64,000 nucleotides of DNA from Bifidobacterium sp. ESL0763 (GTDB taxonomy: Bacteria > Actinomycetota > Actinomycetes > Actinomycetales > Bifidobacteriaceae), in assembly GCF_029433395.1 (NCBI RefSeq), contig NZ_JAQTHW010000002.1:186001-250000 (forward strand). The letters run 5' to 3'. This document shows positions 1 to 64,000 of the stretch, in pieces (position 1 is the stretch's first letter; every line of letters begins with the position of its first letter). A program made the translations under genes and the position numbers. A model generated the notes under the pieces. It made no database searches and was not told where the DNA came from. It was given only the letters and a program-made list of their open reading frames with translations.

Positions 1-2
1 TG

Positions 3-551
3 TGCTTCTGGCGGTTCCGGAAAGCCGGTCTGCCCGGCGTGGTGGTCGTCGGCATCGTGGTGCTGGCCTTCGTCGCCATGATGATCCTGGGGCTGCTGCC
101 CCGTGAGACCTTGACCGACAAGGGCCAGAAGGTGGCGGGCCAGGCGCTCGGACTGCGCAGGTACATGCAGGACTTCAGCGACTTCTCCAAGCGCGGCGTG
201 CCCGACCTGGCGCTCTGGGATGACTACCTCATCTACGCCACCGCCCTGGGCATCAGCGGCGAGCTGGTGCGCAAGATGGCCGAGGCGCAACCGGCGCTCG
301 CCGACGCGGCCTGGCTCGACGAGAACGCCCGCGGCTCGCTGGTCTACTATGCCTACTGCGGCCCGGCGTGGTCCGGCTCCTCGCCGGCCAACGCCCCGTC
401 CTTCGGCGGCGGCTTCGCGGACCTCGGCTCGCAGCTGAGCGCCGGCTTCGGCGGCATGGCCGCGTCGGTCGGCGTTGGCGGCGGATTCGGCGGCGGCAGC
501 TTCGGCGGTTCGGGCGGCGGCGCCGGTGGCGGCAGCTTCGGCGGCAGGTGA
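3..551 (+). CDS. DUF2207-family membrane protein, C-terminal part (cut by window edge)
   Basis: The reading frame is open to the left edge, so only the last 182 codons are present. It begins with a cytoplasmic CFWRFRKAG stretch and a membrane segment (about residues 11-31 of the fragment), then a soluble domain with GLRRYMQDFSDFS and DDYLIYATALGIS, and ends in a glycine/serine-rich tail (GGGFGGGSFGG type). This combination is typical of the C-terminal half of DUF2207 proteins, which are anchored membrane proteins of unknown function with an extracellular N-terminal domain. The same DFSDFS and YATALG motifs recur in the gene at 4866, so the two are paralogues. Family assignment is by motif recognition; function is unknown. 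Confidence 0.75.
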   Translation, partial: CFWRFRKAGLPGVVVVGIVVLAFVAMMILGLLPRETLTDKGQKVAGQALGLRRYMQDFSDFSKRGVPDLALWDDYLIYATALGISGELVRKMAEAQPALADAAWLDENARGSLVYYAYCGPAWSGSSPANAPSFGGGFADLGSQLSAGFGGMAASVGVGGGFGGGSFGGSGGGAGGGSFGGR

Positions 552-703
552 GCCGGCTGTCCATACGGCGGCGCGGCGGCGCGTCCGTGGCATCCTCGTG
601 CGTGGCTGGTTGCGGCCGCTCATGCGTTTAGGCGTCTATGCGTCGGAGCGCCGGATTGACTGGCGTGGCGCATAGCTGGTCGTCGCCTCCTCCGGATGAA
701 CAT

Positions 704-811
704 GCGTCGAAAAGCACGAAATCACCCGTAAAAACGTGCTTTTCTACGCATGTGCGGCTGGCGATGCGTTCAAAAGCAGATAATGCGGGGCGAAAGTCTG
801 CTTTTCGACGC
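704..811. repeat. Pair of 46-bp palindromic elements (family 1, copies C and D)
   Basis: Two 46-bp elements (704-749 and 766-811) lie 62 bp apart start to start. Each has arms of the type GCGTCGAAAAGCA and TGCTTTTCGACGC around a variable loop of about 16-18 nt. Copy C has a T for C change in its right arm and copy D has TC for CG in its left arm. They fill the space between the convergent DUF2207 and ABC ATPase genes and could act as a bidirectional terminator. The same element occurs as a pair at 47816-47923, so this is a dispersed repeat and not just a local hairpin. Confidence 0.85.
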
Positions 812-825
812 TGTAAGGGCCCGGC

Positions 826-2337
826 CTACCGGTTGGCCTCGTCGAGGGTGAGTCGGTCGTCGTCGGCATCGTAGTCGAAGAGTTCGCCATAGCGTCCCCA
901 GGTCACCGCGATGGCGAACTGCAGCCGTGCCTCCTCATCGGTGTGCTGGCGACGCAGCAGGTCGAGAATAAGCTCGCCACGCAGGCCCTTGTCCGGGTGG
1001 TGGCGCAGAGCGTGGTCGATGGTGCGCACCAGCGGCGCGTGCTCCATGGCGAGTCCGGCGAAGAGGCGCTTGGCGTCGAGCACGTCGGCGTGGCACCAGC
1101 GCTCGCCGGAACGGGTGATGGTGCAATGGCCGCGGCTCACGGTCATCAGTCCGAGCATCGTGCCGGCGTCGATCAACGGGAAGAGGTCGTCCACCTCGAA
1201 GGAGAGGTCGGCGGCGAGATCCGCCAGATCCACACCGACCGGATAGTTCGAGACCACGTCAAGCAGGCCGGCGAGTCCGCCCGGGGTGGCGTTGGGCAGT
1301 AGGCCGACTGTTTCGTTGTCTTGACGTTTCATGGTGTCGGCGTCCGCCGTAGATAGGCTCACAGAAGTGGAAGATACCGGTGACGGTTTGTTGGAATTCC
1401 GCGGTCTTGCCGTTTCTTTCTCCGACTTTTGTGAGTCTGTGGCCCTGCTCTTCCCGGTGAGGATGGCGTAGAGCCTGTCGACCGTCGCCTCGAACTCGGC
1501 GCTGTGCTTGTCGCGCGGGCGAGACAGGTCGATCGGCACCTGGGCGATCAGGTGGCCGGGATGCGAGCCCAGCACCACCACGCGGTCGGCCATCTGCACG
1601 GCCTCCTCGATGTTGTGGGTGACGATGAGGATGGATTTGATGGCGTTTTCGCGGTTCTGGTAGAGCTTCAGCACTTCCTGGCGCAGGTTCTCGGCGGTCA
1701 GCACGTCCAGGGCGCTGAACGGCTCGTCCATGAATAGCGCGTCGGGCCGCAGCACCAGCGCGCGGGCGATGCCGACCCTCTGGCGCATGCCTCCCGAGAG
1801 CTCCTTGGGATAGGCCGATTCGAAGCCGTCGAGACCTATGGCGTCGATGGCGGCCAGCGCGAGCTCGTGGCGCTTGGCGCGAGGCATGCCATTGGCCTCC
1901 AGCCCGAGCTCGACGTTGGCTTGCACCGTCAGCCACGGCATGAGCGCGAAGGTCTGGAAGACCAGCGCCACCCCGGGGTTCGGCCCGTCGAGCGCCTTAC
2001 CGCGGTAGGAGACCTGCCCGTCGCTCGGCTCCACCAGCCCCGCGAGGATGCGCAGGAAGGTTGATTTTCCGGCCCCGCTGCGCCCGAGCACGGCCACGAT
2101 CTCGCCCTCGTGCAGGTTGAAGGAGATGTCGTCGAGCACGGTGGTCTCATGGCCCTTCTCCGAGGTGAAGCGCTGGCTGATGTGGCTGGCCTCGATGACG
2201 GTGTGGGTGGCGTTGGCGTCGAGGTCGGCGAAGTCGGGGTTGGTGCGTCGGCGGCCGCGTGTGCGGGTTGCGGCGGCGGTCGCTCCGCCGGTCCGGGTCT
2301 CGCTGGCAACGGCGTTCAGCAGTTTGTTGAAGTTCAT
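826..2337 (-). CDS. NitT/TauT-type ABC transporter ATP-binding protein with AAA-associated C-terminal domain
   Basis: This 503-residue protein should energise import by the permease encoded just upstream. Walker A GRSGAGKS is at about residues 85-92, the signature LSGGMRQR at about 180-187, and Walker B LFMDEP at about 201-206, followed by the H-loop in VTHNIEEA. The ABC core resembles the nitrate/sulfonate/taurine group. After a Ser/Thr-rich linker, residues of about 350-500 match the AAA-associated C-terminal domain found on a subset of these ATPases. The chosen ATG follows an AAGGA ribosome site; the frame stays open far upstream, but that part overlaps the permease gene antiphase and is not credible. 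No solute-binding protein is encoded nearby, so the substrate cannot be named. Confidence 0.9.
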   Translation of the reverse strand: MNFNKLLNAVASETRTGGATAAATRTRGRRRTNPDFADLDANATHTVIEASHISQRFTSEKGHETTVLDDISFNLHEGEIVAVLGRSGAGKSTFLRILAGLVEPSDGQVSYRGKALDGPNPGVALVFQTFALMPWLTVQANVELGLEANGMPRAKRHELALAAIDAIGLDGFESAYPKELSGGMRQRVGIARALVLRPDALFMDEPFSALDVLTAENLRQEVLKLYQNRENAIKSILIVTHNIEEAVQMADRVVVLGSHPGHLIAQVPIDLSRPRDKHSAEFEATVDRLYAILTGKSRATDSQKSEKETARPRNSNKPSPVSSTSVSLSTADADTMKRQDNETVGLLPNATPGGLAGLLDVVSNYPVGVDLADLAADLSFEVDDLFPLIDAGTMLGLMTVSRGHCTITRSGERWCHADVLDAKRLFAGLAMEHAPLVRTIDHALRHHPDKGLRGELILDLLRRQHTDEEARLQFAIAVTWGRYGELFDYDADDDRLTLDEANR

Positions 2338-2468
2338 GATGGGGTCCTTTTGATGCTGTTGATTGGAATGTTCGGAACCGTACACGCCCCAATGGGGCCA
2401 TGTGAAACAGGAATGGCGGAAGCGCAGGGGTCTGATTCCAAATGGGCGTTTGGGCGTGCGGCCTTTCG

Positions 2469-4250
2469 CTAGCCGACCATGAAACGGCGGTCGGCGAGCC
2501 TTTGCAGCGGGTTCCAGAAGAGGCGGTTGACGGCCACGACGAAGATCGCCATCACGGCCACGCCGATGATGGTCTTCATGCCCTCGCCGTGCGCGGTGGC
2601 CTCGGCGATGTAGGAGCCCAGGCCGTGGGCCACCAGCGTGTGCCTGCCGTAGCTGACGATTTCGGAGACGATCGAGGCGTTCCATGCGCCGCCCGCCGCG
2701 GTGATGCCGCCGGTGACCCACGAGCCGAAGACCGCCGGCAGGATGAGTGTGCGCCACCGCATCCACGTGCCCATGCGCAGGCTCTTGCTCATCTCGACCA
2801 GGTCGTCGGGAATCGCGCTCGCCCCGGCGATGATGTTGAAGAGGATGTACCACTGCGTGCCCAGCGCCATCAGGAGGATCGAGCCCCAGTTGATGTCGAC
2901 GCCGCACGTCACGAAGAACATGACCGCGAAGGGGAAGATGAAGTTGGCCGGGAAGCTTGCCAGCACCTGCACCAGCGGTTGCACGAGCCGTGAGATCCGC
3001 GGATTCATGCCGATGATCGCGCCCACCGGCACCCATACCGCCGAGCAGAGCAGGGTCAGCAGAGCCACGCGCAGGAAGGTGATGCCCCCGAGCCCGAAGG
3101 CCCGTCCGAGCTCGCCGAGCCCGGTGCTGTGTGAGATGGCGACGAGAAGCTCCGCGGCCCCGAACGTCACCAACGCCCCCACAGTGACGTCGAAGGCGAT
3201 GTCGCCCGCACGGCGCCTGCCGGGCCTGGCGCCCCATGTCGCGCCAGTGCGCCCCAGCGGCCGGGTGACGCGCTCGAGCAGGTCGCCGACCGGCCGGAGC
3301 AGCCGCCCGAGCCATTCATCGATATGCGATTGGCGGATGAGCGTGAGCGCGACACTGCGCTTGGGCGTGGAGGATTCGCTTTGGGTGATGCGGAACTTCT
3401 CGGCCCAGGCGGTCATCGGCTTCCAGACGCACACGTCGACCAGCAGCACGACGATGACCATGGTGAGGATGGCCCAGCAGATTTTCGCGGGGCTCTCCTC
3501 GGCCGACGCCGCGGCCACGTAGCTGCCGATGCCGGGCAGCGCGTAGGTGTGGTTGCCCACCGAGATCATCTCGGAGGCGGTCAGGAAGAACCAGCCGCCG
3601 CCCACGCTCATCATCATGTTCCAGATCAGCGGGATCATCGAGTTGGGCACGTCGAGCGTCCAGAAACGCTGCCATCGCGTCAGACGCAGGTTGCGCGCCG
3701 CCTCGTCGAGCTCGACGGGTTCGCTTTTGAGCGACCGATAGAACGAGAAGGTCATGTTCCAGGCCTGTGAGGTGAAGATGGCGAAGATCGAGGCGGCCTC
3801 CACGCCCATCATCGAGCCGGGGAAGAGCGCGAGCCAGATGGTCACGGTCGCCGAGAGGAAGCCGAGGATCGGCACGGATTGCAGGATGTCGAGCAGGGGG
3901 ATGAGCACCTTGCCAAGCCGGCGCGAGCGGGCCGCGGACAGGCCGTAGGCGAAGGTGAAGATCAGCGAGAACAGCAGCGCCAGAGCCATGCGGAAGACGG
4001 AGCGCAGGGCGTAGTAGGGCAGGTTGACCGGGTCGGTGGAGATGGTGGACGGCACGCCGTTCGGGCCCACGGGCGCGTTGATGGCGGGCACGAGCCAGGC
4101 GATTGCGGCGAGGATGGCGAGGATGCCGGCCACCACGGCGCAGTCGGAGAGCACACGGGCGGCGAGGCTGGGTCGGCGCGCGCCGTCGTGGGCGTTGGCG
4201 CCGGGCCTCCCTGCGATGGGGGAGGCGGGGTTGGTGAAGAACATGGTCAT
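2469..4250 (-). CDS. ABC transporter permease, two fused transmembrane domains (NitT/TauT type)
   Basis: The 593-residue protein contains two complete BPD_transp modules in one chain. Each carries an EAA-type loop (ELDEAARNLRLTRWQRF in the first, DLVEMSKSLRMGTWMRW in the second), so a single polypeptide can supply both halves of the membrane pore. It lies 131 bp upstream of the ATPase gene and is presumably co-transcribed with it. The start used is the ATG behind an AAGGGA site; the frame could extend to 4406, but that stretch lacks a ribosome site and looks non-coding. Double-domain permeases of this family often work with a separate or lipid-anchored binding protein, which is not visible here. 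Confidence 0.9.
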   Translation of the reverse strand: MTMFFTNPASPIAGRPGANAHDGARRPSLAARVLSDCAVVAGILAILAAIAWLVPAINAPVGPNGVPSTISTDPVNLPYYALRSVFRMALALLFSLIFTFAYGLSAARSRRLGKVLIPLLDILQSVPILGFLSATVTIWLALFPGSMMGVEAASIFAIFTSQAWNMTFSFYRSLKSEPVELDEAARNLRLTRWQRFWTLDVPNSMIPLIWNMMMSVGGGWFFLTASEMISVGNHTYALPGIGSYVAAASAEESPAKICWAILTMVIVVLLVDVCVWKPMTAWAEKFRITQSESSTPKRSVALTLIRQSHIDEWLGRLLRPVGDLLERVTRPLGRTGATWGARPGRRRAGDIAFDVTVGALVTFGAAELLVAISHSTGLGELGRAFGLGGITFLRVALLTLLCSAVWVPVGAIIGMNPRISRLVQPLVQVLASFPANFIFPFAVMFFVTCGVDINWGSILLMALGTQWYILFNIIAGASAIPDDLVEMSKSLRMGTWMRWRTLILPAVFGSWVTGGITAAGGAWNASIVSEIVSYGRHTLVAHGLGSYIAEATAHGEGMKTIIGVAVMAIFVVAVNRLFWNPLQRLADRRFMVG

Positions 4251-4582
4251 GAGAATCCCTTGTGTCGTAAGGCATGCGCAGGCTTTCGCCCCGTCGGGCG
4301 AGCTTGCGTTTTTCGATTGGAATCTCGATGAATGCGGTTGGCGTCGTGTCGTGTTGCGTGGTCCCGTGGGCGGTTTGGCGCTCGCGGTTGGCTGCCGCGT
4401 TTCCATGATGTTTCCGTATCGCTGCCGTATGGCGGCTATACATCATGCCGATTTCGATGAGGCGTCGCCGGAGTGCCCGGTGTCGAGGGTCATCGTCGGG
4501 GGTCGTGTCGTCGTGGGTGAGCCAGGCGTCGAAAGATCCGCGCGCCAGGTACGCTGGCCGCGAAATTCGCCGTTGTCCGGTT
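4251..4582 (-). other. Long untranslated leader between the small ORF and the ABC permease gene
   Basis: About 330 nt separate the leader ORF stop codon from the permease start and lie downstream of the promoter at 4718-4746, so they should be transcribed. There is no credible coding frame. A GC-rich hairpin (CGCCCGAC / GGGGCG, about 4280-4312) lies 30-60 nt before the permease start. I cannot match the region to a known riboswitch class by eye. Confidence 0.5.
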
Positions 4583-4663
4583 CTAGTTATCCATCGAGAG
4601 TGGGGTCGTTGCTTCGCATAAATGATGCAGGTCGCTGAAACTATTAGGCAGATCGCTTGTCAT
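4583..4663 (-). CDS. Candidate 26-residue leader peptide upstream of the ABC importer operon
   Basis: A short frame starts with ATG nine nt behind a strong purine site (AAGGGGG) and encodes MTSDLPNSFS followed by DLHHLCEATT and PLSMDN. It lies between a near-consensus promoter and the permease gene. No known leader-peptide logic (a run of one amino-acid codon) is obvious. The peptide has no membrane segment. It could be a regulatory upstream ORF or a small protein; the support is only the promoter and ribosome-site quality. Confidence 0.4.
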   Translation of the reverse strand: MTSDLPNSFSDLHHLCEATTPLSMDN

Positions 4664-4717
4664 GATCCCCACCCCCTTAAGCAGTCGCGCGGTGCGCGGG
4701 TTTTCATTACCGCCCTC

Positions 4718-4746
4718 AAGATAGGGGCCTCGCCGCGGCTTGTCAA
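4718..4746 (-). promoter_or_regulatory. Promoter of the ABC importer operon
   Basis: On the minus strand TTGACA (4741-4746) and TATCTT (4718-4723) are separated by exactly 17 nt, giving a near-consensus sigma-70 type promoter. Transcription would start close to 4710, about 45 nt before the leader ORF. Confidence 0.7.
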
Positions 4747-4865
4747 ATTGGGATTGATTATTCATCGGTTTCGATATCGCCCCTCGTCAGTCATAGAAGA
4801 CGATATGGCCGATTGGCTGGCATGCTGCGTATTCTGGATGAGCCGAAGTGAACAAAGGGGCGAAT

Positions 4866-6509
4866 ATGAGATCAATGAGTCCGAGGCACGTGCTGAATGC
4901 CATACTCGTCTCCCTTGTCTTCACCGTGATAATCGGCATTCCGTTCCTCGCCGTGTATCTTTTGGGCGTGAAGCTCGGCGGTGACGACGATGAGTCCGAC
5001 ATCACGAATCTCGATTTTCAGGCCGATCTCCGCGATTTCCTCGTCATTCTGGTCCTGTTCACGATCGTGGCGCTCGGCGTGGTCATCTATACGAACCTGA
5101 GCTCGCGCCTGCCGCACGACATCGAGTACAGCCGTGACCTGCCCACGATCAGCCCCGGATGCGCCACGGTGTTCAGCGACATCATCGACCCGCCTCCCGT
5201 GGCGTTCTCACGAGTGATCAATATCGGATCGTCGGCCATGGCCGCCACGTTGCTGGCGTTGGAGGAGAAGCGGCTCATCGCCATCTACCCGGGCGTCGCC
5301 GCCGATTATGAGGGTTTCGACCTGCGCGATCCCGATGATGCAGGGCTGCAGGGCCGCATGCGCGAGGTCGCCGAGGCGCAACGTTCGTCCGCCGCCGCAA
5401 CCGCCGCCCGGACCGAGGCGCAAGACGCCGCCGATGGTTCCGGCCGATCCTCGCGCCGCAAGGGTCGCCAGGGCCGCCACCGTGCCAAGCGACCCGCGCC
5501 CATGAGCGGCATGTGGGGCCGGTTCCTCTGGAACACGTCGTTGGGTTCGAAGCTGCGCAAGAACGTCTACAGCCAATCCTGGGTGGGTGACGTCAGCCAG
5601 CCGTCGGGCCTGGTGAGCACGATCTGCGTGATGCCCATGGCCTTTGAGAATCCCCAGGCGCCGAACGGCTTGCGGAATCAAGACGATCCGAATGGCGTGA
5701 ACGATCCGAATGGCGCAAGCGGTTCAGCGGCCACGAATCCCTTGGGCGCCCTATCGTCCACTGATCGGGCGTTCCTGCGATTCCTGACCGACTTCTCGCG
5801 TTGGCGGGGCAGCACGGTCTTCGATCTGAACCAGCTGCGCGCCGCCTGCTGTGCCGAGGACGCGGCGCTGGGCGAGCAGATGAGGAGGAGGCGCGAAAGC
5901 GAGGACAAGGAAGGCCGGCTCGTCAGGACGCCGAAGCCGGTCTCCTTCGACAGCCTGTTCAGGGGGTACCGGCTCCAGGCCGGATTCTTCCGGGCGATGC
6001 GCGACGAGCTGCGCGACAGGAAGCTGGTGGCATACAACATGGGCCCGTTGCTTCTGCTGCTCCTCGTCATGACGGCGGCCGTCATCTTCGGCGCCCATCC
6101 CCTTGAAGATCTATGGGACGGCAACGCCGGCTTCCTGGCGATCGGGCTCGGCGCCCTGGGCTCCGTCATCGGCGTGACCATGCTGTTCTGCTCGCAGCCC
6201 TATTCCCTGAGCCCGGAAGGCAGGCGCGCGGCGATCCAGCTGATGGGCCTGAAGAAATACCTGCGTGATTTCAGTGATTTCTCGTCGCGTGGCGCTGCCG
6301 ATGTGGAGCTCTGGGGCCAGTACCTCGTCTACGCCACCGCGCTCGGCCTGAGCGAAGAGACGCGTCGCCAACTGTCCGTCTATATCTACGTTTACGCGGT
6401 GATGGAGGCCTATAACTACTACGGCACCGATTACGAGGGCATCGTCATGGGCGGTCCCACGGCTCCAGGCGCATCGATGCCGGGCACGACGGCCAACATC
6501 AGGTCATGA
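4866..6509 (+). CDS. DUF2207-like membrane protein lacking the extracellular domain
   Basis: The 547-residue product starts with two membrane segments (about residues 10-30 and 60-80) and then the SSRLPHDIEYSRDLPTISPG block typical of the region that follows the extracellular domain in DUF2207 proteins. There is no signal peptide followed by a beta-rich N-terminal domain, so the usual first half is missing. Further on are a basic, Ala/Arg-rich stretch, two more membrane segments near residues 390-440, and a DFSDFS / YATALG domain shared with the protein at the left edge. The start is the ATG five nt behind AAAGGGG; an upstream GTG is in frame but has no site. Function is unknown. Confidence 0.8.
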   Translation: MRSMSPRHVLNAILVSLVFTVIIGIPFLAVYLLGVKLGGDDDESDITNLDFQADLRDFLVILVLFTIVALGVVIYTNLSSRLPHDIEYSRDLPTISPGCATVFSDIIDPPPVAFSRVINIGSSAMAATLLALEEKRLIAIYPGVAADYEGFDLRDPDDAGLQGRMREVAEAQRSSAAATAARTEAQDAADGSGRSSRRKGRQGRHRAKRPAPMSGMWGRFLWNTSLGSKLRKNVYSQSWVGDVSQPSGLVSTICVMPMAFENPQAPNGLRNQDDPNGVNDPNGASGSAATNPLGALSSTDRAFLRFLTDFSRWRGSTVFDLNQLRAACCAEDAALGEQMRRRRESEDKEGRLVRTPKPVSFDSLFRGYRLQAGFFRAMRDELRDRKLVAYNMGPLLLLLLVMTAAVIFGAHPLEDLWDGNAGFLAIGLGALGSVIGVTMLFCSQPYSLSPEGRRAAIQLMGLKKYLRDFSDFSSRGAADVELWGQYLVYATALGLSEETRRQLSVYIYVYAVMEAYNYYGTDYEGIVMGGPTAPGASMPGTTANIRS

Positions 6510-6621
6510 AGCCCGGTTGAGCCCAGGACATCCATCGGATAGGACCGTTTGGCGGATTCGCAGCCAGGCTGGGTATTCTGGGTGAAGCGAAGTCGGCGAG
6601 GTGCGAGACAAGGGGGCGAAG

Positions 6622-7206
6622 ATGAGACCGATAAGCCTGCGGCGCGTGATGAACGCCATGCTCTATTCCCTGGGCCTCACCGTGCTCGTGAACGGCCCTC
6701 TGCTCCTCGTCTACCTCTACGGCAAAGCGACCAGGCCCAGCTATCCGGATGACGATTTCCGCGACCATTGCCTCGAATTCATCGTTGACATGGTGATCTT
6801 TTCCCTTGTCATGATCGGCGTGGCCATCTACACCAACCAGGCCTCTCGTCTGCCCAAAGACATCGAATACAGCCGTGACCTTCCGGCGATGAGCCCCGGT
6901 TGCGCGGCGTTTTTCGCCGACCAAGTCGACCCGGGCCCCGAGGGGGTCTCGATGACGGGCATCGTTCGCTCGTGGGCCGCGTCGGCCACGTTGCTTCAGC
7001 TGCGGGAGAAGAAGTACATCGCCATCTACCCGGGAGTGGCCGCCGATTACGAGGGCTTCGACCTGCGCCGTCCCGATGACGCCGGTCTGCGCGAGCGCAT
7101 GCTTCAGATCGACGAGGCGCAACGTTCGTCCGCCGGCGCCGCCCGATCCGTGCCGCCGGGCGCGATGCCGGGTACGTCGTATGGCATGACCTCCGGCCAG
7201 AGCTGA
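6622..7206 (+). CDS. Short DUF2207-like paralogue with internal deletion
   Basis: This 194-residue protein aligns along its first 175 residues with the preceding gene: two membrane segments, then YTNQASRLPKDIEYSRDLP, YIAIYPGVAADYEGFDLR and DEAQRSSA. It then jumps to a PGAMPGTSYG tail that resembles the PGASMPGTT end of the neighbour. The most economical reading is tandem duplication followed by in-frame loss of about 350 residues from the middle. The ATG is five nt behind AAGGGGG. The 5' flanks of both genes also share a GTATTCTGG(A/G)TGA segment, so the promoter region was duplicated too. Whether it is functional or decaying is not clear. Confidence 0.75.
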   Translation: MRPISLRRVMNAMLYSLGLTVLVNGPLLLVYLYGKATRPSYPDDDFRDHCLEFIVDMVIFSLVMIGVAIYTNQASRLPKDIEYSRDLPAMSPGCAAFFADQVDPGPEGVSMTGIVRSWAASATLLQLREKKYIAIYPGVAADYEGFDLRRPDDAGLRERMLQIDEAQRSSAGAARSVPPGAMPGTSYGMTSGQS

Positions 7207-7476
7207 AGCCGAATGCCGTATCTGTCTTCATACTTCGCTAAAATCAAAGTCTGTTATGCCGAGAAACGGGTTGCCGCATGGACCTGTTTCTTCTTGGGTT
7301 CAGCCGCCCGGCCGCGTTCGTGCATTCGACCATGGTCGCCTCGGCGAATCGGCAGCGTTCCGCCGGGTTTCGGCGGAAAAGACAACGGGCGCGTTCGGTT
7401 TCATCAACCGCTGGGTGCGCAAGCACGGCGCCGCCCCTGACATGTACGCTGATATGCGGCAGCGACAGGTGAGACA

Positions 7477-7848
7477 ATGGTTAACGCTATTGAGGCATTT
7501 GATGCCAAGCACATGAAGTCCTCGGATTCGATTCCGGAGTTCCGTCCCGGCGACACCGTCGAGGTCAACGTCAAGATCCAGGAGGGCAACAACTCCCGTC
7601 TTCAGGCGTTCACCGGCGTCGTGATCGCTCGCCAGGGCGCTGGCGTTCGCGAGACGTTCATCGTCCGCAAGGTCAGCTTCGGCTGCGGCGTGGAGCGTCG
7701 CTTCCCGCTGCACTCCCCGGTGATCGATTCCGTCAAGGTCATGCGCCATGGCCGTGTGCGTCGTGCGAAGCTCTATTACCTTCGTTCGCTGCGTGGAAAG
7801 GCCGCCCGCATCGTCGAGCGCCAGGACAACGCTGAGAAGAAGGCCTGA
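7477..7848 (+). CDS. rplS: 50S ribosomal protein L19
   Basis: The 123-residue protein has the full length of bacterial L19 and its conserved core, including [27 protein letters not shown] and the C-terminal [25 protein letters not shown]19 sits at the 30S-50S interface. The gene is monocistronic-looking, preceded by 270 nt without a coding frame and followed by a strong terminator. In bifidobacteria it is commonly followed by lepB and rnhB, as here. Confidence 0.97.
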
Positions 7849-7868
7849 GCCACCGCTCACTGCCGAAA

Positions 7869-7897
7869 GGCGACCCGCTTGTCGAAAGTGGGTCGCC
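7869..7897 (+). terminator. Rho-independent terminator of rplS
   Basis: A perfect stem GGCGACCC / GGGTCGCC with a 13-nt loop lies 21 nt after the stop codon and is followed by CTTCCTG. The T-tract is weak. Confidence 0.7.
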
Positions 7898-8093
7898 CTT
7901 CCTGTATTCGGGGGTATCCCGTATCCGTTTCCGCTCTTCGTCCGCGGCCGTTGCCAAGGCAGGCGGATGACGCTATTCGGCCGCGCTGCGTAGTATGAAG
8001 GCATCGAAAATCGTCATATGCCAGGTCGTTGCATAGGTGCCGAACGGCATGGGCATGACGATTGCGGATATGGCGAGGAACGGGGAGGCGCAC

Positions 8094-8852
8094 ATGGCAG
8101 GGCGAAGGCCGGGCGGGCCGCGGTCGGCACGGCACGAGGCGATGAACGATTCCCATATCGTCGACGTGGCCGGCTACGGCGTCGACCCGCGGCCACGCGC
8201 GCCCGCCGAGGACTCCCGGCGAGGCGGGCCGGCCGATGATGCGCCCCGCCGCTCGGAAGGCAAGAGAACCCTGGGTATCGTGCTGGTCGTGATCGTCGTC
8301 ATGGTCCTGCTGCGCGTCTTCGTATTGGGTGTCTACAAGATCCCCTCGGGCTCGATGCGCGAGACCATCGAGATCGGCGACCACGTGGTCACCGACCGGC
8401 TCGCCCCGGGCATGGTGAGCCTCAAACGCGGCGACGTCATCGTCTTCAGGGACCCGGCCCACTGGCTGGCCGGCGACCCCGAGCGCCAGTCCGACGACCT
8501 CATCAAGCGCCTCATCGGCCTGCCCGGCGACTCGGTGGCGTGCAAGGGCCACGGCGCGCCGGTCACCGTCAACGGGGTGGCGCTCGACGAGACCTCCTAC
8601 ATCAAGCCGGGCGGCAATCCCAGCGACTTCGCCTTCAAGGCCAAGGTGAGCGCTGGCCACGTCTTCGTGCTGGGCGACAACCGTTCCGATTCCGCCGATT
8701 CGCGCTACCATGCCGACGATGGCGACGGCGGGCTGGTGCCGATCGGCAACGTGGAAGGCGTGGCGATGCTGACCATCTGGCCGGTGGGCCGCCTGGGCGT
8801 GCTGAAGGCGCACCACGAGGTCTTCTCCGCCGTGCCGGAAGGGCGGGTGTGA
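8094..8852 (+). CDS. lepB: Signal peptidase I
   Basis: This 252-residue enzyme removes signal peptides from Sec-exported proteins at the outer face of the membrane. An N-terminal cytoplasmic stretch of about 57 residues precedes one membrane segment (about 58-80). The catalytic serine is Ser87 in IPSGSM and the general-base lysine is Lys138 in IKRLIGLPGD; the box LGDNRSDSADSR is also present. The ATG chosen lies five nt behind GGGGAGG; several in-frame ATGs upstream lack such a site. The stop codon overlaps the rnhB start by one nt (TGATG), so the two are translationally coupled. Confidence 0.95.
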   Translation: MAGRRPGGPRSARHEAMNDSHIVDVAGYGVDPRPRAPAEDSRRGGPADDAPRRSEGKRTLGIVLVVIVVMVLLRVFVLGVYKIPSGSMRETIEIGDHVVTDRLAPGMVSLKRGDVIVFRDPAHWLAGDPERQSDDLIKRLIGLPGDSVACKGHGAPVTVNGVALDETSYIKPGGNPSDFAFKAKVSAGHVFVLGDNRSDSADSRYHADDGDGGLVPIGNVEGVAMLTIWPVGRLGVLKAHHEVFSAVPEGRV

Positions 8853-9844
8853 TGGCGTCGTATGCCGATGGGGAAGCCATGCAGGGGGCCTTGCCTCTGC
8901 CGGAATCGGAGGAGCCGACGACACCGAAATCGTCAATGCCGGTGACGGCGGAAACGGATCGGGATACTTTGACGACGACAATGGAGTCGGCCAAAACGAC
9001 GGCACCGAAAGCGGCGTTGGCGAAAGCGGACACGACCGCGGGTGGCGGTACGAAAGGGCAGGCGAAGCCGGCATCGCCGCGGCGCCGTCGTCCCCGCACT
9101 TCCCATCGCGTCGCGCCCACTCTTGACTTCGAGCGTTCGCTGGCGGAGCAGGGCTTCGACCTCATCGTCGGATTCGACGAGGTGGGGCGCGGCGCCCTGG
9201 CCGGGCCGGTGATGGTCGGCGCGGCGGCGATCTGGGCGAAGGACCTCGATGACCTGGAGGTGCCCGAGGGCGTCGCCGACTCCAAGCTGCTGAGCCCCAA
9301 ACGCCGCGAGGCGATGTTCGGGCCGCTGCGCGACTGGTGCGCGGCCAGCGCCGTCGGCCAGGCCACCAACGTCGAGATCGACGAGTGGGGCATCTCCTGC
9401 GCCCTGGGCGTCGCCGCGCTACGTGCCCTGAAATCCGTGGAGGACGACCTGGCGCTCGCCGGAGGTCAGGGCGAGGATGGCGGGAAATCGGCAGCCTCCC
9501 TTTCATCCGCGTCCTCGAACGGCCTGCGCGTGGGCGCGATCCTCGACGGTCCCTTCGACTACATCACCCAGTCGGCCGATATGTTCGGCGCGCCCGCCGT
9601 ACCGCTGCTGGCCGCGGTGCATACCAAGGTGAAGGCCGACCAGAGCTGCGCGCTCGTCTCCGTGGCCTCGGTGGCCGCCAAGGTGACCCGTGACCGCCTC
9701 ATGGTCAGCATCGCCCACGGCAACCCGCGCTACGAGCCCTACCAGTGGGAGCGCAACAAGGGCTACGGTTCCGCCGCCCACCGCGCCGCCATCGCCGAGC
9801 ATGGCCCAACCGACCTCCACCGCCTCAGCTGGCATCTGGTGTAG
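8852..9844 (+). CDS. rnhB: Ribonuclease HII with long N-terminal extension
   Basis: The enzyme cleaves the RNA strand of RNA/DNA hybrids and excises misincorporated ribonucleotides. The catalytic acidic residues are in DEVGRG (about residue 110), in the GAILDGPFDYI block and in KADQSCALVSVASVAAKVTRD; the NKGYGSAAHR block is present. The 330-residue length exceeds the usual 200-230 because roughly 100 N-terminal residues are low-complexity (Thr/Ala/Lys-rich, ending in a basic PRRRRPR stretch). The extension may be disordered or partly untranslated, but the TGATG overlap with lepB favours the start given. Confidence 0.93.
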   Translation: MASYADGEAMQGALPLPESEEPTTPKSSMPVTAETDRDTLTTTMESAKTTAPKAALAKADTTAGGGTKGQAKPASPRRRRPRTSHRVAPTLDFERSLAEQGFDLIVGFDEVGRGALAGPVMVGAAAIWAKDLDDLEVPEGVADSKLLSPKRREAMFGPLRDWCAASAVGQATNVEIDEWGISCALGVAALRALKSVEDDLALAGGQGEDGGKSAASLSSASSNGLRVGAILDGPFDYITQSADMFGAPAVPLLAAVHTKVKADQSCALVSVASVAAKVTRDRLMVSIAHGNPRYEPYQWERNKGYGSAAHRAAIAEHGPTDLHRLSWHLV

Positions 9845-9908
9845 GGGAGTCCGCACGGTGTTTCGCATCTCGCTGCGTCGGAACAGCGATGCGCCCTATA
9901 GAGTAGAC

Positions 9909-9924
9909 TTGTGAGCGTTCACTG
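9909..9924. promoter_or_regulatory. LacI-type operator upstream of the LacI regulator gene
   Basis: TTGTGAGCGTTCACTG is close to the classic LacI/GalR palindrome and sits just after a TATAGAGT -10-like sequence, 36 nt before the regulator start. An almost identical site precedes araB at 11361-11376, which suggests autoregulation plus control of araB by the same repressor. Confidence 0.65.
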
Positions 9925-9959
9925 CGCTTGTGGCGCGTGGCATGGATTGGGAGGTGGAT

Positions 9960-11075
9960 ATGGCTGGGTCGGCCCGCAGGAAAAAGCGTCCGTCGATGTT
10001 CGAGGTCGCGAAAATGGCCGGCGTGAGCCACCAGACGGTCTCCCGCGTCATCAACCATTCCCAGGACGTATCCGACGCCACCCGCGCCCGCGTGCAGAGC
10101 GCCATCGACGCCCTCGGCTACCGCCCGAGCAACTCCGCCCGCACCCTGGCCTCCCACCGCTCGCGCACCATCGGCCTGATCGCCGGCGGCATCCACTTCT
10201 TCGGCCCCTCCTCGTCCATCGCCTCCATCGAATCGCTGGCCAGGCGCCACGGCTTCTTCATGAACGTCTCGATGGTCCACGAGGCGCTGTGCACGCAGGA
10301 GGAGTTCGACGAGCTCTGCCGCACCTTCGACGAGCAGAACGTCGACGCGTTCATATTCCTGACCCCCACCGACGTGATGTTCGCCGACGCCTGCCGCGCC
10401 CGGCTGAGCCAGCCGAGGGTGCTGGTCACCTCCACGCATGGCGGACTTTCGATGAGCCAGGCCGGGCGTCTCATGGACGGCGCCGAGCGTGGCTGCACCG
10501 CCATCGTCGGCATCGACCAGTGGGGCGCGATGGCCGAGGTGGCCCGGCTCGTCGCGCGTTTCGGCCACCGTTCGACCCTCTACTTCTCCGGCCCGCTGCA
10601 ATGGCGCGACGCCTCCACTCGGCTCGCCGCCTGGCGCAAGGCCACCGCCGCCTACTCGCTCGACGCCCAGATCGTGCAGTGCTCCTCGTGGGACGCCTCC
10701 GAGGCCTATGCCCGCATGAACCACGAGCTCGAGCACCTCGGCTCGGCCGGCGCCACCAGGCCCACCGTCGTGGTCACCGCCAACGACGCGCAGGCCCTGG
10801 GCGTGGCGCGTGCCCTGCGCGAGCATGGCCTGAGCATCCCCGGCGACATCAGCCTCGTGGGCTTCGATGACATGACCGGCATGGACAACATGCTGCCGCC
10901 GCTGACCACGGTGCGCCCCGATTTCGAGGAGCTTGGCACCGCCGCGATGCGCGAGACGCTGCGGCTGCTCGGCGAGGGCGGCGAGACGGCGTTCGTCACC
11001 AGCGCCCACGGTGCGGGCCTGATCCCCGCGCAGGTCATCCAGCGTCGCTCGCTGGGCCCCGTCCCGCATTTCTAG
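9960..11075 (+). CDS. LacI-family transcriptional regulator, probable regulator of arabinose genes
   Basis: The 371-residue protein has an N-terminal LacI helix-turn-helix (MFEVAKMAGVSHQTVSRVIN, followed by the hinge region) and a periplasmic-binding-like sensor domain with the GFDDMTGMDNMLPPLTTV block near the C terminus. It is transcribed toward araB, 380 bp ahead of it, and both share the palindrome TTGT(G/T)AGCGTTCAC. Bifidobacteria use a LacI-type regulator called AraQ for arabinose and central carbon genes, and this gene may be that regulator, but the identity rests on position and operator only. The start follows a GGGAGGTGG site. Confidence 0.85.
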   Translation: MAGSARRKKRPSMFEVAKMAGVSHQTVSRVINHSQDVSDATRARVQSAIDALGYRPSNSARTLASHRSRTIGLIAGGIHFFGPSSSIASIESLARRHGFFMNVSMVHEALCTQEEFDELCRTFDEQNVDAFIFLTPTDVMFADACRARLSQPRVLVTSTHGGLSMSQAGRLMDGAERGCTAIVGIDQWGAMAEVARLVARFGHRSTLYFSGPLQWRDASTRLAAWRKATAAYSLDAQIVQCSSWDASEAYARMNHELEHLGSAGATRPTVVVTANDAQALGVARALREHGLSIPGDISLVGFDDMTGMDNMLPPLTTVRPDFEELGTAAMRETLRLLGEGGETAFVTSAHGAGLIPAQVIQRRSLGPVPHF

Positions 11076-11360
11076 AGTCTCGCATCGCTTGCCGGCGTAT
11101 CCGTGTTGATTTCTTGGTTGTCGCCGCTTTTGTGTCGGTCGTCGATTCCCGACGCATCCGTTCAGGTCGTGCCGAGCTTTCCGTATTCTCATATTCGCTG
11201 TTCCTGTATTTCCTGTATTTCTCTGTGTGCCGCGTGCTCTCCATTCCGTCTTCGTCTTGCCTTTTCGCCTGTCCTCGTTCGTCTTCGTACGCTTCCGATA
11301 TTTCCCCACCTGCGTCGGTGGAGAAATGGCGGCGAACGTAGTAGTATAGGTGCCTAAGAG
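11076..11360. other. Non-coding, pyrimidine-rich spacer ahead of araB
   Basis: No credible gene is present. The plus strand from about 11095 to 11310 is markedly C/T-rich with short repeats such as TCCTGTATT. It ends in a near-perfect stem TTTCCCCACC / GGTGGAGAAA (11299-11324) that could be the terminator of the regulator gene. A TAGTATAGG -10-like sequence at 11342-11350 leads into the operator of araB. Confidence 0.5.
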
Positions 11361-11376
11361 TTGTTAGCGTTCACAT
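11361..11376. promoter_or_regulatory. LacI-type operator upstream of araB
   Basis: TTGTTAGCGTTCACAT lies immediately downstream of a TAGTAT -10-like box and 79 nt before the araB start, a position where bound repressor would block initiation. It differs from the site at 9909-9924 at three of sixteen positions. Confidence 0.6.
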
Positions 11377-11454
11377 AAGGCCGATGGTGGCACCGCAGCG
11401 ATGACGCCATCGGCCGGCGGAACGGTCCGCACGACAGTAAAGGAGCTGATCGAT

Positions 11455-13089
11455 ATGGCAATGACGGAAGGCGGCACGGAGCACGTGGGATCCATCGCGG
11501 AGAAGATCCGCGCGGGCAAGACCTCACTCGGCATCGAATTCGGTTCGACGCGCATCAAGGCCGTGCTGATCGACGACACCTACTCCACCATCGCCGCCGG
11601 CGAGCACGGCTGGGAGAACCACCTCGTCAACGGGCTGTGGACCTACTCGCTCGACGAGGTGTGGTCGGGCCTGCAGGCCGCCTACGCCTCGCTGGCCTAC
11701 GACGTGGAGAACGCCTACGGCGAGAAGCTCACCAGGATCGGCACGATGGGATTCTCGGCGATGATGCACGGCTACCTCGCATTTGACAAGGATGGCAAGC
11801 TGCTCGTCCCGTTCCGCACCTGGCGCAACTCCAACACGCACGCCGCCCACGAGAAGCTCTCCCAGCTCTTCCAGTACAACATCCCGGAGCGCTGGTCCAT
11901 CGCGCATCTCTACCAGTGCATCCTCAACAAGGAGGACCACGTGCCCTCCGTCGCGTTCTTCACCACCCTGGCCGGCTACGTCCACTGGATGCTCACCGGC
12001 AGGAAGGTGCTCGGCATCGACGACGCCTCCGGCATGTTCCCCATCGACCCCGAGACCCACGACTTCAACAAGCACATGCTCGCCCAGTTCTCGGCGCTGC
12101 CCGAGGTCGCCGCGCAGCCCTGGAAGATCGAGGACCTGCTGCCCACTCCGCTGGTCGCCGGATCCGACGCGGGCACGCTCACCGAGCAGGGCGCCAAGCT
12201 GCTCGACCCCACCGGCACCCTACGCCCGGGCACGCCGCTGGCCCCGCCCGAAGGCGACTCCGGCACCGGTATGGTGGCCACCAACTCCGTGCGCGTGGGC
12301 ACCGGCAACGTCTCGGCCGGCACCTCCATCTTCGCCTCCGTGGTGCTCGACCATCCCCTCGAGCGCCTGCACCCCGAGGTCGACCTGGTCTCCACGCCGG
12401 CGGGCGACCCGTGCGGCATGAGCCACGCCAACAACTTCACCTCCGACCTCAACGCCTGGATCAAGGTCTTCAGCGAGTTCGCCAAGGCCATCGGCACCCC
12501 GCTGGACGCCGGCAGCCTCTACGGCACCCTCTTCCGCGCGGCCATCGGCCCCGACGCCGACGCCGACGCGGGAGGCCTGGTCAACTTCTGCTTCTATTCC
12601 GGCGAGTTCCTGGCCGGCCTCGAGGAGGGGCGCCCGGTCTTCGCGCGCGGCCCCGAGTCGAAGATGGGCCTCGCCAACTTCATGCGCGCCCAGCTTTTCG
12701 GCGCGTTCTCGCCGGTCAAGATCGGCATGGACATCATGACCAAGGACGAGCATGTGCGCGTCGACTCGATGGTCGGCCACGGCGGCATCTTCACCACCCC
12801 CAAGGTGGCGCAGAAGATCCTCGCGGCGGCGTTCGACACCCCCATCAAGGTGATGTCGACGGCGGCCGAGGGCGGCGCATGGGGCATGGCGGTGCTCGCC
12901 GACTACCTCTGGCACAAGGACACCCCGCTCGACGAGTACCTCGACAAGCGCGTCTTCGCCGGCGCCGAGTCCACCACCGAGACCCCCGACCCCAAGGACG
13001 TCGCCGGCTTCGAGGACTTCTTCGCCCGGTTCACCCGCGCCCTGCCGATCGAGAAGGCCGCCATCGAGACCATCGACCTCGAAAGCTGA
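11455..13089 (+). CDS. araB: FGGY-family kinase, L-ribulokinase
   Basis: The enzyme should phosphorylate L-ribulose to L-ribulose 5-phosphate, the second step of arabinose catabolism. The 544-residue protein has the N-terminal ASKHA phosphate loop (GIEFGSTRIKAVLID), the GTMGFSAMMHGYLAFD region, and the C-terminal VGHGGIFTTP and AAEGGAWGMAVLA glycine-rich nucleotide-binding blocks. Specificity is inferred from the nearby araA and from similarity to the atypical ribulokinases of bifidobacteria. The start is the ATG nine nt behind AAAGGAG; an upstream in-frame ATG at 11401 has no ribosome site. Confidence 0.88.
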   Translation: MAMTEGGTEHVGSIAEKIRAGKTSLGIEFGSTRIKAVLIDDTYSTIAAGEHGWENHLVNGLWTYSLDEVWSGLQAAYASLAYDVENAYGEKLTRIGTMGFSAMMHGYLAFDKDGKLLVPFRTWRNSNTHAAHEKLSQLFQYNIPERWSIAHLYQCILNKEDHVPSVAFFTTLAGYVHWMLTGRKVLGIDDASGMFPIDPETHDFNKHMLAQFSALPEVAAQPWKIEDLLPTPLVAGSDAGTLTEQGAKLLDPTGTLRPGTPLAPPEGDSGTGMVATNSVRVGTGNVSAGTSIFASVVLDHPLERLHPEVDLVSTPAGDPCGMSHANNFTSDLNAWIKVFSEFAKAIGTPLDAGSLYGTLFRAAIGPDADADAGGLVNFCFYSGEFLAGLEEGRPVFARGPESKMGLANFMRAQLFGAFSPVKIGMDIMTKDEHVRVDSMVGHGGIFTTPKVAQKILAAAFDTPIKVMSTAAEGGAWGMAVLADYLWHKDTPLDEYLDKRVFAGAESTTETPDPKDVAGFEDFFARFTRALPIEKAAIETIDLES

Positions 13090-13165
13090 GCCGGCCCGGT
13101 CCGGTGCCATTTCGGTCCGTGTCCAGTCGTCCGGTCCTGTTTCCTCACCGGGTGTTCGTCTGCCA

Positions 13166-13332
13166 GTGAAGAAACGTGATCTGACGCTCGCCAAGGTGCG
13201 GTTTCTCCACTGGGAGGTTGGTTTCGGTGGGGAAACGTGATCTGGCGCTCGCCAAGGTGTGGTTTCTCCACTGGGAGGTTGGTTTCGGTGAAGAAAAGGG
13301 ACCTGGCGCAGGATGAGGTGCGGTTTCTTCAC
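13166..13332. repeat. Three tandem 45-bp palindromic elements (family 2)
   Basis: Three units start at 13166, 13227 and 13288, an exact 61-bp period. Each is bounded by GTG(A/G)(A/G)GAAA and TTTCT(C/T)CAC as inverted arms. Units 1 and 2 are nearly identical, including the inner GCTCGCCAAGGTG; unit 3 has diverged inside but keeps the arms. The two spacers are the same 16 bp (TGGGAGGTTGGTTTCG). The array occupies the araB-araA gap. Confidence 0.9.
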
Positions 13333-13420
13333 CGGAAAGGATGGAGCGGATCGGGGTGCGTGACACGGCACATACATATTTGGACATATCGCAGTAACCA
13401 CAACAACAAAGGAAGTAATC

Positions 13421-14938
13421 ATGGCATTCGAAAACCCATTCGAAGGCAAGACCGTCTGGTTCGGCGTCGGCTCGCAGGACCTCTATGGCGAGGAGGCGCT
13501 GCGCCAGGTCGCCGAGCAATCCACCAAGATCGTCGACGCGCTCAACGCCACCGGCAAGATCCCAGTCAAGCTCGTCCTGAAGCCCACGCTGAAGTCCTCC
13601 GACGGCGTCAAGGAGTTCATGACCGCCGCCAGCGCCGACCCCAGCTGCATCGGCGTGATCGCCTGGATGCACACGTTCTCGCCGGCCAAGATGTGGATCC
13701 GCGGCCTGCAGGTGCTGACCAAGCCGCTGCTGCAGCTCAACACCCAGTTCCACAAGGAGATCCCGTGGGACACCATCGACATGGACTTCATGAACCTGAA
13801 CCAGTCGGCCCACGGCGACCGTGAGTTCGGCTACATCGTCTCTCGCCTTGGCATCCCGCGCAAGATCGTCGTCGGCCACTACACCGATCCCGAGGTCGCC
13901 GAGAAGATCTCGACGTGGGTCCGCGCCTGCGCCGGCTGGAACGAGTCGCGCAACATGCGCGTGATGCGCTGGGGCGACAACATGCGCAACGTGGCCGTCA
14001 CCGAGGGCGACAAGACCGAGGCCGAGCGCGTCTTCGGCACGCAGGTCAACACCTGGGCCGTCAACGAGCTGGTCGGCTACTACGAGAAGGTGAAGGACGA
14101 TCAGGTCAAGGCCCTGATCGAGGACTACAAGGCCAAGTACGACGTGGCCCCCGAGCTGCTGGACTCGCGCTATGACGAGCTGAAGATCGCGGCGCGCGAA
14201 GAGGCCGCGATGGTCAACATGATGAAGGACAACGGCGCCACCGCCGCGGTCGACAACTTCGAGGACCTCGGCACCCTGCCGCAGCTGCCGGGCGTGGGCG
14301 CCCAGCGTCTGCCCAGCGAGTACGGCTATGGTTTCTCCGCCGAGGGCGACTGGAAGACCTCGGTGCTGGTGCGCATCGCCAGCGTCATGGGCTACGGCCT
14401 GCCCGGCGGCTCCAGCCTCATGGAGGACTACTCCTACAACTTCGTGCCGGGCCACGAGATGGACATGGGCTCGCACATGCTCGAGGTCTCGCCGTCCGTG
14501 GGCACCATCGCCAAGCCGAAGCTCGAGATCCATCCGCTCTCCATCGGCAACAAGGCCGATCCGGTGCGGCTGGTCTTCACCGTCGCCCCGCACAAGGCCG
14601 CCACGGTCATCTCCATGGCCGACATGCGCGAGCGTTTCCGCCTGCTCATGGACGTGGTCGATGTGGTCGAGCCCGAAGGCTCCTTGAAGGCCCTGCCGTG
14701 CGCCCGTGGCCTCTGGCAGCCCCGCCCGTCGCTCAAGACCGCGGCCGAGTGCTGGCTGCGCGCCGGCGGCTCGCACCACACCTGCATGACCACCTCCGTC
14801 GGCCGCGAGGCCTGGGAGGACTTCGCCCGCATGGCCGGCGTCGAGCTGGCCACCATCGACGAGCATACCGAGCCGCGCCAGTTCGAGCGCGACCTCGAGC
14901 TCTCCGAGATGTACCACCGCCTCGACAACCGTCGCTGA
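13421..14938 (+). CDS. araA: L-arabinose isomerase
   Basis: This 505-residue enzyme interconverts L-arabinose and L-ribulose and matches the family over its whole length. Visible signatures include WFGVGSQDLYGEE near the N terminus, WMHTFSPAKMWI, LQLNTQFHKEIPW, and the metal-binding region with GHEMDMGSHMLEV (the His and Glu ligands) and the C-terminal GGSHHTC block. A good AAAGGAAG site precedes the ATG. It is separated from araB by 331 bp holding repeats and a promoter-like ATACATATT region, so it may have its own promoter. No L-ribulose-5-phosphate 4-epimerase gene is adjacent. Confidence 0.97.
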   Translation: MAFENPFEGKTVWFGVGSQDLYGEEALRQVAEQSTKIVDALNATGKIPVKLVLKPTLKSSDGVKEFMTAASADPSCIGVIAWMHTFSPAKMWIRGLQVLTKPLLQLNTQFHKEIPWDTIDMDFMNLNQSAHGDREFGYIVSRLGIPRKIVVGHYTDPEVAEKISTWVRACAGWNESRNMRVMRWGDNMRNVAVTEGDKTEAERVFGTQVNTWAVNELVGYYEKVKDDQVKALIEDYKAKYDVAPELLDSRYDELKIAAREEAAMVNMMKDNGATAAVDNFEDLGTLPQLPGVGAQRLPSEYGYGFSAEGDWKTSVLVRIASVMGYGLPGGSSLMEDYSYNFVPGHEMDMGSHMLEVSPSVGTIAKPKLEIHPLSIGNKADPVRLVFTVAPHKAATVISMADMRERFRLLMDVVDVVEPEGSLKALPCARGLWQPRPSLKTAAECWLRAGGSHHTCMTTSVGREAWEDFARMAGVELATIDEHTEPRQFERDLELSEMYHRLDNRR

Positions 14939-15033
14939 GACGGTACCCATCGAGTACTCATCGAGTACCCATCGAGTCGACGGGTGGCCCGGCCGATTGG
15001 CTGGGGCCGTCTCCCGTTCTCTCGTTTGGCTTT

Positions 15034-15068
15034 GCCGGCAGAAGGATCGTTCCTCCTGCCGGCGTTTT
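15034..15068 (+). terminator. Terminator of araA
   Basis: A stem of about 13 bp, GCCGGCAGAAGGA against TCCTCCTGCCGGC with one mismatch, is followed by GTTTTC. Confidence 0.75.
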
Positions 15069-15116
15069 CATGCCGAGATATCCTAGTCTGGAACGCGTTG
15101 ATGAAAGGTGAGAGCA

Positions 15117-16007
15117 ATGGGCGATGACAGCATGAACAGGACTGGCGGCGTGGGATCGAATCATGGAGTGCCCGCGATCGCCCTGAACGACGGGACGGCC
15201 ATCCCGCAGATTGGGCTGGGCGTGCTGCGCATCGGCGATGACGAGGTGTCGGGCGTGGTCGAATCCGCGCTTGAGCTGGGCTACCGTCATATCGACGCCG
15301 CCGCCGGCTACGACAACGAGGCCGGGGTGGGCCGTGCGCTCAGGGCCTCCGGCTACGCCAGCGGCGAGCGGCGCAGGAGCCTGTGGGTGACCACCAAGCT
15401 GCGCGACTCCCAGCAGGGCTACGACTCCGCGCTGAAGGCCTTCGACGACTCCCTTCGCCTGCTCGGCCTCGATTACGTCGACATGTACATGCTGCACTGG
15501 CCCACGCCCTTCGACTGGCGTTCCGGCGAGACGTGGAAGGCGTTCGACAGGCTGCGTGGCGAGGGTCGTGTGCGCTCGCTGGGCGTCTGCAACTTCATGC
15601 CCGGCCACCTCGAGCGCCTGCACCGCGAGACGGGGGAGTGGCCCTCGGTCGACCAGATCGAGCTGCACCCCACCTTCCAGCAGCGCAAGGCGGTCGCGTT
15701 CTGCCGCGAGCACGGCATCGCCGTCGAGGCTTACTCACCGATGGCCCGCGGCGCCGACCTCGACGCCGGCGACGGCACCATCGAGCGCATCGCCGCCGCC
15801 CATGGCGTCTCGGCGGCCCAGGTGATCCTGCGCTGGCATGTCGAGAACGGCACCGTCATCATCCCCAAGTCGGTCCACGCCGGCCGCCAGCGCGAGAACA
15901 TGGACCTCTTCGGCTTCGCGCTCACCGCCGACGAGCACGACGCGATCGACGCGCTGGACGGGCCGACCCGCGCCGGCCACGATCCGGAGACCTTCACCTA
16001 CGCCTGA
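15117..16007 (+). CDS. Aldo/keto reductase (AKR5-like)
   Basis: The 296-residue NADPH-dependent oxidoreductase has the AKR barrel signatures: GYRHIDAAAGYDNEAGVGRA with the catalytic Asp and Tyr, the lysine in VTTKL, the histidine in MLHWP, and the C-terminal IPKSVHAGRQRENMDLF nucleotide-binding block. It resembles 2,5-diketo-gluconate reductase-type enzymes. It is a single gene between araA and the GH43 gene, with a terminator before it and a promoter after it. A role in sugar reduction is possible but not shown. The ATG follows AAAGG; the in-frame GTG nine nt upstream is less likely. Confidence 0.9.
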   Translation: MGDDSMNRTGGVGSNHGVPAIALNDGTAIPQIGLGVLRIGDDEVSGVVESALELGYRHIDAAAGYDNEAGVGRALRASGYASGERRRSLWVTTKLRDSQQGYDSALKAFDDSLRLLGLDYVDMYMLHWPTPFDWRSGETWKAFDRLRGEGRVRSLGVCNFMPGHLERLHRETGEWPSVDQIELHPTFQQRKAVAFCREHGIAVEAYSPMARGADLDAGDGTIERIAAAHGVSAAQVILRWHVENGTVIIPKSVHAGRQRENMDLFGFALTADEHDAIDALDGPTRAGHDPETFTYA

Positions 16008-16030
16008 CCGGCGGGCGCCCACATTTCGAT

Positions 16031-16059
16031 TTGCACAACGGATGGGTGTATTATATACT
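16031..16059 (+). promoter_or_regulatory. Promoter of the GH43 gene
   Basis: TTGCAC (16031-16036) and TATACT (16054-16059) are separated by exactly 17 nt. The predicted start of transcription falls inside the palindrome at 16063-16084. Confidence 0.75.
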
Positions 16060-16062
16060 CTG

Positions 16063-16084
16063 TTACTGAGACCGGTTACAGTAA
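16063..16084. promoter_or_regulatory. Operator palindrome over the GH43 transcription start
   Basis: A 22-bp palindrome begins TTACTG, is centred on ACCGGT and ends CAGTAA; 18 of 22 positions are symmetric. The CG centre and position just after the -10 box fit a LacI-family operator. The second LacI-type gene of the cluster (19087-20148) is the natural candidate, but the regulator is not proven. Confidence 0.65.
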
Positions 16085-16144
16085 TGAATGGGCATTGCTG
16101 GTCTCGCTGGCAATAGTCGCTAGCAACGGCGCAGAAAGGAAATC

Positions 16145-17140
16145 ATGGCTGATATACCTAATCCGATAGTGCTCCAACGTGCTGATCCATATGCCATCCG
16201 CTTTCAGGGACAATACTATTTCACCGGTTCCTACCCGGCTTACGACCGCATCGTGCTGCGCCGCGCCGAGCACCTGGCCGACCTGCAGAAGGCCGACGAG
16301 GTGACTATCTGGAAGAAACATGAAACCGGTCCCATGAGCCATCTCATCTGGGCGCCGGAACTGCACCGCATCAACGGCAAGTGGGAGATCTACTTCGGCG
16401 CCGCCCCCAACGACGGCCAGAGCGACGGCACCTTCAACCACCGCGTCTTCTGCCTCGAGAACGCCGACGAGGACCCGATGAGCGACCACTGGTTGGAGCG
16501 CGGCAAGGTCGACACCGGCATGGACACCTTCTCCCTGGACGCCACCACCTTCATGCACGACGGCGAGCAGTACCTGGTCTGGGGCCAGCAGGACCTCGAC
16601 ATCCCCGGCAACTCCAACCTCTACATCGCCCGCATGGCCAACCCGTGGACGCTCGCCACCAAGCCCGTGATGCTGGTGAAGCCCGAATACGACTGGGAAT
16701 GCGTGCGCTTCAAGGTCTGCGAGGGCCCGGCGGTCATCGAGCACGGCGGCAAGGTCTACATCACCTATTCCGCCTCGGGCACCGGCCCGGAGTACGCGAT
16801 GGGCATGCTCACCGCCAGTGCCGACGCCGACCTGTTGGACGCCAAATCCTGGAAGAAGTCGGCCAGGCCCGTTTTCGCCACCAACGAGGCCGCGCACATG
16901 TACGGTCCGGGCCACAACTCCTTCACCAAGGCCGAGGACGGCGTCACCGACGTGATGATCTACCACGTACGCGACTACACCGAGATCAAGGGCGACCCGC
17001 TCTACGACCCGAACCGCCAGGCCTGCGCCAAGGAAATCGGTTGGAACGCCGACGGCCCGGTGTTCGGCCGGCCCGAGGCCATGACCCGCTGGACGCCGCA
17101 GACCACCGAGGTCCTGCCGCCCGACGGCTCGCATAGCTGA
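16145..17140 (+). CDS. Glycoside hydrolase family 43 enzyme, probable intracellular exo-arabinofuranosidase
   Basis: The 331-residue protein is a single GH43 five-bladed propeller without a signal peptide, so it acts inside the cell on imported oligosaccharides. The catalytic set is visible: general base Asp14 in QRADPYAI, the modulating Asp132 in SLDATTF, and general acid Glu193 in CEGPAV. The length and the HMYGPGHNSF block fit the GH43 arabinofuranosidase-type subfamilies better than xylosidases. Together with the symporter downstream and araAB upstream it suggests arabinan or arabino-oligosaccharide use. The ATG follows AAAGGAA. Confidence 0.88.
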   Translation: MADIPNPIVLQRADPYAIRFQGQYYFTGSYPAYDRIVLRRAEHLADLQKADEVTIWKKHETGPMSHLIWAPELHRINGKWEIYFGAAPNDGQSDGTFNHRVFCLENADEDPMSDHWLERGKVDTGMDTFSLDATTFMHDGEQYLVWGQQDLDIPGNSNLYIARMANPWTLATKPVMLVKPEYDWECVRFKVCEGPAVIEHGGKVYITYSASGTGPEYAMGMLTASADADLLDAKSWKKSARPVFATNEAAHMYGPGHNSFTKAEDGVTDVMIYHVRDYTEIKGDPLYDPNRQACAKEIGWNADGPVFGRPEAMTRWTPQTTEVLPPDGSHS

Positions 17141-17452
17141 GCTCCCGAGTCCCTGAGTCTCCGGAACCCCGATTTCCGGGTTCCCGATTCCCCCATTTTC
17201 GAACGGCGTGGCCCAAGCCTCCAGGCAGGCGAACGGCGCGGCCTTCGGAATGTCCAGATTTTTCCTTCCCTTCCAGCGCGTCGCGCCGCGGATCCGCAAC
17301 GAAAGCGGGCCACGGGGCGCCACGAGGGGCCGGATCGAAGGTGATGAAAGGTGAGGCGGCCGGCAGTCGGCGCCGCCGAACCGACGCGAAGAGGCGGGAT
17401 CCCGCGCGCGCAACGCGGGGCCTTGAAACGAAACCAACAAAGAAGTGAGATC
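17141..17452. other. Non-coding spacer between the GH43 and symporter genes
   Basis: The 312-bp gap has no coding frame. A short stem GGAACCC / GGGTTCC (17163-17184) may be a weak terminator. Further on, GAACGGCGTGGCC and GAACGGCGCGGCC form an imperfect direct repeat. No clear promoter was found, so the symporter may be read from the GH43 promoter. Confidence 0.45.
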
Positions 17453-18748
17453 ATGAAATTACTGAAATCGTTGAAACGACCGGTGTTCTGGAACTTCGGC
17501 CTGCTGAATTTCTTCTACTTTGCCGTCTGGCAGTTCTCCGGCACCTTCCTGCCGATGTGGCTCAAGAGCATCGACGTGACGCCGACCTACATCGGCCTCC
17601 TGAACACCGTGGCCGCGCTCGCCGCCCTGGTACTGCAGCCCGTCTTCGGCCCCCTGCAGGACAAGCTGGGCCTGAAGAAGAACCTGTTCTTCTTCGTGGT
17701 CATCTGCATCCTTTTCGCCGGTCCGCTCTTCAACTGGGTGTTCCTGCCCATCCTCAAGTTCAATGAGCTGCTGGGCGCCCTGCTCGCCGGCATCTACCTG
17801 AGCCTGTGCCTCAACGGCGGCTCCGGCGTGGTCGAGGCCTACAACGAGCGTTCCTCGCGCGCCAACGGCTTCGAGTACGGCCACGCGCGTCTCTTCGGCT
17901 CGCTGGCCGGCGCCTGCGCCTCCTTCGTCGGCGGCTTCATGTGGTCCGCCAACAAGAACTCCATCTTCTGGGGCATGACCTTCTGCGGCGCGGTGCTGAT
18001 CGTGCTGCTGCTGCTCGTGCGCGTGCCCAAGGACGCCCTCGAGGTGGCCGAAGGCATCGACGTCTCCAAGGACGACGCGAAGAGCAAGGAGGCCGAGCTG
18101 AAGGTCACCAAGGAGGACTTCGCCCGCAACACCTGGCGCAACCGCAGCTTCTGGGGCTTCGTGCTGCTGATCATCGGCTCCGCCACCATGTACGACGTCT
18201 TCGACCAGCAGTTCGCCAACTACTTCTCCGAAATGTTCGTGAAGCATGGCATGGGCACCCTGGCCCAGGGCAACTCGCTGTTCGCCAAGGTCGTCTCCGT
18301 GCAGATCCTGCTCGAGGCCTGCTTCATGCTCGTCATGCCCGCCCTGATCGACAAGATCGGCGCCAAGACCGGCCTGGTCATCTACGGCGGCATCCTCTTC
18401 GTGCGCGTGCTCGGCTGCGCGTTCATCACCAACGTGCCGATGCTGATCTTCTGGCGCCTGCTCGCCTCGCTCGAGATGCCGTTCATGCTCATCTCCGTGA
18501 TGAAGTACATCACCCGCGTCTTCGACAAGAAGGTCTCCGCCACCGTCTACATGTACGGCTTCGGCACCGCCAAGCAGATCGGCGTCTCCATCTTCTCGCT
18601 GGTGATGGGCGCCGTGATCACGGCCCTGCAGTTCCAGAAGGCCTATATGGTCCTCGCCGCCGCGATCTTCGTGCTCGTGGCCATCGGCTCCTCGCTGATG
18701 CGCTCCGACGTCAAGGCCGTGCGCGCCAAGGATTCCGCCGAGGCCTGA
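17453..18748 (+). CDS. MFS transporter, oligosaccharide:H+ symporter family (LacY-like)
   Basis: The 431-residue protein has about twelve membrane segments and starts with RPVFWNFGLLNFFYFAVWQFSG, a hallmark of the oligosaccharide:H+ symporter (LacY) group. The segment GFEYGHARLFGSLAGAC resembles the conserved region of helices 4-5 that carries the sugar-site residues. It probably imports the disaccharide or oligosaccharide hydrolysed by the GH43 enzyme upstream. The ATG lies behind AGAAGTGAG; the frame open from 17351 upstream has no membrane or family features. A strong terminator follows. Confidence 0.88.
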   Translation: MKLLKSLKRPVFWNFGLLNFFYFAVWQFSGTFLPMWLKSIDVTPTYIGLLNTVAALAALVLQPVFGPLQDKLGLKKNLFFFVVICILFAGPLFNWVFLPILKFNELLGALLAGIYLSLCLNGGSGVVEAYNERSSRANGFEYGHARLFGSLAGACASFVGGFMWSANKNSIFWGMTFCGAVLIVLLLLVRVPKDALEVAEGIDVSKDDAKSKEAELKVTKEDFARNTWRNRSFWGFVLLIIGSATMYDVFDQQFANYFSEMFVKHGMGTLAQGNSLFAKVVSVQILLEACFMLVMPALIDKIGAKTGLVIYGGILFVRVLGCAFITNVPMLIFWRLLASLEMPFMLISVMKYITRVFDKKVSATVYMYGFGTAKQIGVSIFSLVMGAVITALQFQKAYMVLAAAIFVLVAIGSSLMRSDVKAVRAKDSAEA

Positions 18749-18779
18749 TCGCCCCGACTCCTAGCGGTTTTTCTCTGAC

Positions 18780-18815
18780 ACAGGGCCCCACGGTTGCGAA
18801 TCCGTGGGGCCCTGT
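18780..18815 (+). terminator. Terminator of the symporter gene
   Basis: A 14-bp perfect stem, ACAGGGCCCCACGG against CCGTGGGGCCCTGT, encloses an 8-nt loop and is followed by CGTTTGTTG. Confidence 0.85.
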
Positions 18816-18973
18816 CGTTTGTTGATGTGGGGTACGGGGGATTGCAGTCCTGTGGTCTCTGTGGTCCCGTGCAAAGCGCCGGGTTGGTAGAGGATTGGGA
18901 CGCCGCCGGCCGGTGGGCCCTCGGCGCTGTTATATTGAAAATAGACAATAGATTGAATCGGTGCTCCATATAT

Positions 18974-19004
18974 ACGGTATATGCGTATACGCACGGTATA
19001 TGCG
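18974..19004. promoter_or_regulatory. Palindrome and direct repeats upstream of the second LacI-family gene
   Basis: Two copies of ACGGTATATGCG (18974-18985 and 18993-19004) flank and overlap the perfect 12-bp palindrome TGCGTATACGCA (18982-18993). The AT-rich block lies about 80-110 nt before the regulator start in an otherwise GC-rich region. It may contain the promoter and an autoregulatory site. Confidence 0.5.
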
Positions 19005-19086
19005 CGGCACCGGTTGACTTATGCGTTGACGCGCGTTGCCGGCGCGCGGGGCATACGCGGGCCCGCGGCAGATGAGGAGGCTGGCC

Positions 19087-20148
19087 ATGGACGGCAAGAA
19101 GATGACGATCCGCGACATCGCCAGTCGCTCCGGCGTCTCGCGCGCCACCGTCTCCCGGTACCTAAACGGCGGGCACTGGGTGAGCGACGAGGCCGCCGCC
19201 AAGATCCGCAAGGTGATCGAGAAGACCGGCTACGTGGCCAACAAGAACGCCCGCTCCCTGGCCACCGGCCACTCCGATTCCGTGGCCTTCCTGCTGGGCG
19301 AGCCCCAGGAGCTGCTCTTCGACGACCCCAATTTCTCCACCCTGCTGCGCTCCATCGCCGACGAGCTGGGGCGCAAGGGCATGTCGCTGATCATGATGAC
19401 CACCGACAACGACGACGAGAACGAGCGCAACCTCAAGTTCCTGCGCGGCGGCCCGGTCGACGGCGTGCTGCTGGTGGCGTGGCACCGCGGCGTGCACCCC
19501 GGGCTTTTGCAGTCGCTGCGCGAGATGCGCATGCCCGTGGTGGTGGCAGAATACCCGCCCATCGACGCCGAGGCCACCAGCTACGTGCACGTCGACGACT
19601 ACCAGGGCGCGGCCCAGGCCACGCGCTATCTCGTCGAACGCGGGGCGCGGCACATCGCCATGCTCACCGGCCCCGAGGGGCCTTCGGGCACGCAGGCCAG
19701 GATCCGCGGGTTCGAGGACATGCTGGAGAAACTGGGATGGGAGCCGGTCGCCATCGAACATGGCACCTACAACAAGGCCAGCGGCTACCAGGCCACGCTG
19801 CGCCTGCTGGAACGCGGGGGGAGTGGCGGTCAGACCGTCCAGGCCAGCTCCGATGGCAAGGCAGGGGCACCCATCGACGGGCTGTTCGCCGCCTCCGACC
19901 TCATGGCCGCCGGCGCCCTGCAGGCCTTGAGGCAGCAGGGGCTGCGCGTGCCCGGCGACGTGCAGGTGGTCGGCTTCGACGACCAGGCCATCGCCAGGAT
20001 CTGCGAGCCTGCGCTTACCACGATCCGCCAGCCGTTCGACGGCATCGGCAAGCACATGGTCGACCAGCTCATCGACCTGATGGGCGGCGGCGCCCCCTCG
20101 GGCGTTACCCTGCCGCTCGAGCTCGTGGTGCGTGACTCGACGCGATAG
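19087..20148 (+). CDS. LacI-family transcriptional regulator, probable regulator of the GH43-symporter unit
   Basis: The 353-residue protein has a LacI helix-turn-helix (MTIRDIASRSGVSRATVSRYLN), the hinge VANKNARSLA and a sugar-sensing domain with VQVVGFDDQAIARICEPALTTI. It directly follows the sugar-uptake genes and is a local candidate to bind the ACCGGT-centred palindrome before the GH43 gene. The ATG is six nt behind GAGGAGG; upstream in-frame starts are not needed. An inserted GGSGGQTVQASSDGKAG stretch near residue 260 is a flexible addition to the sensor domain. Confidence 0.88.
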   Translation: MDGKKMTIRDIASRSGVSRATVSRYLNGGHWVSDEAAAKIRKVIEKTGYVANKNARSLATGHSDSVAFLLGEPQELLFDDPNFSTLLRSIADELGRKGMSLIMMTTDNDDENERNLKFLRGGPVDGVLLVAWHRGVHPGLLQSLREMRMPVVVAEYPPIDAEATSYVHVDDYQGAAQATRYLVERGARHIAMLTGPEGPSGTQARIRGFEDMLEKLGWEPVAIEHGTYNKASGYQATLRLLERGGSGGQTVQASSDGKAGAPIDGLFAASDLMAAGALQALRQQGLRVPGDVQVVGFDDQAIARICEPALTTIRQPFDGIGKHMVDQLIDLMGGGAPSGVTLPLELVVRDSTR

Positions 20149-20293
20149 GTTTCATCGGCGCTTGCGGCCGCTTGTTTTTGGCGCGTCCGTGGGAGTTTCG
20201 TGCGCGCGTTTTGGGTGTCGTGGCACGTACAGTATTCTTTGAATGCATCGTAGGAATGGGACGGGCCCGGGGCTCGCTGTGAAAGGTTCGCAT

Positions 20294-23200
20294 ATGTTCG
20301 ATAAACGGCTGTTTTCGTTGGTGCAGCGCGTCGGAATCCTGGTGGGGGCCAAGGTCCTGTGCCTCTGGATCTCGCTGCTGGCCGACGTCGGCTTCGCGTT
20401 CATGGCCGTCGGCCTTCTGGGCAAGCTCTTCCCCGTCATCACCTCGAACCACAAACAACTGGTCAAGCTGCTGCGTGACTTCCAGGCGTTCCCCGACGAC
20501 TACTCGGCCTTCGTCTTCGCCTTTCTCGTCATCATCATCGTGAAATATCTCGCCAACCGCGCCGCGCACTTCTTCGGCTCGCAGGCCAGCGAGCGGGTCA
20601 AGCTCATGCTGCGCGAACAGCTCTACGGCAAGATGCTCGACCTCGGCCCCTTCTACGCGCGCCACGTGCGCACTGCCGACGTGGTGCAGTCGATGAGCGA
20701 GGGCATCGACCAACTGCGCGACTTCTTCGAGAAGTTCCTGCCGCAGCTCATCTTCTCCGTGGTGGCCACCCTCACGCTTTTCGTGGTGCTGCTACCCATC
20801 AACACCTACGCCTCCCTGGTGCTGCTGGCCTGCGTGCCGCTGCTCATCGGGGTGGTGGCCCTGGCCGCCTTCGACGCCAGGAAGGTCCTTCCGCGCTACT
20901 GGGGCGCCTACACCGACATGGGCGGCATGTTCCTCGACAGCATCCAGGGACTGGAGACCCTCAAGAACTTCGATGCCGACGGGCTCGCCTCCAAGGACAT
21001 GAAGGAGAAGTCCGAAAGCCTGCGAAAGGTGACGATGCGGCTGCTGGGCGTGCAGCTGCGCTCGCTCTCCACCGTCGACCTGGTGGCCTATGTGGGCGCC
21101 GCGGCCGGCATCGCCGTGGCGGTCTGGCAGGTCTTCGCGGGCGGTCTGGGGCTGCCGGCGGCGCTGATCATCGTGCTGCTCTCGATCAGCTTCTTCACCC
21201 CGCTGCGCAAGCTCGGCTCCTACTTCACCATCGCCCTGAGCGGCCTGACCGCCACCAAGCGCCTCTTCGCCATCCTCGACACCCCCGTCGCCGACGACGG
21301 GCAGATGACCCTGCCGCGTGACGCCTACGACTTCTCCATCACCTTCAACAACGTCGGTTACACCTACGCGCCCTTCGACCGAGACGGCGACGGCGCGCAG
21401 GGCATCGAGGTCAGGCACGGCGACGCCAAGGGCGAGGACGGGGACGCCACGAAGGCGGTGCGTGCGCTTGACGGCGCGAGCTTCTCGGCGTCCGCCGGCC
21501 GGCTGACCGCCATCGTGGGCACCAGCGGCTCCGGCAAGTCGACCGCGGCCTCGCTGATCGCCGGCACCAACCGGGTCTACGACGGCTCGCTGCGCCTGGG
21601 CTACCACATCTTCGACGGCGTGGGCAGCTGCGAGGTGCGCAGCCTGAGGACCAGGTCGCTGGCCAACACGGTCACCCTGGTCTCCTCCCAGAGCCACCTG
21701 TTTGCCGGCACGCTGCGCGAGAACCTGCTGATGGCCAAGCCCACCGCCACCGCCAACGAGATGTGGCTCGCCCTCGACAGCGCCAGCATCGACGACTTCG
21801 TCTACTCGCAGCCCGGCGGGCTGGACATGCGCATCGAGCAGGACGCCTCCAACCTCTCCAGCGGCCAGCGCCAGCGCCTCGCCATCGCCCGCGCCCTGCT
21901 GCGCGACAGCCCCGTCTATGTCTTCGACGAGGCCACCAGCAGCGTCGACGCCGAAAGCGAACGGCTCATCGAGACCACCATCCGCAGCCTGGCCAGCACC
22001 CACACCGTCATCATGGTCACCCACCATCTCGCCGAGGCCGCGAAGGCCGACGACATCGTCGTCTTCAAGGACGGCGAGGTCTGCGAGGAGGGTACGCACG
22101 CCGAGCTGATGGGCGCCGGTGGCCTCTACGCCGAGATGTACCGCGACCAGGAACTCATGGAGCGCATCACCCATCGCGACGGCTGGAGCCTGCACTATGG
22201 CAGGCAGGACGCGGACGGCAAGGCCGGGAAGACCGACGCCGACGAGACCGACGCTTCCGCCGCCGCCAACCGGGAGGCGCAGCCCGGCCAGGCCGAGGCC
22301 GCCAAGCCCATGGGTACCCTGCGCGTGGTGGGGCGCCTGCTGCGCGAGGTCGGCCCGCTGGTGCACTGGATGGTCGCCGCCTGCCTGCTCGGCTCCGTCT
22401 CACAGCTGGCCGGCACCTTCCTGCCGGTCTTCGGGGTCATGGCCTTCGCCGCCGGCTTCGGCCATCCCATCTGGGGCTTCGACCTGCGGGTCTCGCTCAT
22501 CGCCATGGCCGTGTGCGCCCTGCTGCGCGCCCTCATGCGCTTCAGCGAGCAGTTCATGACCCGCGGCGCCTCGATCCGCCTGCTCTCGCTCTTCCGTTCG
22601 AAGACCTTTGACGCGTTGCGCCGGCTGGCTCCCGGCAAGCTCCTGGTGCGTGGCAAGGGTGACTTGGTCGCTTTGCTCACCGAGGACGTGGAGCAGCTGG
22701 AGGTCTTCTTCGCCGACACCATCGCCCCGGTCGTCGTCGCGCTGCTCACCTCGGTGTGCTACGCGACGACGCTGTGGAGCCTGGACCCCGAGTTCGCCGT
22801 CCTGCTCATCGTCTCGCACCTGCTGATGGGCGTGGTGCTTCCCGAGCTCTTCGCCGCCTCCGTGGGCGGCATCGGCGCGCGCATCCGCGACGAGTCCGCC
22901 GCCCTCGATGACCGCATGCTCGACGACCTGCGCGGCCTCGACGAGATCATCCGCTTCGGCCGTGGCTCGCGCCGCCTGAAGGGCATCGTCTCCGGCAGCA
23001 AGGAGCTGTGGCTGCTGCAGAACCGGCTCACCCGCAAGGACGGCGTCTTCTCCGGCCTGGCCGACGTGCTCATCGTCTTCTCCCTGATTGCCGCCTCGTT
23101 CGTGGCCCTCGACGTCTGCCAGCGCACCCCGTCCATGGCGCTGAACTGCCTGGTGGCGGTCGTGCTGGTGGCCAGTTCGTTCGGCCCCACCCTGGCGCTC

Positions 23201-24022
23201 AACGCCCTGCCACCGAACCTGACGCGCAGTTTCGGCGCGGCGCGGCGCATCTTCGCCATCCTCGACGAGGCCCCCGCCGTCGCCGAGAACGGCACCATCA
23301 AGCCGGCCTATGACGGCATGGCGCTCAAGGGCATCACCTTCACCTACCACCAGAGCCGTCCCTCCGCCGAAGGCCTCGGCGCCGGCACGGCCTACGACGG
23401 CCTCGTGGTTGGCCGGGAGCCGCTGGCCAGGCCCGTCTTCAGGGACCTCAGCCTGGCCATCCCGCGTTCGGGCATCCTCGGGCTGCAGGGTCCCTCGGGA
23501 CGCGGCAAGTCCACGGTGCTCAAGCTGCTCATGCGCTACTGGGACCCCCAGGGCGGCGTGGTCGACTTCTCCGGGCACCCCCTGCCCACGCTCGAGGCGC
23601 ACCACCGGCGCCACATGCAGGCCATGATGGGCCAGGAGACCTACCTGTTCAACGGCAGCATCCGCGACAACCTGCTGATCGCCAAGCCCTCGGCGAGCGA
23701 CGACGAGCTGCTCGAGGCCTGCGAGAGGGCCTCCCTGCGCCAGTTCGTCGACTCCTTGCCCGACGGCCTCGACACCTGCGTGCAGGAGCTGGGCGCCCGG
23801 CTTTCGGAAGGCGAGCGGCAGCGCGTCGGACTGGCGAGGATCTTCCTGACCGACGCCTCGCTGATCCTCTTCGACGAGCCCACCAGCCGCGTGGACGCGC
23901 TGAGCGAGGCCGTGATCCTCAGCTCGATCAACGAGCTGGCCAGCACGCGCGACGTCGCCATCGTCCTGGTCTCCCACCGCGAGTCGACCATGCGCATCGC
24001 CGACAAGGTGGTCACCGTCTAA
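20294..24022 (+). CDS. Fused double ABC exporter (CydDC-like), 1242 residues
   Basis: One chain contains membrane domain - ATPase - membrane domain - ATPase, that is, two half-exporters fused in CydD-CydC order. The first ATPase has Walker A GTSGSGKS, signature LSSGQRQR and Walker B VYVFDEATSSVD. The second has an Arg-bearing Walker A GPSGRGKS, a degenerate signature LSEGERQR and LILFDEPTSRVD. CydDC pairs export cysteine and glutathione and support cytochrome bd assembly in respiring bacteria. Bifidobacteria are fermentative, so the cargo here is open; thiol export is a guess. The ATG follows GAAAGG, and a terminator closes the transcript. Confidence 0.87.
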   Translation: MFDKRLFSLVQRVGILVGAKVLCLWISLLADVGFAFMAVGLLGKLFPVITSNHKQLVKLLRDFQAFPDDYSAFVFAFLVIIIVKYLANRAAHFFGSQASERVKLMLREQLYGKMLDLGPFYARHVRTADVVQSMSEGIDQLRDFFEKFLPQLIFSVVATLTLFVVLLPINTYASLVLLACVPLLIGVVALAAFDARKVLPRYWGAYTDMGGMFLDSIQGLETLKNFDADGLASKDMKEKSESLRKVTMRLLGVQLRSLSTVDLVAYVGAAAGIAVAVWQVFAGGLGLPAALIIVLLSISFFTPLRKLGSYFTIALSGLTATKRLFAILDTPVADDGQMTLPRDAYDFSITFNNVGYTYAPFDRDGDGAQGIEVRHGDAKGEDGDATKAVRALDGASFSASAGRLTAIVGTSGSGKSTAASLIAGTNRVYDGSLRLGYHIFDGVGSCEVRSLRTRSLANTVTLVSSQSHLFAGTLRENLLMAKPTATANEMWLALDSASIDDFVYSQPGGLDMRIEQDASNLSSGQRQRLAIARALLRDSPVYVFDEATSSVDAESERLIETTIRSLASTHTVIMVTHHLAEAAKADDIVVFKDGEVCEEGTHAELMGAGGLYAEMYRDQELMERITHRDGWSLHYGRQDADGKAGKTDADETDASAAANREAQPGQAEAAKPMGTLRVVGRLLREVGPLVHWMVAACLLGSVSQLAGTFLPVFGVMAFAAGFGHPIWGFDLRVSLIAMAVCALLRALMRFSEQFMTRGASIRLLSLFRSKTFDALRRLAPGKLLVRGKGDLVALLTEDVEQLEVFFADTIAPVVVALLTSVCYATTLWSLDPEFAVLLIVSHLLMGVVLPELFAASVGGIGARIRDESAALDDRMLDDLRGLDEIIRFGRGSRRLKGIVSGSKELWLLQNRLTRKDGVFSGLADVLIVFSLIAASFVALDVCQRTPSMALNCLVAVVLVASSFGPTLALNALPPNLTRSFGAARRIFAILDEAPAVAENGTIKPAYDGMALKGITFTYHQSRPSAEGLGAGTAYDGLVVGREPLARPVFRDLSLAIPRSGILGLQGPSGRGKSTVLKLLMRYWDPQGGVVDFSGHPLPTLEAHHRRHMQAMMGQETYLFNGSIRDNLLIAKPSASDDELLEACERASLRQFVDSLPDGLDTCVQELGARLSEGERQRVGLARIFLTDASLILFDEPTSRVDALSEAVILSSINELASTRDVAIVLVSHRESTMRIADKVVTV

Positions 24023-24101
24023 CGATTGTGCGCGCCGGCGGCGTGCCGGTGTGCCGTGCGGTGACGGACTCCGATTCGCCGCGTCCACAAGAACGATCCA
24101 G

Positions 24102-24139
24102 AAGGACGTCCACAAGGCCTTGCCTTGACGGGCGTCCTT
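24102..24139 (+). terminator. Terminator of the ABC exporter gene
   Basis: Nested stems AAGGACG / CGTCCTT and CAAGGC / GCCTTG are followed by TCGT. The T-tract is short. Confidence 0.6.
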
Positions 24140-24189
24140 TCGTATACCTGCTGGTAGGTCGGTGTTTCGTGAGCGGTCGGGAGGTGCGT

Positions 24190-25026
24190 ATGGTCTTGCC
24201 TGAGTGGAGTGGTTGCGGTGCCGTCGGCGTGAGGTCACGCATGTGGTGCGCGCGGGGGAGCGGGCATCGGCATCGGTCCGCCGCGCATTTCTCGCCCAGG
24301 CGTTTCCGGCGTGACGGCATGGCGGTGAGGCTGGTGGTGCTGCTGCTCTGCGCCGCGCTGGCGGGAGTGCTCTGCGGGCTGGCGCTGCCGCGTATCAGCC
24401 CGCCGTTGGCACGCATTACCGGCCAGTATGTCGCCACCGGTCCCGTCGCCCAGGCACTGGCCGCCCTGCCGGTGGACGACCGTCCCAGCAAGCGCGGCTA
24501 CGACCGGGATTCCTTCGGCTACAACACCACCGACGACGACGGCAACGGCTGCACCATCCGCGACGACGTGCTCGCCCGCGACATGAAGGCGGTGCGGTTG
24601 GGCGCGAACCGCCAGTCTGGCGGGGCGGTATGCCAGGTGCGCAGCGGCGAGCTCAAAGATCCTTATACCGGCGAGACCATACGCTTCGTGCGAGGGCCGA
24701 GGACGAGTTCGGCGGTGCAGATCGACCATGTGGTGGCGCTCGAGAACGCCTGGCAGTCAGGTGCGAGCCAGTGGAGCGTGGACCAACGGCGGCGCTTCGG
24801 CAACGACCGGCTCAACCTGCTCGCCGTCGACGGGCCGGCCAACCAGGAGAAGGGCGCCGCCTCCGCCGCCTACTGGCTTCCCGGCAACCGCGGCTACCAA
24901 TGCCCCTACGTCGCCCGGCAGGTCGAGGTGAAGAGCGAGTACCGGCTGAGCGTCACCACCCAGGAGCGCGACGCCATCGCCAAGGTCCTGCGCACCTGCC
25001 CCACCCAGCGGCTGCCGGATCGGTGA
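24190..25026 (+). CDS. Membrane-anchored or secreted HNH nuclease (DUF1524-type)
   Basis: The 278-residue protein has a basic N terminus and one membrane segment (LVVLLLCAALAGVLCGLALP, about residues 48-67), then an extracytoplasmic domain. It contains IDHVVALENAW, whose Asp-His pair is the HNH/beta-beta-alpha-metal core of DUF1524, followed by NDRLNLLAVDGPANQEKGA with the conserved Asn residues. Secreted actinobacterial proteins of this type are annotated as extracellular nucleases. The ATG is preceded by GGGAGGTG; longer in-frame extensions lack a site. It stands alone between an exporter and a drug transporter. Nutrient scavenging, DNA degradation or competition are all possible. Confidence 0.85.
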   Translation: MVLPEWSGCGAVGVRSRMWCARGSGHRHRSAAHFSPRRFRRDGMAVRLVVLLLCAALAGVLCGLALPRISPPLARITGQYVATGPVAQALAALPVDDRPSKRGYDRDSFGYNTTDDDGNGCTIRDDVLARDMKAVRLGANRQSGGAVCQVRSGELKDPYTGETIRFVRGPRTSSAVQIDHVVALENAWQSGASQWSVDQRRRFGNDRLNLLAVDGPANQEKGAASAAYWLPGNRGYQCPYVARQVEVKSEYRLSVTTQERDAIAKVLRTCPTQRLPDR

Positions 25027-25274
25027 GCCGGACGGGACAGCGAGGTCGGCAGACAGGCAGGTGAGTCGGACGGGCGGATGGATTTGTCGGACCGTTGACC
25101 GTTCAGGCGCTGGGTTCCTCTCCTGCGGGACGGTTCACTGCGTCAGGCGTGATGTTGTCGGGGAACAATGCCCGGCCGATGCGTGAAACGGTTGCCTTTG
25201 CATGCGCATATACACGAACGCCTGCCGCATCCCGGTATAGGAAGACGACAGGCGCTGGCTGGCGTTTCAGGCGA

Positions 25275-27077
25275 TCACTGGTGCACGTGGATATGCGGCA
25301 CGCGCACATGGCGCAGCGTGCGGTTGGCGAGGTCGCGGGCCGAGCCGGCGCCCTGCCCCTTGACGCCGAAGAACACGATCAGCACCATCCCGAGCGCGAT
25401 CACCGAGCTGATAATCAGCGACATCCTGATGCCGAAGATGTTCGAGAGGATCGCGGCCTGGTGGCCCGGGCCCATCGAGGCCTGGCGCAGCTTGGTGAAC
25501 TCCTCCATGAGGATGACCAGCACCGGCGCGCCGATGGCTCCCGAGATCTGGCGGACGGTGTTGGTCACCGCCGACCCGGCCGACATGGAGCGCACCTGCA
25601 GGCAGTTGAGCGACCAGGTGGTCACCGGCATCAGCACGAAGCCCATGCCGATCTGGCGGATGAACTGGCAGATCGAGACCCACCAGATCGGAATGGTGGG
25701 GCCGATGAAGCTCATCATGATGGTGCCGCCCATGAGGATGGTCGTGCCGGCCAGCGCCACCGGGCGCGCGCCGTACTTGTCGAGGAAGCGGCCGCCGAAG
25801 AACTGCGCGATGCACTGGCCGATGGCGCCGGGCAGCATCACCAGTCCGGAGATCGTGGCCGAGTAGCCGCGGTCGTTCTGGATGAAGAGCGGGATGATGA
25901 CGGTGATGGAGCTGAAGGCGAAGAAGCTCATAGCGGCGGTGATCGTGCCCATCATGAAGCTGTGGTTCTTGAGCACCGTCAGGTCGAGCAGCGGCGGCTG
26001 GATCTTCTTGATCCGGTCGATGGTCGCGCGGCTCCTGGCGCTGGCGAAATGGCTCTTGAGCTTGTCCGCGTTGTCGGGGTTGTCGGCGACGCGCTTGACC
26101 ATCGCGTGCACGCCCTCCACGGTCGTCGGGTGCGCGGGTGTGCCGGTGGCGCCGCTGGCCGGGGCGGTGGTGGTTTTGCTCTCCTTGAGCGCCTGCAGCT
26201 CGCTGCCTTCAAGCTCGCCGATGGCGTCGTCGATCTGTTTGCGGTAGCGCTTGGCGCCCTTGAGCTGGCGGGTGACGAACCAGACGATGCCGACCAGGCC
26301 CACGGCCATGGGCAGCCAGACCAGCGGGTTGGTGAACGCATAGGTCTCGATGTTGGTGAAGCCGAAGAGCAGGCCGCCGAAACCGATGACCGAAAGGCAC
26401 ACCGAGAAGAAGTCGGCCTTGGCGTCGTGGTCGTTCTCGCCGAAGTTGTGCAGGCCGAAGATGGCGAGCACCAGGGCGATGCCGCCCACGATGGTCAGCG
26501 AGACGAAGATGGAGCGCCAGCCGCTGGCGTCGGTCTGCCAGCCGCCGAAGGTCGGGCCGATGGCGGGGGCCACGCTCATGGCCACGCCCACGGTGCCCAT
26601 CGCCACGCCGCGCTTGGCCATGGGGTAGACGGTGAAGACGATGATCTGCAGCACCGGCCACATCACGCCGGAGCCGATGGCCTCGAGCGTGCGGCCGGCC
26701 AGCACCACGACGAACGAGGGGCCGAACCAGGCCAGCACCGAGCCGAGCGTGAAGACGACCATCGAGGTGATCACGATCTGACGGGTGGAGAAGCGCCTGG
26801 TGAGGTAGGCGGTGAGCGGCACCATCACGCCCTGCACCAGCTGGATGACGGAGGTCAGCCACTGGCCGGTGGTCACGTTGATGCGGAACTCGGAGACGAT
26901 GGTCGGCAGCGCGGCGCTCAGCTGCAGCTGGGTGAAGTTGCCGACGAAGGTGATGAAGGTGAGTATGGCGATGGAAATGAATGCGGCGTGCGTCAGATGT
27001 CCGTCGATGTATGACTCCTCTTTGGTCAGTACTTTCGACAGGCCCCGTCTCGTCTTGGAATTGCCTTGCTGTTGCAC
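25275..27077 (-). CDS. DHA2-family (EmrB/QacA) multidrug MFS transporter
   Basis: The 600-residue protein has about 14 membrane segments and the DHA2 motifs LTAYLTRRFSTRQ (motif A region) and AMSVAPAIGPTFGGW (motif C). A cytoplasmic loop of about 110 residues between the two halves (from RQLKGAKRYRKQIDD to DRIKKIQPPLLDL) is longer than in typical members and is charged and Ala/Thr-rich. The start used is a GTG with only a weak AGAAAG site, so the exact N terminus is uncertain. It is transcribed divergently from galE. Drug, bile-salt or toxic-metabolite efflux are the usual roles; the substrate is unknown. Confidence 0.88.
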   Translation of the reverse strand: MQQQGNSKTRRGLSKVLTKEESYIDGHLTHAAFISIAILTFITFVGNFTQLQLSAALPTIVSEFRINVTTGQWLTSVIQLVQGVMVPLTAYLTRRFSTRQIVITSMVVFTLGSVLAWFGPSFVVVLAGRTLEAIGSGVMWPVLQIIVFTVYPMAKRGVAMGTVGVAMSVAPAIGPTFGGWQTDASGWRSIFVSLTIVGGIALVLAIFGLHNFGENDHDAKADFFSVCLSVIGFGGLLFGFTNIETYAFTNPLVWLPMAVGLVGIVWFVTRQLKGAKRYRKQIDDAIGELEGSELQALKESKTTTAPASGATGTPAHPTTVEGVHAMVKRVADNPDNADKLKSHFASARSRATIDRIKKIQPPLLDLTVLKNHSFMMGTITAAMSFFAFSSITVIIPLFIQNDRGYSATISGLVMLPGAIGQCIAQFFGGRFLDKYGARPVALAGTTILMGGTIMMSFIGPTIPIWWVSICQFIRQIGMGFVLMPVTTWSLNCLQVRSMSAGSAVTNTVRQISGAIGAPVLVILMEEFTKLRQASMGPGHQAAILSNIFGIRMSLIISSVIALGMVLIVFFGVKGQGAGSARDLANRTLRHVRVPHIHVHQ

Positions 27078-27188
27078 GACTTGGAATCGCTTCTTTCTTA
27101 TTTCGGTTTTATAGGTGTTTTCTCAGTTCACTCAACGGATTGAGGGGCACCGGAGGGAACGATTCCGCCCGTCTCGCGCACCCCATTC

Positions 27189-27202
27189 AATGTGTTCACA
27201 TT
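27189..27202. promoter_or_regulatory. Inverted repeat in the galE / DHA2 divergent spacer
   Basis: AATGTG-TT-CACATT is a perfect 14-bp inverted repeat placed in the 297-bp spacer between the divergent transporter and galE genes, upstream of both. No cognate regulator can be assigned. Confidence 0.35.
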
Positions 27203-27374
27203 ACACCATCGGCCCGATAGCACAAGGAGTGCCGCGGCATCGTGTCCTTCCGCCCCGCGGCGTGGGCCAGACGTGGCGGCCTGGTGTCGGTGCCATGCCA
27301 CGGCGGCGGCGCGCCCCGGAGGTGTTGTACTGTTATGTTCTGTTGGATTGCGTTCATCGCGATAAGGAGCAATT

Positions 27375-28394
27375 ATGACAACGGTTTTGGTAACCGGAGG
27401 TGCCGGCTACATCGGCACGCACACCGACGTGGAGCTGCTGAACAAGGGCTACGACGTCATCAGCGTCGACAACTACGGCAATTCCTCGCCCGAGGCCCTG
27501 GAGCGTGTCAAGGCGATCACCGGCCGCGAGGTCAAGCGCTACGACGGTGACGTGCGCGACGAGGCGCTGATGAACCGCATCTTCGAGGAGAACAGCGTCG
27601 ACTGGGTCATCCACTACGCCGGGCTCAAGGCGGTGGGCGAGTCCGTAGCCAAGCCGATCGAGTACTACGACAACAACCTCACCGGCACCATGGTGCTGCT
27701 GCGTGCGATGCGCGACCACGACGTCAAGAAGATCATCTTCTCCTCGTCGGCCACCGTCTACGGCGCGGCCGAGCACCTGCCGCTCACCGAGGAGAGCCCC
27801 ATCGGCGGCACCACCAACCCCTACGGCACCTCCAAGCTCTTCCAGGAGCAGATCCTGCGCGACGTCTACGTCTCCGACGACACCTGGACCATCGTGCTGC
27901 TGCGCTACTTCAACCCGGTCGGCGCCCATGCCTCAGGCCTTTTGGGCGAGGACCCGAAGGGCATCCCCGCCAACCTCACCCCCTACATCGCCAAGGTGGC
28001 GCTGGGCGAGCTCGAGCAGGTGCAGGTCTTCGGCGACGACTACCCGACCCCCGACGGCACCGGCGTGCGCGACTACATCCACGTCGTCGACCTGGCGAAG
28101 GGCCACGTCGCCGTGATCGAGAAGATCGGCAAGACCGGCGTCTACACCTACAACCTCGGCACCGGCCACGGCTACTCCGTCCTCGAGGTCATCAAGGCCT
28201 ACGAGAAGGCCGCCGGCCACACGATCCCCTACGTCATCAAGCCCCGCCGCCCCGGCGACATCGCCGCCTGCTACGCCGACTCTTCCAAGGCCGAGCGCGA
28301 GCTGGGCTGGAAGGCCGAGCTGGGCATCGACGAGATGGCCGCCTCGTCGCTCAACTGGCAGACCAAGAACCCGAAGGGCTTCCGCAAGGACTGA
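27375..28394 (+). CDS. galE: UDP-glucose 4-epimerase
   Basis: The 339-residue short-chain dehydrogenase-type enzyme interconverts UDP-galactose and UDP-glucose. It has the N-terminal NAD-binding GGAGYIGTH, the SSSATVYG serine block and the catalytic Tyr-x-x-x-Lys in NPYGTSK, plus the RYFNPVGAHASG and YNLGTGHGYSV signatures. The gene stands alone and not inside a galactose or lacto-N-biose operon, so it may serve general nucleotide-sugar supply. GATAAGGAG precedes the ATG. Transcription ends at a strong terminator. Confidence 0.97.
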   Translation: MTTVLVTGGAGYIGTHTDVELLNKGYDVISVDNYGNSSPEALERVKAITGREVKRYDGDVRDEALMNRIFEENSVDWVIHYAGLKAVGESVAKPIEYYDNNLTGTMVLLRAMRDHDVKKIIFSSSATVYGAAEHLPLTEESPIGGTTNPYGTSKLFQEQILRDVYVSDDTWTIVLLRYFNPVGAHASGLLGEDPKGIPANLTPYIAKVALGELEQVQVFGDDYPTPDGTGVRDYIHVVDLAKGHVAVIEKIGKTGVYTYNLGTGHGYSVLEVIKAYEKAAGHTIPYVIKPRRPGDIAACYADSSKAERELGWKAELGIDEMAASSLNWQTKNPKGFRKD

Positions 28395-28429
28395 CGCCTT
28401 CGGTGCGCGTGCAAGCGCAACTAAGATGC

Positions 28430-28466
28430 AAAGAGGTCGTCGCACATCGGTGCGTCGGCCTCTTTT
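28430..28466 (+). terminator. Terminator of galE
   Basis: AAAGAGG / CCTCTTTT forms the outer stem and CGCAC / GTGCG the inner stem, ending in a TTTT tract. Confidence 0.85.
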
Positions 28467-28586
28467 GGTCGGTGCCACACAGTGGTGTGGCCGTGTGGTG
28501 ATTGTGGACTGAGTTGCCATTGGCTCAATCAACCGTGGCCGTGATGGGACAGCTCAAGCTGCGGGCGGTCATTGTTGAGTAATGCT

Positions 28587-28790
28587 GTTGGAATAGTGAC
28601 AGTTGTGGCTTCGTATGGGCATTATCCCAACACTGCCGTTGGATTAATGACTGTTTGGCGCGTGTATTGTCACTGGTTTTGCGAGTGTGTTGGAATAGTG
28701 ACAGTTGGGGGTTCCTATCGGCACCGTTTCAACAACGTTGTTGGATTATTGACAGTTATGGGATGAGATGCCGTCAGTCCAACAACGGTT
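28587..28790. repeat. Four-unit tandem array with exact 51-bp period
   Basis: Units begin at 28587, 28638, 28689 and 28740. Each opens with an 18-bp core GTTGGA(A/T)TA(A/G/T)TGAC(A/T)GTT. Units 1 and 3 also agree in the rest of the unit (TTCnTATnGGCA and a terminal CAACA), while units 2 and 4 have diverged there. The junctions CCAAC...GTTGG and CAACAACGTTGTTG are palindromic. The array lies in the 506-bp non-coding gap between galE and the convergent cell-wall gene. I see no coding potential in it. Confidence 0.9.
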
Positions 28791-28839
28791 CGGCGGTGCC
28801 CGCGTTTCCGGCGCGTGAAACAGGCCAAGCGCACAAACG

Positions 28840-28877
28840 AAGAGGCCGCCGCGCTCTTGTGAACGCGACGGCCTCTT
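28840..28877. terminator. Bidirectional terminator-like hairpin after the G5/transglycosylase gene
   Basis: AAGAGGCCGCCGCG pairs with CGCGACGGCCTCTT with one mismatch, and A or T runs flank both sides. It lies 24 nt downstream of the minus-strand gene. Confidence 0.75.
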
Positions 28878-28900
28878 CAAACGCCTATGACGTTGGTGAC

Positions 28901-29881
28901 TCAGTAGTTGCTGTGGGCCACCCAGTACTGGTAGGCACCCTGCACCGAGCCGTAGCGGCCGTTGCAGTAGCCCCAGAACCACTTGAGCTGCGTCTGGTAG
29001 TTGGTGGCCCAGTCCGCGCCGGCGCTCGCCATCTTGCTGCCGGGCAGCGCCTGGGGCAGGCCGTAGGCGCCGGAGGGGTTCTGCGCGTCGACACGCCAGC
29101 CGGACTCGTGGGTGATGATGAAGACCGTGGCGCTGAAGTCGGCCTCGGTGCCGCCGTTGGCGAGCAGGTAGTCGTGCGCCCACTGCTGCATCTCGCCGAC
29201 CGGCACCGTGGTGCCGATGGAGGAGCTCGAGCCGCCCGCGCCGGTGCCCACCAGCACGACTTTGTCGACCGGGGCCTTCTTGACGAAGGAGGTGAAGACG
29301 TTGGAGGAGATGACCTTGCCGCCGGCGCGGGTGACAAGGCTCGTGGTCTCCATCACGCCGTCCTGGCCTTCGGTCTCGGTCTTCTCCTGGCCCTTGGGCA
29401 GCGAGGAGGTTTCCTTCCGGACGGTGTTGAAGCCGATGGCCTCGTTGGAGGTCTTCAGGTCGCTGCCGGCGCGCTCGATGGAGATCGTGGTGGACTCGGT
29501 GACCTTGCTGGTCAGCTTCGGCTTGATGACGTCGCCGGGCTCCAGGGTGATGTCGCCTTGGTCGAGCACGGACTTGACGTTGGTGAAGTGCGAGCCGATG
29601 ACCGCGCGCGCCTTGCCGTTGATCTTGACGGTGACGTAGGAGTTGCCGGCGTTGCCGCCGCGCAGATCGGCACGGTCGGCTCCACGCGAGACACCGAGGG
29701 CGTTGGTGTCCGTCGCCGAATACGCGGTGATGTGGTTGGCCGTGTAGGTCTCGTAGGCGTTGTAGGAGACGATGCCGCCGCCGAGCAGGCAGGCTGCCGC
29801 AGCCACCGAAGCCGTGATCTTCAGCCACTGGCGCTTGCTCAGTGACCGTAACGTCTTGGTCTGTTTGCGGTGGTTAGCCAT
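28901..29881 (-). CDS. Cell-wall protein with DUF348, G5 and transglycosylase-like domains
   Basis: The 326-residue protein has an N-terminal membrane anchor or signal (ITASVAAAACLLGGGIVSY, about residues 22-40), then a DUF348 ubiquitin-like domain (INGKARAVIGSHFTNVKSVLDQ), a G5 domain (about residues 110-195, with the E-rich KGQEKTETEGQDGVMETTS segment) and a C-terminal soluble transglycosylase-like domain with the glutamate in FIITHESGW and the NPSGAYGLPQALPGSKM block. This is the actinobacterial Rpf/aggregation-promoting-factor arrangement, implying peptidoglycan cleavage or binding. AAGGAGAG precedes the ATG. A 160-nt leader separates it from its promoter. Confidence 0.9.
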   Translation of the reverse strand: MANHRKQTKTLRSLSKRQWLKITASVAAAACLLGGGIVSYNAYETYTANHITAYSATDTNALGVSRGADRADLRGGNAGNSYVTVKINGKARAVIGSHFTNVKSVLDQGDITLEPGDVIKPKLTSKVTESTTISIERAGSDLKTSNEAIGFNTVRKETSSLPKGQEKTETEGQDGVMETTSLVTRAGGKVISSNVFTSFVKKAPVDKVVLVGTGAGGSSSSIGTTVPVGEMQQWAHDYLLANGGTEADFSATVFIITHESGWRVDAQNPSGAYGLPQALPGSKMASAGADWATNYQTQLKWFWGYCNGRYGSVQGAYQYWVAHSNY

Positions 29882-30047
29882 TGCTCTCCTTGTTCATAGC
29901 GGTGCGGGTCGTGGCCCATGCCCCAAATTCGGCGCGACCCACCTGATCGATGTTCAGTTATCGGCGCGGCGGTGGCGCCTGCCTTGATTCGCCCATGACG
30001 ATATGGGCCTTCTCGTACACACGTGCCGTTTCGGCATAACGGGAAAA

Positions 30048-30074
30048 ATTCTATCGCCCAGGTCTGACAGTCAA
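30048..30074 (-). promoter_or_regulatory. Promoter of the G5/transglycosylase gene
   Basis: On the minus strand TTGACT (30069-30074) precedes TAGAAT (30048-30053) with 15 nt between, slightly short of the optimum. Transcription from here would give a leader of about 160 nt. Confidence 0.5.
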
Positions 30075-30142
30075 TCCTTTGATGGGGGAATGCCGCCGGA
30101 TCCGGGCGATTCTTCGCGGGTCGGCCCGTGGCGCCGAGGCGC

Positions 30143-30487
30143 TCAGGCCTTCGCGTCGGCCTTGACGTCCAGCGCCCTGGCTTTCTCGATGAGCTGGTCG
30201 AGGTCGGAGGCGCGCAGCGCGCCGGCCTGCTTGAAGATGATCTGGCCGTTCTTGGTGATCAGCAGGGTGGGCACGGCCTGGATCTCGGCGGCGGTGGCCA
30301 GCTCCTGGTTCTGGTCGATGTCGACCTTGCCGAAGACGATGTCGGCGTTGGCCTCGCTGGCCTTCTCGAACACGGGGCCGAAGGCCTTGCACGGGCCGCA
30401 CCAGGTGGCCCAGAAGTCGACGAACACCAGCTCGTTGCCGGTGATGGTCTCCTCAAAGTTCTTTGCCGTCAGGGTCTGTGTTGCCAT
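30143..30487 (-). CDS. trxA: Thioredoxin
   Basis: The 114-residue protein is a classical cytoplasmic thioredoxin with the redox-active WCGPC motif at residues 29-33, the preceding VFVDFWAT strand and the cis-proline block AVPTLLI. It reduces protein disulfides using thioredoxin reductase. A very strong GGAGGAAGGAG site precedes the ATG. It is transcribed divergently from the DUF4916 gene. The C-terminal tail VKADAKA is slightly longer than in typical members. Confidence 0.96.
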   Translation of the reverse strand: MATQTLTAKNFEETITGNELVFVDFWATWCGPCKAFGPVFEKASEANADIVFGKVDIDQNQELATAAEIQAVPTLLITKNGQIIFKQAGALRASDLDQLIEKARALDVKADAKA

Positions 30488-30640
30488 GGAAGGCTCCTTC
30501 CTCCGTGCTCCGCTCCGCGCTTGACGCCCGGATGAAAACGTACCCCCAGTGTCTCAGGCATCCCCAACAACGCTAAGCTTGAGGACGAAACGGCGCGTTT
30601 TGTCTGTCGTGAGTCTTGAGATGAACGGATAATGGGAATC

Positions 30641-31273
30641 ATGCCAGTCATGAATGATGAGGTCCCAGACGAGGGCGATTTCGACGCGGGGCGTCGCCGT
30701 GGCGAGTTCGATTCGATCACGCCCGAGGATTTCGTGCGCGGTTCGGGCAACGGCAACCCTCCCGGTTGGCTTTCGGCCCGCGAGATCGACGAGGTGCGTT
30801 CGAAGATGCCCATCCTCTACGTCGAGGTGGTGCCGGTGCGCTGCGACGACCTCGGGCGCATCAGCGAGGTGGGTTCCCTGCTGCGCGTGCGCGACAACGG
30901 CTCGCCCGAGCGCACGCTGATCACCGGCCGCGTGCTCTTCCACGAGACCATCCGCGAGGCCATCGCGCGCAACATCGGCAAGGACCTGGGCGAATTGGCG
31001 CTGCCGAACCTGCCCCAGAGCCTGCAGCCCTTCACCATCGCCGAGTTCTTCCCGACCCCGGGCATCTCGGAGTTCTACGACCCGCGCCAGCACGCCATCG
31101 CGCTGTGCTACGTGGTGCGCATCTCGGGCGACTGCAAGCCGCTCGACGCCTCGCTGGACCTCGAATGGTGCCCCGTGGGTGACAAGAGGGTCGAGACGTT
31201 CATCGACCAGATGTCGGGAGGCCACGGCCAGATCGTGCGCCGCGCGCTGGCGTGGGGCGGCGTCTGCCGCTAG
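30641..31273 (+). CDS. DUF4916 (Nudix-like) domain protein
   Basis: The 210-residue protein matches the actinobacterial DUF4916 family, recognised by PGWLSAREIDEVRSKMPILYVEVVPVR and GRVLFHETIREAIARNIGKDLG. The fold is Nudix-like but the standard Nudix box is not intact, so hydrolase activity is doubtful. Three in-frame ATGs are close together; the one chosen lies seven nt after a GATAAT -10 box, which would make the transcript leaderless. Function is unknown. The nudC gene follows 138 nt later. Confidence 0.75.
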   Translation: MPVMNDEVPDEGDFDAGRRRGEFDSITPEDFVRGSGNGNPPGWLSAREIDEVRSKMPILYVEVVPVRCDDLGRISEVGSLLRVRDNGSPERTLITGRVLFHETIREAIARNIGKDLGELALPNLPQSLQPFTIAEFFPTPGISEFYDPRQHAIALCYVVRISGDCKPLDASLDLEWCPVGDKRVETFIDQMSGGHGQIVRRALAWGGVCR

Positions 31274-31411
31274 CCGCGCGCGCTTTCTTCGTCTTCCGTG
31301 ACGTCGCGGGGTCGGTGACGCCGGCGCCGTCGTTCACGGAAGCATTGGATATCATGGCCTATGTATCCACCCATACCCATCCTGCTGCATACGTTTCGGA
31401 GGCACAAAAGA

Positions 31412-32491
31412 ATGAACGCGTCGTTCTCGCCATTGGCGCTGACCCAGGCCCTGCCGTTCCTGCCCATGGCGCGGGGCGACCTCGACTACCGCACCGAGCG
31501 CCGTGGCGAGCCGGGGCTCATCGGCGAGGTGCTCGCCGACCCCGCCGCCACCGTGATGCTCGTCCGTGATGGCGAGCTGGCCGTGCCGCGCGGACAGGGC
31601 AAGCGCGTGGATTTCGAGAACGTAGATATGCGACTCGCGTCGCTGCCGGGCCAGTATGTGGCCAAGGCGCTGAGCGATTCCACGGTGAACGGCGCTGCGT
31701 CGGATGAAGACATGTCAGATGTCGACACCGCGCGGCCGGTGGCGATGTACCTGGGCGAGACCAAGGGGCCCGACGCCCGCGGCGTGGTGGCGCTGGACAT
31801 CTCGGGAATCGGCGACGAGGCCACCGATTCCTCCTCATCCACCCTGTTCGCCCGTGCCTTGCAGCGCTTCGACTGGGTGTCGCTTAACGGTTTCGCCACG
31901 CACGGCTCGGCCCGCGAGGTCGGCTGGGCCGTCACGGCCGTGGCGCTCGCCGCCTGGCATCGCAACCAGCGCCATTGCCCGCTCTGCGGCGCGCCGGTGC
32001 GGTCGGCGATGGCCGGATGGGCCCAGCGTTGCTCCAATACGGACTGCGCCCACGCCCGCAGGCCGCTGTTCCCGCGCATCGAGCCGGCGGTCATCGTCTC
32101 CATCGTCGACGGCAGCGACCGCCTGCTGCTCCAGCACAACCGCGCCTGGAAGGCCTCCACGCATTATTCGGTGTGCGCCGGATTCGTCGAGGCGGGGGAG
32201 GGCCTCGAACACGCCTGCCGCCGCGAGGCCAGGGAGGAGGTCGGCGTCGAGCTGGGCGAGGTCAAGTACCTGGGCTCGCAGCCGTGGCCCTTCCCGGCCT
32301 CGCTGATGGTCGCCTTCAAGGCCCAGGCGCTCGGCACCAAGGTCGACGTCGACGGCGAGGAGACCACCGAGGCGCGCTTCTTCACGCGCGAGCAGTTCGG
32401 CCAGGCGCTCGCCTCCGGCGAGATCGTCGCCCCGTCGCGCGACACGATCGCCCGCTACATGATGGAGGAATGGTACGGGCGGAAGCTCTGA
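31412..32491 (+). CDS. nudC: NAD+ diphosphatase / NADH pyrophosphatase
   Basis: The 359-residue Nudix hydrolase cleaves NAD(H) to NMN(H) and AMP and may also remove NAD caps from RNA. It has the zinc-binding cysteines Cys189, Cys192, Cys207 and Cys212, a Nudix box (GFVEAGEGLEHACRREAREE, from residue 257) and the diagnostic SQPWPFPAS motif at 289-297. The ATG lies nine nt behind GGAGG; an in-frame ATG 17 codons earlier has no site. The N-terminal domain is longer than in the E. coli enzyme, with a Ser/Asp-rich insert near residues 90-105. Confidence 0.94.
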   Translation: MNASFSPLALTQALPFLPMARGDLDYRTERRGEPGLIGEVLADPAATVMLVRDGELAVPRGQGKRVDFENVDMRLASLPGQYVAKALSDSTVNGAASDEDMSDVDTARPVAMYLGETKGPDARGVVALDISGIGDEATDSSSSTLFARALQRFDWVSLNGFATHGSAREVGWAVTAVALAAWHRNQRHCPLCGAPVRSAMAGWAQRCSNTDCAHARRPLFPRIEPAVIVSIVDGSDRLLLQHNRAWKASTHYSVCAGFVEAGEGLEHACRREAREEVGVELGEVKYLGSQPWPFPASLMVAFKAQALGTKVDVDGEETTEARFFTREQFGQALASGEIVAPSRDTIARYMMEEWYGRKL

Positions 32492-32652
32492 GCCGTCCTC
32501 CGGCGGACCGGCGCAAGCGGCTCGTCCGATGCCCGGAATCCCGCGGAATCGTGGCCAATATATCCGATGTGAATAATCTCATATCATTCGTGCTTCACCG
32601 GTCATATCGTGGAGATATCCTGAATGTCTGAAAAGGTGAGAAAGGATTCGAC

Positions 32653-34200
32653 GTGACAGAAGGCTACGGCGAAGGCGAGGCGTTGACTCAGCAGTTCAGC
32701 GCCGCGGAAGTGAACGCTTTGGGCGAGGGGACGCACACGGAACCCCGCAAACCCGGCGACTCCAGGAAAAAGACGACGATCATCGTCGCGGCGGCCGTGC
32801 TGGCCGTGCTCGTGGTGGCGTTCGTCGCCGCGTTCTTCACCGCGCGTTGGTACTACCAGGACAAGGCCGCCCCCGGCGTCACCCTCGGCAACGTGAAGGT
32901 CTCCGGCAAGACCGCCGCCGAGCTCAAGCCGATCGTCACCCAGCAGATCGCCGCCTCCACCGTCACCGTCCAGGACGCGCGCGGCCACAAGGTCAAGGCG
33001 ACGCTGAAGGACCTCGGCGTGCAGACCAGCGTCTCCCAGACCGTCAAGGACCTGCTCGCCGCCAAGAATGGCAACGCGCTGGGGCGGGTCAATCCGTTCG
33101 CCCACGACCATGTGCCGCTGGCCGCGCAGACCAACGACCTCAGCATGCAGTCCTACCTCACCGACAAGTTCGTGGCCCCCGACAAGCGGGCCGTGCCCTC
33201 CACCATCGGCTTCGACGCCGGCCAGGGCGCGTTCGTGGCCACGCAGGGCCGCGGCGGCCGCTCGCCGAAGTCGGCCCAGGTCAAGAGCGCCGTCAACACG
33301 CTGGTCGCGCAGCCCGGCCAGGCGCAGACGGCGACCATCGGCTACGAGAACATCGACACACCCGTCTCCCTTGAGAACGCCAACCAGGCGGCCAACGAGG
33401 CCAACAAGCGCCTCAACAACCCCATCGTCATCAACAATGGCGACGCGAGCACCTTCAACGTGGCCGGCCCGCAGGTGGCGGCGTGGATCAAGCCCGACGT
33501 GGACATGGGCAAGGGCGTCATCACGCTCAAGTACGATCGCCAGGCCATCAACGACTACGCCAACACCGAGGTGCCCAAGCAGCTCAACCAGGACATGGTC
33601 TCGCAGGTCGACGTGGTCGACGACACCGGCAAGGTGCTCGCCACGATGACCAAGGGCGTGGACGGCGTGAAGGTCAAGGACGCGGCCTCGGTGGCCAAGC
33701 AGGTCTACAAGGCCCTGAGCACGGCCCAGCCCGCCACCATCCAGTCGCCGGCCGACATCGCCAAGTTCGACGTGCAGCAGAAGAAGTCGGAGTACCGCGT
33801 GGTGGTCGACAAATCCTCCCAGACCGTCTCGGTCTACAAGGGCGACCAGGTCATCAAGACCTTCCCGGTGTGCACCGGCGCCAACGGCGGCGACGAGACC
33901 GACAGCGGCAACTTCTTCATCTACCTGAAATACCGCGTGCAGGACATGCGCGGCCTCAACAGCGACGGTTCGCACTACCTCTCGCCCGGCGTGCGCTGGG
34001 TCAGCTACTTCAACGGCGGCGAGGGCTTCCACACCGCCAACTGGAACTACGGCGGCATCGCCCGCGGCGACCCGGCCCACGTGGGCTCGCACGGCTGCGT
34101 CAACATGTACGAGGCCGACGCCCAGTGGATCTACGACAACTGCCCCGAGGGCACCTTCGTACAGGTGGTGGGCAGCCAGCCCAGCGGCCCGGTGAGGTAA
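32653..34200 (+). CDS. L,D-transpeptidase (YkuD) with peptidoglycan-binding-4 domains
   Basis: The 515-residue protein is a membrane-anchored cell-wall enzyme. Cytoplasmic residues 1-40 precede one membrane segment (about 41-65), then two peptidoglycan-binding-4-type regions with the repeated KVKATLKDLGVQ / AAWIKPDVD pattern. The C-terminal YkuD domain (about 385-510) has the catalytic block HVGSHGCVNM with Cys482. It should form 3-3 cross-links in peptidoglycan or attach proteins to it. The GTG start follows AAAGGA. It appears monocistronic. Confidence 0.93.
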   Translation: MTEGYGEGEALTQQFSAAEVNALGEGTHTEPRKPGDSRKKTTIIVAAAVLAVLVVAFVAAFFTARWYYQDKAAPGVTLGNVKVSGKTAAELKPIVTQQIAASTVTVQDARGHKVKATLKDLGVQTSVSQTVKDLLAAKNGNALGRVNPFAHDHVPLAAQTNDLSMQSYLTDKFVAPDKRAVPSTIGFDAGQGAFVATQGRGGRSPKSAQVKSAVNTLVAQPGQAQTATIGYENIDTPVSLENANQAANEANKRLNNPIVINNGDASTFNVAGPQVAAWIKPDVDMGKGVITLKYDRQAINDYANTEVPKQLNQDMVSQVDVVDDTGKVLATMTKGVDGVKVKDAASVAKQVYKALSTAQPATIQSPADIAKFDVQQKKSEYRVVVDKSSQTVSVYKGDQVIKTFPVCTGANGGDETDSGNFFIYLKYRVQDMRGLNSDGSHYLSPGVRWVSYFNGGEGFHTANWNYGGIARGDPAHVGSHGCVNMYEADAQWIYDNCPEGTFVQVVGSQPSGPVR

Positions 34201-34329
34201 CCGGGGGCCGGAACTGGCAGTCCGTCAGGGGCCGTCGGCGCAATGTGGCATCACGCGTGCGCGTGTCCATGTTCGCCGTCGGCTCTTTTGCGTTTCGCCG
34301 GATGCCATGCATGCGTTATTCTTAGGGCC

Positions 34330-34761
34330 ATGAGCCAAAACGAAGAACAGAACGCCTCCGCCGCCTCCCCGATCAGCCTGGCGGTGCCCGACCATCTGCG
34401 CTATTCCGCCGACCACGTGTGGATCGACGACAGCGACGGCGAGCTGGCCGTGATCGGCCTGACCGAATACGCCGAGACCCGGATGGGCGAGCTGGTCTAC
34501 GCCGACCTGCCCGAGCCCGGCACCGAAGTGCGCGCCGGCGACGAGATCGTCGAGATGGAAAGCGCCAAGTCGGTGGAGTCGCTGATCTCCCCGGTGGAGG
34601 GCACCGTGCGCTACGTCAACAGCGCGGTCGCCGACGATCCGGCGGTCATCAACAGCGACCCCTACGGCGAGGGCTGGATCCTGAAGATCGAGCTGAGCGA
34701 CGACGAGCCCGACCTGCTCGACGCCGACCAGTACGCGGCGCTGCTGCCACAGGGCAAGTAG
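34330..34761 (+). CDS. gcvH: Glycine cleavage system H-like lipoyl carrier protein
   Basis: The 143-residue protein is a GcvH homologue with DHVWIDDSDGELAVIGLTEYA and the lipoyl-lysine block EMESAKSVESL. The GcvP and GcvT partners are not in this window. A lipoate-protein ligase gene at 39275 gives a plausible enzyme to load it. A TATTCT -10 box ends seven nt before the ATG and no ribosome site is present, so translation is probably leaderless. An in-frame upstream start at 34243 is therefore rejected. Confidence 0.92.
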   Translation: MSQNEEQNASAASPISLAVPDHLRYSADHVWIDDSDGELAVIGLTEYAETRMGELVYADLPEPGTEVRAGDEIVEMESAKSVESLISPVEGTVRYVNSAVADDPAVINSDPYGEGWILKIELSDDEPDLLDADQYAALLPQGK

Positions 34762-34852
34762 CGCGTCACCGCCGTCCGAGACCTACTTATATCCACCGGC
34801 CCGTGCCGTTCGCTGGCGTCGAATCGGCACGGGCTTCGTATAGTCTGTTCCT

Positions 34853-37420
34853 ATGACAGACGAGCAACGCACGAACCAGGCGGCCTCCGACCATGGGCTC
34901 GACGGCAGGGCGGCCGCCGGGGCACCCCGAGCCGCAAGGATCCCCAGCGCACGCACCGCGCACGGCGACACCTTCGTCGACCCGTATGCGTGGATGCGCG
35001 ACAAGGACTCGGCACGGCTGCAGGCCTACGTCGCCGGGCAGAACGACTACTTCCACGCGCGCACCGCCGGCCTGAAGGGCCTCAAGGAGACCCTGTTCGA
35101 GGAACTGCGCTCGCGCGTCAACGAGACGGACATGTCGGTGCCGATCCGCATGGACGGCTTCTGGTACTTCATCCGCATCCGGCGCGGCAGCCAGTACTCG
35201 GTGCAGTGCAGGCTGCCGATCGCCGGGCCCGACGACTGGGACCCGCCCACGATCGATGTCGAGGGCGAACCAGGGTCGATGCCGGGCGAGCAGGTCGTCT
35301 TCGACCCGAACCTCGAGGCGAAGGGGCGCCAATTCTTCACGCTGGGCGGGCTCGACCTGAGCCGTGACGGGCGCTGGATGCTCTACGGCGTCGACGTCAC
35401 CGGCAACGAGCGCTACGACTTCCGCATCCGCGACCTGAACGACGGCACCGAATTGCCCGAGGTCTTCGAGGGCATCGCCGGCGCCTGCTTCACTCCCGAC
35501 GCGCGCTGGGTCTTCTACACCCTGCTGGACGAGGCGTGGAGACCGTACGCGGTGATGCGCCATCGCGTCGGCACGCCGGTGGCCGAGGACGTCGAGGTCT
35601 TCCGCGAGCCGGACGAGCGCTTCTTCGTGCGCGTGGGCATGAGCTTCGACGAGCGGCACATCGTCATCGGCAGCTTCTCCAAGACCACCAGCGAGGTGCT
35701 GATGCTGCCGGCCGCGACGCCGGACGGCGAGTTCCGCGCGTTCATCCCGCGCCGGGAGGGCGTGGAATACGACGTGAGCTTCGCCCGCTTCGAAGGCGCC
35801 AGGCCCGATGGAGGCGACATCGCCGTGGCGCTGGTTTACCACAACGAGCGCAACCCCAATTTCGAGATCGACGTGATCGACCTGGCCTCGCACGAGCCGC
35901 CCTACCGGCTGGGGGAGGGCACGGTGGTGGCCGCCGGGTCGCCCTACGGCTGCGAGCACGGCGACGAGGTCGAGGCCGGGGCCGGTGCGAAACCAGTGGG
36001 CACACCCTGGCTCTCCGACAGCAATCCCGAGGTGCTGCGGGGCGAGCGCGGACTGGGCATCGAGGGCATCGCGATGCACCGGCATTTTGTGGCCCTGAGC
36101 TACCGGGCCGACGGCCTGCCGCATGTGGTGGTGATGACCAAGGAGCAGGCCACCCAGGACTATCTGGCCGGCAGGCCGTGGTCGTTCCGCCCGCTGCTGC
36201 CAGGCCGTGGCATGGTCGGGCCGGACGGGCAGGACGCACTCGGCGACGGCCATCTCTACTCCATCAACGTCGGCGGCAACCCCTCCTACCGGGCTCCCCG
36301 CATGCGTTACATCTTCTCCAGCTACACCACTCCGGCCCAGCTGCACGAGCTGGACCCCGCCACGGGCCGCGACACCCTGCTCAAGCGGGTCAGGGTGCTG
36401 GGCGACTTCGACGCCGCCGACTACCAAGAGCGCCGCGTCTGGGTGAGGGTGCGCGACGGCGAGATGGTACCTGCCTCGCTGGTGTGGAGGCCGGACCGCT
36501 GCGAACGGATGAGGGACTTCGACGCCCCGACCGGCGCCGGGGATGGCGCCGCACGGGCGCTTTCGCTGGGACTTGACGGCCGTTGGCGCTCCGGCGGCGT
36601 TCGGCTGGAAGGCGATGGCGGTCAGACGGTCGCGGGCGCGCCGATGTTCATCACCGGCTATGGCGCCTACGAGGTCAGCTCCGACCCCGGTTTCTCGGTC
36701 GGCCGGCTGAGCATGCTCGACCGTGGTGTGCTCTATGTGGTCGCCCACGTGCGTGGCGGCGGCGAGATGGGCCGCGCCTGGTACGAGCAGGGCCGCAGGC
36801 TCAACAAGCGGCGCACCTTCGAGGACTTCGTCGACGTCACCCGGGCCCTCGAGCGCGCGGGCCTGGCCGACCCTGGGCGCACGGTCGCCAACGGCGGTTC
36901 GGCGGGTGGCCTGCTGATGGGCGCGGTGGCCAACATGGCCCCCGAATGCTACGCGGGCATCGAGGCGGACGTGCCTTTCGTCGACGCGCTCACCACGATC
37001 CTCGACCCCTCGCTGCCCCTGACGGTCACCGAATGGGACGAGTGGGGCGATCCGCTGCACAGCAAGACCGTCTATGACTACATGAAGTCATATTCACCCT
37101 ACGAGAACGCGCCGTTCGGCCACTGGCAGGGCGACGGCGATGACCATGATGACGGCATGGACGGTGCCGTCGATGGCGACAAATCCGTCAAGGCCTCCGG
37201 CTTCCCGCGCATCTTCGCCACCACGTCGATGAACGACACCCGGGTGCTCTACGTCGAACCGCTCAAATGGATCGCGCGCCTGCAGTCGCAGGGTGTGGAC
37301 GCCATCGCGCGCATCGAGGTCGAGGCCGGCCACGGCGGCGCCTCGGGCCGCTACCACCAGTGGCGCGAGGTGAGCGAGGAGAACGCCTGGTGCCTGTCGG
37401 CGATGGGCATCGAGAAGTGA
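34853..37420 (+). CDS. Prolyl oligopeptidase-family serine peptidase (S9A, oligopeptidase B-like)
   Basis: The 855-residue enzyme has the N-terminal DPYAWMRDKDSARLQAYVAGQN block of S9A peptidases, a seven-bladed propeller, and an alpha/beta-hydrolase domain. The catalytic serine is in NGGSAGGLLMGA, the aspartate in STMNDTRVLYVEP-like SMNDTRVLY, and the histidine in EAGHGGASGRYHQW. It is cytosolic, without a signal peptide, and should cleave short peptides after basic residues. The hydrolase domain carries an Asp-rich insert (GDGDDHDDGMDGAVDGD). TATAGT ends eight nt before the ATG, giving a leaderless transcript. The gene ends only seven bp from the convergent neighbour. Confidence 0.92.
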   Translation: MTDEQRTNQAASDHGLDGRAAAGAPRAARIPSARTAHGDTFVDPYAWMRDKDSARLQAYVAGQNDYFHARTAGLKGLKETLFEELRSRVNETDMSVPIRMDGFWYFIRIRRGSQYSVQCRLPIAGPDDWDPPTIDVEGEPGSMPGEQVVFDPNLEAKGRQFFTLGGLDLSRDGRWMLYGVDVTGNERYDFRIRDLNDGTELPEVFEGIAGACFTPDARWVFYTLLDEAWRPYAVMRHRVGTPVAEDVEVFREPDERFFVRVGMSFDERHIVIGSFSKTTSEVLMLPAATPDGEFRAFIPRREGVEYDVSFARFEGARPDGGDIAVALVYHNERNPNFEIDVIDLASHEPPYRLGEGTVVAAGSPYGCEHGDEVEAGAGAKPVGTPWLSDSNPEVLRGERGLGIEGIAMHRHFVALSYRADGLPHVVVMTKEQATQDYLAGRPWSFRPLLPGRGMVGPDGQDALGDGHLYSINVGGNPSYRAPRMRYIFSSYTTPAQLHELDPATGRDTLLKRVRVLGDFDAADYQERRVWVRVRDGEMVPASLVWRPDRCERMRDFDAPTGAGDGAARALSLGLDGRWRSGGVRLEGDGGQTVAGAPMFITGYGAYEVSSDPGFSVGRLSMLDRGVLYVVAHVRGGGEMGRAWYEQGRRLNKRRTFEDFVDVTRALERAGLADPGRTVANGGSAGGLLMGAVANMAPECYAGIEADVPFVDALTTILDPSLPLTVTEWDEWGDPLHSKTVYDYMKSYSPYENAPFGHWQGDGDDHDDGMDGAVDGDKSVKASGFPRIFATTSMNDTRVLYVEPLKWIARLQSQGVDAIARIEVEAGHGGASGRYHQWREVSEENAWCLSAMGIEK

Positions 37421-37427
37421 GCGGCGC

Positions 37428-38039
37428 CTAGCGCCGGTTGCCGCCCATGACGTCGTTGTCGGTGCCACCTGTTGTGGCTCCTGTCGTCTTGCCGGCGTCG
37501 GTGCCGCCCTTGCCGGTGGTGCCGCCGGGGTCCTTCAGGTGGCTGATCGTGTAATAGCTCAGGACCGCGGTTACCGCACCAACCCAGACCGACCCCTGCA
37601 TCACGCCGCCCACGACGGCCTGCGCCGGTATCATGCCGGTGACGAAGAAGACCACGCATATCGGGATGATCACGAAGATGCCGAGCAGGCCTATCCGCTT
37701 CGGCAGGAAGAGGATGGCGGCGATCAGGCCTTTGATGTGTGGCCGCCGCCTTTGGCCCGGGTCGCTGAAGATCTGGGGGTCGCCCTGTGCTCCGGTGCCG
37801 CCGGACCCGTCCACGTCGCTCGTCGCCGCGCCATCGCCCCTGATCTCGTTGGTGTTGATGTCGAGTTGCTCGCTCTGGGAAGGCGAGACCAGGCTCACGA
37901 TCGCGGGAGTCAGGAAGAACACGACGATCCAGAACACGACGGTGACCCAGAAGGCGACGGTCTGCGCGTGGCCGTGGGGAATGAAGCCGTAGACGTCGAG
38001 GTTGGAGCCCGGGATAATGCCGTCCACGCCGCTTGCCAT
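37428..38039 (-). CDS. Two-segment membrane protein of unknown function
   Basis: The 203-residue product has an N-terminal SNLDVYGFIPHGHAQ stretch, membrane segments at about residues 27-48, 105-135 and possibly 140-160, an acidic loop with NTNEIRGDGAATSD, and a Gly/Thr-rich tail. I do not recognise the family. An AAAGGAGAG site lies 11 nt before the ATG and five nt before an alternative in-frame TTG two codons upstream, so the protein may start with two extra residues. It converges on the S9 peptidase with only seven bp between stop codons. Confidence 0.6.
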   Translation of the reverse strand: MASGVDGIIPGSNLDVYGFIPHGHAQTVAFWVTVVFWIVVFFLTPAIVSLVSPSQSEQLDINTNEIRGDGAATSDVDGSGGTGAQGDPQIFSDPGQRRRPHIKGLIAAILFLPKRIGLLGIFVIIPICVVFFVTGMIPAQAVVGGVMQGSVWVGAVTAVLSYYTISHLKDPGGTTGKGGTDAGKTTGATTGGTDNDVMGGNRR

Positions 38040-38181
38040 ATGCAAGGTCTCTCCTTTCGCTCGCCATTCGTCAAGGAAAGTCTAGTCCGGAGGGCGTCGC
38101 CACGGTGGATGGAGATGCGAATCGTGGGCATCGTCGGGTGATGGCTTCTGTCCCATGATGTCCATTTTTCGGACCATATAG

Positions 38182-38211
38182 TGGACACTTGTCGTCGGGC
38201 GCGTAGTGTCC
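38182..38211 (+). promoter_or_regulatory. leuB promoter overlapped by an inverted repeat
   Basis: TGGACA (38182-38187) and TAGTGT (38204-38209) are 16 nt apart, and the ATG follows seven nt later. GGACACT (38183-38189) and AGTGTCC (38205-38211) form a perfect inverted repeat that covers both promoter boxes, a plausible operator. Confidence 0.6.
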
Positions 38212-38216
38212 GAAGC

Positions 38217-39254
38217 ATGAGCACAACAAAGACATATCACATCGCCGTCATCCCCGGAGACGGCATCGGCAAGGAAATCATCCCGCCTGCCCAGCAGGTC
38301 ATGGAGAAGGCCACGCAGGGTGTGGCCGACTTCGAATACGAGGACTTCGACCTCGGCGCGGAGCGCTATCTGCGCGACGGCGCGATCCTGCCCGACGAGG
38401 AGCTGGAACGCATCAAGAAGACCGATGCGATCCTGCTCGGCGCCATCGGCGACCCCCGCATCCACGCCGGCGTGCTGGAGCGCGGCCTGCTCCTGAAGCT
38501 GCGCTTCGATCTCGACCAGTACGTCAACCTGCGCCCCTCCAAGCTCTACAAAGGCGTCGAGTCGCCGCTGAAGAACCCGGGCGACATCGATTTCGTCGTC
38601 GTGCGCGAAGGCACCGAGGGCATGTACTGCGGCGTCGGCGGCGCCATCCGCAAGGACACCCCGCAGGAGGTGGCCACCGAGGTCTCCACCAACACCGCCT
38701 ACGGCGTCGAGCGCGTGGTGCGTTACGCCTTCGACCTGGCGATGAAGCGCCGCAAGCACGTCACCCTGGTCCACAAGAAGAACGTGCTGACCAACGCCGG
38801 TGACATGTGGCAGCGCATCGTCGACCGCGTGGGCGCCGAATACCCCGAGGTGAGCCACGACTATCTGCACATCGACGCGACCACCATCTTCCTGGTCACC
38901 GAGCCCTCGCGCTTCGACGTGATCCTGACCGACAACCTCTTCGGCGACATCATCACCGACGAGGCGGGCGCCGTGGTCGGCGGCGTCGGCTATTCCGCTT
39001 CCGGCTGCATCAACGCCAGCGACGAATACCCCTCGATGTTCGAGCCCATCCACGGTTCCGCTCCCGACATCGCGGGCAAGGGCATCGCCAACCCGACAGC
39101 CACTATCCTCTCCACCGCGATGCTGCTGCGCCACCTGGGCATGGACGAGCCGGCCGCGCGCATCGAGAAGGTCGTAGAGGACGATATCGCCGAAAACGCG
39201 CAGAAGCGGCGCACCACCGACGAGGTCGGGCGCGACATCCTCGCCCGCCTCTAA
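38217..39254 (+). CDS. leuB: 3-isopropylmalate dehydrogenase
   Basis: The 345-residue NAD-dependent enzyme oxidises and decarboxylates 3-isopropylmalate in leucine synthesis. It shows IPGDGIGKE at the N terminus, the substrate arginines in the LRPSKLYKG region, and the metal-binding aspartates in [13 protein letters not shown], followed by [19 protein letters not shown]. The specificity loop fits leuB better than isocitrate or tartrate dehydrogenases, though the short form used by high-GC Gram-positives is less certain by eye. The ATG chosen is seven nt after TAGTGT; an in-frame upstream start lies inside the promoter. leuA, leuC and leuD are not adjacent. Confidence 0.92.
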
Positions 39255-39274
39255 CGCTCCTATAATCGGGCCCT

Positions 39275-40417
39275 ATGAGGTGGCGCGGCGAATACAAGGT
39301 CCCCGGCGGCAAGCTGGTGGCGGTCGGCATAGCCGAAGACAGGGCCGGGAAGGTGGCCTCCTGCGCGATCGACGGTGACTTCTTCGTCGACACCACCGAC
39401 GACGCCGACGCGCAGGAGCTGCTCGAAGGGCTCGGTGCCGCCTTGGTGAGCGGTTCGTCGCTGGACGACGTCTTCGCCGCTCACCCGGCCACCCGGCTGG
39501 TGGGCACCGACGCCCATGCATTGCGTGAGGCCTATCGCCGGGCCAAGGCGAAGGCGGATGGCGCGCATGGCGCAACACATGGGGCTTCGGACGCAAAGCG
39601 CGTTTCACTTTCCGCAAACTTTCATGGGTCGAATGCCGGCGATATGCGGTGTTCCGGAGACAGAAAAGACGCCGGTGTCGGAAAACGTAAAATTTTACGT
39701 CAATGGCATGCGCGCTGGAATTCGCTGGGCCCCGAAGTCGTGGTCGACGTCCCGCGAAGCCCCGCCGGGCAGATGCGCACCGACGAGCTCTGGGCGCGCC
39801 AGGTAGCCGACGGATCGAGGCCCGCCACCCTCCGGTTCTGGCACTGGTCGGGCCCGGCCGTGGTCATCGGGCGCTTCCAGTCCGCCGCCGACGAGGTCGA
39901 CCTCGACGAGGCCGGGCGCGAGGGCTTCGCGGTGGTCAGGCGCTCGACGGGAGGCGGCGCGATGTTCGTCGAACCGGCCAACGTCATCACCTTCTCGCTC
40001 TATGTCCCCGCGCCCTTTCTCGCCGACATGAGCGTGACGGACTCCTACGCGTTCCTCGACATGTGGCTTATCGACGCCCTGAGGGATATGGGGCTGGACG
40101 TGGGCCGGTCGGGGATGAACGACATCGCCTCGCCCCGCGGCAAGATCGGCGGCGCGGCGCAGCGCAGGTACCCTTCCTCCGGCGGCGGTCCCGGCGCGGT
40201 GCTGCACCACGTCACCCTCTCCTACGACATCGATGCAAGCAAGATGGCCAGGGTGCTCAGGATCTCGGAGGAGAAGAGGAGCGACAAGGCCGTAAAATCG
40301 GCCGTAAAATCCGTCGACCCGCTCGCACGGCAAACCGGCATGACCCGCGAGACGATTCTCGCCAGCCTAGTCTCCAGTGCGTCAAGACGTTACAATATGA
40401 ATAGAAGACTGAATTAG
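39275..40417 (+). CDS. lplA: Lipoate-protein ligase A with N-terminal accessory domain
   Basis: The 380-residue protein activates lipoate with ATP and attaches it to lysine residues of lipoyl domains. The catalytic BPL/LplA domain is C-terminal (about residues 155-370), with VVRRSTGGGAMFVEP and NDIASPRGKIGGAAQRR. The N-terminal part (about 1-90, KVPGGKLVAVGI) resembles the small accessory domain that in E. coli LplA is C-terminal and in archaea is a separate protein, so the order is swapped. The linker (about 95-145) is less GC-rich and contains a 16-bp palindrome. TATAAT ends eight nt before the ATG: leaderless. Confidence 0.88.
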   Translation: MRWRGEYKVPGGKLVAVGIAEDRAGKVASCAIDGDFFVDTTDDADAQELLEGLGAALVSGSSLDDVFAAHPATRLVGTDAHALREAYRRAKAKADGAHGATHGASDAKRVSLSANFHGSNAGDMRCSGDRKDAGVGKRKILRQWHARWNSLGPEVVVDVPRSPAGQMRTDELWARQVADGSRPATLRFWHWSGPAVVIGRFQSAADEVDLDEAGREGFAVVRRSTGGGAMFVEPANVITFSLYVPAPFLADMSVTDSYAFLDMWLIDALRDMGLDVGRSGMNDIASPRGKIGGAAQRRYPSSGGGPGAVLHHVTLSYDIDASKMARVLRISEEKRSDKAVKSAVKSVDPLARQTGMTRETILASLVSSASRRYNMNRRLN

Positions 40418-40469
40418 CGGATACCAACGTATGCCACGTACTTTCCCATGGACGCCATCTGGAGGTGTG

Positions 40470-41189
40470 ATGATCGTGACGAAACCGAACGAGATTTCGG
40501 AAGAAAAGAACGAGCTGCTGCAGACGGCTCTGTTCAAGCATGTCTCTCCCGGCGACGCGGAAGAGCTGATGCCCCATATGAAGCACGCGCAGTTCGACAA
40601 GAACGGCATTATCTTCCGCGAGGGGTCCACGGACCAGCGCATGTACATCCTCGAGCGCGGCAGGGTCAAGCTCATCCGCGAGGCGAGCGACAACCGCATC
40701 CAGCTGCTGAGCATCCACACCCGTGGCGAGTTCCTCGGCGAGATCCCGGTCTTCGACCCCTCCGGCGGCCCCCGTACCGCCTCGGCCGTCGCCATGCGCA
40801 ACGGCACCCAGGTCGGCTGGATCGAGCACGACACCCTCTTCGCGTGGCTCAACAAGCATCCGCGCGTGGCCGTCGACATGCTGCAGGTGATGGCCAACCG
40901 CATGCGCGCCAACAACGAGCAGATCTCCGACCTGGTCTTCATGGACGTGCCCGCTCGCCTGGCCAAGACGCTGCTCGACCTGGCCACCCGCTTCGGCGAG
41001 CCGGTCGAGGCCGGCGTGAAGGTGCCCCACGACCTCACCCAGGAGGAGATGGCCCAGCTGGTCGGCTCCTCGCGCGAGACGGTCAACAAGGCGCTCATGG
41101 ACTTCGCCAACCGCGGCTGGATCGCCCGCGACGGCCGCGCCATCATCATCTACCAGCCCGGCATGCTCATCAGGCGCTCGCGCCACTGA
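40470..41189 (+). CDS. Crp/Fnr-family transcriptional regulator
   Basis: The 239-residue protein has an N-terminal cyclic-nucleotide-type domain (RMYILERGRVKLIRE, HTRGEFLGEIPVFDPSGGPRTASA) and a C-terminal helix-turn-helix with TQEEMAQLVGSSRETVNKALMDFANRGWI. It is close to the actinobacterial Crp/GlxR group; the cysteines of an Fnr iron-sulfur cluster are absent, so oxygen sensing is unlikely. The ATG follows GGAGGT. An in-frame ATG at 40431 would add 13 residues and cannot be fully excluded. A TACAAT -10-like box at 40391-40396 lies inside the end of lplA. Confidence 0.92.
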   Translation: MIVTKPNEISEEKNELLQTALFKHVSPGDAEELMPHMKHAQFDKNGIIFREGSTDQRMYILERGRVKLIREASDNRIQLLSIHTRGEFLGEIPVFDPSGGPRTASAVAMRNGTQVGWIEHDTLFAWLNKHPRVAVDMLQVMANRMRANNEQISDLVFMDVPARLAKTLLDLATRFGEPVEAGVKVPHDLTQEEMAQLVGSSRETVNKALMDFANRGWIARDGRAIIIYQPGMLIRRSRH

Positions 41190-41211
41190 GCCGGAACACG
41201 TCGGTCATATG

Positions 41212-41241
41212 GGCCCGTCGCATTCACGCGGCGGGCCTTTT
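41212..41241 (+). terminator. Terminator of the Crp-family gene
   Basis: GGCCCGTCGC pairs with GCGGCGGGCC around a 6-nt loop, followed by TTTTCG. Confidence 0.85.
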
Positions 41242-41378
41242 CGTATCCCTTGCACGGTCCGGATACGGGGCGCGCCGGCTTCCAGCGAATACCCAGACTC
41301 TCCGTCGACGCTTTCGCCTCCAAGGCGGGCGCGGCGAGGGGGCGGGGCCGGTAGAGGCGGTCCTTTAGAATGAGACGC

Positions 41379-43682
41379 ATGTCTGAATCGAATAATCTCA
41401 CCGTGCGACGTGTGCTCGCACTGCTGCTGACCTACGTCACGCTGTGCTTCGCCGGTGGTGTCGTCGGTGGATTGTTCTTCGTGCCGGGTGTGATCGGCGC
41501 CAACCACGTGGCCAGGGCCATCGTCCCCTCGCTGAAGATCGAGGGCATCGACTTCGATGTGACGAGCCTGCCGCAGCGTTCCACGCTCTACGCCTCCGAC
41601 GGGACCACCGTCATCGCCTCCTTCTACGCGCAGAACCGCACCGTGGTGCCGCTGCGCAAGATCTCGCAGCCCATGCAGCAGGCCGTGGTGGCCCGCGAGG
41701 ACCGCCGCTTCTTCGAGCACGCCGGCGTCGACGTGCAGGGCGTGCTCAGGGCCTTCATCCAGACCTTCGTCAAGCACGGGGCCACCCAGGGCGGCTCCTC
41801 GCTCACCCAGCAGTACGTCAAGAACGCGCTGATGGTGCAGGCCCGTGAGGACGACGACCCCATCGCCGAATACCACGCCTCCGAGGAGACGATCGCGCGA
41901 AAGGTGCGCGAGATGCTCATCGCCGTGCAGATCGAGAAGCAGTACTCCAAGGCCGAGATCCTGCAGGGCTACCTCAACATCGCCCAGTTCGGCAGCAACA
42001 ACCTCTACGGCGTCGAGACGGCGGCGAAGCGCTACTTCGGCGTCTCCGCGGCCGACCTCAACATCGGCCAGGCCGCCACCATCGCGGCCATCACCAAGAA
42101 CCCGTCGCAGTACGACCCCTCGATTCCCGAAAACCAGCCCGAGGCGCAGAAGCAGCGCAACATCGTGCTCGACCTCATGCTCCAGCAGGGCTTCATCTCG
42201 CAGTCCGACCACGACAAGTTCCACGACCAGCCCATCCAGCAGACGCTGAACCTGCAGGACAACACCACCAACATCGGCTGCCAGTCCGCCGGCGACGCCG
42301 CGTTCTTCTGCGACTACGTCACCAAGCAGATCCTCAATTCCCCCGAGTTCGGCAAGACCACCACGGAGCGCAACCGGCTGCTGACCGAGGGTGGGCTCAA
42401 CATCTACACCACCATGGACGTGCACGCCAACGCCGACGCCATGTCGGCCGCCAGGGACACGATCCCCGTCGACGATCCGAGCCACTTCGAGGTGACCATG
42501 GCCTCCATCAAGCCAGGCACCGGCGAGGTGCTGGGCTTCGGCATCAACCGCATCTACGACGCCACCGACGCCGCCAAGGGCAGCGAGGAGCGCACCGCGG
42601 TCAACTACGCGGTCGACGAGAAGGACGGCGGCGGCACCGGCTGGGGCGTCGGCTCCACCTGGAAGCCGATCAATATGGTCGCCTGGATGGAACAGGGCAA
42701 GCCGATCACCCAGCAGCTGCGCCTGAGCACCTACTACCCGGTCGGCTCGTTCTCGTGCGCCAACTATCCGGGCCAGTCCTTCGGCTGGAACGTGCACAAC
42801 TCCGAGGGCGGCAGCGCCAGCGTCGAGTCGCCGCTGCAGGGCCTCATCCGCTCGCACAACACCACCCAGGCGGGCATGACCCAGCAGATCGGCCTGTGCT
42901 CGGTGGCCGACGCGGCCAAGCAGATGGGCTACCACAACGCCTCGCTGGCCAACTCCGACATCACCACGCCCGCCACCTTGGCCGCGCTCAACGGCCCCAT
43001 GGTCATCGGCTCGGTCAACGCCGACCCGCTCACCATGGCCAACGTCTACGCCACCATCGGCGCCAACGGCGTGGAGTGCACGCCCATCGCGCTCAAGAAG
43101 GTCATCTCCAAGTCGGGCAAGTCCCTGAAGGTGCCCAGCGCCAACTGCCACCAGGCCATCTCGCCCGAGATCGCGCAGACCACCGCCTACGCGCTCAACC
43201 AGGGCGTGGTCCAGCCGGGAGGCGAGGCGTCGATGACCCAGCTCGACGGCGGGCGCAAGACCTTCGCCAAGACGGGCACCAACGAGGACACCTACATGAC
43301 CACGGCCGGCTTCGTGCCCAACCAGGTGGCCACCTTCGTCACCGTCGGCAACGCCGAGCACCAGGAGAGCTTCAACGGCAAGGTCATCAACCACAAGGCC
43401 TACGGCACCTGGTACGGCATGTACATCGCCACCCCGGCGTGGAAGGAGTTCATGAACCGCTACCTCGCCGACGCCGGCATCCCCATCGACAACAACTACG
43501 GCAACGCCGACCCGAAGTACATGAGCGGAGGCTCGTCGTCGACCTACGGCGGCACGTCGGGCAACACCTTCGGCAACAACAACTACACGATGACCAACGG
43601 CAATCGCAACATGAACGTGGCGCCCAACGCCAACGTTACCGGCGGCAACACCTTGGGCCAGACCACCGTGCCCGGGCAATAG
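41379..43682 (+). CDS. Class A penicillin-binding protein (bifunctional transglycosylase/transpeptidase)
   Basis: The 767-residue membrane protein polymerises and cross-links peptidoglycan. One membrane segment (about residues 12-40) precedes a GT51 domain with the catalytic Glu107 in REDRRFFEHAG, then QGGSSLTQQYVKN and RKVREMLIAVQIEKQYSK. The transpeptidase domain has the SxxK motif in GSTWKP, SHN in IRSHNTTQAG and KTG in FAKTGTNEDTYM. The tail is Asn/Gly-rich and probably disordered. TAGAAT ends seven nt before the chosen ATG (leaderless); another ATG nine nt upstream overlaps the -10 box. Confidence 0.95.
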   Translation: MSESNNLTVRRVLALLLTYVTLCFAGGVVGGLFFVPGVIGANHVARAIVPSLKIEGIDFDVTSLPQRSTLYASDGTTVIASFYAQNRTVVPLRKISQPMQQAVVAREDRRFFEHAGVDVQGVLRAFIQTFVKHGATQGGSSLTQQYVKNALMVQAREDDDPIAEYHASEETIARKVREMLIAVQIEKQYSKAEILQGYLNIAQFGSNNLYGVETAAKRYFGVSAADLNIGQAATIAAITKNPSQYDPSIPENQPEAQKQRNIVLDLMLQQGFISQSDHDKFHDQPIQQTLNLQDNTTNIGCQSAGDAAFFCDYVTKQILNSPEFGKTTTERNRLLTEGGLNIYTTMDVHANADAMSAARDTIPVDDPSHFEVTMASIKPGTGEVLGFGINRIYDATDAAKGSEERTAVNYAVDEKDGGGTGWGVGSTWKPINMVAWMEQGKPITQQLRLSTYYPVGSFSCANYPGQSFGWNVHNSEGGSASVESPLQGLIRSHNTTQAGMTQQIGLCSVADAAKQMGYHNASLANSDITTPATLAALNGPMVIGSVNADPLTMANVYATIGANGVECTPIALKKVISKSGKSLKVPSANCHQAISPEIAQTTAYALNQGVVQPGGEASMTQLDGGRKTFAKTGTNEDTYMTTAGFVPNQVATFVTVGNAEHQESFNGKVINHKAYGTWYGMYIATPAWKEFMNRYLADAGIPIDNNYGNADPKYMSGGSSSTYGGTSGNTFGNNNYTMTNGNRNMNVAPNANVTGGNTLGQTTVPGQ

Positions 43683-43698
43683 TCGGGGCACTCGCAAG

Positions 43699-43748
43699 CG
43701 CCGTGCGGCCCTCTTCCTTCTTTGGAGGGGTGGCCGCACGGCGTTTTT
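43699..43748 (+). terminator. Terminator of the PBP gene
   Basis: A 12-bp perfect stem, CGCCGTGCGGCC against GGCCGCACGGCG, is followed by TTTTT. Confidence 0.92.
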
Positions 43749-43910
43749 GTTTTCCGCGCCAGGCCGCGATCCGCCGTCCCGGGTATGGCTGGCCCGGTGG
43801 CACGCGTCCGCAGGTGTGCCGTGAACCGGGCACCGCGTGAGCTTTTGTGCATCGATTTCGTGAAGATGTTCGTAACCCCGGATTTCGGCGTCCGAAACGC
43901 TCAATCGAGT

Positions 43911-43939
43911 TTGTTTCCTGCGCCTATTTGTGCGATACT
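43911..43939 (+). promoter_or_regulatory. Promoter of the DeoR-pstS pair
   Basis: TTGTTT (43911-43916) and GATACT (43934-43939) are exactly 17 nt apart, and the ATG follows six nt after the -10 box, so the mRNA should be leaderless. Confidence 0.7.
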
Positions 43940-43945
43940 GTGCGC

Positions 43946-44770
43946 ATGATTTCTTCACAGAGGCAGCATCTCATCCTCAGCAGGCTGCGCACCCGCGGCG
44001 CCGTGCGCATCACCGCATTGTCCAAGGAACTGGGCGTCTCGGCCATGACCGTGCGCCGCGACATCACCGACCTGGCCGACAAGGGCCTGCTCAAGCGCGT
44101 GCACGGGGGAGCGGTGACCACCAGCGCCCTGCTGAGCGAGCCGCTGTTCTCGGTGAAGTCCCAGATGGACATCGGTCTGAAGGACTCGATCGCCCGCGAG
44201 GCCGTGAAATACGTGGCCCCCGGCGACGTGGTCGCCATCGGTGGCGGCACCACCTCCTACATCTTCGCCCAGCACCTGCTGGAGTCGCAGCGCGCCAGCG
44301 GCATCACCATCCTCACTAACTCCATCCCCGTCGCCGAGCTTGTGCAGGCGCTGGAGTCCAAGGACGTCGAGGTCATCGTCACCGGCGGTGTCATCACCCG
44401 CTCCAACTCGCTGGTCGGCCCCATCGCCGACAAGGTCATCGAATCGCTGCGCGTCAACACCGTCTTCCTGGGCACCCACTCCGTCTCCGTGCCCCGCGGC
44501 TTCCTGATGCCCAACTCGCTCGAGGCGGCCACCGACATGTCGATGATGGACATTGCCGACAAGACCGTGATCCTGAGCGACCACACCAAGTGGAGCTGCA
44601 CCTCGCTCTCCCTCTTCGCACGCTTCGACCAGGTCGACACCCTCATCACCGACGACGGGCTCGACCCGGCCTCGCTTGCCGAGACCAAGAAGCTGGTCAA
44701 CAACCTCGTCGTCACCCACCAGAACGCCGAAGGCAACGGCAAGGACGGGGCCAAGGACGCCAAGGAGTAG
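43946..44770 (+). CDS. DeoR-family transcriptional regulator
   Basis: The 274-residue repressor has the DeoR helix-turn-helix with RGAVRITALSKELGVSAMTVRRD followed by GLLKRVHGGA, and the DeoRC sugar-phosphate sensor domain with DVVAIGGGTTSYIFAQHL and VIVTGGVI. DeoR proteins usually sense phosphorylated sugars. It is translationally close to the phosphate-binding gene downstream (8 nt gap), an unusual partner. In-frame starts upstream of the -10 box are excluded by the promoter position. No sugar catabolic gene is adjacent. Confidence 0.9.
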   Translation: MISSQRQHLILSRLRTRGAVRITALSKELGVSAMTVRRDITDLADKGLLKRVHGGAVTTSALLSEPLFSVKSQMDIGLKDSIAREAVKYVAPGDVVAIGGGTTSYIFAQHLLESQRASGITILTNSIPVAELVQALESKDVEVIVTGGVITRSNSLVGPIADKVIESLRVNTVFLGTHSVSVPRGFLMPNSLEAATDMSMMDIADKTVILSDHTKWSCTSLSLFARFDQVDTLITDDGLDPASLAETKKLVNNLVVTHQNAEGNGKDGAKDAKE

Positions 44771-44778
44771 CGCCGAAG

Positions 44779-45912
44779 ATGAACAGCAACATCGTCTCCC
44801 ATGCTCCCCGGCGCCTCGTCGCGCTGCTGTGCGCGCTGCTGATGGGCGTCTCGCTGGCCGCCTGCGGCGCCGGTTCCGCCGCGTCCCCTGGCGCCACGGG
44901 CCGCCGCGCCACGAAGGTCTCCGGCCAGTTCCACGGCGCGGGCGCCTCGTCGCAGTCGGTGGCGAGCGGCGCGTGGATCGACGACTACCAGCATAGGAAC
45001 CGCGGCGCGCAGGTCGCCTACAATCCCTCGGGCTCGGGCGCGGGCGTCGACACCTTCCTCACCGGCGCGATCGCATGGGCCGGCACCGACACCCCGCTGA
45101 GTGACGAGCAGATCGCCCAATCGCAGTCGGTCTGCAAGTCCGGCACCGCCTTCGAGGTGCCGGTCTACCTCGCGCCGATCGCCGTGATGTTCAATCTCAA
45201 GGGCATCTCGGGCACCGACCGGCACCTGAACATCGACGCCGCAACCCTGGCCGCCATCTTCGACGGCAGGATCGCCAACTGGAACGACGAGGCCATCAAG
45301 AGCCAGAACCCCAAGGTCACGCTGCCCAACGAGCCCATCACCGTGGTGCACCGCTCCGACCGGTCCGGCACCACCATGAACCTCACCGGCTATCTGAGGG
45401 CCACCGCAGGCGACGGCTGGCCGTACGAGGCGCAGGAGAGCTGGCCCAACGGCGTCGGCCAGGGAGCCAAGGGCTCCGGCGGGGTGATCGACGCCATCGA
45501 ACGGACCAACGGCTCCATCGGCTATGCCGAAGCCCCGAAGGCCGCCAACCTCGGCACCATGAGCCTCAAGGTCGGCTCGGACTACGTGGCCTACACCCCG
45601 GAGGCCGCCGCGGCCACGGCCGACGCCTCGCCGGTGCGTCAGATGCCCCGGTCGAGCAGGCGCGTGGTGGTCGACGTGGACTACCGCACCCAGGCCAAGG
45701 GCAGCTATCCGCTCGTCTCCGTCTCCTACGCCGTGGCGTGCCCGGCCTACAAGGACGCGGCCACCGGCAGGTTCGTCAACTCGTGGCTGGGCTATCTCGT
45801 CAGCGCCAGGGGCCAGAAGACGGCGGCCGACAGCACCGGCTCGGCGGCGTTGGGCGGCGACCTGACGCGCAGGGCGGCGAAATCGGTCGCCACCATACAG
45901 GCGAGGGGCTGA
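44779..45912 (+). CDS. pstS: PstS-like phosphate-binding lipoprotein, orphan
   Basis: The 377-residue protein has a lipoprotein signal with the lipobox LAAC (Cys29) and a PstS-type binding domain: FHGAGASSQSVASGAWIDDY, VAYNPSGSGAGVDTFL, IFDGRIANWND and HRSDRSGTTMNLTGYL, where the Ser/Arg/Thr residues ligate phosphate. No pstC, pstA, pstB or phoU follows, so it either feeds a transporter encoded elsewhere or is a sensor or secondary binding protein. An AAGGAG site inside the end of the DeoR gene serves its ATG, so the two genes are probably one transcript. Confidence 0.88.
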   Translation: MNSNIVSHAPRRLVALLCALLMGVSLAACGAGSAASPGATGRRATKVSGQFHGAGASSQSVASGAWIDDYQHRNRGAQVAYNPSGSGAGVDTFLTGAIAWAGTDTPLSDEQIAQSQSVCKSGTAFEVPVYLAPIAVMFNLKGISGTDRHLNIDAATLAAIFDGRIANWNDEAIKSQNPKVTLPNEPITVVHRSDRSGTTMNLTGYLRATAGDGWPYEAQESWPNGVGQGAKGSGGVIDAIERTNGSIGYAEAPKAANLGTMSLKVGSDYVAYTPEAAAATADASPVRQMPRSSRRVVVDVDYRTQAKGSYPLVSVSYAVACPAYKDAATGRFVNSWLGYLVSARGQKTAADSTGSAALGGDLTRRAAKSVATIQARG

Positions 45913-46395
45913 GAGCGAGGCGTCGTCGCGCTCGTCGCGATGCCGCGTGGCGCGGTCGTTGGGGGCGTCCCTGGCCGGCATCGCCAAGCCGGCGCGAACA
46001 TCGGAATCCCAACGCGTCAGGCGTGGCATCCGCGGTGGCGCGAATCCGGTGATTCCGGCACTTTGGCGAGGCATTGCCATGGCGGCGTCGCGCGAATCGC
46101 GCCGGATTCGTGCCATCGAAACGGCCGTTTCGGGACATGCCACCGGTGAACTAGTGTAAAAAGATTTTTTGATACAAAATCATACCAGACACGCCGAATA
46201 AACTTGTTCGCCCAGGGTGTTATATTGGCTTGTGTCCACGGAAACGTGGGCGAGTCGCAGCAACCTCCGTATCGTCAATTCATCTATCAACAGTAAGTGA
46301 AGTCGTCGGTTTGCAGTGGTAACGCTCCTTGAGCCGACCGCCCGCTTTTCCCATAGCTCTGGCCTGGCGATGCACAAACCAAGGAAGAGAGAGCG
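45913..46395. other. Non-coding spacer and probable leader of the purine permease
   Basis: The 483-bp gap shows no credible gene. The first 240 bp are GC-rich with imperfect inverted repeats (CGCGAATCCGG / CCGGATTCG). The second part turns AT-rich (46155-46200) and contains a TTATAT -10-like sequence near 46220. It is followed by about 160 nt of probable leader with a CCACG-GAAA-CGTGG tetraloop hairpin (46234-46247). I do not find the conserved core of a purine riboswitch. Confidence 0.5.
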
Positions 46396-47790
46396 ATGGA
46401 CAAGTTCTTCCATCTCAAAGAGAATCACACCACGGTATCCACCGAAATCACGGCGGGCATCACCACGTTCTTCGCGATGAGCTACATCATCGTCGTCAAC
46501 CCCCAGGTCCTGAGCACCACCGGCATGCCGTGGGGCGCCGTGTTCCTGGCCACCATCATTGCCTCCATCGTCGGCACGCTCGTCATGGGACTCTTCGCCA
46601 ACGTCCCCTACGCCCAGTCCGCCAGCATGGGCCTCAACGCCTTCTTCGCCTACACCGTGTGCGCCGGCCTCGGCTTCACCTGGCAGGAGACGCTGTGCAT
46701 GACCTTCCTGTGCGGCCTGATCAACATCCTGATCACCGTCACCTCCATCCGCAAGCTCGTCATCGCCTGCATCCCCGAGTCCCTGCAGCACGCCATCGGC
46801 GGCGGCATCGGCCTGTTCGTGATGTACGTCGGCATGCTCAACGTCGGCTTCATCTCCTTCACCCCCGGCGACCCGAAGGCCGCGGCCAAGGGCGGTCCGA
46901 TCGACGCGACTCCCGGCCTGGCCACGCTCAACACCCCGGCGCTCTGGGTCTTCCTCATCGGCCTGGCCATCGCCATCGTGCTCACCCTGCTCAACGTCCG
47001 CGGCTCGCTGCTGATCGCCATCATCGCCGCCGCGCTCATCGGCATCCCCTTCGGCATCACCAACATGAGCCACGCGGTCTCCATCTCCGACACCTTCGCC
47101 CAGCTGCCCACCACGTTCCTGGCCATCTTCAGCCCGCAGGGCTTCCCGTCGCTCTTCGGCGACCTCGGCCGCCTGCCGCTGGTGATCGTCACCATCTTCG
47201 CCTTCTCCATGTCCGACACCTTCGACACCATCGGCACCTTCGTGGGCACCGGCCGCAAGACCGGCATCTTCTCCGACGAGGACATCAGGAACATGGCCAA
47301 CGGCAAGGGCTTCAGCTCCAAGATGGACAAGGCCCTCTTCGCCGACTCCATCGCCACCTCCATCGGCGGCCTGTTCGGCACCTCCAACGTCACCACCTAC
47401 GTCGAGTCCTCCGCGGGCATCGCCGCCGGCGGCCGCACCGGCCTGACCAGCGTCACCGTCTCGGTGTGCTTCCTCATCTCGATGTTCCTCTCACCGCTGG
47501 TCTCCGCCATCCCGTCCGCCGCCACCGCCGGCACCCTGGTCGTGGTCGGCTGCATGATGGCCTCCAGCCTGAAGGAAGTGCAGTGGAACGACCTGGCCGA
47601 GGCGATCCCGGCGCTCTTCGCCTCCGTGTTCATGGCGCTGTCCTACTCCATCTCCTACGGCATCGCCGCGGGTTTCATCATGTACTGCCTGGTGAAGATC
47701 TGCAAGAAGCAGGTCAAGGAGATCCACCCGGTGATGTGGGTGGTCACCATCCTCTTCATCCTCGACTTCGCCCTGCAGGCCGTGCTGTAA
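46396..47790 (+). CDS. AzgA-type (NCS2-like) purine permease
   Basis: The 464-residue protein has about 12-14 membrane segments and the AzgA/GhxP signatures: EITAGITTFFAMSYIIVVNP, QSASMGLNAFFAYTV, SLQHAIGGGIGLFVMYVG, SDTFDTIGTFVG, and TSNVTTYVESSAGIAAGGRTGL with the substrate-site Glu. Members import adenine, hypoxanthine or guanine with protons. It stands alone after a long possibly structured leader, and GGAAGAGAGAG precedes the ATG. Which purine is transported cannot be read from sequence. Confidence 0.92.
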   Translation: MDKFFHLKENHTTVSTEITAGITTFFAMSYIIVVNPQVLSTTGMPWGAVFLATIIASIVGTLVMGLFANVPYAQSASMGLNAFFAYTVCAGLGFTWQETLCMTFLCGLINILITVTSIRKLVIACIPESLQHAIGGGIGLFVMYVGMLNVGFISFTPGDPKAAAKGGPIDATPGLATLNTPALWVFLIGLAIAIVLTLLNVRGSLLIAIIAAALIGIPFGITNMSHAVSISDTFAQLPTTFLAIFSPQGFPSLFGDLGRLPLVIVTIFAFSMSDTFDTIGTFVGTGRKTGIFSDEDIRNMANGKGFSSKMDKALFADSIATSIGGLFGTSNVTTYVESSAGIAAGGRTGLTSVTVSVCFLISMFLSPLVSAIPSAATAGTLVVVGCMMASSLKEVQWNDLAEAIPALFASVFMALSYSISYGIAAGFIMYCLVKICKKQVKEIHPVMWVVTILFILDFALQAVL

Positions 47791-47815
47791 GGCTGTCGCC
47801 CGTAGCTGGTCCGAA

Positions 47816-47923
47816 GCGTCGAAAAGCAGATTCTTCGGTCGTTCGTTCTGCTTTTCGACGCTGGCTGTCAACCCCGTGCGTCGAAAAGCAGGGTTTTGGA
47901 CCGATAGTTCTGCTTTTCGACGC
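47816..47923. repeat. Pair of 46-bp palindromic elements (family 1, copies A and B)
   Basis: Two 46-bp elements (47816-47861 and 47878-47923) start 62 bp apart. Both have perfect 14-bp arms GCGTCGAAAAGCAG / CTGCTTTTCGACGC around different 18-nt loops. They follow the purine permease stop codon by 25 bp and could terminate its transcript. The same element, also paired and also with a 62-bp period, occurs at 704-811. Confidence 0.93.
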
Positions 47924-47974
47924 ATCCGTCCAGCGGTCTGACGATGCGCGTGTCGCGAAGTCGGGCCGCTTCCG

Positions 47975-48139
47975 TATACTTTCCATTTGTAAACCACAGA
48001 CCGTTGGTTAGGGCCGCAAGGTCCTCGAAGTTTGGTTCGCCAAGCCAGCATAGGTTGAACAAGATGAATGTTCCTTGCAAAAGGGACAGGCCATGAGAAT
48101 GGCGTGATTGTTGCTCTGCCTGTGCGCAGGGCATTTTTT
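47975..48139 (+). promoter_or_regulatory. rplJ promoter and L10-type leader with attenuator
   Basis: A TATACT -10 box (47975-47980) starts a leader of roughly 245 nt. It contains a GGGACAGGCCATGAGAATGG region and, at 48113-48139, a stem GCTCTGC / GCAGGGC followed by ATTTTTTATT, which is a typical intrinsic terminator placed about 95 nt before rplJ. This fits the ribosomal L10 leader type, in which L10(L12)4 binding regulates the rplJL operon. Confidence 0.65.
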
Positions 48140-48232
48140 ATTGGTGGATGCGATTACCGCATCAAACGATATCGCCCGGAACGCCGAAGCGTCCGATCTT
48201 CCCGATCAATGGTCGACTCAGGAAGGAACGCC

Positions 48233-48754
48233 ATGAAAAGGCCCGATAAGGCAAAGGTGATCGAGGAGCTCACGGATCAATTCCGTGACGCCGACGCGGT
48301 CTACCTCACCGAGTACCGCGGGCTTACCGTTCCGCAGATCTCCGATCTGCGCGAAAAGCTAGGCCGCGATACTTCCTACTCAGTGGCTAAGAACACGCTC
48401 GCTCGCATCGCCGCCAAGGAGGCTGGGTACGAGGGCTTCGATGAAGCGCTCTCCGGCCCCTCCGCAATCACCTTCGTGAAGGGTGACTACGTCGAGGCTG
48501 CGAAGGTCCTGCGTGACTTCGCCAAGAAAAACAAGGCCCTCGTCATCAAGGGTGGTTTCGCAGACGGAACCATGTACGATGCCGAAGGCTTCCAGAAGCT
48601 CGCGAGCCTCAAGTCCCGCGACACGCTGCTGGCGGAAATGGCCGGAGACCTCAAGGAATCCATGGCCAAGGCCGCCCGTACCTTCGCCGCGCTGCCCACC
48701 AAGGCCGTGCGTACGATCGACGCGCTGCGCGAAAAGCAGGAGAAGGCCGCCTGA
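48233..48754 (+). CDS. rplJ: 50S ribosomal protein L10
   Basis: The 173-residue protein matches L10 throughout: MKRPDKAKVIEELTDQF, AVYLTEYRGLTVPQISDLR, VAKNTLARIA and the C-terminal LREKQEKAA that binds L12 dimers. It forms the base of the ribosomal stalk. A good AGGAAGGA site precedes the ATG; the frame open upstream overlaps the leader and is not coding. rplL follows after 128 nt, so both belong to the rplJL operon. rplA and rplK are not in this window's upstream neighbourhood. Confidence 0.97.
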   Translation: MKRPDKAKVIEELTDQFRDADAVYLTEYRGLTVPQISDLREKLGRDTSYSVAKNTLARIAAKEAGYEGFDEALSGPSAITFVKGDYVEAAKVLRDFAKKNKALVIKGGFADGTMYDAEGFQKLASLKSRDTLLAEMAGDLKESMAKAARTFAALPTKAVRTIDALREKQEKAA

Positions 48755-48882
48755 TTGCCCGTGGCCTTTGGCCGCGCGGGAATCCGGTGTTCGGATCCAT
48801 CTGGAAAACAAACAAACAAAAGAATTTTTCGGTGACGGAACCACAACAATCATCCGCCGCCAGATAAGAAAGGAAGCCTATT

Positions 48883-49266
48883 ATGGCTAAGCTCTCAAGC
48901 GATGAGCTCCTCGACGCGTTCAAGGAAATGACCCTGGTTGAACTCTCCGACTTCGTCAAGAAGTTCGAGGACGAGTTCGATGTCGAAGCCGCCGCTCCGG
49001 CCATGGCCGTTGCCGCCGCTCCGGCCGCCGGCGCTGGCGATGGCGCCGAAGAGAAGAGCGAGTTCGATGTCGTGCTCTCCTCCTTCGGTGACAAGAAGAT
49101 CCAGGTCATCAAGGTCGTCAAGACCCTGACCGGCAAGGGCCTCGCCGACGCCAAGAAGCTGGTTGACGGCGCTCCCGCCACCATCCTCGAGAAGGCCAAG
49201 AAGGACGACGCCGAGAAGGCAAAGTCCCAGCTCGAAGAGGCCGGCGCCACCGTCGAACTCAAGTAG
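48883..49266 (+). CDS. rplL: 50S ribosomal protein L7/L12
   Basis: The 127-residue protein has the N-terminal dimerisation domain ([26 protein letters not shown]), an Ala-rich hinge ([15 protein letters not shown]) and the C-terminal factor-binding domain with [20 protein letters not shown] and [19 protein letters not shown]. It recruits GTPase translation factors. Codon use is strongly biased, as expected for a highly expressed gene. It ends the rplJL transcript before a strong terminator. Confidence 0.98.
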
Positions 49267-49339
49267 TTTTCCTTCTCGCCCCGAAGGACTCGCTCTCCGT
49301 TTGCGCACGTGCGCGGCGGCGTGAGTCCCCAAGCGAAGA

Positions 49340-49385
49340 AAACGAACCCCCGTATCGCATTGCGCTGCGGGGGTTTGTTCGTTTT
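49340..49385 (+). terminator. Terminator of rplJL
   Basis: AACGAACCCCCG pairs with CGGGGGTTTGTTCGTT with one bulge, followed by TTTTGG. Confidence 0.85.
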
Positions 49386-49559
49386 GGCGCGTAAGGTGGC
49401 AGTGGAAGCACGGCCGATTCGCGCGGACGGCGTCGCAAGCGCCCATATCGTCAGGGCCGTGCGAAAAAGTTGTCAATGTAATGGCGTTGGCGTGACGAGA
49501 ACCCGCAAGGCGTGGCAGAATGGCCATGAGTGCGTACAGGTGACAGGAGGCCAGTGAAA

Positions 49560-51119
49560 GTGGCAGATCAACGAACCGCTGGGCGGTGGGTCATCAAGGT
49601 CAACGGCGGCGTGCAGGTCGGCGTGGGCCCGGGCGAGGACGTCGAGATCGGGCGTCACCCGTTGAGACCGTTGGCCGACGACGGCCACAAGCGCGTCGAG
49701 ATCGTCGATGCCACACGATCGATGTCGAAGCGCCATGCGCTCTTCGCGGTGGGCCAGGATGGCTCGGCCACCCTCGAGGACCGCAACTCCACCAACGGCA
49801 CCTACCTGGTCGGCCAGGACGGCAACCTCACCAGGCTGGCGGCCAAGAAGCCCTTCGCGCTGCAGACCTCGCCGATGAGGATGCAGCTGGGCGACGTGGC
49901 AGTGGACTTCGTGAAGGTCGAGGCCGACGACGGGTTCGGCGACGACGAGCCGGGCAATCCGGTCACCGACCTCTTCGACTATGCCGCCAGCCATGCCGAC
50001 GACGAACCGATGCCCGAGAACATGTCGGTGGACGACATCCTCAACCTGCGTGCCGGCGAGCCCACCACCGCGTTCAAGGCCGCCGACGTGGCCGAGGCCG
50101 CGAAGGCCGGCCAGGACGGCAAGAGGCAGACGCGGGACGGCGGAAACGACGGAACCGAAGCCGGATCCGCGGTTTCCGGCAACGCCAAGGAGGCGGAGAG
50201 CCAGAAGGTGGTCGACAGCATCGCCCTGGACGTCAAGCCCGCCCAAGCCGCGGCCCCGGTCGAGCCACGCGACCTCTTCCAGGACGCCCTCGAGCAGGAG
50301 GCGCAGCCGCAGCAGGCAGTGCAGTCCCAGCAATCCGCGCAGGTCCACCAGCAGGCCGCGCAGGCACCACAGACCTCGCAGGCGGGCATGACCGGCGATG
50401 CCGCGGCTGCGGCCCAGCAGGCGACGCCCTCGGTCTCCCTGCCCGAGCGCCACAACGACGCGGAGCGGCCCCAGGCCTCACAGCCGGCGCGGCAACCCGC
50501 CCAACAGCCCGTGCAAACCACCCAGCCGGTGCAATCCGCGCAGCCGACGCAGAACCAGCAGGTTCAGGCGGCCCAGACCGCGCAGCCGACGCAGGGCCAG
50601 CAGGCTCAGGCTCCGATCAACGCCGACTACCAGCCAGCGGCGCAGGCCCAACGGCAGGATGCCCCGCAAGGCATGTTCAAGCCGATGTACGCCCAGGCGC
50701 CGGCCGGCCAGTCCGGCCAGGTGCGCGAGGACGCGGGCGAACGCAACCGTTTCATGCGGCCCGAGCCCCACAACGATGCGACGCCGCAAGCCGCCAATGC
50801 CAACGCCTTCGAGCCGGCCTTCGAACCCGGATCCGTCTTCGAGAAGGTCTCCAAGGGTGAGTTCGACAAGCCCGACCAGGCGATCGAGGTCGACGGGCTC
50901 AACTCCAACGACGCCAAGGTGACCACCGATTTCGCCCTCCAGTTCGAGATGGCGAAGCACCCCGAGCTTCTGCCTTTCCTGGCGATGAATCCCGGGCTCT
51001 ACGACGATCTGTACGCGTGGCTGGGGTCGCTGGGCAACCAGGACATCGACTCCGCGTTATCTCATAATTCCGGCTACGACGACTACCGGCAAGCGCAAGG
51101 GACGGGAATGCAAGCATGA
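49560..51119 (+). CDS. FHA-domain protein with Gln/Ala-rich middle and leucine-rich-variant C terminus
   Basis: The 519-residue protein has a forkhead-associated domain at about residues 28-90, with GR31-32, SKRH at 56-59 and NSTNG at 76-80, the residues that read phosphothreonine. A long Gln/Ala/Pro-rich, probably disordered region (about 200-400) follows. The C-terminal 60 residues (HPELLPFLAMNPGLYDDLYAWL) match the variant leucine-rich repeat seen on actinobacterial FHA proteins. It probably links Ser/Thr kinase signalling to the pseudo-helicase next door, with which it overlaps by four nt. The GTG used is nine nt after AGGAGG; the GTG at 49554 is an alternative. Confidence 0.85.
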   Translation: MADQRTAGRWVIKVNGGVQVGVGPGEDVEIGRHPLRPLADDGHKRVEIVDATRSMSKRHALFAVGQDGSATLEDRNSTNGTYLVGQDGNLTRLAAKKPFALQTSPMRMQLGDVAVDFVKVEADDGFGDDEPGNPVTDLFDYAASHADDEPMPENMSVDDILNLRAGEPTTAFKAADVAEAAKAGQDGKRQTRDGGNDGTEAGSAVSGNAKEAESQKVVDSIALDVKPAQAAAPVEPRDLFQDALEQEAQPQQAVQSQQSAQVHQQAAQAPQTSQAGMTGDAAAAAQQATPSVSLPERHNDAERPQASQPARQPAQQPVQTTQPVQSAQPTQNQQVQAAQTAQPTQGQQAQAPINADYQPAAQAQRQDAPQGMFKPMYAQAPAGQSGQVREDAGERNRFMRPEPHNDATPQAANANAFEPAFEPGSVFEKVSKGEFDKPDQAIEVDGLNSNDAKVTTDFALQFEMAKHPELLPFLAMNPGLYDDLYAWLGSLGNQDIDSALSHNSGYDDYRQAQGTGMQA

Positions 51120-54100
51120 ACGACAACAGCAACAGCGCCAATGGCAAAAGCGTCAACGGCATCGAGAAGATGACCCAGTGGTATGAGGAATACCGCAAGG
51201 GGCTGAGCCCCTCGCCCCTGCAGGACGTCAGCCAGCTCGCCGCGCAACTCGACCTGACCCACGCCCATCCCTCCGGCATCGCCCAGCTCTTCGCCAGCGG
51301 ACACACCACCCTCGCCTCGCTCTTCCGCGACACCGGCATGCTGCGCGCCGCGGGCCGCAGGCTCGAACGGGTGCTTGACGACAAGGCCGCCAAGACCAGG
51401 ATCTCCGGGGTGGCCGAGCTGTCGATGGTGGTCGGCGTGGCCACGTGGAAGGGCAACGGTGTGCCCGTCCTGCTCTATCCGGTCGATGCGGTCCGCAAGG
51501 CCGGCGGACGCGAGACCGACGCCACCATCCGCTTCACCGGCCACGTGGGCCTGAACCCGGCCTTCGCCACCGCGATGCGCGCCGAGCACGTCGACATCGA
51601 CGAGGCCGCGCTCTTCGACGGCTCCAACTACGAGAGCGGCACCCCCGACACTTCGGCCGTCTTCGCCGCCATCACCGCCCTGGCCCGCCACGAGCTCGCC
51701 GACTTCGACATCGAACGCGACATCGTGCTCGGCTGCTTCATGGACCCGGCCACCAAGATGACCGCCGAGGGCCAGCGGATCATCGACGTCCTCAGGCGTG
51801 GCCAGTCCGGCAACACCATCCTCGAGGCGATGGCCGGCGACGCCAAGGCGGTCGAACGCCTACGGGGCGGCGCGCTGCCGCAGTTCAGCCCCTTCGACGA
51901 CGACCCGCACAACGAGCACGCCGCCGGCGACGTCGACAACGTGATGCGCTACGCCGGCAACCTCGTCTCGCAGGGTCATTCGCTTTTCGTCAACAGCGAC
52001 AGCTCCAACGACACCGCCCTGCAGGCCGCCTCGATCGCCTCGCGCTGCGTGGCCGCCAACCGCTCGGTGCTCTATGTGCCGGCCGTGGCCCAGCAGAAGA
52101 AGCGTTTCGTCAAGCAGATGGACTCTTTCCAGCTCGGCGACCGTGTGCTCGACATGGCCGACCCCGCCGCCACGGCGAACCTCGACAAGCAGCTCATTGC
52201 CGCCGTCGGCTTCCAGCCCGGCGTCTCCACCTCGCGCTTCGACCAGCTCTCCGACGAGCTGGTGGGCGTGCGCTCGCGGCTGACCCGCTACCTGGGCGAC
52301 CTGCACGGCGTGAGCAAGGAATGGGGCGTCTCGGCCTACCAGACCATCCAGAACCTGGCGAGCATCGCCAACATGCCCACCCATCCGGCCACCCGCGTGC
52401 GCCTGGGCAAGGACGCCGCGCGCGCCATCGCCCCGCATATGGACGAGTGGGCGAAGAAGCTGCGCCGCGCCGGCCAGTTCGGCGAGTTCAGCGTGGGCCC
52501 CGAGGACACGGTGTGGTACGGCGCCTCGCTGTTCAGCGAGGAGGAGGCGGTCAGCGCCTACCAGAGCGTCGAGGACCTGCTGCAACGCCTGCTGCCGGCC
52601 ATGCGCGAGGAGGTCGTCTCCACCTCCGAGACCTGCGGGTTCCCGGTGCCGGCCACCGTCCAGGAATGGTGCGGCCACGTCAAGGTCCTGAAGAACCTAC
52701 GCCGCGTGCTCGACGTCTTCCAGCCCGAGATCTTCGAGCGCGACATCAACGCCATGATCGAGGCCTCCAAGCCCAAGGAGCAACGCAAGGCCGAAGGGAC
52801 GAGCATGGGCTTCTGGGAGCGCCGCCGCCACGTCAAGGAGGCCAGGAGTCTGCTGCGCGCCGGCGCCCAGGTCGGCGACCTGCACGAGGCGCTGAAGGTC
52901 GTCTCCAAGCAGGCCGACCAGTGGCGCGCGCTGGTGCCCCACGGCGGCTGGCCCGTGCTGCCCGCCAAGCTCGACGAGATCGTCGAGACGCGCGAGGCGC
53001 TGATGCGCGACGTCACCGCGCTCGACGCCGTGCTCTCCACCACCGTCGAGGGCGGCAACCTGCAGGCCGTTCCGATCGAGCGTCTCGAGAAGAGGCTCAA
53101 GGACCTCTACGCCGACCGTCTGGCCCTCGACACGCTTCCGGGCCGCGCCCGCCTCGAGCGCGAGTTCCGCGGCGCCGGCCTGAGCGAGCTCATCGACGAC
53201 CTGCGCGCCAGGCATGTGGACACGCAGGGCGTGGAGGGCGAGCTGCAGCTGTCGTGGTGGACCACTGTCTTCGAGGACATCGTGCGTTCCTCGGCCATCA
53301 TCTCCAACCAGGACGGTTCCGCGCTGCAGTCGGCCGCCAACCGCTTCGCGCAGGTGGACGCCGAACACGTCGATTCCATCGGCCCCATGATCGGCCAGGA
53401 ATCCATGCGCCGGCTGTGCGACCTGCTCTTCTCGCACACCCAGGAGGCCAACCAGCTGCACACGCTGCTGGCCAGCCACTCCCGTGTGCCGCTGCAACGC
53501 GTGCGCCGCGACCACGGCCAGATCCTCGCCGCGGCCAAGCCCGTCATCGTGGCCACGCCCTCCGCGCTCGTGGTGTTGAGCGATCCGCAGCCCCTCGCCG
53601 ACGTCGTCATCGTCGACGCGGCGGCCCACATGCCCTCGCTCTCCCTGCTGGCCATTCTCAGCCGCGCCCGGCAGGTCGTGGTGCTGGCCCACCGCGACAC
53701 GGTGACCTCGCCGGCGGTGCGCACGCTGATCGACATCCTTCCCGAGGTTGACATCGAACCGCAGCCGGTGCGCCGCGACCCGCGTCTGGCCCTCTTCCTC
53801 TCCCAGCATGGCTACGGCCGCATCCGCCGCGACGTGGCCACCGAGGCGATGCAGGGCGCCGTGAGCTTCCACCGCGTCAAGGCCAACGGCGTGCCCGTGC
53901 TCTCGACCGGACTGGTGGAGAGCAGCCAGCAGGAGATCGACGAGGTGATCGCCACCATCAAGCGCCGCGCCAAGGGCTTCAGCGTCATCCCCACCGACTA
54001 CCTGCTTGTGGTCGTCACCCTCACCTCCGTCTTCCGCACCAGGCTGGGCGCCGAGCTCAAGTCCCTGTCGCTCAAGGACGAGTCCATGGCCCGCTTCCTG

Positions 54101-54751
54101 CGCCACGTGCGCCTGATCGGCGTCGACGAGGTCGCCGGCTGCAAGGCCACCGACGTCATCCTCTCGCTGTGCTTCGCCAAGACCGCTCACGGCCGCCTGC
54201 TCCAGCAGTTCGGCTCGCTGGAGGGCGAGGGCGGCGACGGCAAGCTGCTCGACGCCCTGGCCCTGGCCGAGCGCAACCTCGACATCGTCTCGGCCTTCGG
54301 CTCCTCGGACATGGAGGACGACCGCCTGCACCAGTCCGGTCCGAAGCTGCTCAAGGTGGTGCTTCAGTGGGCCGAGAAGCTGGGTCGCCAGCTCGTCCGT
54401 CCGTCGGTCAAGGCCGATTGCGACAACGTGCTCTTCAACGATCTGGCCCGCCGTATCAAGGCCCGTGGGCTCAAGGTCGCCGTCGACTACGGCTTCGACG
54501 GTGGCGGCATGCGCATCCCGCTGGTCGTCGGCCTCAAGGACAAGCCCTTCTCGCTGGCGGTGCTGAGCGACGACGCCGCCTTCATGGGCGTGCAGTCCAC
54601 CCGTAAGCGCCACCGCGTCCTCGCCCACCAGCTCGAAAGCCTCGGCTGGTCGGTCATGGACGTCTGGAGCGTCGGCGCCTTCGTCAATCCCGACAAGGAA
54701 GTGGACCGCGTCGTCTCGCAGATCGGGGAGATCTACCGGGAGGTGCGTTGA
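51116..54751 (+). CDS. DUF4011-type SF1 helicase/REase-fold homologue with degenerate active sites
   Basis: The 1211-residue protein follows the layout of large DUF4011 helicases: an N-terminal domain (GVPVLLYPVDAVR ... HVGLNPAFATAMR), a split helicase core, and a C-terminal REase-fold domain (about 1120-1205, ending LESLGWSVMDVWSVGAFVNP). By eye the expected Walker A loop is replaced by VNSDSSNDT (about 292-300), with no GK(S/T). The DEx box is VDAAA (about 831-836). In the nuclease domain the usual Asp and Glu positions read IPLVV and VLSDD. The reading frame is intact, so it is probably a retained non-catalytic scaffold or DNA-binding protein. It overlaps the FHA gene by ATGA. Confidence 0.75.
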   Translation: MNDNSNSANGKSVNGIEKMTQWYEEYRKGLSPSPLQDVSQLAAQLDLTHAHPSGIAQLFASGHTTLASLFRDTGMLRAAGRRLERVLDDKAAKTRISGVAELSMVVGVATWKGNGVPVLLYPVDAVRKAGGRETDATIRFTGHVGLNPAFATAMRAEHVDIDEAALFDGSNYESGTPDTSAVFAAITALARHELADFDIERDIVLGCFMDPATKMTAEGQRIIDVLRRGQSGNTILEAMAGDAKAVERLRGGALPQFSPFDDDPHNEHAAGDVDNVMRYAGNLVSQGHSLFVNSDSSNDTALQAASIASRCVAANRSVLYVPAVAQQKKRFVKQMDSFQLGDRVLDMADPAATANLDKQLIAAVGFQPGVSTSRFDQLSDELVGVRSRLTRYLGDLHGVSKEWGVSAYQTIQNLASIANMPTHPATRVRLGKDAARAIAPHMDEWAKKLRRAGQFGEFSVGPEDTVWYGASLFSEEEAVSAYQSVEDLLQRLLPAMREEVVSTSETCGFPVPATVQEWCGHVKVLKNLRRVLDVFQPEIFERDINAMIEASKPKEQRKAEGTSMGFWERRRHVKEARSLLRAGAQVGDLHEALKVVSKQADQWRALVPHGGWPVLPAKLDEIVETREALMRDVTALDAVLSTTVEGGNLQAVPIERLEKRLKDLYADRLALDTLPGRARLEREFRGAGLSELIDDLRARHVDTQGVEGELQLSWWTTVFEDIVRSSAIISNQDGSALQSAANRFAQVDAEHVDSIGPMIGQESMRRLCDLLFSHTQEANQLHTLLASHSRVPLQRVRRDHGQILAAAKPVIVATPSALVVLSDPQPLADVVIVDAAAHMPSLSLLAILSRARQVVVLAHRDTVTSPAVRTLIDILPEVDIEPQPVRRDPRLALFLSQHGYGRIRRDVATEAMQGAVSFHRVKANGVPVLSTGLVESSQQEIDEVIATIKRRAKGFSVIPTDYLLVVVTLTSVFRTRLGAELKSLSLKDESMARFLRHVRLIGVDEVAGCKATDVILSLCFAKTAHGRLLQQFGSLEGEGGDGKLLDALALAERNLDIVSAFGSSDMEDDRLHQSGPKLLKVVLQWAEKLGRQLVRPSVKADCDNVLFNDLARRIKARGLKVAVDYGFDGGGMRIPLVVGLKDKPFSLAVLSDDAAFMGVQSTRKRHRVLAHQLESLGWSVMDVWSVGAFVNPDKEVDRVVSQIGEIYREVR

Positions 54752-54972
54752 TGGGCGGCTACGACCCGACCCGTCGCTCCGCCCGCCGTCACCATCGCGT
54801 CACGCGCGAGGGCTCCGAGCGTTTCGACGTCGACGAGGCCGACCTCGGCCTGACCGGGGTCGAGGAGTCGGGCGTCGAAGGCTCCAAGGACGCCAGAAGC
54901 CGTGACGACGACGCCCGCATCCTGCGCGAGCTGCCGCCGCACTGGGGCATCTTCAGCGAGCGGGGCGCCTAG
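54751..54972 (+). CDS. Small acidic protein, third gene of the FHA operon
   Basis: The 73-residue protein starts with a basic MGGYDPTRRSARRHHR stretch, continues with the acidic FDVDEADLGLTGVEESG and DARSRDDDARI, and ends LRELPPHWGIFSERGA. The ATG overlaps the pseudo-helicase stop codon by one nt (TGATG) behind GGGAGG, so it is translationally coupled. I do not recognise the family, but the conserved-looking C terminus and the coupling argue that it is real and works with its two operon partners. Confidence 0.75.
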   Translation: MGGYDPTRRSARRHHRVTREGSERFDVDEADLGLTGVEESGVEGSKDARSRDDDARILRELPPHWGIFSERGA

Positions 54973-55063
54973 CGCTTTCGGGCATCGGCCGTGCCGTGGT
55001 TGTGGCTGCGCTCATCCTCCTTTCACCGTGGCGTCCCGGCGATGCCATGGTTATGTTTTCCCA

Positions 55064-55092
55064 AGCGGACCGACCCATGCCGGTCCGCTTTT
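55064..55092. terminator. Bidirectional terminator between the FHA operon and the SAF gene
   Basis: AGCGGACCG pairs perfectly with CGGTCCGCT around an 8-nt loop, followed by TTT on the plus strand. It abuts the end of the convergent minus-strand gene. Confidence 0.85.
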
Positions 55093-55093
55093 G

Positions 55094-55864
55094 CTATGTG
55101 GTCACCATGATCGGCGCTCCTTCCCTCGCGGCGATGACGTTCGCTGCCTCCTGTGGCCGCAGGGCCACCTGGATGTGCGTCGTCGCCCCGGCGTCGCGCT
55201 CCGGCTCGTCGTGGCCGGCCTTGATGACGAGCGCGTCCCGTGCCAGCGTGCAGGCGTCGTCCTGGTCTTCCGCGGGGTTTCCGCCGTTCTTTTCGCTGTC
55301 GTCATTGCCATCTTGTGAATCGGCCGAATCGGTTTGTGGGTCGGTCTGGCCGTCCGCTTCCGGCCGCTCGGCCGGCATCCCCTCGCCGCAGACTCCCGAC
55401 GTCACCAGCGAGACCCGCGAGCCTGGCAGCAGCGAGGAGCCCGAGCTCACCACGGCGACGTCGATTACGGTCATCCCCTTGGCGGGTACGGGGGAGGCCC
55501 GGGCCATCGGGCGGGTGAGGATGTCGCCGGCGGCGATGTCGACCTGCGCGACCATGCCGCTGGCCTGGCCGGGGGAGGAGAACGCGGAGGCGAGCGGCGG
55601 ACCCTGCGCCATCCGCACGATCTCGATGTCGCGTTCACGGATGGTGCTGCCCCGGGCGATGGCGCGCGCGGCAGTGGCCACCGGCCTGCTCGCCACCATG
55701 CCCGCCATCGCCTGCAGGGCGAGGAACACGGCGAGGCCCGCGCACAGTGCCATCGCCAGCGAGCGGATCGTCCGTGTGCGCCGGCGCTGTTGGAGGGTGG
55801 GCTGGCGGGATCCGGGCCGGCCCACCGCTTTGCTGCTATGAAAAAAGGTCATCATGATTGCCAT
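55094..55864 (-). CDS. SAF-domain (CpaB/RcpC-like) protein
   Basis: The 256-residue protein has one N-terminal membrane segment (SLAMALCAGLAVFLALQAMAG, about residues 35-55) followed by a SAF domain (ARAIARGSTIRERDIEIVRM, with GDILTRPMA). Its C-terminal part has an Asp/Gln-rich insert and VQVALRPQEAANVIAAREG, as in RcpC/CpaB. CpaB proteins help assemble Flp/Tad pili, but no tad gene is nearby. Its position beside fmdB and the cyclo-ligase gene recalls the SAF-domain gene of that cluster in other actinobacteria. Ribosome-site support for the start is weak; two more in-frame ATGs follow within four codons. Confidence 0.78.
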   Translation of the reverse strand: MAIMMTFFHSSKAVGRPGSRQPTLQQRRRTRTIRSLAMALCAGLAVFLALQAMAGMVASRPVATAARAIARGSTIRERDIEIVRMAQGPPLASAFSSPGQASGMVAQVDIAAGDILTRPMARASPVPAKGMTVIDVAVVSSGSSLLPGSRVSLVTSGVCGEGMPAERPEADGQTDPQTDSADSQDGNDDSEKNGGNPAEDQDDACTLARDALVIKAGHDEPERDAGATTHIQVALRPQEAANVIAAREGAPIMVTT

Positions 55865-56007
55865 GATGACCTGAACCCAAGCGGATGGAAAGCCCGGACG
55901 GGTGATGTGGTCGAACGGTTGGGGTTATCCACATTTCGGGCGTGTCGCGCCCTGTCGTGCCGTTTCGACCTGCCTTGCGGATGGCCGCGCGGCGACCCGC
56001 GTCCCGC

Positions 56008-56199
56008 TTACTTGGAGGATTCGCTCTTGTCGGTGCGGTAGAAGCCATGCCCCTTGAACTCGATGGGCACCGCCGAATAGACCTTGCGCACCTGCTCCTC
56101 GCCACACTTGGGGCATACGGTGATCGGGTCGTCGGTGAATGACTGCCGTTCGGTGAAATCGTAGCCGCAGTTCTTGCAGCGATAATGATAGGTAGGCAA
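56008..56199 (-). CDS. FmdB-family zinc ribbon protein
   Basis: The 63-residue protein begins with the family hallmark MPTYHYRCKNCGYDF and has the second zinc pair in VCPKCGEEQV. The family start corresponds to a TTG codon five nt after GGAGG, so a rare TTG start is assigned; the GTG four codons earlier would lie on the ribosome site. In Mycobacterium tuberculosis the member at the equivalent locus (Rv0991c) has been described as a redox-regulated chaperone, so a proteostasis role is possible. It is on the same strand as the cyclo-ligase and SAF genes. Confidence 0.88.
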   Translation of the reverse strand: MPTYHYRCKNCGYDFTERQSFTDDPITVCPKCGEEQVRKVYSAVPIEFKGHGFYRTDKSESSK

Positions 56200-56352
56200 C
56201 GGTCCCTCCACAAAGTCGACGAATCAAAGAATAGACTGTTCATATCCTAGTCCCAGGCCGGACCGCGGCGTTCTCCGAAAGGGAACCGGGCCGCCGGCGA
56301 AGCTCACGCCCGGGCGCGTGCGGGCCCGTTTCGGCCACTTGTGCCCGTCTCT

Positions 56353-57213
56353 TCAGGAACGCAGCCGCACCATGCGCTCCGACGTGAGCACGGCGTCCAC
56401 GGCGATGTCGTGCGGCAGATGCGGCACCGCGGCGTGGCGGCCGACGAACTCCCAGTCCCAGCAGACGCCGACTTTCAGGGTGGCGGGGGAGCAGTGCCCG
56501 AGGGCGCGGTCGTACCAGCCGCCGCCACGTCCGAGCCTGCTGCCGTCGAGGTCGATGGCGAAGGCGGGGATGAGCACGAGCCTCGCCGTCGCAAGCGCCT
56601 CCGGGCCGAGGGTCTCGCTCGCCGGTTCCGCCGGTCGGAGCCCTCCTCTGGCGCTGCGTGGCATGGCTCGCAGCGCATCCGAACCTTGGTAGGCGCCGAA
56701 GCCGATGTCGCGTCCGCGTCCGAGCCGGGGCACGAGCACCCGCAGCCCGCGCGCCAGCAGGCCGTCCAGCAGCGCCAACGTGGGCGCCTCGGTGCCCATC
56801 GAGACATAGCCGGCCACGGTGTCGCCGCGGCGAAGGGCTATCGTTCGCGGTTCGGAGGGGCTGGTGTCCGTACGTTTGTCGGCCATATGTTCTTTGCCGG
56901 TTTGGACGCCGTCCGTACGACCACCGTTCGCATACTCGTGGTCCGTATCCGTATGGCCTATGGCCAATCCTTTATCCCCGCGCGGCGTCGCAGCCGGAAT
57001 CTGCACATCCGTCTTGGTTTGGAATGCGGATGTGGTTCCGTCGTCAACCACGCGCACGGCCTGGGCCATCACCGTCGCCAGGCGCTCGCCGGCCGTGGTC
57101 CTTTCGGCCTCGCCCACGCCCCGTCGCTCGGCGACGGCCTGATGGCGCATCCGGCGCTTGCTCGCCTCGATTTCCCGGCCCGCCGTCCCGTCGCTCACCC
57201 ATGTGCTCTCCAT
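56353..57213 (-). CDS. 5-formyltetrahydrofolate cyclo-ligase with internal insertion
   Basis: The 286-residue enzyme converts 5-formyl-THF to 5,10-methenyl-THF using ATP. The N-terminal SKRRMRHQAVAERR, the VAGYVSMGTEAPT strand, the LVPAFAID-like LVLIPAFAIDLDGSRLGRGGGWYDRAL signature (about residues 205-232) and LPHDIAVDAVLT are present. About 70 extra residues (roughly 55-125, polar, no family similarity) separate the first helix from the core. TAGCAT lies seven nt before the ATG on this strand, so it is probably leaderless. It is divergent from the GNAT gene with only 54 bp between. Confidence 0.9.
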   Translation of the reverse strand: MESTWVSDGTAGREIEASKRRMRHQAVAERRGVGEAERTTAGERLATVMAQAVRVVDDGTTSAFQTKTDVQIPAATPRGDKGLAIGHTDTDHEYANGGRTDGVQTGKEHMADKRTDTSPSEPRTIALRRGDTVAGYVSMGTEAPTLALLDGLLARGLRVLVPRLGRGRDIGFGAYQGSDALRAMPRSARGGLRPAEPASETLGPEALATARLVLIPAFAIDLDGSRLGRGGGWYDRALGHCSPATLKVGVCWDWEFVGRHAAVPHLPHDIAVDAVLTSERMVRLRS

Positions 57214-57267
57214 GCCTCGTATGCTAGCCCGTCGTTCGTCCAGTGTCCGACGGCGTATCATGAAGGC

Positions 57268-57918
57268 GTGTCTGTCCTGAGATCCCTGCGTGGCGCGCTC
57301 ACCCCCAACCCCAATGCCATCACCATGCCCTCGCGGCTGCTGGCGCCGTCCGGTGCGATCCAGATCGCCCTGCGCCCGCTGGGCGTCGAGGACGAGGCCG
57401 GGTGGAGCCAGGTGCGCGCGCGCAACGCCGACTGGCTGCGGCCCTGGGATTCCGGCGACCCCATGCACGGCCCCGGCCTCACCTTCAACACCTGGTTGCA
57501 GCGCCAACGCCGCGACGAGCAGGACGGTGTCGCCGCACAGTTCGCCATCGTCTACCAGATGCGGATCGTCGGCCAGGTCTCGGTGGGCGCCATCAGCTAC
57601 GGCTCCATCCGCTCGGGCAGCGTCGGCTATTGGGTCGACCGGGACCACGCGGGCCTCGGCATCGCGCCGCTGTCGGTGGCGATGCTCGCCGACTGGGCGA
57701 TGTGGAGCCCCAACGGCCCCCGTCTGCACCGCCTGGAGATCGCGATGCTGCCGGGGAACGGACGGTCGAAGCGGGTGGCGCAGAAGCTCGGCGCCCATCA
57801 CGAGGGGCTGCGGCGCGCCTACATGTACATCCGCGGCGAATGGCGCGACCACGAGGTCTACAGCCTGCTGGCCGAGGATGCGCCGGAAGGGTTCGCGGCG
57901 CGGTTGCTGGGGCGCTGA
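57268..57918 (+). CDS. RimJ/RimL-type GNAT N-acetyltransferase
   Basis: The 216-residue protein has a GNAT fold with QIALRPLGVEDEAGWSQVR, RIVGQVSVGAIS, the acetyl-CoA-binding GYWVDRDHAGLGIAPLSVAML and MLPGNGRSKRVAQKLG. It resembles the acetyltransferase that follows 5-formyl-THF cyclo-ligase, galU and moeA in other actinobacteria (called rimJ there). TATCAT ends six nt before the GTG start and no ribosome site is seen, so it is likely leaderless. The long frame open upstream is antisense to the cyclo-ligase and not real. Confidence 0.88.
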   Translation: MSVLRSLRGALTPNPNAITMPSRLLAPSGAIQIALRPLGVEDEAGWSQVRARNADWLRPWDSGDPMHGPGLTFNTWLQRQRRDEQDGVAAQFAIVYQMRIVGQVSVGAISYGSIRSGSVGYWVDRDHAGLGIAPLSVAMLADWAMWSPNGPRLHRLEIAMLPGNGRSKRVAQKLGAHHEGLRRAYMYIRGEWRDHEVYSLLAEDAPEGFAARLLGR

Positions 57919-58081
57919 CAGGACCCTGCGCCATCGAGTCGTGGCAAGGATTGGCGCGGCGGGATGCGTTCCTCGGCGTGTCGCCCGACTTCGCGGCGTT
58001 TTGCGGGCAGGCTAGCGGCCAGACGACACGCGTGTGGTTTATCGCCTCAAAAGTCACGAACTCTCTCTATTCTAGAGAGAT

Positions 58082-59416
58082 ATGGATTATGCGTGGTTGA
58101 GCAGTGTCATCGTGCTGGTCATCCTCACGGTCCTTGTTATCGGCTGGCTGCCGCGGCGAACGGTGGACAGCATGAAAAGGGTGGTTGAGCATACGGCCGA
58201 CAAGTATTCACTGTCGTTGCATCTGGTCGATGCCGAAAGTGGTACCAGGTTCTCCGATGGTCGTCACGCTCTCTCGGAAGGGGTAGTCATGCGCTCGGAA
58301 CAAGCGGGGGATGCTGCCAAGGCGGCGGCCGGCAAAGAGGCGAAACGTGTGGCCCGTATCCGTCGCCTGAGGCGTCAGGCCGCGCGTCGGCGCGCCATCA
58401 TCGCCCTCTCCCTGCTCGCGCTGACCGTCGTCGTCGCCATCGCGGCCCTCGCCTTCCGTTTCAGTCTTCTCTTTGCGCTTATTCCCTTCGCCCTGCTGGT
58501 GGCGGTCCTGGCGTTGGGCGCCAGGGCGTCCAGTCATGCCCGTGAATGGGAGCGCCAGCTCAAGCTTCGGCGCCACAGCCGTGCCATGGCCGCCGCCAGA
58601 CGCGGGGTCGCGGCCGCTAAGCGCGTCGGCCAGCTCGAGGCGGCGGCCCAGTCCGCCCAGTCCGTTGACGCCTCCGCCGATGCTCCCGCCGCCCGCGATG
58701 AGGACGACGAGCCGACCGGCGTCATGGAGCAGCGCGAGATCCGCCAGGCCCTGCGCGCCAGCCGTGCCGACCACCGCCGCGTCGAGGCGATGAGGGCCGA
58801 ACGCGAGCATGCGCGGGCCGATGCCAAGGTCGAAAGCCAGCCCGTCGCCAAGGCCGGCAAGCCGCAGGCCGCCAGTGCCGTCAAGAAGACCACGGCGAAC
58901 CGTTCCGTCTCCAAGACGAATGCGTCCAAGCCGGCATCGGGCAGCAAGACCGCCGAATCCGCCAAGGCCGCGAAGCCCACCAGCCAGGCCAAGGCCGTCG
59001 CTCGCGTGGAGCATGAGGCCAGCGACGCCACCCACGAGCTCAAGCAGGTCCATCCGGTTCCCGCGCTCGACGTCGTCGACATGGTCAGCAACCAGGACCT
59101 CATCTCCTTCTCGCTGGGCGCCCCGCGTTCCGGCGTCGAAGTGCGTGCCGAGGAGCCGCAGAGCCTGGAGATCAAGTCGACCAAGCAGGTCGCCAAGGCC
59201 GTGCCACAGGATGCCGATACTTCCGAAACCGCTTCCGCTTCCGCCAAAGCCGACGACACCGCCGGCAAGGGCAGGTCGTCCAAGGCCGCCGGCAAGGCAG
59301 CCGAGGTCGAGTCGTTCCATGAGTCCGAGGTGTCGGCCGACGTCGAGGCCCCGAGCGGCACGTCCGATTCGCTGGGCGTCGGCCTGGAGAAGATCCTCGC
59401 TCGCAGGGGTGCCTGA
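58082..59416 (+). CDS. SepX/GlpR-like membrane protein
   Basis: The 444-residue protein has an N-terminal membrane segment (about residues 4-22), a cytoplasmic stretch, a helical hairpin of two membrane segments (about 103-145), and a long charged Ala/Lys/Ser-rich tail ending SLGVGLEKILARRGA. This layout and its place after 5-formyl-THF cyclo-ligase and RimJ match the actinobacterial divisome membrane protein known as SepX in Streptomyces and GlpR in Corynebacterium. Sequence identity could not be checked. TATTCT lies inside the inverted repeat TCTCTA / TAGAGA and ends eight nt before the ATG, so it is likely leaderless. Confidence 0.65.
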   Translation: MDYAWLSSVIVLVILTVLVIGWLPRRTVDSMKRVVEHTADKYSLSLHLVDAESGTRFSDGRHALSEGVVMRSEQAGDAAKAAAGKEAKRVARIRRLRRQAARRRAIIALSLLALTVVVAIAALAFRFSLLFALIPFALLVAVLALGARASSHAREWERQLKLRRHSRAMAAARRGVAAAKRVGQLEAAAQSAQSVDASADAPAARDEDDEPTGVMEQREIRQALRASRADHRRVEAMRAEREHARADAKVESQPVAKAGKPQAASAVKKTTANRSVSKTNASKPASGSKTAESAKAAKPTSQAKAVARVEHEASDATHELKQVHPVPALDVVDMVSNQDLISFSLGAPRSGVEVRAEEPQSLEIKSTKQVAKAVPQDADTSETASASAKADDTAGKGRSSKAAGKAAEVESFHESEVSADVEAPSGTSDSLGVGLEKILARRGA

Positions 59417-59458
59417 GCGCCGCCGTTGCGCGGATTTGTGAAGGTTTCACTCAGAGCG

Positions 59459-59500
59459 TTAGCACTCGGGTTGGCAGAGTGCTAATTTTCGCGCTACGAT
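59459..59500 (+). promoter_or_regulatory. CIRCE operator and promoter of groES
   Basis: TTAGCACTC - 9 nt - GAGTGCTAA (59459-59485) is a perfect CIRCE element, the HrcA repressor site. It overlaps TTGGCA (59471-59476), which with TACGAT (59495-59500) at 18 nt spacing forms the promoter. HrcA bound here would block the -35 box until heat shock. Confidence 0.93.
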
Positions 59501-59604
59501 GGTTGGTAAGCGCAAAGGGACGGTGCCGAAAGTGATCGTCAGCCTCTGAAAGCGGTGTCCTCGCGCGAGGAAATGAAATGCTCACTAGAAAGAGGAGGTC
59601 CACA

Positions 59605-59898
<294 letters not shown>

Positions 59899-59922
59899 TC
59901 GGCATCCGCCAACGCGGTTTTT

Positions 59923-59960
59923 CGATGTGCCCCGGCTGTTTCGGCAGTCGGGGCACATCG
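59923..59960 (+). terminator. Terminator of groES
   Basis: CGATGTGCCCCG pairs perfectly with CGGGGCACATCG around a 14-nt loop. It is followed by CGTTG. Confidence 0.8.
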
Positions 59961-60069
59961 CGTTGTACGGCCGGTTCCACCGGTTCCTTCGATTGTCGCC
60001 AGCACTTGGGAAACGGCGGTTTCGGAACGCGAGAGGCATGCCCGATCCACCACGGCTTACAATGCATAT

Positions 60070-61152
60070 ATGACTTATAAACATCGCCCGATAATCGACA
60101 CCATTCCCGCCTACAAGCAAGGCAAGCCGGCCCCCGCGCTCGCGGGCCAGCGCTCCTTCAAGATCTCGAGCAACGAGAACCCGTATCCGCCGCTGCCCAG
60201 CGTCCAGAAGGCCATCGAAAGCCAGGCGCTCGACCGCATCAACCGCTACCCCGACATGTCTGGCTGGCAGGTCGTCAGCAGGCTCGCCGAGGACTACGGG
60301 GTCGAGCCGAACGAGGTCGTGCTCGGCTGCGGGTCCACCGAGGTCATCACCCAGCTGGTCGACCTGCTCGCGGGCCCCGGCGACGAGGTCATCTACCCGT
60401 GGCGCAGCTTCGAGGCCTACCCGATCATCGTCTCCGGCGCGGGCGCCACCAGCGTCCAGATCGCCAACCGCCCCGACGGCGGCCACGACATCGACGCCAT
60501 GATCGCCGCGATCAACGACAGGACCCGCCTGATCATCGTCAACAACCCCAACAACCCGACCTCCTCCTCCGTCTCCGACGCCGAGGCCCGCCGCCTGATG
60601 AAGGTCGTGCCGAGCGATGTCATCGTGCTTTTCGACGAGGCCTACATCCACTTCAACACCGCTGCCGGCACCAGCGTGGCCATGGACCTCTTCCGCGAGT
60701 ATCCGAACATCGTGGTGGCCCACACCTTCTCCAAGGCCTACGGGTTGGCCGGCCTGCGCATCGGCTACGGCATCGCCCGCGCCGACGTGGCCGACGGCAT
60801 GCGCAAGCTGTCGATCCCATTCGGCGTCACCCAGACCGCGCAGGTGGCCGCCGTCGCCTCCCTGGACGCCAAGGACGAGCTGATGGACCGTGTCAAGGCA
60901 CTGATCGCCGAACGCGGCCGTATCGTCAAGGCGCTGCGCGAACAGGGCTGGGACTTCCCGGAGCCCTACGCCAACTTCTTCTGGCTGCCGCTGGGGGAGC
61001 GGACCGCCGAGGCCGAGGCGCGCTTCAAGGCCGCTGGCCTCTCCACCCGCGTCTTCGATGGCGAGGGCATCCGCATCTCCATCGGCGAGCATGAGGCCAA
61101 CGACAAGGTCATCGCCGTCTGCCAGGGTCTCAAGGACGACCACATCGCCTGA
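60070..61152 (+). CDS. hisC: Histidinol-phosphate / aromatic amino acid aminotransferase
   Basis: The 360-residue fold-type I PLP enzyme has SSNENPYPP at the N terminus, NNPNNPTS, the DEAYIHF aspartate block and the PLP lysine in HTFSKAYGLAGLRIGYG. The family includes HisC and the actinobacterial aromatic aminotransferase Pat, and the two are hard to separate by eye. The gene is alone, away from other his genes, which leaves the aromatic role open. TACAAT ends six nt before the ATG: leaderless. Confidence 0.85.
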   Translation: MTYKHRPIIDTIPAYKQGKPAPALAGQRSFKISSNENPYPPLPSVQKAIESQALDRINRYPDMSGWQVVSRLAEDYGVEPNEVVLGCGSTEVITQLVDLLAGPGDEVIYPWRSFEAYPIIVSGAGATSVQIANRPDGGHDIDAMIAAINDRTRLIIVNNPNNPTSSSVSDAEARRLMKVVPSDVIVLFDEAYIHFNTAAGTSVAMDLFREYPNIVVAHTFSKAYGLAGLRIGYGIARADVADGMRKLSIPFGVTQTAQVAAVASLDAKDELMDRVKALIAERGRIVKALREQGWDFPEPYANFFWLPLGERTAEAEARFKAAGLSTRVFDGEGIRISIGEHEANDKVIAVCQGLKDDHIA

Positions 61153-61548
61153 TCGCCTGATCGTTCAGGTGCTCGGGCATTCGGGCACTCGAACATTCGG
61201 GAGCGTCGAGCCGCCAGTGGTTTCGGCGCGCCGATGAGCCCGGACATTCCCGCGGGCGTCGCCTGGCCGACGAGTCATTGTCGTCGACGGGGCGGCGCCC
61301 GCTGGTCGTATGATCCACCAATATCGCTCCGAACAGAATAGGTGCGAGATGGTCAAAAGGCCGGAATATGACTGACATCGAAGTGCCGAAAACGGTGTGA
61401 TACCGGGGCTTAGTCCAGTTTCGTCCGCCACGCCACCAGACGCAAGGCACCGGTTTCGACACACAGGGCGTGTCGGGAACTTGCGTAGGTCGGCGGTTCA
61501 TGGCATTATAGTCAAGTTGCCCAGCCAAGCTGATGTTTGGTTCGCAAT
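61153..61548. other. Non-coding spacer ahead of the tRNA cluster
   Basis: The 396-bp gap has no convincing gene. Just after hisC there are short tandem repeats (ATCGCCTG twice, and CATTCGGGCACTCGAACATTCGGG-like echoes). TATAGT at 61507-61512 lies about 37 nt before tRNA-Tyr and may be the promoter of the tRNA/rpmG transcript. Confidence 0.45.
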
Positions 61549-61630
61549 GGCGGATTTCCCAAGCGGTCAAAGGGAGCTGACTGTAAATCAGCCGCTTATA
61601 GCTTCAGTGGTTCGAATCCACTATCCGCCA
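61549..61630 (+). tRNA. tRNA-Tyr (GTA)
   Basis: The acceptor arms GGCGGAT / ATCCGCC pair perfectly, the anticodon loop contains GTA between CTGA and TCAG, and the T-arm has GGTTCGAATCC. The long variable arm fits the class II tRNA-Tyr. CCA is not encoded as an extra triplet. Confidence 0.95.
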
Positions 61631-61631
61631 C

Positions 61632-61703
<72 letters not shown>

Positions 61704-61707
61704 CTCT

Positions 61708-61781
61708 GGCGGGATAGCTCAGCTGGTTAGAGCGTACGACTCATAATCGTAAGGTCAAGAGTTCGAGTCTCTTTCCCGCTA
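61708..61781 (+). tRNA. tRNA-Met (CAT)
   Basis: TACGA-CTCATAA-TCGTA forms the anticodon arm with anticodon CAT, and the T-arm is AAGAG-TTCGAGT-CTCTT. The acceptor GGCGGGA pairs with TCCCGCT, ending in a G1-U72 wobble. The first acceptor pair is formed, unlike in initiator tRNAs, so this is the elongator type. Confidence 0.92.
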
Positions 61782-61829
61782 CAAAGATCGGCATACGTCG
61801 GTTGGAAAACAAACGCAGAAGGTGAACCA

Positions 61830-62000
61830 ATGGCAAGCAAAAGCGCCGCAGTCCGTCCGGGCATCACGCTGGCATGCACGGTGTGCAAGGAGCGTAACTA
61901 CATCACGACCAAGAACCGTCGCAACACGCCGGATCGTCTTGAGCTCAAGAAGTTCTGCTCTCGTTGCGGCAAGGAGACCGTGCATCGCGAGACTCGTTGA
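61830..62000 (+). CDS. rpmG: 50S ribosomal protein L33
   Basis: The 56-residue protein reads [19 protein letters not shown] at its N terminus, then [23 protein letters not shown] and [18 protein letters not shown] and CSRC are the four zinc ligands of the Cys-containing (zinc-dependent) L33 form. The gene lies 48 nt after tRNA-Met, an order (tRNAs-rpmG) common in actinobacteria, and ends at a strong terminator. AGAAGGTGA precedes the ATG. Confidence 0.97.
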
Positions 62001-62020
62001 GTTCTGGCGAGATAGTGCAA

Positions 62021-62044
62021 GCCTGACTTCGGTCGGGCTTTTTT
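62021..62044 (+). terminator. Terminator of rpmG
   Basis: GCCTGAC-TTCG-GTCGGGC, a stable tetraloop stem, is followed by TTTTTT. Confidence 0.95.
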
Positions 62045-62072
62045 CATATCCGAACGTGTGGGGAAGCCAATC

Positions 62073-63398
62073 ATGGACAATGCCAGAGCAGGCGTGAACG
62101 CAAGTGGACCGGGGCAGGAGGCCGCACCGACGCTGGCGCAGCTGACGACCATCGGCGTCGGCGGGCCCGTCGCACGGTTCGTCGAGCCCGAAAGCGAAGC
62201 CGACTTCATCGATGCCGTGCACGCGGCCGACCGGGCGGGTATGCCGCTGCTGGTCATCGGCGGAGGCTCGAACCTGTTGGCCGGTGACGCCGCGTTCGAT
62301 GGTGTGGTCGTGCGCGACCGGCGCCGGGGCATCGAGGTCCTGCCGGCGGCCGAAACACAATCCGGTCAGCATGCGGACGCGGGGGAGGGCCTTGTCACCG
62401 TCCGCGCGGATGCCGGCGTGAACTGGGATGATTTCGTCGCCTTCTGCGTCTCCTCCGGTTTCATGGGCGTCGAAGGTCTCTCCGGCGTGCCCGGCACGGT
62501 CGGTGCCTCGGTGGTGCAGAACATCGGCGCCTACGGCCAGGAGGTCGCCACATCGGTCGTCTCGGTCCGCGTCCTCGACCGCGCGAGCGGCGAGGTGGAT
62601 CGGCTCGGTCGCGACGACATGCGCTTCGGCTACCGCAGCTCGCTGCTCAAATCCAGCATGTACGCCGCGCCCGCCAAGCCGGCGGACAGCTATTTCCCGA
62701 CGCCACGGTATGTGGTGCTCTCGGTGACCTTCGCCCTACGCCGCGGCACGCGCGACGAGGTCGCCTTCGGCCAGCTGGCCAAAGCGCTCGGCGTGCGGGT
62801 GGGCGAGCGGATGCCGATCGGCGAGATCCGACGGGCCGTGCTCGAAGTGCGCGCCGGCAAGGGCATGCTCGAGGATCCGGGCCGCTACGCCACGCCATGG
62901 ATGCGCGGCTGCAAAGACAAAGGCAACGTGCCGATCGAGGGTATGGACGAGGTAAACGCGCCAGGTAATGCCACGGGGAACGCATCAGGCGACACCGCAT
63001 CGAGTGACACCGCTGGGCCCGCGATGGCGGGCGCTCCCGACTTCGACCGCCACAGCTGTGGTAGCTTCTTCATGAATCCCATCCTCGCGTCCGACGTCGC
63101 GCAGGCGCTGCCCGAAGACGCCCCGCGCTTCGACGCGACCCAGCCCAACGGCCAACCCGGCGTCAAGACCTCGGCGGCCTGGCTGATCGACCACGCCGGC
63201 TTCCACAAGGGCTTCAAGGTCCGTCCGGACGCCCATGCCGGCCTCTCGTCGCGCCACACGCTGGCCCTGACCAACCGGGGCGGCGCCACGGCGGCCGACA
63301 TCGCCGAGCTGGCGCGCACCATCCAGGATGGCGTCGAGCGGGCCTACGGCATCCGTCTCGTGCCCGAGCCCGTGGTGGTGGGGATGGACCTGCGCTAG
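62073..63398 (+). CDS. murB: UDP-N-acetylenolpyruvoylglucosamine reductase
   Basis: The 441-residue flavoenzyme reduces UDP-GlcNAc-enolpyruvate to UDP-MurNAc. It has the FAD-binding LTTIGVGGPVARFVEP and VIGGGSNLLAGD, the EGLSGVPGTVGASVVQNIGAYGQE block, the tyrosine and arginine in FGYRSSLLK, and the catalytic serine in HSCGSFFMNP. About 35 residues (NAPGNATGNASGDTASSD region) are inserted just before that serine block and are probably a flexible loop. The ATG follows GGGGAAG; a GTG five codons earlier overlaps that site. Confidence 0.94.
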   Translation: MDNARAGVNASGPGQEAAPTLAQLTTIGVGGPVARFVEPESEADFIDAVHAADRAGMPLLVIGGGSNLLAGDAAFDGVVVRDRRRGIEVLPAAETQSGQHADAGEGLVTVRADAGVNWDDFVAFCVSSGFMGVEGLSGVPGTVGASVVQNIGAYGQEVATSVVSVRVLDRASGEVDRLGRDDMRFGYRSSLLKSSMYAAPAKPADSYFPTPRYVVLSVTFALRRGTRDEVAFGQLAKALGVRVGERMPIGEIRRAVLEVRAGKGMLEDPGRYATPWMRGCKDKGNVPIEGMDEVNAPGNATGNASGDTASSDTAGPAMAGAPDFDRHSCGSFFMNPILASDVAQALPEDAPRFDATQPNGQPGVKTSAAWLIDHAGFHKGFKVRPDAHAGLSSRHTLALTNRGGATAADIAELARTIQDGVERAYGIRLVPEPVVVGMDLR

Positions 63399-63506
63399 GG
63401 CCCGCGAAAATATCATGCTATTCAATCAGATAGTTATCGTCTAATATGAGTGTCCGAGATATGGCTGCCGGACCACGAACTTGCTCCGGTGACCCTACGC
63501 TACAGA

Positions 63507-63546
63507 ATGACACGTCTTATGGCATGTGCGCGTAAACACGTGTCAT
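63507..63546 (+). promoter_or_regulatory. Inverted repeat upstream of the amino-acid permease
   Basis: ATGACACGT (63507-63515) and ACGTGTCAT (63538-63546) are a perfect 9-bp inverted repeat ending 19 nt before the permease start. A TAATAT -10-like box lies at 63442-63447, so the repeat would be in the leader and could fold or bind a regulator. Confidence 0.45.
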
Positions 63547-63565
63547 CGAGGGGGAGGCAGTTGAC

Positions 63566-64000
63566 ATGAAGCTGTTCAGGACCAAGTCGGTGGAGCAGGC
63601 GCTCGCCGAAACGACCACCGGCGACCGCAAGCTGGTGCGCAATCTGGGCGCGTGGGATCTGGCCATCATGGGGGTGGCGGTTGCCGTCGGCGCCGGCATC
63701 TTCTCCATCGGCGCGCAGGCCGCGGCCTACCACGCCGGGCCCGCGGCGATCATCAGCTTCCTGATAGCCGGTGTGATCTGCGGGGCCGCGGTGATGTGCT
63801 ACGCGGAGTTCGCCTCGATGATCCCCGCGGCCGGCTCGGCCTACACCTTCACCTACACCACTGTCGGCGAGATCGTGGCGTGGGTCATCGGCTGGGACCT
63901 CATCCTCGAGATGCTGTTCGCCGGCTCGGTCGTATCCAAATATTGGAGCGTCTACCTCAACGATTTCCTGCGGCTCATGGGCTTCCACGCCAGCACCGAG
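63566..64000 (+). CDS. APC-family amino-acid permease, N-terminal part (cut by window edge)
   Basis: The first 145 codons are present and open to the right edge. The N terminus MKLFRTKSVEQALAETT and the first helix DLAIMGVAVAVGAGIFSIGA, with the GxGIF substrate-binding signature, identify an APC transporter of the cationic amino acid (CAT/YfnA) type; CYAEFASMIPAAGSAYTFTY is also typical. About four membrane segments are seen. GGGGGAGG precedes the ATG. Substrate is probably a cationic or branched amino acid. Confidence 0.9.
   Translation, partial: MKLFRTKSVEQALAETTTGDRKLVRNLGAWDLAIMGVAVAVGAGIFSIGAQAAAYHAGPAAIISFLIAGVICGAAVMCYAEFASMIPAAGSAYTFTYTTVGEIVAWVIGWDLILEMLFAGSVVSKYWSVYLNDFLRLMGFHASTE

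Follow-up and report, generated by a model that had tools for sequence, protein, structure and literature searches.

An intact gene in the 64,000-nucleotide stretch of Bifidobacterium DNA analysed here (the window) encodes a relative of the DUF4011 SF1 helicase-nucleases of the anti-phage ProA/PDC-S37 type. Residues that are key to ATP hydrolysis and DNA cutting are replaced in it, as they are across the Bifidobacteriaceae that we examined. We consider it likely that this pseudohelicase is a non-catalytic scaffold, a predicted clamp that the product of the upstream FHA gene would recruit. The features of the locus are collected in Table 1.

Table 1. Features of the pseudohelicase locus, in positions of the window
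Feature	Position	Strand	Basis and remarks
rplJ (ribosomal protein L10)	48068..48754	+	Pfam; upstream on the same strand in 75/80 named loci
rplL (ribosomal protein L7/L12)	48883..49266	+	Pfam; upstream on the same strand in 76/80 named loci
FHA domain, Gln/Ala-rich linker and LRV_2 domain	49530..51119	+	Pfam FHA 2.5e-7, LRV_2 1.7e-10
Pseudohelicase-nuclease gene	51116..54751	+	Intact ORF, 1211 aa, Bifidobacterium window
N-terminal DUF4011-like region	51245..51895	+	Residues 44-260, aligned with intact relatives; Pfam silent on window protein
Degenerate Walker A loop	51995..52018	+	Residues 294-301, SDSSNDTA
Degenerate Walker B / DEx box	53615..53626	+	Residues 834-837, DAAA; intact relatives DEAS
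Degenerate motif III	53687..53707	+	Residues 858-864; GDxxQ to AHxxT
Degenerate motif V	54131..54145	+	Residues 1006-1010; VQGDE to VAGCK
Degenerate motif VI (arginine finger)	54257..54274	+	Residues 1048-1053
REase_MTES_1575 nuclease-fold domain	54440..54724	+	Residues 1109-1203; D1135 to P, E1150 to L, D1152 kept
73-aa basic/acidic protein ending RILRELPPHWGIFSERGA	54751..54972	+	ATG overlaps pseudohelicase stop codon
SAF-domain protein, convergent	55094..55864	-	Pfam SAF 3.7e-11

Results

Catalytic motifs of the window protein

Motif columns were set by alignment with an intact paralogue, L060, from two genomes of the same genus, and with intact relatives from the same order. L060 and the intact relative L243 have GPPGTGKS in the Walker A columns, where the window protein has SDSSNDTA with a threonine (T300) in the lysine column, and its DEx box is D834-A835-A836-A837, so that the degeneracy of both motifs, reported in an earlier sequence-only reading, was confirmed. 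Motif III (GDxxQ elsewhere) is represented by A858, H859 and T862, motif V (QGxE elsewhere) by A1007-G1008-C1009-K1010, motif VI (R-x-R/K elsewhere) by L1050-A1051-E1052, and the Asp and Glu of the nuclease site by P1135 and L1150. The GK[ST], DE, motif III Gln and motif VI Arg of an active SF1 helicase are replaced at T300, A835, T862 and L1050, and the REase fold lacks the catalytic Asp and Glu pair of a PD-(D/E)XK nuclease. All catalytic motifs had been described as apparently lost; every one is indeed broken, yet some of their residues are unchanged, namely D834 (the Asp of Walker B), G1008 and, in the nuclease domain, D1152. A canonical GK(S/T) loop elsewhere in the protein, which would have contradicted that description, was looked for with the pattern [AG]xxxxGK[ST] and is absent from the window protein.

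Domain plan and kinship with defence systems

The only domain that passed its Pfam cut-off was PF18741 (REase_MTES_1575; 41 bits against a gathering cut-off of 38.2). The proposed plan of a DUF4011-type helicase followed by an REase fold is supported by this match, by the predicted fold and by alignment, but not by Pfam DUF4011 (PF13195, which we take to denote the DUF4011 proteins), which did not match the window protein at E values up to 1; many intact relatives do have DUF4011 among their precomputed domains. A confident predicted model has an Upf1-like SF1B fold. For the nuclease part a Vsr-like fold is predicted from VIA-align together with Pfam; with Foldseek by itself, nothing matched the REase part below E 0.001. 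Searches of solved structures returned weak Smubp-2 and Dna2 matches with a profile and nothing useful with the single protein sequence. In the central helical insert, only 45 of the 113 positions that intact relatives conserve are still kept, and binding may therefore have changed too.

The nearest named families are anti-phage. The window protein matched the NCBIfam profiles ProA (NF058533; 159.2 bits, best over residues 930-1208, below the curated cut-off of 1500) and Hhe (46 bits), and, when PADLOC was run on it and its FHA partner, PDC-S37 (4.8e-48); the paralogue L060 matched PDC-S37 end to end (1409 bits) and ProA with 1218 bits, likewise under the cut-off. The window protein could thus still be anti-phage, as a domesticated ProA/PDC-S37/Hhe relative that senses phage nucleic acid or proteins and signals through FHA instead of cutting. 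We regard this as unlikely. Defence genes usually come and go, whereas this is a core gene that follows rplJ-rplL in 75-76 of the 80 loci. One genus of the family has seven genomes of only 0.6-0.9 Mb, and five of them still carry the gene, while a sixth has a fragment. Moreover, a Pfam scan of 19 neighbouring ORFs found no recognised defence family. PMC10250203 places a DUF4011 core gene at the flank of a Pseudomonas defence hotspot.

Conserved neighbours

The FHA gene lies upstream on the same strand in all 80 named loci, and its stop codon overlaps the pseudohelicase start as ATGA (51116-51119); its own true start is uncertain (GTG at 49530, 49554 or 49560, with AGGAGG at 49545-49550). The partner has G41 and R42 in 90 of 91 sequences and S66, H69, N89 and G90 in all 91. 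We take GR, SxxH and NG to be the phosphothreonine-binding residues of FHA domains, and judging by their conservation the partner appears to carry a phosphothreonine-binding domain. The operon link to an FHA protein that had been proposed is thereby upheld, and gene order and co-loss suggest that the two proteins are in contact; most genomes that lack both genes are incomplete drafts. A profile of the FHA partner, a search that a distant FHA could escape outside Bifidobacteriaceae, found no match beside gene copies in 19 stretches (9-16 kb) from other families, nor in shorter loci. Four partner matches outside the family, all to the linker or the C-terminal part, came from loci that had been added through an LRV_2 search. 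Because no partner match was found in the surroundings sampled elsewhere, the FHA protein seems to be a Bifidobacteriaceae addition.

The sequence-only reading had missed a small partner whose gene overlaps the other end of the pseudohelicase gene. An ORF containing PPH[WHFY] was found in 132 of 138 Bifidobacteriaceae loci and in 37 of 47 other loci (controls, 0/185 and 1/185), and was absent from the remaining 10 of those 47 and from 8 of 15 further loci. This PPHW protein had no Pfam match up to E 1. Its conserved Thr was considered as a required FHA ligand and rejected, as it is Thr in 83 of 132 sequences and Ser in the window. The convergent SAF gene was matched in 79 of 80 named loci, falling to 68 when limited to 2 kb or less downstream.

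Intact and inactive relatives elsewhere

In the GTDB order as a whole, matches at E 0.001 were obtained in 243 of 248 genomes; weak ones may be other DUF4011 helicases. Orthologues with active motifs, which would have spoken against the sequence-only reading, are absent from the Bifidobacteriaceae sequences that we compared, but distant relatives in the families f17 and f4 keep full motif sets. The nearest named relatives of f17 are Dermacoccaceae and Dermatophilaceae. Among 120 listed sequences of their related proteins, pattern matching finds GK[ST] in 114 and alignment places the lysine in 116. In a survey of 85 sequences, which includes the window protein, L060 and two truncated genes (L251 and L255, with gaps for the later motifs) and excludes six weak class-level sequences (L283-L288), the lysine was lost in 76, none of which keeps the Walker B Glu. 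The lysine state changed at least four times on a tree of 76 sequences, from which 15 were left out (L283-L288, the two truncated genes and seven near-duplicates). The full motifs in f17 and f4 give the appearance of an ancestral enzyme turned pseudoenzyme, and we infer that the ancestor was an active helicase-nuclease whose lysine was lost in several lineages; since six of the seven intact same-order sequences belong to f17, the case for ancestral activity depends on a quickly built tree whose branches are long.

A different history, in which the intact same-order forms are separately acquired defence genes rather than orthologues and no switch from enzyme to pseudoenzyme occurred within one gene, would fit the concentration of lysine-positive sequences close to the root and within a single clade, and related defence helicases do move horizontally. 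We think this improbable, given that the gene had one main place in each of 30 re-searched genomes (some split over contigs) and that intact and inactive forms have neighbours in common. The PPHW ORF follows intact L207, L236, L246, L250 and L238 as it follows inactive forms, and MscL lies beside intact L228, beside inactive L217 and L219, and also, in convergent orientation, on the downstream side of 10 of the 80 named Bifidobacterium-group loci. Five of seven tested intact same-order sequences have the PPHW neighbour; intact L243, L248 and L269 are among the loci without it. The PPHW protein appears to be an older partner than the FHA protein, accompanying intact relatives also, and would be an ancestral subunit or a peptide ligand.

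Substitutions and selection across Bifidobacteriaceae

We compared 239 Bifidobacteriaceae sequences (138 from loci and 101 database proteins, after removal of those with identical C-terminal 1100 residues), many of them assigned to the family by at least 61% identity to the window protein. The sequence-only reading had asked whether orthologues share the substitutions, and they do: the Walker lysine is kept in none, and Pro occupies the nuclease Asp column in 238. The Walker B Asp is present in 236 and Glu there in none, and R1050 of motif VI is replaced by Leu or Val in 232. The claim that the nuclease acids had changed holds for the first Asp and the Glu of the window protein, but not for D1152, and E1150 is kept in eight of the 239 sequences. 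The [AG]xxxxGK[ST] string occurs in two, both times off-site.

It is conceivable that ATP hydrolysis or nucleic-acid cutting persists through rearranged residues, such as the fixed TDD..FM and S.R..R of the REase domain, and the near-fixation of D834, D1152, P1135, D1153, M1157 and S1161 would allow for a new site. We give this little credence, as all or almost all members have other residues in place of K300, E835, Q862, Q1007, R1050 and D1135, and 231 have one in place of E1150; the Walker loop varies freely from species to species, and a single K-to-R change abolishes the ATPase of E. coli PriA (PMC4504706). The pseudohelicase may have a Walker-less mode of ATP binding.

The gene was present in all 101 searched genomes of its genus, and many residues of the central region are fixed. 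Median dN/dS was 0.06, from sequence pairs that are not independent, and the nearest relative gave a dN of 0.064 and a dS of 0.392. The intact frame that had been described and the purifying selection that had been named as a check are both confirmed, in place of the frame decay or relaxed selection of a pseudogene, and the combination of helicase ancestry, broken catalytic motifs and an intact, selected gene is that of a pseudohelicase, as judged from sequence. Since the substitutions are common to the family and selection on the gene is purifying, the motif loss goes beyond chance. That the gene is instead a dispensable relic drifting towards loss is very improbable on these grounds, even though the Walker loop varies freely, copies in a few genomes are very diverged and 8 of the 151 family genomes gave no match. 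Two of these eight are near-complete (G107, 99%; G152, 95%, 0.6 Mb) and six are drafts of 57-85% completeness.

Discussion

In the scaffold reading that we favor, the upstream FHA protein would read phosphothreonine and recruit the pseudohelicase, which would act as a clamp on nucleic acid or on a partner protein; the FHA domain would couple this function to Ser/Thr-kinase signalling. A structural or signalling role is suggested, in a process that may be nucleic-acid maintenance, ribosome-linked or defence. More tentatively, it is possible that one core helicase-nuclease gene has been retained throughout the order chiefly because of its shape, that the lysine, the Walker B Glu and usually the nuclease acids were lost together in several lineages, that Bifidobacteriaceae wired the empty Upf1-like/Vsr-like clamp to Ser/Thr phosphorylation through FHA, and that the PPHW mini-protein is an ancient companion.

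Helicases get annotated by motif; public records call the orthologues of this gene 'helicase'. Related bacteria have intact and inactive versions, which often come with the same small partner, and if the protein is a pseudoenzyme kept across the order, gut bifidobacteria included, it offers a natural experiment on the enzymatic versus the architectural role of a helicase-nuclease. For Ser/Thr signalling in bifidobacteria, the FHA-pseudohelicase locus is a defined candidate as well. Our search of titles and abstracts recognised no publication on the pseudohelicase protein, and in the literature library that we searched there was none that joins Bifidobacterium, forkhead-associated and phosphothreonine; the words 'helicase' and 'FHA' are absent from the main text of PMC5514069, on essentiality in B. 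breve UCC2003.

Among known systems, ProA/PDC-S37/Hhe (NF058533, NF042953; PDLC05009, PDLC02194) are homologous to the window protein, best over its C-terminal third, and share its motif columns and C-terminal nuclease-fold domain, but the window protein reaches only 159 bits where the ProA cut-off is 1500, has broken motifs, is encoded by a core gene and has FHA and PPHW partners. The DUF4011-AAA-MTES_1575 proteins of Knoellia, Phycicoccus, Pedococcus, Flexivirga and Luteipulveratus (Dermatophilaceae/Dermacoccaceae) are relatives of the intact f17 sequences and, unlike the window protein, mostly keep the Walker lysine. RAP domains (e.g. FASTKD4, 9gek) are also among the closest known systems, and the hollow nuclease domain may, in the manner of RAP-like domains, bind RNA or DNA. 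PMC9539457 describes the yeast pseudohelicase Utp25, which likewise retains a helicase fold with dispensable motifs but is a eukaryotic DEAD-box relative in ribosome assembly. The PriA of Deinococcus-Thermus is a primosomal helicase of another subfamily, for which the relevant passages of PMC4504706 describe no FHA partner, and its loss of activity was measured where that of the Bifidobacterium protein is predicted. It is likewise a core helicase that lost its Walker motifs clade-wide, and it keeps binding and partner roles (PMC4504706); by analogy, the remaining function of the pseudohelicase would be binding.

Results

The motif columns of the window protein were read in an alignment with L060, an intact paralogue from a same-genus genome, and with intact relatives from its own GTDB order. 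This alignment bore out the coordinates and motif letters of the sequence-only reading. GPPGTGKS is replaced by SDSSNDTA in Walker A, DEAS by DAAA in Walker B (the DEx box), GDxxQ by AHxxT in motif III, QGDE by AGCK in motif V and R-A/S-R/K by L-A-E in motif VI, and the nuclease D and E are P and L, while D834, G1008 and D1152 are still present. Helicase catalysis of the known SF1 type and PD-(D/E)XK nuclease catalysis are not expected. The closest database protein (89% identity) is from Bifidobacterium sp. ESL0790, and the C-terminal REase_MTES_1575 was the sole Pfam domain recognised (41 bits, cut-off 38.2). The anti-phage NCBIfam models ProA and Hhe scored 159 and 46 bits, far under their cut-offs of 1500 and 2000, and the PADLOC candidate PDC-S37 matched at 4.8e-48.

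Coordinates of the features discussed
Feature	Location	Strand	Description
Window protein	window 51116-54751	+	1211 uninterrupted residues
FHA partner	window 49530-51119	+	FHA-linker-LRV_2; candidate starts 49530, 49554 and 49560; stop overlaps start of window protein
PPHW protein	window 54751-54972	+	73 aa; begins on stop codon of window protein
ORF near rplJ-rplL	window 56341-57918		second half matches a GNAT acetyltransferase (Pfam)
LRV_2 adjoining FHA match	G000:C2 about 1388100-1389200	LRV_2 +, FHA -	another place in the window's genome; stop inside the FHA match
Paralogue	L060:1309-6132		genome G062
Paralogue	L061:1492-6297		genome G045

The substitutions are common to the orthologues. 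Among 239 Bifidobacteriaceae sequences, none has K at position 300 (T 149, S 71, A 12, G 5, N 2) or E at position 835; R1050 has become L or V in 232, P1135 occupies the nuclease column in 238 and D1152 is present in all 239, and E1150 and D859 are kept in 8 and 14. Of the 28 motif positions that are at least 90% conserved in 116 relatives with the Walker lysine, 3 are retained at that level in Bifidobacteriaceae and 5 are swapped for another fixed residue. The central insert has 113 positions with the same conservation, of which 45 are retained. Purifying selection is evident from a median pairwise NG86 dN/dS of 0.060 (highest 0.287; the 173 of 233 pairs with dS 0.1-1.2); for the REase domain alone, 172 pairs gave a median of 0.045. 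The gene was matched in 101/101 genomes of the genus and 143/151 of the family (128/130 near-complete ones), and in six of seven 0.6-0.9-Mb genomes of the genus g13, one as a fragment; the window's genome is 1.95 Mb. Three loci of family genomes (L042, L043, L044) hold extremely diverged copies (21-23% identity in a separate alignment), with neither FHA partner nor PPHW ORF.

A search with the target as query found the second, ~1608-aa paralogue besides the orthologue in 2 of the 101 same-genus genomes. In L060, the PDC-S37 match runs the full length (1409 bits) and every helicase and nuclease motif is present. This full-length PDC-S37-type paralogue is a candidate active defence gene.

A family profile matched 243 of 248 genomes of the order at E 0.001, many far more strongly, and 30/30 re-searched genomes, picked mostly among weaker or unlisted matches, had a single main place for the gene, in some split over contigs. 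Class-wide, 30 of 158 sampled genomes matched. Of these, 11 belong to the order; the remaining 19 do not, and in 13 of them the match covers most of the length. The Walker lysine occurs in 9 of 85 rows (L060, L269 from outside the order, and seven from families f4 and f17). In all nine, Walker B DE and the R of motif VI are also present, and eight have the nuclease D, E and D as well. Named relatives of one f17 row are Dermatophilaceae and Dermacoccaceae proteins; among the 120 matches listed, 114 have GK[ST] by pattern and 116 the lysine by alignment. None of the 76 lysine-less rows has Walker B DE, and six (L201, L203, L205, L209, L257, L266) still have all three nuclease residues (D, E, D), which suggests that ATPase loss preceded nuclease loss. 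On a 76-row tree built without the motif columns, the lysine state requires at least four changes, and a 55-row clade without it had SH-aLRT 100, in a quick tree with long branches. We infer that the change was a loss, because of the outgroup and the complete motif sets of the lysine-bearing rows. The decay is graded, from an otherwise normal loop with the lysine alone changed (PPGTGATQ, PPGTGQTQ, APGTGRTQ) to the rewritten loop of Bifidobacteriaceae. In orthologues L216 and L219, which come from other families, the protein continues beyond the REase domain with an additional C-terminal stretch.

The FHA partner lies upstream on the same strand in 80/80 named loci, preceded by rplL in 76 and rplJ in 75, and its FHA signature is fully or almost fully conserved across 91 sequences. 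It was present in 175 of 180 fetched family loci; the other five are the three very diverged copies and two paralogue loci. A strong partner (E 4e-20 or better) was found in 47 of 61 family genomes. The other 14 lack the target (8) or hold a fragment or very diverged copy (6); one of these 14, G107, is 99% complete and lacks both genes. This co-loss supports a functional pair, although most of the 14 genomes are incomplete drafts. The ORF with the GNAT match also matched, far under the cut-offs, models of acetyltransferases for ribosomal proteins S5 and L7/L12.

The PPHW gene, absent from the sequence-only reading, encodes a protein ending in ...RILRELPPHWGIFSERGA, for which no Pfam family was found. 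Scanning for PPH[WHFY] near the end of an ORF starting close to the target's stop codon gave hits after 132/138 Bifidobacteriaceae loci and 37/47 others (reverse strand 0/185, shuffled sequence 1/185), with starts at -1 in 90/169 and +2 in 36/169. A slightly looser pattern found the ORF in 7 of 15 further loci. It follows intact L207, L236, L246, L250 and L238, and was not found by the looser scan after intact L243, L248 and L269; the protein apparently predates the loss of catalysis, since it accompanies intact forms. Its tail is of the RERPPHW type, preceded by DDxDxGWG in several families. MscL, convergent and at most 430 bases downstream in 10/80 named loci, neighbours L217, L219 and intact L228, which supports orthology of the intact and inactive forms.

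Discussion

The loss of motifs is real, and older and broader than first stated. On sequence grounds, the window protein is an actinobacterial core pseudohelicase-nuclease that is accompanied by an FHA partner and a conserved mini-protein; no paper on it was found in the literature searched by title or abstract. We predict a scaffold that came to do without its enzymatic step, a reading that fits a core, selected protein with an intact fold, a changing loop and a long-standing small partner. Its FHA partner would bring in regulation by Thr phosphorylation in Bifidobacteriaceae. The rplJ-rplL neighbourhood and a RAP-like match hint at RNA as the putative cargo, and the ProA relatives hint at phage or DNA.

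A precedent for a scaffold without catalysis is PriA of D. radiodurans, which, according to one report (PMC4504706), has lost ATPase activity and unwinding, has kept DNA and DnaB binding, and has changed Walker motifs throughout its phylum.
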